Shown here in pieces: positions 1-40,301 of a stretch of 40,301 nt of DNA. The translations under genes were made by a program, and so were the position numbers. The notes beneath the pieces are model-generated. The model saw only the letters and a program-made list of their open reading frames with translations. It searched no databases and was not told the DNA's origin. The stretch covers positions 1-40,301 of the forward strand of contig JABSQZ010000033.1 of the NCBI GenBank assembly GCA_013215505.1, read 5' to 3'. Source of the stretch: Oceanospirillaceae bacterium. GTDB lineage: Bacteria; Pseudomonadota; Gammaproteobacteria; Pseudomonadales; Balneatricaceae. Numbering within the stretch: the stretch's first letter is position 1; the number at the start of each line of letters is the position of its first letter.

Positions 1-90
1 AAAAAGTGGACTATGCCGATTAGGGACTGGAAACCAGCGCTAAACAGATTTATGATTGAGTTCGAAGATGAGCTAACTCCTTATGTTTAA
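1..90 (+). CDS. IS256-family transposase, C-terminal 29 residues (truncated by window edge)
   Basis: Reading frame 1 from base 1 encodes the last 29 residues of the transposase, starting KKWTMPIRDW and ending at TAA 88-90. These residues equal the C-terminus of the complete transposase at 13502-14728. The rest of the gene lies outside the window, so whether this copy is complete cannot be judged. It is the mutator-type DDE transposase of the element; the catalytic residues are not in this piece. Confidence 0.9.
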   Translation, partial: KKWTMPIRDWKPALNRFMIEFEDELTPYV

Positions 91-130
91 ATAACTAAAC
101 GAGCAGTTACACAGAATGGTTTACATCCTC
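1..130 (+). mobile_element. Right end of an IS256-family element (continues left of the window)
   Basis: The first 130 bases match the last 130 bases of the complete IS256 element at 13441-14768, including the 30-bp right terminal inverted repeat at 101-130. The bases after it (131-138, GTTTTTTG) are the same as those after the complete copy. Both copies therefore sit at the same site of the same host repeat, which suggests duplication of an already-occupied repeat, not two independent insertions. Confidence 0.9.
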
Positions 131-610
131 GTTTTTTGATTTAGTTTTCGAATGACAATTCCGGCTATCTGCAATCAACTCTTAAACTGGAGCGAGTTCC
201 CCTGATCATGTTATTTGAGAGGGCTTTCACTAAAAAATGTACATGCACCCGGAATCAGGCCGATCACTACAACAGACAACAAATTTTGAGTTGAATTCCC
301 TCACGCTTAATCTTTTAAACTTCCGACTTACGACACACTACTTCCGACTATCACCACCCTCACACCTAATCTTTTAAAACTTACGACTTCCAACTCGATA
401 CTTCCGACTGATTATTACCACAGAGAAATGCCTTTCTTACTACACGTTATATGCAGTGGTAGTACGGAGTATCTTGCCAGCAGATCTGATTCGCACGGCA
501 CGAGTCATATTAACCTCGCTCAGAGGTCATCACCTCTTAAATAATCCTTAAGTGATAGTTACGTTACTCCCTACCACTATCTTATTGAATGAAAAAGTGA
601 CTGTCCTTTT
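131..610 (+). repeat. Dispersed repeat R, copy A (part to the right of the IS256)
   Basis: This stretch closely matches 14769-15240 (copy D) and, with more divergence, 2601-3060 (copy B). It contains a shared core (131-300), a block of heptamers in the ACTNNNN orientation (about 310-410), and a distal module P (about 436-600) that occurs four times in the window. Copies differ mostly by swapped heptamer units while the flanks are conserved. I see no protein-coding gene. The right border is at about 605-613, where a glycosyltransferase fragment begins. Confidence 0.8.
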
Positions 611-613
611 ATA

Positions 614-991
614 TTATGTTGCGGATAACTTTTGATCACTCACATCAAAAGAACAATGACGAGTGTAGATTGGAGTAAACTTTGCATAAAAAAGACTCGC
701 TAGATATGTTAGTATATTTGCTTGTTCTTTAGCTGCGATCACTACTGAATATTGGCCTTGTTTAATCCATTTAATTATCGACAGTAATGATTTATAGATA
801 CCTATCAAGCCCAAACTATTTCCAGAATAAATTTTAAAATCTTTATAAATATCAACTGGAACAGTCATCCCATCCATAATAAAAAATGAGATTTCATGTC
901 CCTCTTTTTTGAATTGATAAGCAAGGTTTAAAGAAACTATTTCTACACCACCACCCACAGGAAAGTCTCTTAATACAAACAATATATTCAT
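614..991 (-). pseudogene. GT4-type glycosyltransferase, N-terminal fragment
   Basis: About 125 residues of a GT-B glycosyltransferase N-terminal domain, starting MNILFVLRDFPVGGGVE. The Gly-rich loop (VGGGVE) after the first beta strand, followed by a helix (NLAYQFKKEGH), is typical of GT4 enzymes. GT4 proteins are about 350-400 residues, so the whole C-terminal nucleotide-sugar-binding domain is missing. The reading frame ends at 614, exactly where repeat R copy A begins, so the gene was cut by a rearrangement at the repeat. I chose ATG 991; the upstream in-frame extension does not look like protein of this family. It lies just downstream of the GT26 gene in the same operon and is presumably inactive. 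Confidence 0.75.
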
Positions 992-996
992 AATAA

Positions 997-1761
997 TTAT
1001 TTTATATTTTTGTATTTCAGCATGCAATATAAGGCATGCGGGCATGTTATTAGGTACCTAAAAAATAATTGTTTTGGCCTTGTAATCATCCTATGGAGCC
1101 ATTCAAAGCCTGATTTTTGCATCCATTTTGGCGCTCTTTTATACTCGCCTGTAACATAATTATAACAACCGCCGCATGTTATAATCACTTTAACATTGGT
1201 AAGTTTATCTATATTTCTAATACAAAACTCCTGCTCTTTTGGCTTACCAAGACCTACCCACAACACCTGGCAACCTGAATTATTTATTGTTTCTATGACA
1301 TATTTCTCTTCGGATTGTTTAAAATAGCCATTGTTATAACCACATACAATAAATCGTGAATGCATCTTTGATAATATATCCGCAGCTTTTTTTACTACCT
1401 TTTCCTTCCCACCTAGTAAAAAATGATTTATATTTTTATCATTATATTCTGGAATTTCATGGATCATATCTGTTGTAGGTGTGGCTTCAGGTATTCTTAG
1501 ATTTTTTGGAGATGTTAAATTGCAAAAATTAACAACACTCATCCCATCTGCATGAATAATATCTGCCTGACTTAATAAGTTCTTAAAACCAGAATTTTTA
1601 TTTGCTTCTGAAATTCCATGCCCATTACTATCAAATATTATTATTGGCTTAGATAATTGTGAGTTAAAAGAAGCCTCACCAATTATCAACGCTAATTTTT
1701 TTTTTGAGACACAAGATGTAATTACTCCACCAATATTGACAGTTTTAATTTTTAATGACAT
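997..1761 (-). CDS. WecG/TagA/CpsF family glycosyltransferase (GT26)
   Basis: Intact 254-residue protein of the WecG/TagA/CpsF family, which transfers a sugar such as ManNAcA, ManNAc or glucose to a lipid-linked intermediate at the inner face of the membrane. Family motifs are visible: ADGMSVV early, a central LGGKEKVVKKAA segment, NNGYF, then VGLGKPKEQEF, and a C-terminal RAPKWMQKSGFEWLHR segment. The length is normal. I chose ATG 1761 because GAGGT lies about 6 bases upstream; a TTG at 1773 is possible. A second, broken GT26 gene lies at 7061-7735. The donor and acceptor cannot be predicted from sequence. Confidence 0.9.
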   Translation of the reverse strand: MSLKIKTVNIGGVITSCVSKKKLALIIGEASFNSQLSKPIIIFDSNGHGISEANKNSGFKNLLSQADIIHADGMSVVNFCNLTSPKNLRIPEATPTTDMIHEIPEYNDKNINHFLLGGKEKVVKKAADILSKMHSRFIVCGYNNGYFKQSEEKYVIETINNSGCQVLWVGLGKPKEQEFCIRNIDKLTNVKVIITCGGCYNYVTGEYKRAPKWMQKSGFEWLHRMITRPKQLFFRYLITCPHALYCMLKYKNIK

Positions 1762-2520
1762 ACATAACCTCAACTGCTTTCAATAATAATACTCTTCTAA
1801 AAAAAACTGAATTAATGGATGCCATTTCAACATTATTATCTGGGTTACTATTGAACTTTAAATTATCTACGATTATCTAAACAATGTGACAAGGCACCTG
1901 GTTACATATAAAATATTGAGTAATTATTTATTGACTTTCCAATAGATTAATCTAATCACTTAAATAGACATTTCCTGCAGTATAAGTCACTATAATAGAA
2001 TATTTTAACAACCGATGCTTTGCTAATCGATCAATATAAATTAAGTATTTACTATATTTTGAAGTAATATTTTTGTTGCATCAAAAATACTACCAATAAC
2101 TCAGCCATTTATTATTCAAAGGCATTTATTTTAATCGTATTATTATTTACCGATAATATAGATATATAATAATTTAAAATATAGTGAATTTTCTTAATGT
2201 TAATTATAAATATTTAAAAATATATAGCTTATATAACACCTTTATTTTACGTTGTTGATTTTAGTCTGATTTTAACATCATGATTCAGCTTAGAATTTTT
2301 TAAAACTTATAATATAAGAAAAAATCCTAGCTGAGTGAAACACTTAATACGGGGATACACACAATATATTTAAGTAGTTAATTTCTTACTAAAAACCTAA
2401 CTTTTCGTTTTTACTATGATATATTTCGGTTAATTTATTTCTCCATATATAATTATCTGTCGCTCGGATCTAACAGAAAACCATTCTGGTTGAGGGTTCG
2501 GGTTGTGCTTCGGATATTTA
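1762..2520. other. Long AT-rich noncoding stretch
   Basis: About 760 bases with very low GC content and no convincing open frame on either strand. It lies upstream of the minus-strand GT26 gene, so it may hold that gene's promoter, but I could not single out a convincing -35/-10 pair among the many A/T runs. I do not recognise a decayed gene. It ends where heptamer repeats and repeat R copy B start. Confidence 0.6.
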
Positions 2521-2557
2521 CTCTATGCGCTATGCGCTATGCGTGAGGCGTGAGGCG
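2521..2557 (+). repeat. Heptamer array, two unit types joined in phase
   Basis: The units read CTCTATG, CGCTATG, CGCTATG, CGTGAGG, CGTGAGG, then CGT. The 7-bp register is kept across the change from CGCTATG to CGTGAGG. The array abuts the left border of repeat R copy B, just as CGTGAGG/TGTGAGG arrays abut copies C and D. Confidence 0.9.
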
Positions 2558-3060
2558 TTTTAATGGTAAAATCGAAATTAGCTAGGTCAACGGAATTATT
2601 GGATTTTTGATTTAGTTGTCGCTTTTAGATTCCGGGCTATCTGAAATCAACCCTTAAACTGGAGTGAGTTCCCCTGATCAAGTTATTTGAGTGGGCTTTC
2701 ACTAAAAAATTTGCATGCACCCGGAATCAGGCCGATCACTACAACAGACAACAAATTTTGAGTTGAATTCCCTCACGCTTAATCTTTTACACTTCCGACT
2801 TAAGACTCACTACTTCCGACTATACCCTGCCCTTCCCTCACGCATAATCTTTTCAAACTTACGACTTCCGACTCGATACTTCCGACTGGGTATTACCACA
2901 GAAGAAGGCCTTTCTGATTACACGCGATATGCAGTGATAGTAAGGTGAGTCTAGGCAGCAGATCTGCTGCGCACGGGCACGAGGCATATTAACCTCGCTC
3001 AGAGATCATCACCATTAATTAATCTTAATGTGATATTAACGTGCTCGTTTCACTATCTTA
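2558..3060 (+). repeat. Dispersed repeat R, copy B (no IS inside)
   Basis: The most complete uninterrupted copy. The left part (AATGGTAAAATCGAAATTAG onward) matches copies C (from 10295) and D (from 13388). The site occupied by IS256 in copies A and D is empty here, at about 2601-2610 (GGATTTTTGA). A GATTCCGGG/CCCGGAATC inverted pair (about 2629-2637 and 2719-2727) could form a long stem. Heptamers in the ACTNNNN orientation follow at about 2790-2890. The distal module P holds a perfect 16-bp palindrome, GCAGCAGATCTGCTGC, at 2955-2970. A 77-codon open frame starting at 2715 lies wholly inside the repeat and is not counted as a gene. Confidence 0.8.
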
Positions 3061-3240
3061 TATTAATAAGTGACTGTCCCTTTATAGTATATGCAATAGA
3101 AGTGCGGAGTGTTTTAACAGTAGATTTACAGGTCACGGACACAAGTACTAATAACCTAGTACAGAAGTTATCACCTCTATAATATACCCTAAAGTGATAT
3201 TTACGTTACTTCCTTACCCGGACTTATTCACTGAATATAC
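3061..3240 (+). repeat. Diverged tandem copy of distal module P of repeat R
   Basis: This segment aligns loosely with 2903-3060, 436-600 and 15075-15236. Shared landmarks in order are TATATGCA near the start, GGAGTGT, CAG.AGAT, CACGG.CACAAG, ATTAACCT or ATAACCTAG, TTATCACCTCT, and CTAAAGTGATATTTACGTTACT. Module P is therefore present twice in tandem after copy B. No coding potential was seen. Confidence 0.6.
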
Positions 3241-3280
3241 CAGTGATAAATTATATTTATTTTAGCTAAGAAAAACTTTG

Positions 3281-4351
3281 TTAAGTGAAAATCTTAGCAA
3301 ACTGGGATTTCAAATCCAGGGTGATTTTACTAAAGAATACTGGGTCAATAGCTTGTTCTTCTACGAAACTATTCGATATTTTACCTTTAACAGAATATTT
3401 TAATAAATTTCCGCTATATCCAAGATCAGTGAAAATACCTTCGATTTTTTTATTAAACTTTTCTGAAATACAAGGGGTGACCTTAACTCCAACACTTGAA
3501 GCAAGCAAGAGCACATGTAAGCGGTTCGAAACCACCCAACTAGAATCAAAAAGTGAATCCCTGCATTCCCGGATAGTCCGACTTCCATTTATTAATTGAA
3601 CATTTCTAGCTGGCAATTTATTAGTAAAGTATTTATTTAGTTCGGTCATTACATGTTCATCTCTTTGTACTTGCCAATAGAACTTAAATGTAACATTATT
3701 GTTTTTCATTTTATCAATTAAAGTAACAATATTAATTATTGCTTGTTTTTGAAACTCAAATTGGTCACTTCTGAATGAAAATAAGATGGAATTTTTAGAA
3801 TGTACCACAGGATAGGACAGAGGTTTTAAATTAAAAGCCAAATCTGGCATTATACCGGAACAGTGTACTTTTAGACTACACAGATAATCATAAGATTGTT
3901 TGTCCCTGACAAAGTGCTTGTGTAAAAACTTTGACCTAATTCGCATAATTTTAGAATATTTTGGGCCCAGTCTTTCATATGAGACACCAACCAAAACGAC
4001 TTTAACCCCCAATAAGTTAAGGAATATAATTATTGCATTATTTATAAGTTGGCTAAGCATACCTATTGTTGATAACTCGCCAAAATACCCGCCTGGGCTT
4101 AGAAAATAATATATAGCTGATCTAGATGATACCCTTTTAAAAATAAGCAGTAATAAAAAAAACACATAATTGGTAGATTTAATAGCTACTGAAGCATTAC
4201 TTTTCTTTATTTCTTGGATGAAAAAATGAGGTGAGCGAGAAGAGTCGACAGTGATGTGTGACGATTCTAAAATAAGACGAACCAGTTCTCTATTAATTAG
4301 AGTGTCACCTACATTTTCAAATTGTGTTTTTGGACTAAAAAAACTTTTCAT
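3281..4351 (-). CDS. Polysaccharide pyruvyl transferase family protein
   Basis: This 356-residue protein resembles the polysaccharide pyruvyl transferase family, which adds ketal-linked pyruvate (from phosphoenolpyruvate) to sugars of surface polysaccharides. Visible features are an N-terminal GDTLINRELV segment, LSPGGYFGE, VLVGVSYERLG, an RDKQSYDYL segment followed by PDLAFNL, FSFRSDQF in the second half, and VSNRLHVLLLASSVGVK near residue 270, which matches the conserved S/N-RLH motif. Length is normal. The start overlaps the stop of the upstream flippase gene (4348-4351, ATGA), so the two are probably translationally coupled. It ends about 40 bases before repeat module P. Some family members transfer other groups, so the exact reaction is inferred. 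Confidence 0.85.
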   Translation of the reverse strand: MKSFFSPKTQFENVGDTLINRELVRLILESSHITVDSSRSPHFFIQEIKKSNASVAIKSTNYVFFLLLLIFKRVSSRSAIYYFLSPGGYFGELSTIGMLSQLINNAIIIFLNLLGVKVVLVGVSYERLGPKYSKIMRIRSKFLHKHFVRDKQSYDYLCSLKVHCSGIMPDLAFNLKPLSYPVVHSKNSILFSFRSDQFEFQKQAIINIVTLIDKMKNNNVTFKFYWQVQRDEHVMTELNKYFTNKLPARNVQLINGSRTIRECRDSLFDSSWVVSNRLHVLLLASSVGVKVTPCISEKFNKKIEGIFTDLGYSGNLLKYSVKGKISNSFVEEQAIDPVFFSKITLDLKSQFAKIFT

Positions 4352-5691
4352 TTAGATGTAGATCCTCCATTAAAATCCGTAATGATGTACCTATTACATT
4401 TATTATAATTTGTTAACACTGAGATTATTGAAGGATCAACACCTAAATAACTACGTATAAATATAACCGCCGGGACATTCCAGCATATTTTGTAAATAAG
4501 ATATGAATAACCAACACCTATAATACCTGTTTCAAAATATAGAATAAAAAGAGGCATTGAAGCACAACCAATCAGAAGCGCAATTGTTTGTAGATAAACT
4601 TGCTGCCAATGTAATTTACCTAATTGCATGAGACTACCTGTACTACCGGTCAGGGTATTAAATAACATACCTATACACATTATATTGAGTAAACTTGCAT
4701 ACTTAATATACTCTGCTCCGAATAAGAGCAGAATATATCGACCAAATATAAAAACAAATATACCACATCCGAGAACGGGAATAGCTTGCAATAAAATAGC
4801 TGTATTACACTTTCTTTGAAGCATTTTAGTATTTGATTGAGCTAAACACTTAGAAAAGTCTTTCGAGAAAATTAGGCTTACTGCCATCATAAAAATACTT
4901 ATGATTTCGATTGTTTTAACAGATGAAAAAACAGCACCTGCATCAGTATTTGTCATAAATACAGCTGTTAATATGTTAAACACATATCCATCAGCTGCCG
5001 AAACTACGGCGATAATTGTCATACCGAAACTAGACATTATCCATTCCCTATCCCACGCAGACTTGTTGGTAAATGAGACAAGCTGAACCTCATTTATTTT
5101 TCTTAATGTATTAATCATCAACAGAACTGGTATTAACAAAGTTGATGAAAATATTATAAGAATTGATTCATAACTTTCCTCTAAAGAAGAAAACAACACA
5201 AAATATAACAATATAACTATCAATGTACGCCATATAAAGTCTCTATAAAATATCGCCTTATTGGTTTCATAATGAGACCTCAATATTGACATCAGAGTCT
5301 GACTCATACCAAACAAGCATACAAAAACTATTCCAACTAATATCAGTTTAAAATTAAATTGGTTGGTTATAAATAAATATAGTGACCAAATAGAGCTCCC
5401 CAAAATGACCCCAAAAGCAGTTGCGATCAATGTAAAGCTATAAACATATGACACAGGAAATTGAAGGTTTAAACGTGCCAATTCAATTTGACGAATAAAA
5501 AAACTATTTTGACCAAAATTTGAAAATAATCCTAATATCATTAGAACTGAATATAAAACAGTAAATGAACCATAGTCCTCAGAACTATAAATTCTAGCAA
5601 CTAATATAAACACAATATAACCTAACAAACCTGCGCCAATCTTTAAAAAAACGGCAAGTATTGTACTCTTAATCTGCCTACTGATTCTCAT
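4348..5691 (-). CDS. wzx: Wzx-type oligosaccharide flippase (cluster 1)
   Basis: A 447-residue, strongly hydrophobic protein with about 12-14 predicted membrane segments and the N-terminal signature of the MOP/RfbX flippase superfamily (KIGAGLLGYIVFILVARIYS, then YGSFTVLYS). It would flip undecaprenyl-diphosphate-linked repeat units across the inner membrane. The downstream pyruvyl transferase overlaps by 4 bases. About 215 bases of AT-rich DNA separate it from the upstream Wzy gene. It differs from the second flippase at 28814-30067, so the locus carries two separate Wzx/Wzy systems. Confidence 0.88.
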   Translation of the reverse strand: MRISRQIKSTILAVFLKIGAGLLGYIVFILVARIYSSEDYGSFTVLYSVLMILGLFSNFGQNSFFIRQIELARLNLQFPVSYVYSFTLIATAFGVILGSSIWSLYLFITNQFNFKLILVGIVFVCLFGMSQTLMSILRSHYETNKAIFYRDFIWRTLIVILLYFVLFSSLEESYESILIIFSSTLLIPVLLMINTLRKINEVQLVSFTNKSAWDREWIMSSFGMTIIAVVSAADGYVFNILTAVFMTNTDAGAVFSSVKTIEIISIFMMAVSLIFSKDFSKCLAQSNTKMLQRKCNTAILLQAIPVLGCGIFVFIFGRYILLLFGAEYIKYASLLNIMCIGMLFNTLTGSTGSLMQLGKLHWQQVYLQTIALLIGCASMPLFILYFETGIIGVGYSYLIYKICWNVPAVIFIRSYLGVDPSIISVLTNYNKCNRYIITDFNGGSTSK

Positions 5692-5905
5692 TTATGCATG
5701 TTCCTAATTGATATTTACAAACTCCGATAAACAAATTTTCATGTAATTCAAAACCAAAAAAACTCACAAAATTATATAAAATTGGATGCATATCTATATG
5801 CCCTCTATTATATATCAATTTTTATATTCTGTAATGAGAGACAAAATCCAGAGGTAATAACTTTATTTATTTGTTTGTACAGTTCTTACTATTCAATATC
5901 ACGTA

Positions 5906-7039
5906 TTATCCCCTTCCGATTGTTTGCTCTTTAACAAGAAAAAAACCAAAGAAAAGAGGCCATATTACTATCGAGTTACTAAAACCACTGACAGATATAG
6001 AACAAACAATAACTATCAGAAACAAGGTTAAACCAAGCTCCTTACCAAAATACTTTCGAACGAATACAAACCATAGACCAATAATACTTAGCACCCCTAT
6101 CAAGCCTGTATCATAGAATAGTTTTAGTATAAACGAGTGTAAAACTGTTGAGTCACAATATGCATAATCTTGAGAAATCAGAGAAGCCCAATACTTTAAT
6201 TCTAAACAACTAGAGTAAGGTAATATATCGGCAATTCCATGACCGAAAAGTACTTCTAAATACGTAGACTCTTCTAATAATTCAAAAAATACAAATAAAA
6301 ATTTAACTCTATCAAGATTATATATATCTATATTAGTTAATCTTGAATTAATAATATTATACGCTATAAATATGAACAACAATCCAAATAAACAAAGAAA
6401 AACAAAACCAAATATCTTTATATTCTTTACTTCATTCCTCAGAAACAAGATTACCCCCTCAATCACTCCAGATTTAGACATAGACATAAATGATAGGGCC
6501 ACTACAAAATAGTTCCACAATTTATTAAGTTTTCCAAGTGAAAAAAATATAGCAGTAAGCATTAGAACAGCAGGGATTTCATAGTTATTTTCAGAGTAAA
6601 GCCGGGGCCTTGTTGTACCAAGTAATAACATTTCAATTATATAAACTAATGTCATAACCAACACCAAATGATAAAAAAATTTTAACATTAATTGATCATT
6701 AGATATAAACCTTTCTCTATTGTTTGATTTTACTGACCCAATAATAATAAAGCATGCCAAATAAACAAGAAACCTGCTTGCTCTTAAAAACGAATAAATG
6801 TCAAAGTAATCTGAATATAAGTAATATATAAGAAACTCACCACATATATAAATCATGATAAGAACCACTAAAACAATACATTTCTTACTTAACCTACACT
6901 TTGAAACATACAATGAGTAAATTAGAATTGAAAATATATATAAATCAAATATATATGATGATATTGTTGCTTTTCCTCCAATTATCCAATAAATAGTAAC
7001 TGCAGCAATTATCAATACAACGTGTAATATATAGAACAC
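5906..7039 (-). CDS. wzy: Wzy-like O-antigen polymerase (cluster 1)
   Basis: A 377-residue polytopic membrane protein with about 10-11 hydrophobic segments. A central loop, RPRLYSENNYEIPAVL, and a large periplasmic loop (GHGIADILPYSSCLE to DSTVLHSFILKLFYDTG) match Wzy/O-antigen-ligase architecture, where loop residues bind the lipid-linked substrate. It would join repeat units in the periplasm. The only good start is GTG at 7037-7039, with a weak ribosome binding site. It follows the broken GT26 gene by about 20 bases and so belongs to the same operon. Assignment as polymerase, not ligase, rests on its place beside Wzx and glycosyltransferases. Confidence 0.8.
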   Translation of the reverse strand: MFYILHVVLIIAAVTIYWIIGGKATISSYIFDLYIFSILIYSLYVSKCRLSKKCIVLVVLIMIYICGEFLIYYLYSDYFDIYSFLRASRFLVYLACFIIIGSVKSNNRERFISNDQLMLKFFYHLVLVMTLVYIIEMLLLGTTRPRLYSENNYEIPAVLMLTAIFFSLGKLNKLWNYFVVALSFMSMSKSGVIEGVILFLRNEVKNIKIFGFVFLCLFGLLFIFIAYNIINSRLTNIDIYNLDRVKFLFVFFELLEESTYLEVLFGHGIADILPYSSCLELKYWASLISQDYAYCDSTVLHSFILKLFYDTGLIGVLSIIGLWFVFVRKYFGKELGLTLFLIVIVCSISVSGFSNSIVIWPLFFGFFLVKEQTIGRG

Positions 7040-7060
7040 ACTTAAATCTTTTTATGCATT

Positions 7061-7735
7061 TTATATACATCCACAATAAAAAAGATAATAAAATTTGGAT
7101 ATTCCAAAAAAATACCTATTTATTAGTTTAGGTTTATCATCCATCCTATATAATAATCTTAGGTTGAATCTATTTATAAAATTTGGATAATATTGGTGGC
7201 CTTGAGAAGCAGTTTGATGCATAAATCTACCGCGTGTAAATCCATTCCCGCTCCACCCAAACTTAACCAAACCACATAAATACTCTTCTTGTTTACCAGC
7301 CCCCATACAGACTACTCTTGTATCCGGACACTTAGCACATTTATCTTCATGATTGGGTTCTTTGATTTCGTTTAAAATAGTCATTACGGGAATACACGAC
7401 ACCAATCCCTGGTTCTTCGGACTCCAAATATTTTTTAAATTTATCCATATCAGATTCTTGTGATCCTACCAGGGTAATCCTAAGATTATTCTTCACTGTG
7501 TTATTAAAAATAACTGGCGCAAGTGACGTATTATCAAAACCAATTCTTTTACATTTTCCTATTCCAAATATGCGACATAAAATTTTTATATAAATATTAT
7601 CCGAACAAACTGAATCACCTTCTGTAATAGAATTTTGATTTTTCTTAATACTAAATATTTATAAGGGTTTAGGAATTATACAATCCCATCAACTTCAGGC
7701 TTCAACTTACTTCTAATCGAAAGCAACATATTCAT
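7061..7735 (-). pseudogene. WecG/TagA/CpsF family glycosyltransferase (GT26), frameshifted
   Basis: Three pieces in different frames add up to one GT26 protein. The N-terminal piece begins at ATG 7735 (MNMLLSIRSKLKPEVDG) and stops after about 19 codons. The middle piece carries KRIGFDNTSLAPVIF, LRITLVGSQESDMDKF and YSRNDYFK. The C-terminal piece (7061-7405) carries CMGAGKQEEYLCGLVKFGW, GFTRGRFMHQTASQGHQYY and NLRLLYRMDDKPKLINRYF, the family's PKQE-like segment and its C-terminal R..EP.L..RYF pattern. The former ATG overlaps the stop of the upstream GT2 gene (ATGA), so it was once a coupled operon gene. At least two frame breaks make it inactive unless frameshifting is programmed, for which I see no signal. 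Confidence 0.8.
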
Positions 7736-8565
7736 TTTATTATTTTCCTAACTGTATACCTTAAAAATTTTGTTAAACGTAATTTTCTTTCAAAAACATA
7801 TTTTAAACTACAACAAAAATATTTAGTCCAAGGAAACTTAGTATTACTCAAGAAAAAAAGATTATATTTAATATATTTAACTTCAGAAATATTTCTACTA
7901 TATTTTAATTTTTCAAACCAAGGTATGGATTTATTTGGGTTGTATTTCCTAGACAAAGATTTCTGGTCAGATCTATCAAAGTATACAGTCCCATTTATAT
8001 GCTTAACTTGTATTTCTTTATTTAATATCTGTAACACCAAATCCCAATCTTGATGCTTTGGTAAACTTTCATCAAATCTTACACCTAATATTTTGTTAAA
8101 CAGTAGTGATGAAGTCTGTCCAATGTGTGGATATTTATAGAATATACAGTCGAAGAAACCATTGAGTAGAATATATTCTGGATATTCAGATACAAAACCT
8201 TGGCTTTTTATCGAACAATAATACAACCCTGGACAAGCTGTTAAGATATCAAATTCGGAAACAAAGTCTCTTTCAATATAATAATCATCACTATCTAAGA
8301 ATGAAATGACTTCCGCCGTAGAACTTTCAATACCTACATTTCTACATACCGCAGCACCACTATTATCGTCAAGTCGAATAAGCTTGTCTTGCTCCCGTAG
8401 TTGAGTACATTCAATTTGCACTGGACTACAATCATCAACAATAATTACTTCTACAAACTCACTTCCGGGACAGGCTAGTACAGATGCAACAGCTCTATCC
8501 AACAAGGCAGACCGGCCATAAGCTGGTATTACAACACTTACCTTTATTTTTGTTACTTTAGTCAT
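7732..8565 (-). CDS. GT2 family glycosyltransferase
   Basis: A 277-residue GT-A fold glycosyltransferase. The N-terminus VSVVIPAYGRSALLDRAVAS, the VEVIIVDDCSP strand with its conserved Asp pair, DNSGAAVCRNVGIE and the metal-binding LDSDDYY motif near residue 95 all fit family GT2. It would transfer one sugar from a nucleotide donor to the growing lipid-linked oligosaccharide in the cytoplasm. It is the first gene of the cluster 1 operon as seen here. About 1.1 kb of noncoding AT-rich DNA lies upstream. Its stop overlaps the start of the broken GT26 gene. Donor and linkage cannot be predicted. Confidence 0.9.
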   Translation of the reverse strand: MTKVTKIKVSVVIPAYGRSALLDRAVASVLACPGSEFVEVIIVDDCSPVQIECTQLREQDKLIRLDDNSGAAVCRNVGIESSTAEVISFLDSDDYYIERDFVSEFDILTACPGLYYCSIKSQGFVSEYPEYILLNGFFDCIFYKYPHIGQTSSLLFNKILGVRFDESLPKHQDWDLVLQILNKEIQVKHINGTVYFDRSDQKSLSRKYNPNKSIPWFEKLKYSRNISEVKYIKYNLFFLSNTKFPWTKYFCCSLKYVFERKLRLTKFLRYTVRKIIK

Positions 8566-9685
8566 AAATACAACAATATCAAATTTAACTGTTAATTATA
8601 TTTTTTGTGACCACTATTGAAGTAGTTAAAATTAACATATATAGAATTTAGTACAGAGAAGTACCTACTGTCAAACTAAACCACCTAGCTAAACTATTTA
8701 TTAATCGTATTAATTTTTCTCCCCTGATACTTTCCCATTGAATACAAACATATGTTTATCTTCTTGCGTTAGTTCCCCCCCCTCTTTCCTCATACTAAAA
8801 GTCCAGTCACTATAATTTTTTTAATTACGCTTTGTCTCATTCATTGCCCAAGTGTTCATATTTTTGTATTTATAATATATTTACTATTGCTCTTCCTTTC
8901 GATACACTATTCAGTTCTACACATATGCAATCTGCATTAGGCCAAAAGAAGTCTCCTAAGTCTTATAGGTTCTTTCATTTATTAAAATGCTAGCTTTCCT
9001 AAATCGTAATGTTTAAAAATATGCTTCGGCAATCCGTGTTTTAGTTATAACCTCCAGAATGTACCGCTTATGATATAATGTGTGAAACTCGCCCTTTCGT
9101 CTTTAGCAGAATCTTCGGTCAAGTTATTTCACACTAGCTCGATGTAATAATCAATAGCCAAGAAATATTTAAGAATTTCGGTTTTAATATTAGAGATTTA
9201 TAAGTTTGTCTATATGCATTATATTGTATAGTTGTAGCATGCCGCTTTACTTTTATGCAGAACCCACAATTACAGTTTATTTTACTACTCGGACTTTGCG
9301 GTTCGTCATATAGTTAGCACTGGTTTGTGCAACTTTTAACATTTATTCAAAACCTGCAGCCACCCTTGACCTATCAGTAACAACACAACTAGCTAAACTT
9401 AACAGTTTGTTTTCCATTTATCGTAAAATCAAACTGTCTAGCTGATAGTTCTATTGTACACCGCTGTATTTTCCACCCTGAAGTCGTGATTATTCCATCC
9501 CAGCGAAAATAAAATTTATTTATCAGCATCCATACTTTTACTAACATCAGCCTAAACTCACTTTAGCAATGCCTTAAATTATAACTTGCATCTACTGTAT
9601 TTCAAACGACCTCAACGTTATTCGTTTAAATTTTGTCTTAAATTAAAAAAATTCCTTACTTCTCAGTTTTACTTGACCACTTCAT
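8566..9685. other. Noncoding AT-rich stretch upstream of cluster 1
   Basis: About 1.1 kb with stops in all frames at high density and no family I can recognise on either strand. It may carry the promoter of the minus-strand operon that starts at 8565 and remnants of older genes decayed beyond recognition. It ends where recognisable homology to the O-antigen-ligase gene begins. Confidence 0.5.
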
Positions 9686-10147
9686 GATTCAGATTGCAGT
9701 TTCAGGGAGTTTTTGCAAGAGATCAGCTTAACGCTGTTCTTCATGTTATGCCTGTTGTTAATCAATACCACCCAGCGAATTTAAGCTACCATCTTAGTGA
9801 TTGTTGCCTCTGAATTATTTCAGGCTGTGTACGGTAGTTTGATGACAATGTTGGGTATTGAATATACTTTTTTCCTTAAGAAAGAGTCTTATATAGGTGT
9901 CGCTACTGGCACCTATATCAATCGCCACCACCTGGCAGGCTACTTAGTCATCTGCTTATCTTTGGGCCTTTGCATAATGATCGCCAGCTGGAAAGGGCTT
10001 ATCGGGCAGATTTTTGAAGCGATACTCAGCCAGTAAGCCATATTGTGTATCTCGTTAGTTATCATGGTTGCCGCCTTAGTTATGACTCACTCGCGCATGG
10101 GCAACAGTGCCTTTTCGGCAGTATGGGTATTATTGGTACCTTGACGA
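9686..10147 (+). pseudogene. O-antigen-ligase-family gene, internal fragment (decayed duplicate)
   Basis: This is a degenerate copy of 34440-34930 in the intact ligase gene of the same window. The best-preserved frame (9797-10036) reads LFQAVYGSLMTMLGIEYTFF, then GVATGTYINRHHLAGYLVI, nearly identical to the intact protein. Both ends of the gene are missing, a short in-frame segment is deleted before the WKGL motif, a premature TAA occurs where the intact gene has Lys (10034-10036), and a frame break follows near MGNS. Homology stops at about 10147, precisely where the heptamer array starts. Confidence 0.88.
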
Positions 10148-10260
10148 TGAGACGTGAGACGTCGGAAGCCGGAAGTCGGAAGTCGGAAGTCGGTAGTCGG
10201 TAGTCGGTAGTCGGTAGTCGGTAGTCGGTAGTCGGTAGTCGGTAGTCGGTAGTCGGAAGT
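10146..10260 (+). repeat. Heptamer array with gradual unit change (16 units)
   Basis: Read in register from 10146 the units are GATGAGA, CGTGAGA, CGTCGGA, AGCCGGA, two of AGTCGGA, nine of AGTCGGT (10188-10250), then AGTCGGA and a partial unit. Neighbouring units differ by one to three bases and the 7-bp phase never breaks. It begins at the broken end of the ligase pseudogene. Confidence 0.95.
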
Positions 10261-10272
10261 TAACTATATTCA

Positions 10273-10380
10273 TGAGGCGTGAGGCGTGAGGCGTTCAATG
10301 GAAAAATAGAAATTAGCTAGGTCAACGGAATTATAGGATTTTTGATTTATTTCTCGCTTGCCAATTCAGGGCTAACTTGT
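10273..10380 (+). repeat. Three CGTGAGG-type heptamers plus dispersed repeat R, copy C (left part only)
   Basis: Three TGAGGCG units (10273-10293) precede TCAATGGAAAAATAGAAATT and the core GCTAGGTCAACGGAATTAT, matching the left part of copies B and D. Similarity ends near 10375, so the right part with ACT-type heptamers and module P is absent. The IS256 target site (GGATTTTTGA) is empty here. Confidence 0.85.
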
Positions 10381-10463
10381 TCCCCCTTACACCTGCCTAA
10401 TAACCTAAGGAGTCAATTCACCAGTGAGTGACGATACCGTCACTAAGCTGTGCTTTACTAGCA

Positions 10464-10506
10464 TTGACACTCCGTTCGTAAAAGCGTACGCTTTCATTCT
10501 GGAGGG
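10464..10506 (+). promoter_or_regulatory. Promoter, palindromic operator and RBS of the toxin-antitoxin operon
   Basis: TTGACA at 10464-10469 is followed 17 bases later by TACGCT (10487-10492), a plausible -35/-10 pair. A perfect 14-bp palindrome, AAAGCGTACGCTTT, at 10481-10494 overlaps the -10. It is well placed to be the operator through which the antitoxin, alone or with toxin, represses its own operon, as known for YefM-YoeB. GGAGGG at 10501-10506 is the ribosome binding site for the ATG at 10512. Confidence 0.65.
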
Positions 10507-10511
10507 AAATT

Positions 10512-10754
10512 ATGACCACAATATCCGCGACACAAGCCCGTTCCAAACTTTACAGTTTGATAGATGAAACGCAGGCCACCCATAAGCCAATTGTCATTAC
10601 CGGTAAAAGAGGTAATGCCGTGCTGCTCTCTGAGGAAGATTGGACTTCAATTAACGAAACTTTATTTCTGCTTTCCGTCCCCGGAATGAGAGAGTCTATC
10701 CAAGAAGGCTTAAATACCGATCTGGAAGATTGTGAAACGGATTTAGATTGGTAA
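10512..10754 (+). CDS. yefM: YefM/Phd family antitoxin
   Basis: An 80-residue protein of the Phd/YefM antitoxin family. The N-terminal DNA-binding and dimerisation part begins MTTISATQARSKLYSLIDET and continues with PIVITGKRGNAVLLSEEDW, both typical. The acidic C-terminus (NTDLEDCETDLDW) would bind and neutralise the toxin. It lies 5' of the toxin gene with overlapping stop/start (TAATG), the usual antitoxin-first order. It probably represses its own promoter through the palindrome at 10481-10494. The module lies between heptamer arrays on both sides. Confidence 0.92.
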   Translation: MTTISATQARSKLYSLIDETQATHKPIVITGKRGNAVLLSEEDWTSINETLFLLSVPGMRESIQEGLNTDLEDCETDLDW

Positions 10755-11014
10755 TGTGGCAAATTTACTTTGCAAAACAAGCCAAAAAAGATGCTAAAAA
10801 GCTCGCTTCCAGTGGCCTGAAAGATAAAGCAAAAGAGCTATTAGATATTATTGAAGAAAACCCTTTTCGAAATCCCCCTCCGTTTGAAAAATTAGTCGGA
10901 GATCTAGATGGCGCATACTCCAGAAGAATCAACATCCAGCACCGACTCGTATATCAAGTTTTAGAAGAACAACACGCAATAAAAGTACTAAGACTTTGGA
11001 CACATTATGACTAA
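10754..11014 (+). CDS. yoeB: YoeB/Txe family mRNA interferase toxin
   Basis: An 86-residue RelE-superfamily toxin expected to cleave mRNA in the ribosomal A site. Residues matching YoeB active-site positions are visible: Glu45 in PFEKLVGD, Arg64 in IQHRLVYQV, and the C-terminal His84-Tyr85 in LWTHYD. The length is close to E. coli YoeB (84). I chose ATG 10754, which overlaps the antitoxin stop by one base; the TTG at 10748 would add only two residues. The toxin looks intact. In this place it could stabilise the surrounding repeat-rich segment against loss. Confidence 0.92.
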   Translation: MWQIYFAKQAKKDAKKLASSGLKDKAKELLDIIEENPFRNPPPFEKLVGDLDGAYSRRINIQHRLVYQVLEEQHAIKVLRLWTHYD

Positions 11015-11021
11015 TCCGACT

Positions 11022-11080
11022 AGTCGGAAGTCGGAAGTCGGAAGTCGGAAGTCGGAAGTCGGAAGTCGGAAGTCGGAAGT
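11022..11080 (+). repeat. Heptamer array, eight AGTCGGA units
   Basis: Eight identical AGTCGGA units (11022-11077) and a partial one start just 8 bases after the toxin stop codon. The units match the AGTCGGA portion of the array at 10174-10187 on the other side of the toxin-antitoxin module. Confidence 0.95.
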
Positions 11081-11179
11081 CACATGAAAAACCAAGATAC
11101 ATAAATTCAAAGGCTTAGGCCCGAATTTGATCTTTCCGTTGCCCGGGAACTTCCGTCTAATATCTATATCTGTTTTTAA

Positions 11180-11258
11180 CTTACTACTGACGACTCGCTA
11201 CTCACGGCTCTCATTGTCTTTAAACTTCCGACTCGCTACTCGCTACTCGCTACTCAAA
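11180..11258 (-). repeat. Degenerate heptamers, reverse orientation, at the 3' end of manC
   Basis: Reading CGACTCG, CTACTCA and, after a gap, ACTTCCG, ACTCGCT, ACTCGCT, ACTCGCT, ACTCAAA, these are AGTAGCG/AGTCGGA-type units on the minus strand. They lie just downstream of the manC stop (11275) and are arranged convergently with the forward array at 11022-11080. Confidence 0.85.
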
Positions 11259-11274
11259 ACTTGGAGTAGTCGTT

Positions 11275-12813
11275 TCACTCGCGCCCATAGCGATCCTCAA
11301 ACCGAACAATATCGTCTTCCCCAAGATACGACCCCGATTGAACCTCTATCAACTCCAGTGGTATCACCCCTGGATTTTCCAAGGCATGAATAGTACCCAA
11401 CGGTATATAAGTCGATTGATTTTCGGTCAGTAAAATTTCTTTATCACCATTAGTAATCTTGGCAGTCCCAGAAACCACTATCCAGTGCTCTGCACGGTGG
11501 TGATGCATTTGTACTGATAATTTAGCGCCGGGTGCGACGGTAATGTGCTTTACCTGGAACCGCTCACCACTGTCGATAGAATCATACTTACCCCAGGGCC
11601 TGTACACTTCTCGATGAACAGTCGCTTCAGGGCGTCCCTCTTGTTTAAGGGAATTAACGATAGTTTTAACTTGCTGTGCTTTATCTTTGTGGGCAACCAA
11701 TAACGCATCTTTAGTATTAATAATGACTAAGTCTTCTACACCTATAGTAGTGACTAACTTATCTACACTGATCACTAAGCTATTTTTACTGTCGATAGAC
11801 ATCACATCACCGGTAAAGGCATTACCATTTTCGTCCTTATCAGATACTTGCCAAAGCGCAGAAAAGCCACCAATATCATTCCAATGTGCATCCAGCGGTA
11901 CAACAACTACCTGATCGGCATCGTCTGTTTGGTTGTCCGGGCTACACAGCGGTTCCATCACCGCATAATCAATAGACTCATCCGGGCAAGCACTAAAAGC
12001 TTCTACATCAACCCGCACAAAGTCATTATCAACCTGGCAATTACTCATCGACTTTTCACAAGCTGCATAGATATCCGGCCTGAATTGTTTAAGCGCATCT
12101 AAATACCGACTCGCCTTAAACATAAACATCCCGCTGTTCCAGTAGTATTCACCAGAATCAACATAGCTTTGTGCTGTAACTAAATCAGGCTTTTCAACGA
12201 ATTGGTTAACACTATATACAACTGAATCCACTGTACCTTCAGCAGCATCAGACTGACCACAACTTACAGCAGCCCCCCGACGAACATAGCCATAACCGGT
12301 CTCAGGCCCATCAGCCACAATCCCAAAAGTAACCATCTTCCCATCCAGCGCAAACCGATGCGCCGTATTCACAGCCTTCTGAAACGCCTCAACATCCCCA
12401 ATCACATGATCCGCCGCCAACACCAACAAAACCGGATCATCACCTTCTTCTACTGATCCCGTTTTGCCCTTCGCTTGACCGTTCTTGTCACTCGCTACTC
12501 GCGACTCACTACTCAATACTGCTCTTAACGCAGCGAGCGCTATGGCCGGCGCAGTATTCCTACCCACAGGCTCCAAAAATATCCCACTATGCTCAACCCC
12601 TAACTGCCTAATCTGCTCTGCCGCAATAAACCGATGTTCCTCACCACAAATCAACATACAAGGGCTGTGATCTAAACCTTTCAACCTATTAATCGTTTGT
12701 TGCAACATTGTTTGCTCGCCATTAAGGGCAAGAAACTGCTTAGGATAATTACCCCGTGAAAGCGGCCATAAACGCGTACCTGAACCACCGGCCATAATTA
12801 CAGGTAAAATCAT
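11275..12813 (-). CDS. manC: Mannose-1-phosphate guanylyltransferase / mannose-6-phosphate isomerase
   Basis: A 512-residue bifunctional ManC/AlgA-type enzyme that makes GDP-mannose from mannose 1-phosphate and GTP. The N-terminal pyrophosphorylase signature [19 protein letters not shown] lies at residues 10-27; [22 protein letters not shown] and FVEKPD follow. The C-terminal cupin part ([27 protein letters not shown]) is the isomerase-like domain. Usual length is about 470-480. The excess is mainly an insert at about residues 99-123 ([12 protein letters not shown] and following) partly encoded by heptamer repeats, in a loop before the [12 protein letters not shown] strand. The frame stays open. 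GDP-mannose would feed the AlgD-type dehydrogenase at 18139-19452. A stump of a second manC lies at 16774-16911. Confidence 0.95.
12487..12521 (-). repeat. Five heptamers inside the manC coding region
   Basis: On the coding strand the units are AGTATTG, AGTAGTG, AGTCGCG, AGTAGCG, AGTGACA. They are translated within [12 protein letters not shown] of ManC, in a segment absent from typical ManC proteins. The frame used avoids the in-frame TAG that another frame would give. Confidence 0.88.
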
Positions 12814-13025
12814 TATAAAATCCTTCTCAGTTAATAACTTAAATGTTGCACACTACATATCACTAGGTAGATTTGAATCATACATTCAATACAGGGCAGC
12901 TATTTACTACAAGTTTCATAGACACTATTCACACTGCTATATCTACTTCTGGTTTATTAGAAATCAGTATCAGTTCTATCAATTGAACAATGACTTAATT
13001 ACTGATTCAGGTTTTCCAGCCTAGA

Positions 13026-13316
13026 TTAAGTAGGAAACAACTTACAACTTAAATTGATACATTTAATCCATCGAATCTCTAGCTTACTGGCATATTCACG
13101 CAACTTATCGCAGCAGCCCATAGCCCGGCTAAACTGATGGACGCCTTTGGGTTGCATAGCTTTACACCAATGCTCTGGATCGATCCCTAAACATGTAAGT
13201 ATTGGTGGTACATGAGTATCTATCGCGTCGCGTTTATCTGATCTAATCACCCTGCCGCTCCAGTCAACTAACTCTAAGTAATCCTGATATTGAAAAGGTA
13301 TTTGATCTTGAAGTTA
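13026..13316 (-). pseudogene. REP-associated (Y1/RAYT-like) transposase, C-terminal remnant
   Basis: The frame reads YQDYLELVDWSGRVIRSDKR, then AIDTHVPPILTCLGIDPEHW, and ends IRWIKCINLSCKLFPT. The order LVDW-GR-IR-DKR-I-PPIL-LGI-W, with a following LREYASKLEIRW, is what I recall from the C-terminal tail of large Y1/RAYT-type transposase-related proteins. The HUH catalytic domain that should precede it is absent: an in-frame stop lies at about 13314 and a heptamer array begins at about 13339. I rate the family match moderate because it rests on remembered motifs without a database search. Confidence 0.5.
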
Positions 13317-13338
13317 ATCACCTTTTAAGATTAAAAGG

Positions 13339-13387
13339 CGTGAGGCGTGAGGTGTGAGGTGTGAGGTGTGAGGTGTGAGGTGTGAGG
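13339..13387 (+). repeat. Heptamer array, CGTGAGG changing to TGTGAGG
   Basis: Two CGTGAGG units are followed in phase by five TGTGAGG units, then TGTGTCA, and directly by the left part of repeat R copy D. It separates the transposase remnant from R. Confidence 0.95.
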
Positions 13388-13440
13388 TGTGTCAATGGTA
13401 AAATCAAGATTAGCTAGGTCAACGGATTTATTGGTTTTTG

Positions 13441-14768
13441 GAGGCTGTAAAAGTAATTGTGTAACTGCTCATAATCTATAACCTATGCAAAAGGTATAAT
13501 TATGAGCAACTTAATGGACTACAAAAAACTCCAAGCGATGGCCGAAGAATTGGCCAAAGACCTAAAAACCCCTGAAGACCTTAGCCAGTTAAGCGCATTC
13601 CTCACTAAATTGACGGTAGAAGCTGCTTTAAAAGGCGAGATGAATCATCACCTTGGCTACGATAAAAATGCCTCTAAAGGCCATCATAGCGGTAATAGTC
13701 GTAATGGTTCTTCCTCAAAAACTCTAAAAGGTAGTCATGGCGAGATTGAGCTGCAAACACCTAGAGATCGCAACGGTACTTTTGAGCCGCAGATAGTTAA
13801 AAAAGGCCAGTCTCGTATCACTGGCATGGACGACCAAATATTATGCCTGTATGCGAAAGGTATGAGCACAAGAGACATTGTGGCGTCATTTCAAGAAATG
13901 TACGGTGCTGGTATCTCCGCTGGATTAGTGTCACAAGTCACCAATTCAGTCATTGAAAAAGTCATTGAATGGCAGAACCGTCCACTCGATGCGGTTTACC
14001 CCATCGTTTATATGGACTGCATCGTCTTGAAAATACGCCAGGATAAGCAGGTTATAAACAAAGCGATTTACCTTGTTCTGGGGGTGAATATAGAAGGTCA
14101 CAAAGAGCTGCTAGGCATGTGGATCTCCGAAAATGAAGGGGCTAAGTTCTGGCTTTCTGTACTCACTGAACTTCAAAATCGCGGTGTTAAACATCTACTC
14201 ATAGCTTGTGTAGATGGATTGAAAGGCTTCCCTGAAGCGATCAGTGCTACATTCCCAAAGGCTAAGATTCAACTCTGTATCGTCCATATGGTGCGTCATT
14301 CGTTGAAGTTTGTCCCTTGGAAAGACTACAAAAAAGTGACTGCTGACTTGAAGTTGATTTACCAGTCAGTTACCGAAGAAGAAGGAAGATTAGAGCTCGA
14401 GAGGTTTACTGCGAAGTGGGGTGATAAATACCCTCAAATAAGCAAGTCCTGGAACTCAAATTGGCATAATTTAATTACCATTTTCTCTTACCCAGAAAGC
14501 ATACGCAAAGTAATCTACACCACAAATGCCATCGAATCTCTAAACAGCGTTATCCGTAAATCTGTTAAAACACGTAAGGTCTTCCCAAGCAATGATGCAG
14601 CTCTGAAAGTCATTTATCTGGCGACAGAATCAGCTTCAAAAAAGTGGACTATGCCGATTAGGGACTGGAAACCAGCGCTAAACAGATTTATGATTGAGTT
14701 CGAAGATGAGCTAACTCCTTATGTTTAAATAACTAAACGAGCAGTTACACAGAATGGTTTACATCCTC
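13441..14768 (+). mobile_element. Complete IS256-family insertion sequence (1328 bp)
   Basis: Terminal inverted repeats of 30 bp are at 13441-13470 (GAGGCTGTAAAAG...) and 14739-14768. They share the inner GTGTAACTGCTC / GAGCAGTTACAC and the outer GAGG/CCTC bases. The flanking 8-bp target duplications are GGTTTTTG (13433-13440) and GTTTTTTG (14769-14776), with one difference consistent with loss of a T in the run. One transposase gene fills the element. It was inserted inside repeat R. Confidence 0.93.
13502..14728 (+). CDS. IS256-family (mutator-type) transposase
   Basis: A 408-residue, apparently intact DDE transposase of the IS256/mutator family. The N-terminal region (LTKLTVEAALKGEMNHHLGY) and the GNSRNGSSSKTLKGSHGEI segment before the catalytic domain are diagnostic. 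Candidate catalytic residues are Asp172 (VYMDCIVLK), Asp238 (ACVDGLKGF) and Glu345 (TTNAIESLN), with CIVHMVRHSLKFV between the second Asp and the Glu. Length is normal (about 400). It catalyses copying of the element through a circular intermediate, as known for the family. The start ATG lies about 30 bases inside the left inverted repeat. Confidence 0.96.
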   Translation: MSNLMDYKKLQAMAEELAKDLKTPEDLSQLSAFLTKLTVEAALKGEMNHHLGYDKNASKGHHSGNSRNGSSSKTLKGSHGEIELQTPRDRNGTFEPQIVKKGQSRITGMDDQILCLYAKGMSTRDIVASFQEMYGAGISAGLVSQVTNSVIEKVIEWQNRPLDAVYPIVYMDCIVLKIRQDKQVINKAIYLVLGVNIEGHKELLGMWISENEGAKFWLSVLTELQNRGVKHLLIACVDGLKGFPEAISATFPKAKIQLCIVHMVRHSLKFVPWKDYKKVTADLKLIYQSVTEEEGRLELERFTAKWGDKYPQISKSWNSNWHNLITIFSYPESIRKVIYTTNAIESLNSVIRKSVKTRKVFPSNDAALKVIYLATESASKKWTMPIRDWKPALNRFMIEFEDELTPYV

Positions 14769-15248
14769 GTTTTTTGATTTAGTTTTCGAATGACAATTCC
14801 GGCTATCTGCAATCAACTCTTAAACTGGAGCGAGTTCCCCTGATCATGTTATTTGAGAGGGCTTTCACTAAAAAATGTACATGCACCCGGAATCAGGCCG
14901 ATCACTACAACAGACAACAAATTTTGAGTTGAATTCCCTCACGCTTAATCTTTTAAACTTCCGACTTACGACTCACTACTTCCGACTATCCCCGCCCTCA
15001 AGCCTAATCTTTTAAAACTTACGACTTCAGACTTACGACTGCCGACTGAGAATTACCACAGAGAAAGACCTTTCTTACTACACGTGATATGCAATGGTAG
15101 TAAGGAGTGTCTTGGCAGCAGATCTGATGCGCACGGGCACGAGTCATATTAACCTGGTCAGATGTCATCACCTCTTGAATAATCCTTAAGTGATAGTTAC
15201 GTTACTCCCTACCACTATCTTATTGAATGAAAAAGTGACTGATGGAAT

Positions 15249-15319
15249 GGACGCTCCCATCTACGGCGTCAATGCGCCAAACTAGTAGTCTAACCTTCTA
15301 GTTAACAAAAGGAGCGTCC
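15249..15319 (+). promoter_or_regulatory. Inverted repeat able to mask the transposase ribosome binding site
   Basis: GGACGCTCC (15249-15257, part of the left subterminal repeat) is perfectly complementary to GGAGCGTCC (15311-15319), which contains the Shine-Dalgarno GGAG just before ATG 15323. RNA read in from outside would include both arms and could hide the ribosome binding site; a transcript starting between them would not. The pairing is seen; the regulatory role is inferred. Confidence 0.5.
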
Positions 15320-15322
15320 ACC

Positions 15323-16348
15323 ATGAAATATTATGCGATTGGAATTGATTTAGCAAAAAATGTTTTTCAGGTCTGCGGTGTAAATAAACGACTAAACCCT
15401 CAGTTTAATAAAAAAATTAAGCGTAAAGACTTTATAACGTTTATGGCTGTTCAGGAACCGACAGATGTTTATATGGAGGCTTGCTATTCTTCTCATTATT
15501 GGGCTAGAAAACTGACAGAGCTGGGACACAATGCCGAGTTAATTCCAGCACAACATGTGAAGCCTTTTGTACGAGGTAATAAAAATGACCATAACGATGC
15601 TGTAGCAATCATTGAAGCTAGCCAACGACCATTCATTAAATTTGTACCTGCCAAAACCGAACATCAACAAGAGATATCTTCACTACACAGGATTAGAGAG
15701 CGTTTAGTTAGAAGTAAAGGAGCTGTGAGCAATCAGGCAAGAGGGTTGTTAAGCGAGTTTGGGGTTGTATTTGATCTGGGCCAAGAGGCCTTTTGTAAAG
15801 GTATGAAAGCTTTTGTCAGTGACGATAGCTATAGCACTAGATTAAGGTCATTGATGGCTGATCAGTTCAAAGAATACAATGAGTTGCTTATCCGAATTAA
15901 GGACATTGAAAGAGAACTTATTACATTTATAGAGGCAACACCGAGCGGGAAAATTTTGATGAGTATTCCTGGTATCGGCGTCATAATAGCCTCCGCAATA
16001 CTTGCAGCTATTGATAAAGGGCAAGCATTTAAAAACCCGAGAGAGTTTGCCGTTTGGTTGGGATTAACTCCGCGGCAGTATGCATCAGGTGACAGTTGCA
16101 AAATGGGTGGCATAACCAAACGTGGGAATCGATATTTACGAAAGCAATTGATCCACGGTGCACGAACGGTTGTCTGCCATGCGAAGAATAAGCCAGACCA
16201 ATTAAATATTTGGGCCTGTAAACTACGTGAGAATAAGAGCTTTAATAAAACAACAGTGGCTATGGCCCATCGGCTAGCCCGACTTGCATGGATACTGTTG
16301 CAACGGGAAGAGCTATATAAACCTCAGTTTAGTATTCAATCTAGCTGA
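15323..16348 (+). CDS. IS110-family transposase (IS1111 group)
   Basis: A 341-residue DEDD transposase/recombinase. The N-terminal RuvC-like domain shows Asp9 (GIDLAK), Glu52 (YMEAC), Asp89 and Asp92 (NKNDHNDAVAI). The C-terminal Transposase_20 region contains IPGIGVIIASAILAAI and WLGLTPRQYASGDSCKMGG, where a serine acts in the family, then KRGNRYLRKQLIHGARTV. Length is normal and the frame is intact. IS110-family enzymes move DNA using an element-encoded bridge RNA; in the IS1111 group that RNA is expected downstream of the gene. The ribosome binding site is GGAG at 15311-15314. Confidence 0.95.
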   Translation: MKYYAIGIDLAKNVFQVCGVNKRLNPQFNKKIKRKDFITFMAVQEPTDVYMEACYSSHYWARKLTELGHNAELIPAQHVKPFVRGNKNDHNDAVAIIEASQRPFIKFVPAKTEHQQEISSLHRIRERLVRSKGAVSNQARGLLSEFGVVFDLGQEAFCKGMKAFVSDDSYSTRLRSLMADQFKEYNELLIRIKDIERELITFIEATPSGKILMSIPGIGVIIASAILAAIDKGQAFKNPREFAVWLGLTPRQYASGDSCKMGGITKRGNRYLRKQLIHGARTVVCHAKNKPDQLNIWACKLRENKSFNKTTVAMAHRLARLAWILLQREELYKPQFSIQSS

Positions 16349-16740
16349 GGGGCTAAATATGTATTTTTTTAAGTTATCTCGATCTTGTTTAAACTCGAAA
16401 AGGACAAAGGCCTTGAGCCTGAGTGACTGTAGTGAGCGTCAAGATTCGGGATAACGCCTTTAATGCTCCAACCAACGTCAGTTAACAGTAGATGAAGAAA
16501 AGGTCTAACCTACCTAATTAAAGCCAGCGCAGGGCAAGGAATTATTTTCCGCACGACTGAAAACGGTGATTAGGTACGGAATTCATTAGAGGCCAGAAAT
16601 GCTAAATCATTTCTAAAATTGAGCCTGTATATATGTCGGTACTGATAACTTTTAGACTAAGTATTCAGAGCAGTTAACAGACTAGAAAAGAATCAAATAA
16701 TTAGTGATAAAAGCACTAAATGTCTAATAATGCCTTTACT
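16349..16740 (+). ncRNA. Candidate bridge-RNA region of the IS1111-type element
   Basis: This 390-base noncoding part of the element is where IS1111-group bridge RNAs are expected. It contains a nested stem-loop: AAAGGC (16406-16411) pairs with GCCTTT (16456-16461), enclosing CTTGA (16412-16416) paired with TCAAG (16439-16443). A second small hairpin is GGAA...TTCC at about 16540-16552. Transcript ends and guide loops cannot be set by eye. Confidence 0.45.
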
Positions 16741-16773
16741 ACCGGTGAGCGTCCATATATGTCCTTTTTTATG

Positions 16774-16911
16774 GCCCTTCAACCTATCAATAGTCTGTTG
16801 CAGCATCGTTTCTTCGCCGTGAAGAGCAAGAAACTGCTTAGGATAATTACCCCTAGATAGCGGCCATACACGCGTACCAGAACCACCGGCCATAATTACA
16901 GGTGAAATCAT
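16774..16911 (-). pseudogene. manC: manC N-terminal stump cut by the IS1111-type element
   Basis: The first 46 residues of a ManC protein ([20 protein letters not shown], then [20 protein letters not shown]) are nearly identical to the intact ManC at 11275-12813. Homology stops after RLKG at about 16774, where the insertion sequence begins; the frame runs on into IS sequence. Its ATG overlaps the stop of the GT4 gene at 16908-16911 (ATGA), so manC was once the last gene of the cluster 2 operon. The nucleotidyltransferase core is missing. Confidence 0.92.
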
Positions 16912-18158
16912 TTAATTGATCGCTTCAAAGATGATGATTTATTTAGCTGGCCATCAGACTTTCGAAATACTTGTTCATAAACTTTGAGTAACTTTGGTAT
17001 TTCAAATTTCCATTCTAAGCTTTGCTTAATACGTTGATAACCTATCTCACCCATTTCCGATCTTAAATCTGCAGAGTCTAAGAGTTGGATGATTTTATTC
17101 GCCATATCTTGCTCATCATTACCTTTAGCATAAAGCGAAGCACCTTCTGCAGAAAACCGTCCTTCAACGAGATCGTATTGGACAATAGGTTTCCTAAGCG
17201 CCATATACTCCATGATTTTATTCATAGTGGATTTGTCATTCATTTCATTAGCCACGTCAGGGTTAACACAGACATCCGCAGTATTAAGTACTTCAAGCAA
17301 AACTTGGTCAGAAACACGGCCATAGAAAGTAACACAATGATCTAGCCCCAACTCGGTAGTATAATTTTTAAGTGATTCTAGCTCTGTACCACCACCGACA
17401 ATACCAAAATGCACATCATTTCTACCACAATCATGCACTATAAATTTCGCAGCGCGCAATAAATGATCAACACCTTCCTGCTTCCCGATAACACCAACAT
17501 ATCCGATTAAATATGACTTTCCATGTTTGTGTGATAATACTGGATCAATTATTCGCATCCTATCAAGCTTAGGACCACTACGAACAACGTGTACACGGCT
17601 TGCTGGCATCTTACCTCTTTCGATTGCTATCTTTTTATAGGATTCGTTAGTAGCAATTGAAACGTCGGCTGTCTTGAATGTTAACCACTCAAAAAACACC
17701 ATTAATTTATAAAAGAAATCTTTACGTCCAAATTTAGCAACATAAAGTTCTGGGTTTATGTCATGATGGTCAAAGACAAATTTTTTGCCAAACAACTTAA
17801 AAAAACCGCCCACAAGAAAAATCATATCAGGTGGATTGCAAGCATGAATGACATCAAAGCCTCTGCCGAAAAAAACTTTAAAGCTTAAATAAAATTGCCA
17901 GAATAACGCGGCGGAATATTCAACCAAATAACCTAATGCACCATCTGCTTCGAAAGGCAAGTTATGACGATATATATATATACCGTCAATGATTTCAAAT
18001 TTTTTATCAAAGCCTTTACCTGTTGGGCAGATAATAGAAACTTCATAATTTGCATCACGTAAAGTCGTTGCCTCTTGCCATACACGTCGGTCAAACGGGG
18101 ACGGAAGGTTCTCGACAATCATTAATATTCTTTTATTACTACCAGCAGATACCGTCAT
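16908..18158 (-). CDS. GT4 family glycosyltransferase
   Basis: A 416-residue GT-B glycosyltransferase. The N-terminus has [19 protein letters not shown], characteristic of a GT4 subgroup found in exopolysaccharide clusters, followed by [13 protein letters not shown] and [11 protein letters not shown]. The C-terminal donor domain has [30 protein letters not shown] and a variant of the EX7E region ([20 protein letters not shown]). Length is normal. It overlaps the AlgD gene by 20 bases upstream and the manC stump by 4 bases downstream, so it is within a tightly coupled operon. GDP-mannuronate or GDP-mannose is a plausible donor given its neighbours, but that is inference. Confidence 0.92.
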
Positions 18159-19452
18159 AATGTCCTTCTATACTCTGTTTATCTGTAATTCGCACTAAAT
18201 CGACTATAACTTGATCGTCACTCTTATTGTCCAACAGAGATTTGAACTCCTCTGCGCTATTGCCGATGACCAAAGTATCGCCGTGGGTAACTGCCTCTTC
18301 CATTGTATCTACCATCAACTGCGAAATATGCGGAATTACATTCAAAATATAATCCTTATTTGCACCCGTTAGCCGTGCTAGATTGACATTTTTGTCATAA
18401 ATTTTTAGTTCATAGCCCTTACCTATTAACTTCTCAATGAGATCAACCACAGGGCTTTCACGTAAATCATCTGTGCCTGCTTTAAAGCTAAAGCCAAAAA
18501 TAGATACTTTACGGTTACCCTTATCAGCAACCATATCGAATCCCCTGTGAACCTGTAAAGCATTATTAGTTAGGATAGAATTCAATACAGGTGTTTCGAG
18601 ATCCATTGACTTAGCTTTATGTACGAAAGCGCGTAAGTCTTTAGGTAGACATGAGCCACCAAAAGCAAAACCTGGCTTCATATAATAAGAGGATAAATTT
18701 AGTTTCATGTCTTGGCAAAAAATATCCATAACCTTGTGACTATCGATACCAACTGCTTTACAAAAATTACCAATCTCATTTGCAAAAGAAACTTTTAATG
18801 CATGCCAGGTATTATCTGAATATTTAACCATTTCAGCAGTTGATATATCAGTCCTTATGAAAGGGGCTTCTATATTTGCGTATAACTCAGTGAGTACTTC
18901 GCCGCTTCTTTCATCGAATTGACCAATGACTGTTTTAGGTGGATTAAAATAATCATAAATTGCAGTGCTTTCACGCAAAAATTCAGGATTGATACACACT
19001 CCGAAATCTTTGCCTGCTTTTAATCCAGATGCTGATTCTAATGTAGGTATAACAACATTTTCCATTGAGCCTGGTAGCATTGTGCTTCGCATTACAACAA
19101 CGTGATAGCTATTTTTTTTAGCGATTGCTTTACCTATTTCTACGCAAACCCTACTTACATATTTTAAGTCCAAACTACCATTAGTCTGGCTAGGGGTACC
19201 AACACACACAAATGAGACATCCGTATCTATAACAGCTTCTTGTGCATTACTAGTCGCTGTAATTAATCTGTCTTTAACTGCTTGCGATATTAACCTCTCA
19301 AGGTCAAATTCAATTATCGGAGATTTTCCCTCATTAATCAGTCGAACTTTGCTTTCATTGGGGTCTACCCCAATAACACTATGATTATCTCTTGCTAGAC
19401 ACGCAGCGCCAACAGCACCGACATAACCCAGACCAAAAATGCTTACTCTCAT
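18139..19452 (-). CDS. algD: GDP-mannose 6-dehydrogenase (AlgD-like)
   Basis: A 437-residue member of the UDP-glucose/GDP-mannose dehydrogenase family. The N-terminal Rossmann motif GLGYVGAVGAACLA (7-20), VGTPSQTNGSLDL (84-96), INPEFLRE (154-161) and the catalytic Cys268 in FAFGGSCLPKDLRA are all present. Cys268 falls at the same position as in Pseudomonas AlgD, and the length matches (436). It would oxidise GDP-mannose twice to GDP-mannuronic acid using NAD. The neighbouring manC stump supports a GDP-mannose substrate, while a separate UDP-glucose dehydrogenase is at 37079-38446. It follows the heparinase-like gene by 8 bases and overlaps the next GT4 gene. Confidence 0.93.
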   Translation of the reverse strand: MRVSIFGLGYVGAVGAACLARDNHSVIGVDPNESKVRLINEGKSPIIEFDLERLISQAVKDRLITATSNAQEAVIDTDVSFVCVGTPSQTNGSLDLKYVSRVCVEIGKAIAKKNSYHVVVMRSTMLPGSMENVVIPTLESASGLKAGKDFGVCINPEFLRESTAIYDYFNPPKTVIGQFDERSGEVLTELYANIEAPFIRTDISTAEMVKYSDNTWHALKVSFANEIGNFCKAVGIDSHKVMDIFCQDMKLNLSSYYMKPGFAFGGSCLPKDLRAFVHKAKSMDLETPVLNSILTNNALQVHRGFDMVADKGNRKVSIFGFSFKAGTDDLRESPVVDLIEKLIGKGYELKIYDKNVNLARLTGANKDYILNVIPHISQLMVDTMEEAVTHGDTLVIGNSAEEFKSLLDNKSDDQVIVDLVRITDKQSIEGHYDGICW

Positions 19453-19460
19453 ATATAGAC

Positions 19461-21437
19461 CTATAAAATATTAAATTTAAAAACGTTTGTAAATTTTGTA
19501 TTACCAGTAATCCTTTGGGCACATCGGACAGTTGTAGATGGGACTTTATAATCAAACCTTCTTGAGACCCAACCTAAAGGGAGCGACTCATCACCTGAAA
19601 TAAGGTTTACATCGGCAAGTTGCTCATCAAATATTAATTCCAATTTAACATCTTGATTCTGAATTTGTATACTCTTAGGAAGTCTAGTAAAAGAGCACTC
19701 CTCATGAAAATGCCAAAATATTTCAATTTCATGATCTGTTTCACACTCCAGGTAATCTTCCACGATAATACATTTTTCAATTTTATTGACTTTAATTATT
19801 CTTCGATGAATAACAGGGTCTGCTAATTTGATATATCCATTATGAGATATCTCAATATACGACTCATTAATATCTGATGTAAAACTATGACAGACAGCTT
19901 CAGCTTTTTGAAGCCACATAAAGTTCCCACCAATCTGTGATTGATCAATATTGTCCACACGAACTGTATTATGTGCAGAAGTACCACGAAAATAGTTACG
20001 CCATTTTTTTTCTGTGTGATATGCGTAAGTTCCCGGATCAATTAAGAACTCGACCCCCTTTATGGTCAACCAAATAGACAATGCATCTGCATGTCCATGT
20101 GCAGCGATACCTCCCAACCCTAGGGGGCCAGCATCAACTACTAATTTACATTCCTCTGGAGTACCTAACAAATCCCCTAGAATATGGTAACCTGCATCCG
20201 GATAAGATTTAATGTCAAACAGTGCAGGGTTCGCAATAAGATTATTAAAAATCTTCTCTGAGTGTTCACCAACAAGAAGCTTTGTTTTGTCATCAAAGCC
20301 ATTCGATGATAATTTAAAATCGCCACGGTTAAATATTACTGCCCCTGTTGCAAGTAATGACTTATATGGACAATAATCATCACTCCAATCCAGTCTGAAA
20401 ACGAAACCATCATCGGCGTCACCAATCATGGGGGAATTACCTGATATATCCATTAATGACTGAAGGTAATCCAACATCTTTTCAATATTGTCTCGGTATA
20501 CCAGAGAAAAATTGTCATGTGACTTCTCGCCGACAAGTAGGGGGATTAATAAAAAATCCAATACGAACTGCTGATAAGATACTGCTTGCTCCTTATTAAC
20601 ACCATCTTGATAGGTTTGATATTGTGCTTCTTCCTCAAGAATAGTTTTAGCCACCGACCCCCAGATTACAAATTCCGACCAAAGAGGCCAAGTTTTACTT
20701 GCTACATATACACCTGCAGCTTCACCGATCAAGTGATTGTTGGCAGATGAGTATCCTGAATAATACCCATTTATAAAATGAGTATGTTGATAGATAGAGT
20801 TGAGCCATTTCCTTTTAAAAACTTGACCACTATCATCTTTAAATATGATTGAATCATTACCACCAATCAAACTCCAAATAATAGACCAATTTATAAGTCG
20901 AATACCCAACTCCAAAGAACTAACCCAGTGCGGTCCTAAAGGATATGGACATTGATCGAACCACGATTCTAATTGATCTTTAATCCTTCCTAGGTATTTT
21001 GACTCCCCACCAGAAGCATAAGCCACTGCGAGAGTAACTAACTGTAAATGACGACTTGGCTCCCATAAATACTTAATATTTCCTGCTACGGATTTTTTCC
21101 GGTAATCCAATGACTTCCCAAAAGTTAACGGTGCAAAAATCTGTGTTAGCGGGTCTTTATTCCATTTAAAAGAATCATCTAGGTACACATTGTCAATGGA
21201 AAAAACAGAGAACTCACCCTTCACAATTGCCTGTGCTTTTTCAAGAACCTGTAATCTGCAAGTAAATCCTTTATAAAAATCATGCGTTTTAGCATTGGGA
21301 ATTTGGTTTCTTTCTGGCTTCGCGCGAAAGCTGCCCATTGATTCAAGTTTTGTACGAAATATAACTTTAATTCGAGCAAACACTTCTGATATGGTCATAC
21401 AGCGCAATCGGTTAATATACCAAAAAAATTTATTCAT
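19461..21437 (-). CDS. Heparinase II/III-like protein
   Basis: A 658-residue protein with the two-part architecture of heparinase II/III-like polysaccharide lyases. An N-terminal alpha/alpha-barrel domain includes SLELGIRLINWSIIW and YSSANNHLIGEAAGVYVA. A C-terminal beta-sandwich domain includes LGGIAAHGHADALSIWL, EFLIDPGTYAYH and RNYFRGTSAHNTVRVD. Conserved His and Tyr residues near these motifs could serve as catalytic groups. Such genes are common in bacterial exopolysaccharide clusters, where they may trim or epimerise uronic-acid-containing polymer. There is no obvious signal peptide (MNKFFWYINRLRCMTISE), so export is uncertain. It lies directly before algD, consistent with a uronate-containing substrate. 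Confidence 0.88.
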   Translation of the reverse strand: MNKFFWYINRLRCMTISEVFARIKVIFRTKLESMGSFRAKPERNQIPNAKTHDFYKGFTCRLQVLEKAQAIVKGEFSVFSIDNVYLDDSFKWNKDPLTQIFAPLTFGKSLDYRKKSVAGNIKYLWEPSRHLQLVTLAVAYASGGESKYLGRIKDQLESWFDQCPYPLGPHWVSSLELGIRLINWSIIWSLIGGNDSIIFKDDSGQVFKRKWLNSIYQHTHFINGYYSGYSSANNHLIGEAAGVYVASKTWPLWSEFVIWGSVAKTILEEEAQYQTYQDGVNKEQAVSYQQFVLDFLLIPLLVGEKSHDNFSLVYRDNIEKMLDYLQSLMDISGNSPMIGDADDGFVFRLDWSDDYCPYKSLLATGAVIFNRGDFKLSSNGFDDKTKLLVGEHSEKIFNNLIANPALFDIKSYPDAGYHILGDLLGTPEECKLVVDAGPLGLGGIAAHGHADALSIWLTIKGVEFLIDPGTYAYHTEKKWRNYFRGTSAHNTVRVDNIDQSQIGGNFMWLQKAEAVCHSFTSDINESYIEISHNGYIKLADPVIHRRIIKVNKIEKCIIVEDYLECETDHEIEIFWHFHEECSFTRLPKSIQIQNQDVKLELIFDEQLADVNLISGDESLPLGWVSRRFDYKVPSTTVRCAQRITGNTKFTNVFKFNIL

Positions 21438-21449
21438 AAATTTGCTAAT

Positions 21450-22544
21450 TTAATCCCTAAAGTTATCGGATAATAAATCGTCATAAATAACTTCTAACTT
21501 AGGTAAAACCACATCAGTAGAAAAACAACGATTAAATTTAGCAACGCAACATACAGACATTTTTTTCTGCAATGCAGGGTTGCTTAATAACATTTCTAAA
21601 CGGTCAGTCAATGCAGTGGTATCTCCTGGTTCTATCAAATAGCCTTCAACGCCATCGGTTATTTGCTCGGGTATACCGCCAATTTTAGTAGAAACAATTG
21701 GAACACCAGCGGCCATGGCCTCCAATACGCTCATGGGCATACCTTCATTATACGAGGGTAATAAAAATATTGAAGAGGAGCCAAGAAGCTCTAATTTTTG
21801 TATATTACGGACCCAGCCAACAAACTTAACTTTATCTTGTAAGCCATATTCCAGCACTAAGGCTTTAGCTTTTTCTATTTCCCCATCACCGCCAGCAACA
21901 AAATTAAAGTCAACCCCGCGATCATGCAGAGATTTAAGCGAAATAAGTAGATCCCAAAATCCTTTACGGGCGCCTATTCTCCCCAAAAATAATAATTGTT
22001 TAGTATTCAAAGAATCTGATGTAGGCAATGATAAGGGCGCAATGCTATTTTCAAGCACTATGATTTTAGGTTTTGTAGCACAAGTACTAAGCCATTCAGC
22101 CCATGATGGTGATAATGCTAAAATCACATCTGCTCTATTCATGACTGCAGAAGCAACTGCCCTCCCAAACCAAGAAAGCTCTTCCTCATAAAAAAGTTTA
22201 AACTCCGCTCCATGTAGGTGAAAGATAATTTTTTTATTTAGCAACTTAGCCAATATAATAAAAATTGTTTTCCGCCAAAACGAAGACCTTGAAGCAACAT
22301 GAAAATGAAAAACATTTGACCTAAAGGTTAAAAGAACGTTTAGTATCTTAAAAAGTCCATCAAGGGCACATTTTAATTTATCAAAAAAAGTCCCGTCACA
22401 ATGTGAAGCAATATAACAGACATAATATTTACTAAAAAAACCACTATGAATATAAGATTCAATAACAGTAGAGATGCCCCCTTTTGTTTCTCTAGAAGTA
22501 CCAACCATGACGTTAAATCTATTTTTATTATTAAATGTTAGCAC
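21450..22544 (-). CDS. GT4 family glycosyltransferase
   Basis: A 364-residue GT-B enzyme. The acceptor domain has VGTSRETKGGISTVIES near residue 14 and IIFHLHGAEFK. The donor domain has QLLFLGRIGARKGFWDLL, VKFVGWVRN and PSYNEGMPMSVLEAMAAGVP, the classic EX7E motif of GT4. The start is GTG 22544, overlapping the preceding stop (TAGTG), with AGGAAG about 6 bases upstream; an ATG further in (MVGTS) would remove 12 residues. It sits between a CapK-like ligase gene and the heparinase-like gene. Sugar specificity is unknown. Confidence 0.92.
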   Translation of the reverse strand: MLTFNNKNRFNVMVGTSRETKGGISTVIESYIHSGFFSKYYVCYIASHCDGTFFDKLKCALDGLFKILNVLLTFRSNVFHFHVASRSSFWRKTIFIILAKLLNKKIIFHLHGAEFKLFYEEELSWFGRAVASAVMNRADVILALSPSWAEWLSTCATKPKIIVLENSIAPLSLPTSDSLNTKQLLFLGRIGARKGFWDLLISLKSLHDRGVDFNFVAGGDGEIEKAKALVLEYGLQDKVKFVGWVRNIQKLELLGSSSIFLLPSYNEGMPMSVLEAMAAGVPIVSTKIGGIPEQITDGVEGYLIEPGDTTALTDRLEMLLSNPALQKKMSVCCVAKFNRCFSTDVVLPKLEVIYDDLLSDNFRD

Positions 22545-23740
22545 TAAAACTTCCTAATTACTGTTTTGAATTTACCCGATTTCATGCGTGGAATTGTATT
22601 AACACGGTTAAAAATTAGTTTAATGTCAGTTCCTAACCTTCTAGTCAAATTTTTCTTAATTATACTTTCCACTCTCTTACCATCATATCTGGTAGTTATA
22701 ACATAATTAATTTTTATAACAGTACCTGATAACTGTTCGAGTTGACACTCTACTAGGCCATCCACATCTTTGAACACCGGACCAAGTCGACCAACCCTCC
22801 TGCCATTAGAAAGCAAGATATAATCATCGTCCCTACCGATAACTTCATTAACATATTCTGTATTACTGCCACACAAACAGCCACTAGCTTGATATCCATT
22901 AACAAAATCCCCCGTATCGTACCTGTGGATCGGCATAACATTGTTATGTATATTGGTCCCTACAATTTTCATCCCCTCATGTACTTCAACAAATTCGACC
23001 AGCGAATAGTCAGTTGCAACATGATACTTGCCAAATTTACACTGCATCAGGCATGCAACTCGCTCTGCTTGGCCATAATGATCCGCAACAACACCAAAAA
23101 CTTTAGAAACTATTTCTTGATTTTCTTTAGTGAATGTTTCACTACTGGTAAATACACCTATTAATGCCCAGTTAGGCCGCCATCCCATATGTAAAGCATA
23201 GTTAGCTAATAAAACAATAGAACTTGGATAAGCCATAATAATATCAGGCTGGTATGACTCTAAAGCCTCAAAATAATCCGCAACCGTAACTTGGTCCACA
23301 TGGTAAGAGGAGAGTAATAATCTTCTAGTAAAAGGTAATGTCACCCAAAATGGAGGTTCTTTTCTATCACTTTCAAAAAGGTCATCACCACGAAGTACAG
23401 CAATTCTTGGTCTAATGGGCACCCCAAAACTTTTAAACCAACGTTTAATAACATACTCTTCCAATAATATTGATTTAATACTTCTATGAACGGTCATTGG
23501 TGAGTTAGTGGTCCCACTTGTGTGTCCTTTAACAGAAAAAATGCGTTTAACAAAAGATGGTTTTTCCCATTTCCTAACAACAGATTTATCAATTATTTTT
23601 GTTGTATTTTTAGGGACGCAAACACCACCGCTAAAGAGTAATGCTGCCATACTTCCACGATAAAACCTATTGACAAGTACATTTTCTTTTATCAAAAACC
23701 AGAAAAAATCTTTGATGTATATCCGAAAATTATCCAACAT
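22544..23740 (-). CDS. CapK/PaaK-like adenylate-forming enzyme (1)
   Basis: A protein of about 398 residues related to phenylacetate-CoA ligase and the capsule protein CapK. It carries the phosphate-binding loop as GHTSGTTNSPMTVHRS, an aromatic YGQAERVACL segment, HRYDTGDFVNGY, and a Cys pair in ASGCLCGSNTEY followed by IGRDDDYILLSNGRRV. These enzymes activate a carboxylate as acyl-AMP; in polysaccharide clusters the acid and acceptor are usually unknown. I prefer ATG 23740; the TTG at 23752, near GGGAG, is an alternative. It differs clearly from the second CapK-like protein at 26469-27812. It may attach an acyl or amide group to the polymer, which is inference. Confidence 0.85.
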   Translation of the reverse strand: MLDNFRIYIKDFFWFLIKENVLVNRFYRGSMAALLFSGGVCVPKNTTKIIDKSVVRKWEKPSFVKRIFSVKGHTSGTTNSPMTVHRSIKSILLEEYVIKRWFKSFGVPIRPRIAVLRGDDLFESDRKEPPFWVTLPFTRRLLLSSYHVDQVTVADYFEALESYQPDIIMAYPSSIVLLANYALHMGWRPNWALIGVFTSSETFTKENQEIVSKVFGVVADHYGQAERVACLMQCKFGKYHVATDYSLVEFVEVHEGMKIVGTNIHNNVMPIHRYDTGDFVNGYQASGCLCGSNTEYVNEVIGRDDDYILLSNGRRVGRLGPVFKDVDGLVECQLEQLSGTVIKINYVITTRYDGKRVESIIKKNLTRRLGTDIKLIFNRVNTIPRMKSGKFKTVIRKF

Positions 23741-23752
23741 TAGATTTTCCAA

Positions 23753-24078
23753 TACTCCCTTTACGCAAATTTTGATTTAATATGACAAACCTGTTAATTT
23801 CAAACATTGAGATAAGGAATAGATCTAGCAATAATATCCACACCTCAGGCAACTTCCGTAATAGATGCAGCTGATTGGAGTCAAAGTACAACCGATTCAC
23901 CATCGTAACTGCTGAATATTTTTCGTGAAATAGTCATGTATTTACCTCGTTAACGTAAATCATATAATCAGTGTCCAACTAAATGAGGCAGAACCAACTA
24001 CAGACATAGTTTCATATTAGATATATGAATAACCTTACTAATCATGTATGGTTTGCGCAACTTGATCGAGCTGAAAAT
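23753..24078. other. Noncoding gap inside cluster 2
   Basis: About 325 bases between two minus-strand genes without a convincing frame. It interrupts an otherwise tightly packed operon and is less AT-rich than other gaps, so it may be the scar of a lost gene or hold an internal promoter. I identified neither a gene remnant nor a terminator hairpin. Confidence 0.5.
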
Positions 24079-25230
24079 CTAAACAAGATTATCACTATTC
24101 TCTTCTTCCAAGACTTTAATATAATTTTTTAATGCCTTAGAATTAGAAAAATCACTAACCACTCTTTTTCTAGCAGAAGATGAAAGTATAAATCTATAAT
24201 CTTCATCGAATAATTTCAACAAACTCGCTAATAATTCAGACTCATTATCTGGGTTTATCAACAATCCACTTACTCCATTAACAATCATTTCACGTGCACC
24301 ACTCACATCAGTCAATACAACTGGCAAGCACATTGCCATCGCCTCTAATGCCGCATTTGAAAAAGTTTCCACTGCTGTGGAATTAAGAACAAAAACATCC
24401 ATCGCACTAAGGTAAGGACGTACATCTTTAACAGACCCGACAAATACAACAGAATCTGACAAGCACTGTTCCTTGACGAGGGCCTCCATCTCTTCTAACA
24501 AAACCCCATCACCCACAATAACTAATTTGGCATTATCAATACTCTTTTTTAGCTGAGTGAAAGACATAATTAGACCCCTTATATTTTTTTCTGGTCTAAT
24601 TTTTGCCACGATACCCACAACATAATCTTCATCTTTAATATTATAATAATTCCGAATTTCTATTCTTTTATTAATCACATTAAGAGAAAAGTAATCAATA
24701 TCGACCCCATTATATAACACCAATGAATTTTCTGGTTCACATTTCATAATAGTAGCGTATTCATACCGCTGCAAAGCACTACCAAAGACTACAGTATCTA
24801 ACCGGAGCATCACTCTAGAATATATATACTTCGCCAAAAGATAGCCTTTTGTGGTGATGTAGCCTGTAGTATTTGTAGAACCTATTAACCTTACTGAACC
24901 AAGGCCTCTAGTACTCATATATGCAATTAAGATTGATAAACCATTTACAGCCCAAACAAATTCAATACACGACGCGCTTATATAACGCCTTAACATAAAT
25001 ATTGGTTTTATATCAAATTTTGACTTTCTACCCAAGTTTAATTTATGTACTTTGCCAGAAAGGGTGCCTATCAAATCATGTGGCTTTCCCAAATAAGCAA
25101 CTGTAACTTCAAAGTCAAGTTGAGATAATTCATTCGCTTTTTGTATCGTCTTTTTCTCTGACCCACCTAAAACAAGGCTTGAGAGTAAAAACAGAATTCT
25201 TGTTTTATTTTTATTACTATTTTCGATCAT
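24079..25230 (-). CDS. GT4 family glycosyltransferase
   Basis: A 383-residue GT-B enzyme. The N-terminus has ILFLLSSLVLGGSEKKTIQK, the Gly-rich acceptor-domain loop. The C-terminal domain has VVGIVAKIRPEKNIRGLIMS, VVFVGSVKDV and VLNSTAVETFSNAALEAMAM, matching the EX7E signature with FSNAALEAMA. Length is normal. The ATG at 25230 overlaps the preceding stop (TGATG), with a GGGGG tract upstream as ribosome binding site. Its downstream neighbour is the 325-base gap. Donor unknown. Confidence 0.92.
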   Translation of the reverse strand: MIENSNKNKTRILFLLSSLVLGGSEKKTIQKANELSQLDFEVTVAYLGKPHDLIGTLSGKVHKLNLGRKSKFDIKPIFMLRRYISASCIEFVWAVNGLSILIAYMSTRGLGSVRLIGSTNTTGYITTKGYLLAKYIYSRVMLRLDTVVFGSALQRYEYATIMKCEPENSLVLYNGVDIDYFSLNVINKRIEIRNYYNIKDEDYVVGIVAKIRPEKNIRGLIMSFTQLKKSIDNAKLVIVGDGVLLEEMEALVKEQCLSDSVVFVGSVKDVRPYLSAMDVFVLNSTAVETFSNAALEAMAMCLPVVLTDVSGAREMIVNGVSGLLINPDNESELLASLLKLFDEDYRFILSSSARKRVVSDFSNSKALKNYIKVLEEENSDNLV

Positions 25231-26351
25231 CACGCCCCCACGCTAAGTATTTTAACTAATTCTTCTGCCTTAACTTTTGGGTGAAAATTATCCAATAAAA
25301 AATTTTGACACTTCGTTGTTATCACATCGTAGTCATCTGCACTTTTTCCGATAAGATACATAATTCCATCTGTTAACTTTCCGTCCTCTTTTGAGGTAAA
25401 TCCAAGTGAATTTTTGGTAATGATTAAGTCCGGATCAATTCTATAGGGTGCTATTACCGGAGTACCCGCAGCAAAAGCCTCCAAAAATGTATTGGAAAAA
25501 CCTTCATAATGCGAGGTACTTAGCAGTGCTATTGCTCCGCCCAAAAAAGGTAACACTTCTCCACGCTTAACATAGCCAACAAACTTCACATTTTCTAGCA
25601 GTTGCAACTGCTCTAGGGCTTTAGCTGTGTCCTTATCCAAAGAGGTTGTTGGCATTCCAGCCACGCGGAATTGTATACTTGGTAGTTCCTTAGCAATGGA
25701 AAGTAATAACGATAAATTTTTCTGATGACTGAACACCCCTAACCATGCTACATAATTTCGTTCTGCACGCGGTAAAATCTCATTCACAACTCTCGTGGTA
25801 TCATATGGGTTGTGTACGACATGCAAAGATTTACTAGGATAGCGCTCTTTTAGACAGTCATATTGATATTGATTTTGACAAATAATTGCCGTTGACCTTT
25901 TCAACCCATAGTAGTAACAATATTGCTCATACTGTTTCAAGCGATTATGACAGCGGCCATCTACATCCATATCATTGGCAACTCGGTAGATGAACGGTAC
26001 TCCGCACACTAGAGCAACAAAAGCCATAATACCGGTATTAACGCCTGCACAAGCTTGAATAATAACATCAGGTTTAAACTGCTTTGCACCGCATATTAAC
26101 TTAGGTATATATGAATAAAAATATTTAAGCACCTTTGCTCCTTTATTTGGGTCATAGGTATCTATCAACTCAAAATCTAAGGTTTTATTCACATAACGGT
26201 TAGCTTCATTAAAACTTAAAACCCCTACCGTTTCACCTGCCAATATTAAAGCATTTATCCAATTTCCTAATTGGACAGCGAAGCCCCCTACAGGATACTC
26301 ACTGTCTTTCAATAAATATGGCAAGGTGAAATCTACGAATAATATTCTCAT
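25230..26351 (-). CDS. GT4 family glycosyltransferase
   Basis: A 373-residue GT-B glycosyltransferase. The N-terminus has GGFAVQLGNWINAL; the middle has PFIYRVANDMDVDGRC. The donor domain has YVAWLGVFSHQKNLSLLL, VKFVGYVKRGEVLPFLGG and STSHYEGFSNTFLEAFAAGT with the EX7E motif. Its stop overlaps the next gene's start. It begins about 115 bases after the CapK-like gene at 26469-27812. It is closely similar in architecture to its neighbour, though not a recent duplicate. Donor unknown. Confidence 0.92.
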   Translation of the reverse strand: MRILFVDFTLPYLLKDSEYPVGGFAVQLGNWINALILAGETVGVLSFNEANRYVNKTLDFELIDTYDPNKGAKVLKYFYSYIPKLICGAKQFKPDVIIQACAGVNTGIMAFVALVCGVPFIYRVANDMDVDGRCHNRLKQYEQYCYYYGLKRSTAIICQNQYQYDCLKERYPSKSLHVVHNPYDTTRVVNEILPRAERNYVAWLGVFSHQKNLSLLLSIAKELPSIQFRVAGMPTTSLDKDTAKALEQLQLLENVKFVGYVKRGEVLPFLGGAIALLSTSHYEGFSNTFLEAFAAGTPVIAPYRIDPDLIITKNSLGFTSKEDGKLTDGIMYLIGKSADDYDVITTKCQNFLLDNFHPKVKAEELVKILSVGA

Positions 26352-26468
26352 AAGTAACTCTTAATAAATGTGTTAAAGTAAAGTCTTGGAGATAACCAAA
26401 ATAAATATAGCTATATTACTAATAGTTAAAAAACTAAATTTGTAAGCCAAATTTTACTTTTATTCTAT

Positions 26469-27812
26469 TTACATTACGTTCGAAATTACAGGTTTGTACT
26501 TTCCTGTGGGTGTAGTTTCAATTGATTTTACATATTGAATACGAATAGAAACATCACTACCAACAGCTTTTTCTATCTGCAATAGTAGTTCACTTTCAAG
26601 TTTGAGATTTTTCGTAGTTACAATATTAATATCCAACATATCAATAGCTTGCTGAACAACTTGCCCCTCAATAATCTCTTCATGGTCTTTAAACAAATGA
26701 GGAAATATATTCCCTGATACTCGATTCCCATTTGGACAGATAAGTACATCTGTGTCTCTGCCAGAAATAAACTCAAAGCAAGTCATTTTTCTTCCGCATT
26801 TACAAACACTATTACTTAATTTTCCCAGGTCACCAATACGATAACGAATGATTGGAAAAGCATGACTAATAAGGTCTGTAACCAAGATATCACCAACACC
26901 TTCATCGTTTTTATTAATTACTTCGATAATAAACCTTTCTTCATTTATATGTAGCCCCTTACCCTCACTACATTGTTGAGCAATATCTCCTACTTCTCTA
27001 CATCCATATCGGTTGTAAACATTACTTCCTATTGTATTTATGATCAATTCACGCTGATATTGATAAAGGGTACCAGCTGACGAAATAACACTTTTTACTT
27101 TGATTGGCGCAAGGTTATTTCTATGTATGTATTGAGCAAAAGAAAATAAAATATTCGAGTATGATTCGAGCACAATTGAATCTTTATTTTTCAACATATA
27201 CATATACAATTTTTTCATATCATTGTCGGACAATGAAAAAGCATTAATCCATTTTATATTTCCCAAATAATTTCTAAATATATTCTTAAATCCACTTAAA
27301 GCTGACTTTGTATCAGTAGGTGCTCCCCATAACTTTATGTGGATGTCACCAGTATCAAAGCCAGCCCAAATAAAATGCCTACGCTTCAATGCAGCAGACA
27401 TATATTTCGAGTTTTTGGATTGTAGCACCTTAACTGGCTTGCCTGTTGAACCGCCTGATGAGCAAACTATCAATTCTTCTTCATTAATACTAGAGTTAAC
27501 CAAACGGCTGAAATTTTCCTTAAGTAAGGCTTTTTCAAGTATAGGCACACCTTTTAAGTCACAAATTTCAAAGGCGTCCACATCAGTATTTTCGAATAGC
27601 TGTTTATAATAAGCCGTTTGCTTCGCACCAGCCAACAACACCCTGAGTAACTCTACTCTTCTTTTGGTAAGTTGTTTCGTATCCTCCCACTGCGATTTAT
27701 TTAATTTATCTAACTTAGAATTAACGGCAATATGATAACTATTGAAATGCCCACGAAAAAGTTTCATTAAATATATAAATATAAAACCCCAATTCAATAA
27801 CTTAAATTTCAT
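26469..27812 (-). CDS. CapK/PaaK-like adenylate-forming enzyme (2)
   Basis: A protein of about 447 residues of the phenylacetate-CoA ligase/CapK family. An N-terminal helical region includes LTKRRVELLRVLLAGAKQTA and YKQLFENT. The P-loop reads CSSGGSTGKPVKVLQSK. The core has YGCREVGDIAQQCSEGKGLH, then RYRIGDLGKL, a Cys-rich CKCGRKM and SGRDTDVLICPNG, and a C-terminal TPTGKYKPVISN with the conserved Lys of the swinging domain. This architecture is closer to classic PaaK than the other CapK-like protein. I chose ATG 27812; a GTG at 27827 is possible. It overlaps the upstream beta-propeller gene by 11 bases, suggesting coupled function. Confidence 0.88.
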   Translation of the reverse strand: MKFKLLNWGFIFIYLMKLFRGHFNSYHIAVNSKLDKLNKSQWEDTKQLTKRRVELLRVLLAGAKQTAYYKQLFENTDVDAFEICDLKGVPILEKALLKENFSRLVNSSINEEELIVCSSGGSTGKPVKVLQSKNSKYMSAALKRRHFIWAGFDTGDIHIKLWGAPTDTKSALSGFKNIFRNYLGNIKWINAFSLSDNDMKKLYMYMLKNKDSIVLESYSNILFSFAQYIHRNNLAPIKVKSVISSAGTLYQYQRELIINTIGSNVYNRYGCREVGDIAQQCSEGKGLHINEERFIIEVINKNDEGVGDILVTDLISHAFPIIRYRIGDLGKLSNSVCKCGRKMTCFEFISGRDTDVLICPNGNRVSGNIFPHLFKDHEEIIEGQVVQQAIDMLDINIVTTKNLKLESELLLQIEKAVGSDVSIRIQYVKSIETTPTGKYKPVISNVM

Positions 27813-28803
27813 ATTGTTTCTCAGCACAGTTTGTAACGTCTAAGATAGTATATATTGCATTTGAAGGGCCATCCTCGATTTCATAAAAGCTGATAAACTC
27901 ACTAGTTTCTATATCAATTTCGATGATAGAAGATGAAAACTGTCCTTGCATGCCAAGCATCCACTTGGTATATTCTTTGAATTTTGATTTTCTAGTCCTT
28001 GTGATGCCAATAAACGCACGACTGCCGATAACTTCGATACCTCTTGTCCATCCCACTTTTTGTTCTATATTTTTCAAGTCATTAAGGTTTATTTTTTTGA
28101 CAACTTTTTTAGTTTCCTTGTCTACAACAATCACCAGTCCATTGACTGCAGTGAAGTAAATAAAATCACCTCTAACAATTCCATCGTGACAAAGCACCCT
28201 TTCGCTGTCTTTAAAGCAATCTTTTAAATCAATAAATTGTGTAGCATCCAATACATTTTGTGCCCTGCATTGACCTCCCAGATTTACCCATGGCTCATCA
28301 TTTAGTTCAAACAAATGATTTATATGTGCATCATGTGGCTTTGTTCCTGCCGATTTCCGATAATCATAATTTCTGTCGAACCTTTCCCATGTAGGTAGCG
28401 CTGCCAAATTCCACTCTTCAACCAATCTACCCTTAATAAATTTTTGAACAATTTCTAACCCTGTATTACAAACATAAATAGCATTACCTTTCGTAAGCAC
28501 GCCATGTAAATCATTAAATGTCTTGCTGGTTAGTACGTCCAATATCACTTTCTTATTAAGATCAAACTTGAGAACTTCTGTATTTGTCACAATGTAAACA
28601 ATACCAGCTTCTACAAACGCACCTTTGAACATCATACTTAGGCCTTTACCCAAGTTTTCTGCAGGAGACTCATAAGTAAGAATCTTTGAACTACTTTTTT
28701 GACCCCAATCTAATAAAATAGCCTCTGCACCTTGATAACAGTATCCACTCTCAGCACGATCGATATCCTTTACGGGAACCCCCATAGTAATTAGTAATTT
28801 CAT
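27802..28803 (-). CDS. Beta-propeller-like protein of unknown function
   Basis: A 333-residue soluble protein built of repeated beta-strand blocks, such as AIYVCNTGLEIVQKF, DFIYFTAVNGLVIVVDKETK and RAFIGITRTRKSKFKEY. There are two similar His-containing turns, KPHDAHINHLFELND and LCHDGIVRGDFIYF. This suggests a five- to seven-bladed propeller. It has no signal peptide, so it probably acts in the cytoplasm. I do not recognise a characterised family; distant relation to gluconolactonase/SMP-30 or NHL propellers is possible. Its stop codon lies inside the next gene (CapK-like ligase), and it follows the flippase by 10 bases. It may process or sense the molecule activated by the ligase; this is inference. 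Confidence 0.75.
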   Translation of the reverse strand: MKLLITMGVPVKDIDRAESGYCYQGAEAILLDWGQKSSSKILTYESPAENLGKGLSMMFKGAFVEAGIVYIVTNTEVLKFDLNKKVILDVLTSKTFNDLHGVLTKGNAIYVCNTGLEIVQKFIKGRLVEEWNLAALPTWERFDRNYDYRKSAGTKPHDAHINHLFELNDEPWVNLGGQCRAQNVLDATQFIDLKDCFKDSERVLCHDGIVRGDFIYFTAVNGLVIVVDKETKKVVKKINLNDLKNIEQKVGWTRGIEVIGSRAFIGITRTRKSKFKEYTKWMLGMQGQFSSSIIEIDIETSEFISFYEIEDGPSNAIYTILDVTNCAEKQYEI

Positions 28804-28813
28804 GATCTTCCTT

Positions 28814-30067
28814 TCAATTCATATTGATCTTAATTTTTGGTTTTAAAATATTCAACGTATATATAATCAAACAAAGAATTGTAACGCACCCAAATACCGA
28901 ATAAGTCAGAACGGACATTTTGAAGTCGTAACCACCGTCAATTAATAAGTAAAACACAATACACCTCAATATATTCGATATATTGTAAAACAAAATAACC
29001 TCGAGTTTCCCACTTGCAACCAGTCCTTGTACCACAGGGGTATTAATAAAAGCACAAAATAACCAAGGTACTAAAAGTCTTGATATTTCGCCAGCTTGTC
29101 CCCAAGCGCTCCCAAAGAATATTGTGAATATATCAACGCTAATATATGAAAAAATTAAAAATGGGGGGAAGCCAATTAATACTAGAAATAAGGTTGCCTT
29201 TTGAATATCATTATAAAGATCTTTTTCTTTGGAATTAGCAGCACGCTGGAGAAAAACTTTCGCTACAGCACCCCCAAACATAATAGTAGGTCGCTGGATA
29301 ACTAGCAACGCTATAGCATAATAACCAGCCATTTCACTTCCATGCATACCAGCTATAATAATCAAAGGCAGATTAGAACTTAGAGTATTAAAAAAACCGT
29401 TTGGTGCGTGGATTAAAGGGAATTTTTTATACTTTCTCAATAACACCATAATCCTTGGCCATTCAATTTTTTTAAATTCTAATTTTAATAAGTAAACAAA
29501 AAGCACTATAGGTGCAAATAACAATGCAATGAAATTCCCTATCATCAAATTATAATAAGAAGAAGATAAAAAGTAACCTACAAGTATTTTATAAGAACTA
29601 GACACAATTACAGAGCCAATAGCAATAATAGCTAAATACAAGAATCTTTTATTTTTTGTCAAAATGCAATCAGCTATTTTTGAGAACCCTAACATTAGAA
29701 CCACAAATGGTAAGCCCAAATTAATATCTTTTGACAATAAATTATAATCGTCAGGGAAAGTCCAATAACTAGCAACAATTACAATGCTGGTTAATGTAGC
29801 CATTACAATAGTAATAAGAATACATGCAAAAACTAATTGAGTATTATCATCTTTATTATTTTCAAGAATAATAGTCGTTTCATAACGTAGACACGCTACA
29901 ATACCAATTATTGATCCTGTTGCCCAGAATGCTGCCACTAAGCCAAATTCATCCGGTGAATAAATTCGTGTAATCAATGGAGCAGCTACTAGCATAATTA
30001 TTTGCGCAAGAAAGGCACCAGTCAAAACGGTACTCACCTGCTTAATAAATTTTTGATAATCGTTCAT
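28814..30067 (-). CDS. wzx: Wzx-type oligosaccharide flippase (cluster 2)
   Basis: A 417-residue polytopic membrane protein of the MOP flippase superfamily, with about 12 hydrophobic segments. The N-terminal region QVSTVLTGAFLAQIIMLVA followed by PLITRIYSPDEFGLVAAFWA is a strong family signature. It would flip the lipid-linked repeat unit of cluster 2. Its N-terminal part belongs to a different flippase subtype from the cluster 1 Wzx at 4348-5691. It lies directly downstream of the Wzy-like gene (65 bases) and upstream of the beta-propeller gene. Confidence 0.93.
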   Translation of the reverse strand: MNDYQKFIKQVSTVLTGAFLAQIIMLVAAPLITRIYSPDEFGLVAAFWATGSIIGIVACLRYETTIILENNKDDNTQLVFACILITIVMATLTSIVIVASYWTFPDDYNLLSKDINLGLPFVVLMLGFSKIADCILTKNKRFLYLAIIAIGSVIVSSSYKILVGYFLSSSYYNLMIGNFIALLFAPIVLFVYLLKLEFKKIEWPRIMVLLRKYKKFPLIHAPNGFFNTLSSNLPLIIIAGMHGSEMAGYYAIALLVIQRPTIMFGGAVAKVFLQRAANSKEKDLYNDIQKATLFLVLIGFPPFLIFSYISVDIFTIFFGSAWGQAGEISRLLVPWLFCAFINTPVVQGLVASGKLEVILFYNISNILRCIVFYLLIDGGYDFKMSVLTYSVFGCVTILCLIIYTLNILKPKIKINMN

Positions 30068-30132
30068 AACTTCATAATAATGGCACTATGTTAACTTTTT
30101 TGCGTTTCATTTCCCCTATCAGCCCTTGTATA

Positions 30133-31470
30133 TCACAAACCTCTTTTGCGTTCCCTAATTTCATTCGTTAACTCCCTTCGTGCAATAATCACATAGACAA
30201 CGGCAAGTGATATTATAAGATAAATCAACATATTTTCTGGCCTCGGATAAAACTGCCTACCTGTCAAACAGCCAATAAGGAACGCTACAATTGAACTTAT
30301 TAAGCCTTTATAGAGGGGGTCATCAATGTATCTAAACCAACTAATCGCTTTTTTCATCGAATTGATAACTAGCAAGCTAAAAAACACAAAGATGATTACA
30401 CCACAATCCACTAGTAAATCCACAAATGCGTTATGTGCTAGTGACGTTTGGAAAAAAAATGGATCAGAAACAAACACATCGCTTACTATAATACCAAAGA
30501 GCCCCAAACCTGACATTAGTTTAATTGTATCTGTAAACATTTCGTTTAAAAGAGGTAACCAAATATTATCTATCCTCCCTGAGGATATTACACTAAGATC
30601 CCCTGATTCAATCCCTTGTGTTAATAATTTTTGTAGTGGTTCAGCCAAGAGGTAACTAATAGTAAAAAGAATGATTAAAATTATTATCTGAGAGTAACTG
30701 ATTTTTTTAAGAGAATATAGATAGAATAGCACCCCTCCTATAGTTCCTATAATAGCCCCACGAGATTGCGTTGTTAAGAGGGCTAAAATTAGTACCACAA
30801 ATATTATATACCACGCATTCCCTTCAGACTGTGCCTTTGCGAAAGCTAATGGGATTGTCATCATAAAGAATGCAGCTATGGTATTGTAATGAAAGCCCAA
30901 ATTTTCTCCCAAAACTTCTCTCAACATAGACCTACCACCACCGGAGATCAAAATTTCAATTCCAAACCACAAAGTTACAAAAGCAAAGATACACATACTA
31001 AATAAAAGTAGTTTTATAAGTGAATCTATATTTTTAGCGGTTTTAATATGGTTAATAATATAAACAAAAATAACTGTAGTTAACAATGGCGCGACTAGAT
31101 ACGACTGCACATATCCCAATGTGTTATCTGCAAACATATAAAAATTTTTATAATATCTAACTACCAAGTAATCTAAATTAATGTATGACCTTGTAAATTC
31201 CACAATAAATATAAAAACATAACTAAAGTATATAATTGTTGCTCTAGCTCTTAGCTTATCCGTAAAACTAATTATTTCGCCACCTTTAAACATCCACGAA
31301 AAAAACAAACAAATACTTAACAAATTTATTATTTTAAAACCTGTTATACCCATTATATTACTACCAAAAAAAGTAGTTTTAGACAAAGGCATGATTAAAA
31401 TAATAAATGCAATTGCCGTATGGTTCTTAATAGAGCTTAAAATCCCGCCAGAATTAATTTTAATAATCAT
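30133..31470 (-). CDS. wzy: Wzy-like polymerase / O-antigen ligase family protein (cluster 2)
   Basis: A 445-residue membrane protein with about 11-12 hydrophobic segments. The O-antigen ligase/polymerase (Wzy_C) region is visible around NLGFHYNTIAAFFMMTIPLA, LALLTTQSRGAIIGTIGG and a periplasmic loop with TSLAHNAFVDLLVDCGVIIF; the conserved Arg and His in these loops are typical. It would polymerise repeat units in the periplasm. It is placed between the initiating transferase gene and the flippase gene, which favours Wzy over ligase; a separate ligase-family protein is at 34166-35524. Length is normal. Confidence 0.82.
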   Translation of the reverse strand: MIIKINSGGILSSIKNHTAIAFIILIMPLSKTTFFGSNIMGITGFKIINLLSICLFFSWMFKGGEIISFTDKLRARATIIYFSYVFIFIVEFTRSYINLDYLVVRYYKNFYMFADNTLGYVQSYLVAPLLTTVIFVYIINHIKTAKNIDSLIKLLLFSMCIFAFVTLWFGIEILISGGGRSMLREVLGENLGFHYNTIAAFFMMTIPLAFAKAQSEGNAWYIIFVVLILALLTTQSRGAIIGTIGGVLFYLYSLKKISYSQIIILIILFTISYLLAEPLQKLLTQGIESGDLSVISSGRIDNIWLPLLNEMFTDTIKLMSGLGLFGIIVSDVFVSDPFFFQTSLAHNAFVDLLVDCGVIIFVFFSLLVINSMKKAISWFRYIDDPLYKGLISSIVAFLIGCLTGRQFYPRPENMLIYLIISLAVVYVIIARRELTNEIRERKRGL

Positions 31471-31702
31471 AAGTATTTAGTCATGTTATAAAAACTAATT
31501 TTCTGAATATAATAACGATACCAGTCAAAAAAAATTCTCCATCTCTTTTTGTAATTTACCTTGTAATTTAATAACAATATTCTATTCTAATGCTTTAGGT
31601 CGTGGCCCAAAAACTGCCAAAACTTTAATTATAAATACCATTCTATATTTTTGTATCCTCTGCATGCAGAAAGACAAGCCAGTGGTGTGGCTGGTTTTGT
31701 AT

Positions 31703-31743
31703 TCTACTTACTACTTACTACTTACTACTTACTACTTACTACT
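31703..31743 (-). repeat. Heptamer array directly after the WbaP-like stop codon
   Basis: On the minus strand the units read AGTAGTA, repeated nearly six times, starting one base after the TAA of the 31745-33229 gene. It belongs to the same AGTNNNN family and lies between the initiating transferase gene and the rest of cluster 2. Confidence 0.95.
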
Positions 31744-31744
31744 G

Positions 31745-33229
31745 TTAGAAAACATCCTTACTAACCAAACTCAGTGGCGTTTTCACCAATATCTTAAAAT
31801 CTTCCCAAAGCGACCAGTGATTAATATATTGCATATCAAACTCAACCCGCTTCTGCATCTTCTCAATTGTCTCAGTTTCACCCCTGCAGCCACTAATCTG
31901 CGCTAAACCGGTAATACCCGGCTTAATCCTATGCCTGGCCATATAAGTACTGATTTTCTCAGAATAGAAATCATTATGGGCAACGGCATGTGGCCTTGGT
32001 CCAACCAGTGACATACTGCCCTGCAGTACATTAAATAATTGCGGTAGCTCATCAATTGAAGTTCTACGGATAAAGGCGCCAACTTTAGTTATACGGTCGT
32101 CACCTTTCGTGGCTTGCTTAACATCCGTATCATCATGCATTCGCATGCTACGGAATTTCCAGATAAAGATTTCTACACCATCATAGCCATGTCTTTTTTG
32201 CTTAAAGATCACTGGGCCAGGAGACGTTAACTTCACCGCTAGCGCTATAGCTATCAATAAGGGCGCAAGTACAAACAACATAGTGGCAGCGATTATCTTA
32301 TCTAATACGTGTTTAATCCGTATCATCACTCTCGATGCCGTTATAGGACTTTCATTTAACGACAGCAGTGGCATACCTGCCACTTCACGGATCGAATGAT
32401 TCATCAACTTCCAGTCAGTAATGTCTAATACCCAAATAACATCCACGTGGCAATCAAGTAGCTGGTCATTCAGTGCTTCTACCCTGGCGGCGTATTTAAG
32501 CGGCAGTGATATATAGATACGTTTGATTTGATGCTGTTTAATAATGTTTTCAATGTTTTGCATCTCGCCTAACAATGGGAATGTTAACTGCTTACTAATA
32601 GTCTCGGGTATATCAGAATCATAGCCATTGACCATGCCAATCACTTTATCGGGTATCCAATAATTGTTGTGAATTTTCTGCGAGAAGGACCGTGCTGTTC
32701 TACCCAGGCCAATAATCAGGGTGTTAATAGGTTTGGTATGGTTTTTACGATACATAGAAACAGCAAAATAATTTAGGCGCAGTAGCGGTACTTGCAGTAA
32801 ACCCACCGATAGAAACCAGGTAATTATTATTTCACGGGAATATAACTCGCTGGTTTTAGTCAAAAAAGCCAATACTATCAATACACCCACAGTTGCCGCC
32901 CAGGCGATACTGATCCTAAAGGCCATGGTATAGAACTTATCCGTCTGCTTATAAACACCCGAAAGTGGGTACACAACCAAGACAGTGAAGACAGCGATTA
33001 CTAATAACAGTCGATACAGACTCGACATATCCTGCATTTTGAATAATGTGCAAATAACCAATGCTAAAGCAACTACCGCGCTATTACCCAGTACCTGACA
33101 TACTAGCAATAGTGATTCATGTTTTCTTAAAAGTCGGCGTGGCCGTGAATGGCCAAAAATGTTAGCTTGGGGATCGGTTGCAATGGCGGGGGGTACAGAA
33201 AAATCACTTTCAGATTCATGAATTGTCAC
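31745..33229 (-). CDS. Undecaprenyl-phosphate glucose phosphotransferase (WcaJ/WbaP-type)
   Basis: A 494-residue polyprenyl glycosylphosphotransferase that starts repeat-unit synthesis by moving sugar 1-phosphate, usually glucose, from UDP-sugar to undecaprenyl phosphate. Several N-terminal membrane segments precede a nucleotide-binding-like domain (TLIIGLGRTARSFSQKI), then a re-entrant membrane helix and the C-terminal Bac_transf catalytic domain: FKQKRHGYDGVEIFIWKFRS, RRTSIDELPQLFNVLQGSMS, LVGPRPHA and GITGLAQISGCRGET. Length fits the WcaJ type. It is the only initiating transferase in the window. It is the first gene of cluster 2, divergent from the secreted protein gene. Galactose specificity cannot be excluded. 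Confidence 0.95.
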   Translation of the reverse strand: MTIHESESDFSVPPAIATDPQANIFGHSRPRRLLRKHESLLLVCQVLGNSAVVALALVICTLFKMQDMSSLYRLLLVIAVFTVLVVYPLSGVYKQTDKFYTMAFRISIAWAATVGVLIVLAFLTKTSELYSREIIITWFLSVGLLQVPLLRLNYFAVSMYRKNHTKPINTLIIGLGRTARSFSQKIHNNYWIPDKVIGMVNGYDSDIPETISKQLTFPLLGEMQNIENIIKQHQIKRIYISLPLKYAARVEALNDQLLDCHVDVIWVLDITDWKLMNHSIREVAGMPLLSLNESPITASRVMIRIKHVLDKIIAATMLFVLAPLLIAIALAVKLTSPGPVIFKQKRHGYDGVEIFIWKFRSMRMHDDTDVKQATKGDDRITKVGAFIRRTSIDELPQLFNVLQGSMSLVGPRPHAVAHNDFYSEKISTYMARHRIKPGITGLAQISGCRGETETIEKMQKRVEFDMQYINHWSLWEDFKILVKTPLSLVSKDVF

Positions 33230-33543
33230 TTGATTCCTACCTATTCCTTCTTATTATATGCAAATGGATGCAAAACATAAACTTAAAATGAATTGCAACA
33301 TACTTTTGGTATAGAAATCGTATGCTTTATGCAACACCTTGTTGAGACTCCTTGTGTCACAGGCGCTCAAGATAACACCAGTTACTTTTTTTATACATCT
33401 TTTTCCTATTTATCTTTTACTAATTCTTTACTCGCAATCCTATCTCTACTACAATCCTTTCAAATTCATAAATTTTTTACTAAACATTCAGTAGATAATC
33501 TGTATCGAGATTGTAGGATCTGCTTAATAAATGGAGTTTTTAG
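33230..33543. promoter_or_regulatory. Divergent intergenic region between WbaP-like and secreted-protein genes
   Basis: About 310 bases separating two divergently transcribed units, so promoters for both should lie here. GATAAT at about 33494 is a possible -10 for the plus-strand gene, and GGAG at about 33533 its ribosome binding site; I could not fix a -35. A short plus-strand frame across this stretch has no protein-like features and overlaps the next gene's start, so I do not call it. No RfaH ops element was found. Confidence 0.45.
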
Positions 33544-34044
33544 ATGAAACTACTTAAATCAGTACTAGTGGCCAGCATGATCATGGGCTCAGCATCAGCA
33601 TCTGCTGACATTGCATCGGATGTGCAATCACAGCTGCCAATGAATCAGATTTTTAACAACGCATTATCTACCAGCACAAGCATTGCAGATATATTCAACC
33701 AAATTGGCACTGCTGATCAAACCCAAATGCCTGCAGCAACCACTTATGCAACTTGTAATAGTTTAGACTCAACTGAGACTATTCTCTCTGCAGCTTTTAG
33801 TGCAGCACCTGGCCAAGCTCAAGCAATATCCAATGCAGCTCGTGCATGTGGTGCAACTGAAGAGCAACTGCTTAACAGTGCTTTAGCATCCAACATTGAC
33901 CCTACAACTATCGGCGAAGCAACAGCAGCCGGTGGACTGCCAGCAGCTGGCGGTGGAATTGGTGGAACAGGCACTACAGTAGCAGCACCATCATTTGGTA
34001 GTGCTGGCGGTACCGGCGGCGGCGGTACTGCAAGCGCAGGCTAA
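33544..34044 (+). CDS. Small secreted Ala/Gly-rich protein
   Basis: A 166-residue protein with a clear signal peptide (MKLLKSVLVASMIMGSASAS, cleavage likely after the second or third ASA). The mature part has Asn/Thr/Ser-rich segments, two cysteines (ATCNSLDS and RACGATEE, about 28 residues apart) that may form a disulphide, and a flexible Gly/Ala/Thr-rich tail from about residue 125 (GGGIGGTGTT, GSAGGTGGGGTASAG). I do not recognise a family. It has its own strong terminator just downstream and stands divergent to the EPS cluster beside a ligase-family gene. It could be a surface or matrix protein expressed with the polysaccharide; this is inference. Confidence 0.8.
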   Translation: MKLLKSVLVASMIMGSASASADIASDVQSQLPMNQIFNNALSTSTSIADIFNQIGTADQTQMPAATTYATCNSLDSTETILSAAFSAAPGQAQAISNAARACGATEEQLLNSALASNIDPTTIGEATAAGGLPAAGGGIGGTGTTVAAPSFGSAGGTGGGGTASAG

Positions 34045-34056
34045 AACCAAACCAGT

Positions 34057-34086
34057 AAAAAAAAGCGCTTTCAGCGCTTTTTTTTT
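34057..34086 (+). terminator. Rho-independent terminator
   Basis: AAAAGCGCT - TTC - AGCGCTTTT forms a strong stem with a 3-base loop, followed by a run of T. It starts about 13 bases after the secreted-protein stop codon and isolates that gene from the ligase-family gene. The flanking A and T runs mean it could act on both strands. Confidence 0.92.
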
Positions 34087-34165
34087 GCAATATAAAATTT
34101 TGTCCAGGCCCCGTGCTTTCTAGATTCATCTCAGACCATATTCTTTGCGACTAATAATAACAACT

Positions 34166-35524
34166 ATGGATACAAAGACTAAAGCAGCAGACAGTTATAT
34201 ATTTTACTTCTTCTTAGGCCTATTAGTTTGGATGCCAATGCCATTAGGCAGCAACCGAACCTGGTCAGAGATGATGATGGTTATTGTTATTGCACTGTTG
34301 GGTATCAGCTGGTCAATGCTATATCTTAGCGGCAAGGTAAAATTAACCCACTGCTTTAAAAAAGCAGCAGTCGCCACTGTTTTATTAATTCTCGCGCAAT
34401 TTTTTATCAGCTACCAGCTATACAACAACCTCAGTATTGATGCTAACTCCAGTTTCAGAGAATTATTACAAGGCATCAGCTTAACGCTGTTCTTTATGCT
34501 ATGCCTGTTACTGATTAACAGCAGCCAACGGATAAAGACCACCATTTTAGTGATTATTGCCTCTGGGTTGTTCCAGGCTGTATACGGTAGTTTGATGACC
34601 ATGTCAGGTATTGAATATACCTTTTTTCTAAAAAAGGAAACTTATTTTGGCGTAGCCACCGGCACCTTTATTAACCGTAACCACCTGGCGGGCTACTTAG
34701 TTATTTGTTTATCGCTGGGGCTTGGTATGATGATAGCCAGCCTGAAAGCCAATACCAACAGCTGGAAAGGTCTTGTCAGGCAGATATTTCAAGCCATACT
34801 CAGCCAAAAGGCTATATTGCGTATCTCATTAGTTATCATGGTTGCCGCGTTAGTGATGACTCACTCGCGCATGGGCAACAGTTCCTTTTTCGCCAGCATG
34901 GGAATTATTGGCACCTTGGCGATACTGCTAAAAAAACGCTCGGTCGGCTCAACCATAATCTTGTTATTGAGCTTGTTGATTATCGATGTGGCAGTGGTTG
35001 GTACATTTTTTGGCGTTGATAAAGTAATTGAAAGATTAGAAAAAACCAGCACCGAGTCCGAAAGCCGCGACGAAGTGAATTTGTACAGTATTAAGATTAT
35101 CGAAGATAATTTATTAAACGGCACAGGCGCTGGTACTTTCTACAATTCCTTCCCGGCAGTTCGCGAAAAAGAAATTGGCTTTCTTTTTTACGACCATGCC
35201 CACAATGACTACATAGAGTTTTTGACTGAACGCGGCGTTATTGGTATAGCACCATTAGTACTGTTAGTTATTATAACCTTCCTGGTTGCCTTAACCGCCC
35301 TGTGGAAAAGACAAAAAGCACTAATGCGCGGCTGCGCCTTCGGCTGTTTAATGTCGATGCTGGCGATGGGAATACATGCGACGGTAGATTTTAATCTGCA
35401 GATACCTGCAAATGCGGCGACTTTTATGTTAGTGCTGGCGCTGGGGTGGATTGGGATGTTTCATCGGCCGCGGCGCGGGCGCAGTGGGAAGTCGGAAGTG
35501 GGAAGACTGAAGCTAAAGGACTAA
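34166..35524 (+). CDS. O-antigen-ligase family membrane protein
   Basis: A 452-residue polytopic protein of the O-antigen ligase (Wzy_C) superfamily. Key segments are MPMPLGSNRTWSEMMMV at the start, GTFINRNHLAGYLVICLSLG, MTHSRMGNSSFFASMG, and the periplasmic loop FYDHAHNDYIEFLTERGVIG, which carries the conserved HxHxD/E-like pattern. It may transfer finished polymer to lipid A or a protein, or act as a polymerase. I chose ATG 34166; the TTG at 34145 lacks support. The last residues (SGKSEVGRLKLKD) are encoded by heptamer repeats and are probably not ancestral. A decayed duplicate of its middle part lies at 9686-10147. Confidence 0.87.
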   Translation: MDTKTKAADSYIFYFFLGLLVWMPMPLGSNRTWSEMMMVIVIALLGISWSMLYLSGKVKLTHCFKKAAVATVLLILAQFFISYQLYNNLSIDANSSFRELLQGISLTLFFMLCLLLINSSQRIKTTILVIIASGLFQAVYGSLMTMSGIEYTFFLKKETYFGVATGTFINRNHLAGYLVICLSLGLGMMIASLKANTNSWKGLVRQIFQAILSQKAILRISLVIMVAALVMTHSRMGNSSFFASMGIIGTLAILLKKRSVGSTIILLLSLLIIDVAVVGTFFGVDKVIERLEKTSTESESRDEVNLYSIKIIEDNLLNGTGAGTFYNSFPAVREKEIGFLFYDHAHNDYIEFLTERGVIGIAPLVLLVIITFLVALTALWKRQKALMRGCAFGCLMSMLAMGIHATVDFNLQIPANAATFMLVLALGWIGMFHRPRRGRSGKSEVGRLKLKD

Positions 35525-35562
35525 GATAGTAGGAAGCTGGAAGTTAAGGACTTTAGCTTTTG
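35482..35562 (+). repeat. Heptamer-derived block at the ligase 3' end (left flank of a possible cassette)
   Basis: Units read AGTGGGA, AGTCGGA, AGTGGGA, AGACTGA, AGCTAAA, then decay through GGAAGCTGGAAGTTAAGGAC. The block encodes the last codons and stop of the ligase gene and reaches the end of the four-helix-bundle gene. The order heptamers - AGCTAAAG - ACTAA is repeated in inverted orientation at 36014-36098. Confidence 0.8.
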
Positions 35563-35921
35563 AGTCCAACTTTGTCGCTTGGTTTTAGAGATTTGATTAG
35601 GCCATGGAGCATTTTTGATATCTCTGTTGATTCTGAAATCCATCTATTACCAGTTTCAGTCTCTATGTACTCGATCTTCATACCGATATAAATTTGGGTC
35701 CTAAGCTCAGCACAGGAGCCGCTGGAGTAGTATAAGAAGTTAATGTTATCTTTTTTAGTAGATCGACCACTCCCCTCAGCTATATTTGAAGGTATCGATA
35801 AACTGGACCGGGTTATCTGATCTTTAAAACCATAGTCATTACTTTTGGCAAAATATTTATACACTTCCACTGATAAGCGCATAGACCGTTTCCAAACTTC
35901 TAGATTCTCAAATCCACTCAT
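35553..35921 (-). CDS. Four-helix-bundle protein (S23/IVP family)
   Basis: A 122-residue protein of the four-helix-bundle family first known from intervening sequences of 23S rRNA genes. FENLEVWKRSMRLSVEVYKY opens helix 1; DQITRSSLSIPSNIAEGSGR is the family hallmark; NFLYYSSGSCAELRTQIYI follows. I chose ATG 35921 because GGAGGTCATATG gives an ideal ribosome binding site; the upstream codons to 35954 are not family-like. The function of stand-alone members is unknown, though they often sit near polysaccharide genes; the DGR accessory protein Avd is a relative. Inverted heptamer-rich ends flank the gene, suggesting it arrived as a unit. Confidence 0.9.
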   Translation of the reverse strand: MSGFENLEVWKRSMRLSVEVYKYFAKSNDYGFKDQITRSSLSIPSNIAEGSGRSTKKDNINFLYYSSGSCAELRTQIYIGMKIEYIETETGNRWISESTEISKMLHGLIKSLKPSDKVGLKS

Positions 35922-36013
35922 ATGACCTCCCTCCGTTACCCAAGGGAGTATCATCCAATTAAAGTTCTAAATCCTCTCAAAAACTAGACTGCGAGTTTTA
36001 AATCTTAATTTGT

Positions 36014-36098
36014 TAACTTACGTCTTCCAACTAAAGACTTCCGACTTTTTTAGTCTTTAGCTTCCAACTTCCGACTTCCTACTTCCTACTTCCGACTG
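36014..36098 (-). repeat. Heptamer-derived block at the epimerase 3' end (right flank of a possible cassette)
   Basis: On the minus strand the units read AGTCGGA, AGTAGGA, AGTAGGA, AGTCGGA, AGTTGGA, AGCTAAA, then GACTAAA and a decayed tail with AGTCGGAAGTCTTTAG. The block supplies the last codons and the stop of the epimerase gene and mirrors 35482-35562. Confidence 0.85.
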
Positions 36099-37082
36099 TC
36101 TGTTGTATGAGATATACCAATCGACGAAGTTCTGCATGCCCGTATAGATATCAGTACTCGGCTTAAAACCTATTACATCCACCAACTGATGGATATCCGC
36201 AAAAGTCCGTTTTACATCGCCCGGCTGCATTGGCAACTGGATTTTCTCCGCCGTTTTCCCGCAGGCTTTCTCGGTGGCATCAATAAACTCGGAGAGTTCT
36301 ATCGGTTGGTTGTTACCAATGTTGTAAATATTGTAGGGGGCTGTTGAGCCTGACTCTGGGGAGTTGTTTGCTGTGGGTATTACATCCTGGATTCTGATTA
36401 CACCTTCGACAATATCATCGATGTAAGTGAAATCGCGCTGCATTTCACCCTGGTTAAAAACCTTGATTGGGCGGTCATTGATAATCGCATCAGTGAATAA
36501 GTATGGTGCCATATCTGGTCTGCCCCAAGGGCCATAGACGGTGAAGAATCTAAGGCCGGTGGTGGGTATGTTGTATAAATGGGCATAGCTGTGGGCCATT
36601 AGCTCATTGGACTTTTTTGTGGCCGCGTACAGTGATACTGGGTGATCCACATTATCTGATTCAGAAAACGGGACCTTTTTGTTGGCACCATAGACCGAAC
36701 TTGATGATGCATAGACTAAGTGTTGTACTTTGTTATGTCTACAGCCCTCCAGGATAGCTGCAAAGCCTACTAAGTTAGAATCAATGTAGGCCATAGGGTT
36801 TTCGATGGAGTAGCGGACACCCGCTTGTGCGGCTAAATGAATCACCCGCTCAAACTGTTGTTCTTTAAATAAACCGGCGATGGCATCACGATCTGCGAGA
36901 TCCATTTTAACAAAGCTAAAGTTATCTAAATGCTGAATGCGCTTTAGTCGGGCCAGTTTCAGCTTTGGGTCGTAATAATCGTTCAGGTTATCCAGGCCTA
37001 TCACTTGATGCCCTTGATCACATAAGCGTTCGGCAACAAAATTGCCGATAAAGCCCGCTGCGCCTGTGACTAAAAATTTCAT
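36057..37082 (-). CDS. UDP-glucuronate 4-epimerase-like NAD-dependent epimerase
   Basis: A 341-residue extended SDR enzyme. The N-terminal NAD motif [14 protein letters not shown] lies at 7-20, and [17 protein letters not shown] is typical of UDP-glucuronate 4-epimerases. [15 protein letters not shown] follows. The active-site Tyr and Lys are in [17 protein letters not shown], and [14 protein letters not shown] matches the family. It would interconvert UDP-GlcA and UDP-GalA, using the product of the overlapping upstream ugd (4-base ATGA overlap). The C-terminal tail [15 protein letters not shown] is encoded by heptamer repeats and is not part of the usual fold. No membrane segment is seen, so it is cytoplasmic. 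Confidence 0.93.
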
Positions 37083-38446
37083 TGATAGCCACCATTGGTT
37101 TTTACTACACGGCCAATGCTGTAATATTTAAAACCTTTTTCTTGCATGCGCGCCGGATCAAACATATTTCGACCATCAAAGATAAGCGCATTCTTCAGCT
37201 CTGTTTTGATCAAATCAAAATCTGGGGCGCGGAAGCTTTTCCACTCAGTACATATCACTAATGCATCGGCGTTTTTAAGGGCCGACTCTTTGGTACCCAT
37301 CAACGCCAAATCGCCATTAACACCATAGATGCGTTGTGTTTCTTCCATCGCTTCCGGGTCATAGGCCTGTACTGTAGCGCCCGCTTCCCACAGCGCTTCC
37401 ATCAATACCCGGCTAGGAGCTTCACGCATATCATCTGTGTTAGGTTTAAACGCCAACCCCCAAATCGCGAACACTTTGCCTTTAAGGTTTTCGCCAAAGT
37501 GTTGGCTGATGTATTCAAATAATTTGGTTTTTTGACGGTAATTTACCGCCTCTACCGCTTTTAGTATCTCTGACTCATAACCTATCGCCTCTGTAGTACG
37601 CACTAATGCTTGTACGTCCTTAGGGAAACATGAGCCACCATAGCCGCAACCTGGGTAAATAAACTGATAACCGATACGCGGATCAGAACCTATACCATGC
37701 CGCACTGCCTCAATATCGGCACCTACGCGCTCGGCGATATTAGCCATTTCATTCATAAAACTGATCTTCGTCGCCAACATACAGTTAGCCGCATATTTGG
37801 TTAGCTCGGCACTGCGGATATCCATAACAATGATCTTTTCATGGTTACGGTTAAAAGGTGCGTATAGTTCACGCATTAGCTCTTCAGCGCTGGCAGAGTC
37901 TGTACCTATGATGATGCGATCGGGCTTTTGGCAATCGGCAACTGCCGAACCCTCTTTTAAGAACTCAGGGTTTGAGACGACGGTAAACGAGTCGTGAGTC
38001 GCGAGTAGCGAGTCGTGAGACTTGCGTTGGGCTAGGATTGATTTTACTTTGGCGGTTACTTTGTCGGCGGTGCCGACGGGGACGGTGGATTTGTTTATGA
38101 TGACCTTGTTGGTAGTCATATAAGTTGCGATGGTTTCGGCGACTTTTAGTACGTATTTTAGGTCTGCTGATCCGTCTTCATCCGGGGGGGTGCCTACGGC
38201 GATAAACTGTAACTGACCAAATTCAACCCCTTGCTTGGCATCGGTGGTAAAAGTTAAACGACCCTGGTTGTAGTTATCTTGTACTAAGTTGCTTAAGCCC
38301 GGCTCATAGATAGGGATAATGCCGTCTTTAAGTTTATCAATTTTATCCTGATCAATATCAACACAACAGACTTCATGCCCAGCATCCGCCAAAACCGCAG
38401 CCTGCACTAAACCAACATAACCAATTCCGTAGAATGTAATTTTCAA
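37079..38446 (-). CDS. ugd: UDP-glucose 6-dehydrogenase
   Basis: A 455-residue UDP-glucose dehydrogenase producing UDP-glucuronate with two NAD. The Rossmann motif [18 protein letters not shown] opens the protein; [39 protein letters not shown] and the catalytic Cys273 in [15 protein letters not shown] follow. I chose TTG 38446, giving the family start [11 protein letters not shown] with AAGGA 7 bases upstream; the ATG at 38488 would add 14 residues ([14 protein letters not shown]) encoded partly by heptamer repeats. An unusual insert, [14 protein letters not shown] (about residues 140-153), is also heptamer-encoded and precedes the SNPEF motif. It overlaps the downstream epimerase. Confidence 0.94.
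37988..38023 (+). repeat. Five heptamers inside the ugd coding region
   Basis: On the plus strand (antisense to ugd) the units read AGTCGTG, AGTCGCG, AGTAGCG, AGTCGTG, AGACTTG. Translated on the minus strand they give [12 protein letters not shown]. In manC the same family is read in the opposite strand sense, so both orientations are tolerated as coding sequence. Confidence 0.9.
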
Positions 38447-38470
38447 TTTCTTTTCCTTAAAAAATAAATT

Positions 38471-38748
38471 TTCGAGTAGCGAGTCCATTCAAACCAAATC
38501 AGGTGTGATTTACAAGCACTGCCTGTGGCTTAATCCCTTTATTACTTACTCTAAAACCTTAAACTGACTACTTTGTGATTTAACTCGTTACTTGCGACTC
38601 GATACTCGATACTCGATACTCTGTTTTATAACTCGCTACTGGCGACTCAATACTCATTACTTGATCTTCTAACTCGCTACTGACGACTCGCTACTGACGA
38701 CTCGCTACTCAATACTTTGTCCTATAACACGCTACTCAATACTGCCCT
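38471..38748 (-). repeat. Degenerate heptamer field between ugd and the VanZ-like gene
   Basis: A short forward piece (GAGTAGCGAGTCC, 38473-38485) precedes ugd. From about 38580, reverse units such as ACTCGAT (three in a row), ACTCGCT, ACTGGCG, ACTCAAT, ACTCATT, ACTGACG and ACTCGCT recur with short breaks (TTTTATA, TTGATCTTCTA). The last units provide the stop codon of the VanZ-like gene. Nothing else is seen in this 240-base gap. Confidence 0.85.
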
Positions 38749-39121
38749 TCAATACTAATCTCGCCCGCCTAAACTTCTGGCCCCCTACCCAAACCAGCAT
38801 CGCAATCGCCACGCCTATCACATTCGCAACCGCATCCTCAACACTAGACAACCGACTCGCTTGTACTAATCCTTGAGTGTACTCCATTGCCATAGCGACT
38901 GTGGTAATTAATGGCCAGTAGATGTGACCGTTCAGCTTGGGCATCGCCAGGCGGCCGCTGAAGGCCAGTCCGGCAAAGGCCAGTAGATGGGCAATTTTGT
39001 CGGATTGCTCAAACACTTTTTGCGGGGGCATCGCTCTAAAAACTCCCCAACTCACAACTGCAATGCAAATGGCAAACAGGCTAATTGCCAATATTCGGCT
39101 AATTCGCATCTTTATAGCCAT
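38732..39121 (-). CDS. VanZ-like family membrane protein
   Basis: A 129-residue membrane protein with about four hydrophobic helices and the VanZ-like signature: SDKIAHLLAFAGLAFSGRLA, WPLITTVAMAMEYTQGLVQ and the acidic loop SSVEDAVANVIGVAIAML. The role of VanZ-like proteins outside vancomycin operons is unclear; many sit beside polysaccharide genes. The start is ATG 39121 or, with a more typical N-terminus (MRISRILA), ATG 39109; both overlap the end of galE. The C-terminal GSIE and the TAG stop are contributed by a heptamer (GAGTAGC), so the original end may have been replaced. Confidence 0.85.
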   Translation of the reverse strand: MAIKMRISRILAISLFAICIAVVSWGVFRAMPPQKVFEQSDKIAHLLAFAGLAFSGRLAMPKLNGHIYWPLITTVAMAMEYTQGLVQASRLSSVEDAVANVIGVAIAMLVWVGGQKFRRARLVLKGSIE

Positions 39122-40118
39122 TGGGGTTCTGCTGCTGCCAGTTCCAGTGGTCTTTAATTATCTGTTTGATATCGGCCTTGGCCTGCCAGTTTAAGGCCTG
39201 CTTGCTGTAGTCAACTGATGCATAACAAGTGGCTATGTCGCCGGCTCGGCGCGGGGCTATTTGATAGGGAATTTCGCGTTCAGATATATCGGCAAAGCTA
39301 TTGATCACATCTAAGACTGAGTAACCTTTACCTGTGCCTAAATTGTAGGCCTGCCAGCCACTTTGCTGTTTCAATTTATTTAATGCCGCCAAGTGCCCGG
39401 CGGCTAAATCAACTACATGAATGTAATCGCGCACGCCAGTGCCGTCCGGGGTATCGTAATCATCACCAAATACATTCACTTGCGGTAATTGACCCACAGC
39501 AACTTTTGCGACGAAGGGCATTAAATTGTTGGGGATGCCATTAGGGTCTTCTCCAATCAGCCCGCTGCTGTGGGCGCCGACGGGATTAAAATATCTGAGT
39601 ACAGCAATGCGCCAGTTAGCATCCGCGCTGGCCATATCTTTTAAGATATTCTCAATCATCAGTTTGGTTTGGCCATAGGGATTGGTCGCGGACAAGGGCG
39701 ATTGCTCGGTAATAGGCACTGTTTCCGGATCACCATAAACAGTGGCAGAAGAGCTAAAGACTAACTTATTACAGTCGTGCTTCTGCATCACTTCTAACAG
39801 CGTCAGCGTCGATAGGATATTGTTTTGATAGTACATTAACGGCTTGGAAACAGACTCCCCTACCGCCTTGTAACCGGCGAAATGGATAACGCTGTCGATA
39901 TCATAGCTTTTAAAGATATTATCCAGTAATTGCGCATCCCTTAAATCGCCTTCAACAAAAACCAACTCACCACTAGTAATAGTGCGTATACGGTTAAAAA
40001 CCTCTTGGTGGCTATTACTTAAGTTATCTACTACTACTACTAACTCACCTGCCTCTAAAAGCTGAACAACAGTGTGACTACCGATATAACCGGCTCCGCC
40101 GGTGACTAGAATTGACAT
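39099..40118 (-). CDS. galE: UDP-glucose 4-epimerase
   Basis: A 339-residue extended SDR enzyme that interconverts UDP-glucose and UDP-galactose. The N-terminus VTGGAGYIGSHTVVQLLEAG is the NAD-binding motif; VVDNLSNS, HFAGYKAVGESVSKPLMYY, the catalytic Tyr/Lys in NPYGQTKLMIE and YFNPVGAHSSGLIGEDP are all classic GalE. Length is normal (338 in E. coli). The stop overlaps the start of the VanZ-like gene, so they are coupled. Upstream, after about 50 bases, a heptamer array runs to the window edge, so its promoter must lie in or next to repeats. Confidence 0.96.
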   Translation of the reverse strand: MSILVTGGAGYIGSHTVVQLLEAGELVVVVDNLSNSHQEVFNRIRTITSGELVFVEGDLRDAQLLDNIFKSYDIDSVIHFAGYKAVGESVSKPLMYYQNNILSTLTLLEVMQKHDCNKLVFSSSATVYGDPETVPITEQSPLSATNPYGQTKLMIENILKDMASADANWRIAVLRYFNPVGAHSSGLIGEDPNGIPNNLMPFVAKVAVGQLPQVNVFGDDYDTPDGTGVRDYIHVVDLAAGHLAALNKLKQQSGWQAYNLGTGKGYSVLDVINSFADISEREIPYQIAPRRAGDIATCYASVDYSKQALNWQAKADIKQIIKDHWNWQQQNPNGYKDAN

Positions 40119-40169
40119 GCACTTTCCCTGTATCTTCGTGTTTTTTGAAGATCGGATTATAGCGTGGGG

Positions 40170-40301
40170 AAGTGCGAGTAGCGAGTCGTAAGTAGCGAGT
40201 CGTCAGTCTTTAGGGCATAAAAATGCGAGTAGCGAGTAGCGAGTAGCGAGTAGCGAGTAGCGAGTAGCGAGTAGCGAGTAGCGAGTAGCGAGTAGCGAGT
40301 A
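40170..40301 (+). repeat. Heptamer array upstream of galE, running off the window
   Basis: Mixed units (GTGCGAGTAGCGAGTCGTA, then AGTAGCG, AGTCGTC, AGTCTTT) are followed after a short spacer by more than ten uninterrupted AGTAGCG units from 40228 to the last base. The true length is unknown because the window ends inside it. Confidence 0.95.

Follow-up and report, generated by a model that had tools for sequence, protein, structure and literature searches.

The 7-bp tandem repeats of the Oceanospirillaceae genome studied here (G000) are, in the reading we prefer and to which we give about an even chance of being right, lineage-specific heptad arrays in which an AGY triplet (AGT, sometimes AGC) is fixed every 7 nt, which are mostly intergenic and which often run from a stop codon on the sense strand. 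According to this reading, they would evolve by duplication of whole units and by point change, AGY being kept by a predicted reader with a 7-nt pitch. Most unit types have AGT in common, and their other four bases are variable. What calls for explanation is this constancy of AGT together with the placement at gene ends, and neither was part of an earlier sequence-only reading of this DNA, which had drawn attention to units that change without losing phase.

Heptad arrays in the window and in the genome

The window, i.e. the whole stretch of 40,301 bp that was analysed, is contig 29 (positions 1-40301) of a genome of 5.73 Mb in 52 contigs, which is 98% complete. At a threshold of 15 matches in 21, it contains 14 period-7 blocks in both orientations, in agreement with the earlier reading, which had counted at least ten heptamer arrays in both orientations. 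A stricter scan (17 matches in 21, periods 2 to 30) returned solely period 7 and its multiples, plus a trace at period 27. The series of units which had been described at 10146-10260 was also recovered, the same units being read in an array that extends to 10264. The features of the window are the following:

298..409, minus strand: repeated region copy A, with two AGT-type arrays of 5 units each; TGT in one unit
2523..2558, plus strand: CTATGCG three times, with an in-phase passage to TGAGGCG
2787..2887, minus strand: repeated region copy B, with two AGT arrays of 5 units each
10146..10264, plus strand: flagged array made of GATGAGA, CGTGAGA, CGTCGGA, AGCCGGA, AGTCGGA (twice), AGTCGGT (nine times), AGTCGGA and AGTTAAC
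10273..10294, plus strand: TGAGGCG array (minor, TGA-type family)
11022..11084, plus strand: AGTCGGA eight times, then AGTCACA
11175..11261, minus strand: AGT arrays 13 bp past the stop of ManC (gene on the minus strand); in the sense of the AGT strand TTTG, AGCG (three times), CGGA, TTAA, then AGCG, CGTC, AGTA, TAAA
12486..12520, minus strand: heterogeneous AGT array of 5 units within the ManC reading frame, translated SSESRVASD
13336..13391, plus strand: TGAGGCG/TGAGGTG array upstream of a Mutator-family (IS256-like) transposase gene
14953..15047, minus strand: repeated region copy C, with two AGT arrays of 5 units each, downstream of the transposase gene 13502-14728
31702..31743, minus strand: AGTAGTA five times, then AGTAGAA, 1 bp past the stop of the sugar-transferase gene 31745-33229 (minus strand)
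35483..35512, plus strand: AGT array forming the C-terminal codons of the O-antigen ligase gene 34145-35524
36063..36097, minus strand: translated AGT array at the 3' end of the epimerase gene 36057-37082
37990..38017, plus strand: AGT array within the UDP-sugar dehydrogenase frame, antisense
38579..38716, minus strand: three heterogeneous AGT modules (7, 5 and 6 units), 15 bp past the stop of 38732-39121 (minus strand)
40177..40211, plus strand: heterogeneous AGT array of 5 units (AGCG, CGTA, AGCG, CGTC, CTTT)
40225..40301, plus strand: GCGAGTA eleven times, exactly 77 bp, reaching the window end

The flagged array caps a partial copy of an O-antigen ligase gene (9697-10148). This copy is 78% identical to the O-antigen ligase gene region 34450-34923 and the similarity stops at the start of the array. 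The window also contains a small ORF (about 10512-10755), whose translation we take, by eye, to resemble a YefM-type antitoxin. The ManC and UDP-sugar dehydrogenase frames are unbroken by their internal arrays (12486-12520 and 37990-38017), which add residues such as SSESRVASD. The three TGAGGYG arrays are followed by a common flank (2562-2642, 10297-10377 and 13392-13442, with 84-86% identity to 10295-10420), and it looks as if array and flank had been copied as one; this flank has no match in the other stretches searched. In the window, no Rfam family was detected at the gathering threshold and no tRNA gene was found. In stretch L097 (7544-7879), two heterogeneous AGT arrays adjoin tRNA-gene-like sequences.

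The sample used for statistics combines the window with 800 kb of G000 contigs 1, 3 and 34 (840 kb). Period 7 accounts for 58 blocks in it (at least four of them being A/T-rich low-complexity runs), against 1 after local shuffling and 0 to 8 for each of the other periods from 4 to 22 except 14 and 21, a count whose density per Mb is biased by the choice of some of the 40 sampled stretches at listed matches. As in heptanucleotide SSRs, tandem units of 7 bp are enriched over other periods. Genome-wide, the pattern (AGTN4)x4-AGT gives 443 + 606 overlapping matches and the reversed pattern 22 + 41. An assembly artefact could be suspected where array matches of 75-77 bp stand at the first base of contigs C9, C27, C28 and C46 of G000 and where an array of 77 bp closes the window. 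These contig ends probably reflect the k-mer limit of the assembly, and the lengths of long arrays may still be wrong. As the source of the arrays themselves we hold an artefact to be next to impossible, because many arrays shorter than 77 bp lie within contigs, arrays occur at orthologous sites in other assemblies and the one-contig relative G008 carries them.

Unit changes were counted in 46 AGT-registered arrays. Among 344 adjacent unit pairs, 213 are identical and 131 differ, 62 of them by one base. The 92 changes from one AGT unit to another concern a single base in 53% of cases, vs 30% in random unit pairs, two bases in 25% and three or four bases in about 22%. Neighbouring AGT chains that are at most 60 bp apart are in phase in 6 of 23 pairs and out of phase in 17; the six in-phase pairs are read as single arrays with altered units in between. 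The earlier claim that register is kept where unit types meet is therefore correct inside uninterrupted arrays but fails across interruptions: phase is held solely inside uninterrupted arrays and there is no long-range phase. Since units are gained and lost whole, phase inside arrays is kept, and in-phase replacement, for which the sequence-only reading knew of no mechanism, requires no special one, as whole-unit gain and loss suffices and phase is lost at interruptions.

Under our preferred reading, arrays would lengthen and homogenise via slippage-like tandem duplication and loss of whole units, phase would be kept passively by this gain and loss, and point change would then modify the four free bases. 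Both the homogeneous blocks and the 53% of single-step changes are compatible with duplication plus mutation. Such blocks, and single-base steps from one unit to the next, also speak for plain replication slippage of heptamers with neutral point mutation, AGT being then a founder effect of few starting units. Moreover, the long SSRs of many bacteria are most often heptamers, for which the contact length of the polymerase has been proposed as the cause (PMC4679880, PMC4692102). We nevertheless consider this explanation unlikely, because AGT is kept in heterogeneous arrays, AGT columns are spared in orthologous arrays and arrays are in sense orientation at stop codons, three points that are documented below.

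The AGT triplet within arrays and between species

AGT/ACT is present in 47 of the 58 block consensus units. When all 64 trinucleotides were scored at periods 5 to 10, without conditioning on AGT, AGT/ACT at period 7 gave 15 heterogeneous chains among 61 chains of at least four units, despite the frequency of identical neighbours reported above. The period-7 runner-up, AAG/CTT, gave three, which overlap AAGT. At periods 5, 6, 8, 9 and 10, AAA/TTT came first with at most six heterogeneous chains and every other trinucleotide had at most two. In the modules at 38579-38716, neighbouring units are mostly unlike and AGT still recurs every 7 bp. Within AGT-registered arrays, changes per column amount to 7 for A, 11 for G and 27 for T, against 72, 36, 53 and 44 for the free columns, and in the three region copies of the window (A, B and C) 1 of 30 AGT columns is variable, against 10 of 40 free columns.

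In the single-contig genome of G008, AGC serves as the anchor of heterogeneous chains (9 of 15), although AGCT is self-complementary and allows such chains to be read on both strands; in G023 the anchor is AGT (3 of 8 chains). Positions 180001-220000 of G008 contig 1 (L146-L147) hold 26 of the 29 period-7 blocks of 14 sampled 20-kb stretches, L146-L147 having been picked for listed AGT matches. The units of this region are mainly of the GTNATTN and AGC types, often as facing pairs, and some of its ORFs look like polysaccharide genes.

Matches to the AGT pattern were obtained in all six congeners searched (27 to 284 matches) vs 14 of 50 genomes outside the genus, and G000 has the most. Stretches orthologous to loci L085, L087, L089, L090, L097 and L145 of G000 were compared in G003, and for four of these loci (L087, L089, L090 and L145) in G006 too. 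In these species, many sites still carry an array, with changed units. Among the 23 AGT chains of G000 for which relatives provide an anchor, six are anchored on both sides. Four sites can be aligned unit by unit: A (L090:11610) and B (L089:10598, relatives at contig ends) in three species, C (L089:12336) and D (L090:5352) between G000 and G003. Taken together, variable columns number 0 of 72 for AGT and 34 of 96 for the free positions (p=3e-10; 9/20 at A, 10/20 at B, 14/32 at C and 1/24 at D), where 0/72 is favourably selected, A and B having been recognised via AGT chains in each species, and where D barely varies. The G000-G003 pair alone gives 0/72 and 31/96. This count leaves aside the sites with unequal unit number (L087:9033 and L090:18566 in G003 and G006, L097:16896 in G003 and L089:12336 in G006), those at contig ends that have an anchor on a single side (locus B was kept) and those with replaced or missing arrays. 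Neighbouring G000 and G003 stretches yielded no further anchored AGT chain of at least four units.

Some sites have changed more deeply. AGT has become AGC in G003 at L087:9033, L085:12192-12292 and L145:8256-8409. G003 lacks the AGT array at L085:17475 and L097:16701, G006 lacks it at locus D, and at L085:627 G003 retains two AGT units. No array is present at loci B and C in G001, G002, G004 and G005, which are more distant congeners. Finally, at L145:10927, an AGT array of 17 units in G000 has a TGAGGYG array in its place in G003. This in-place replacement argues for exchange between arrays, in which ectopic recombination and segmental copying, partly with IS elements, would swap blocks of units, as do the AGT-to-AGT changes of two bases and of three or four bases and, in the window, the three copies of one array-bearing region and the common flanks of the TGAGGYG arrays. 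However, at loci A and B the unit number is constant and corresponding units are alike, as under point change, and we judge this explanation improbable.

Placement at gene ends and candidate machinery

Gene ends were taken from codon-bias ORF calling, 73% of the sample being coding. For 21 of the 50 merged AGT arrays of at least four units, a same-sense stop is located at -40 to 20 bp of the 5' end, and the mirror arrangement is found for none; the other 29 have no abutting same-sense stop. With unmerged chains of at least three units, the figures are 25 of 74 for a same-sense stop and 1 of 74 for the mirror, 6 of 74 being near a same-sense start. In eight convergent gaps, the stop of the sense gene is the nearer one for 10 arrays out of 10. 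Intergenic arrays lie at a same-sense stop in 17 of 33 cases, vs 3.3 expected when both placement and orientation are randomised, or 4.4 when orientation is preserved (P 0.0005 in either case, the lowest value attainable with 2000 draws). Because stop codons occur on the AGT strand of many units, reading frames can end at arrays; stop-free units give 6 same-sense and 0 mirror cases of 21, and stop-bearing units 17 and 1 of 39. At locus C, the stop is at the identical codon or at most one codon away in six congeners (tblastn), and the array there therefore begins at an old stop. Ordinary replication slippage alone does not predict this sense placement after gene ends. Integron attC sites also follow stop codons; this reading was set aside because the array sites sit in syntenic blocks common to congeners.

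In our preferred reading, AGY would be retained through a reader with a 7-nt pitch, and the best candidate for this putative reader is an oligomeric RNA- or ssDNA-binding protein on the ribosome-free transcript after the stop codon. Sense orientation and the start at the stop codon could also result from co-transcriptional R-loops, which would drive expansion in the ribosome-free stretch past the stop, with a G-rich non-template strand, no function and AGT as a mutational preference. On the AGT strand, G outnumbers C in each of the four commonest units, which may point the same way, but R-loops leave the 7 bp unexplained and give no account of the constancy of AGT beside changing bases in orthologous arrays; we rate them as rather doubtful.

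The sequence-only reading had favoured templated or stepwise addition of units and had proposed, as a check, to look for a reverse transcriptase, telomerase-like or HUH gene common to the genomes that carry arrays. Its stepwise part is borne out by the in-phase changes, more often of a single base than in random pairs; templating is not, and neither of the two families searched, RVT_1 and HUH Y1, is common to these genomes. In favour of templating, the AGT+4 grammar resembles an alignment-plus-template design, in which AGT would be the alignment site, and four of the six congeners (G002, G004, G005 and G006) have RVT_1 (PF00078). However, RVT_1 has no match in G000, G001 and G003, and of the 19 genomes outside the genus (among 50) that have one, 12 are without any AGT-pattern match. 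Telomerase-like templating is thus not supported, as RVT_1 was not found in G000 and two other array-carrying congeners, and we regard addition by a reverse transcriptase or telomerase-like enzyme as very improbable. HUH Y1 transposases (PF01797) were likewise rejected as an explanation: G000 has two, G001, G003 and G006 have none, and G042 combines 49 of them with five AGT matches.

An RNA element of conserved secondary structure was also considered and rejected, since the seven stretches folded revealed no common fold among orthologues, locus A adopting three different folds in three species. Fold z-scores are -3.2, -1.0 and -2.6 at locus A, -3.1 at locus B in G000, -0.4 and -1.2 at locus C and +1.0 for the flagged array; locus A (in G000 and G006) and locus B (in G000) exceed their shuffles owing to pairing with facing sequence. 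Terminator-like hairpins occur within 120 nt after 3 of 20 stop-abutting arrays (one of the 21 was dropped for N), with 0.25 expected in shuffles, and within 140 nt at 32 of 149 convergent gene ends. The arrays were therefore not identified as intrinsic terminators, the flagged array folding no better than shuffles and terminators being not enriched after arrays (3/20 vs 32/149).

Known heptamer repeats and a possible spacing code

Heptamer repeats are already known in bacteria, for instance three tandem heptanucleotides of Calothrix, called STRR. An excess of heptamers in bacteria has been published, as have the TAACTGA repeats of Beggiatoaceae, the mixed heptamers of Microcystis and, for Xanthomonas and Nostoc, GGGANTN-type heptads that vary between relatives (PMC4679880, PMC4692102). 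The arrays described here share with bacterial heptanucleotide SSRs a 7-bp unit, many loci and a mostly intergenic location, whereas the fixed AGY with four free bases and the sense, stop-abutting placement are absent from the descriptions of those SSRs in the available parts of these papers.

The TAACTGA repeats of marine Beggiatoaceae (PMC4679880) are also intergenic heptamer sets oriented relative to genes, and their unit contains ACT. However, a single unit predominates in them, related heptamers seldom form repeats and the sets are mainly upstream of start codons, whereas many related units and a preference for gene ends are found here: TAACTGA (AGTTATC on the opposite strand) does not figure among our 58 consensus units, and same-sense stops prevail over starts (25 vs 6 of 74 chains). 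The GGGAATC and GGGGA(C/T)T repeats of Xanthomonas and Nostoc (PMC4692102) are heterogeneous heptads with fixed and free positions. Their sites are mostly common to two species with unlike length and sequence, which resembles our arrays. They have a GGG core of the G-quadruplex type, as in GGGNATC, where each unit contains GGG, whereas GGG occurs in 2 of 58 consensus units here. No description of AGT-anchored, gene-end-oriented heptad arrays was found in the open-licence PubMed Central literature, and this form looks new.

TRAP-type RNA sites, in which triplets are repeated with short spacers, offer an analogy of working: a short triplet stands at fixed spacing with free spacers, although the triplet is another one and the spacers are shorter than in the arrays presented here. 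We put forward, as a tentative proposal which is unlikely to hold, the existence of a spacing code. AGU at an exact 7-nt pitch in the 3' untranslated part of the transcript would be read by a putative oligomeric protein, with anchors specific to lineages (AGT in this genus, AGC in G008), and bacterial heptamer repeats would be binding arrays and not passive products of slippage.

For the dominance of 7 bp among the long SSRs of many bacteria, the suggested cause is polymerase slippage at the contact length (PMC4679880, PMC4692102). A triplet that is spared at a 7-nt pitch and oriented at stop codons provides testable alternatives, namely a binding array or transcription-coupled expansion, and the orthologous arrays of the sister species constitute a ready evolutionary test.
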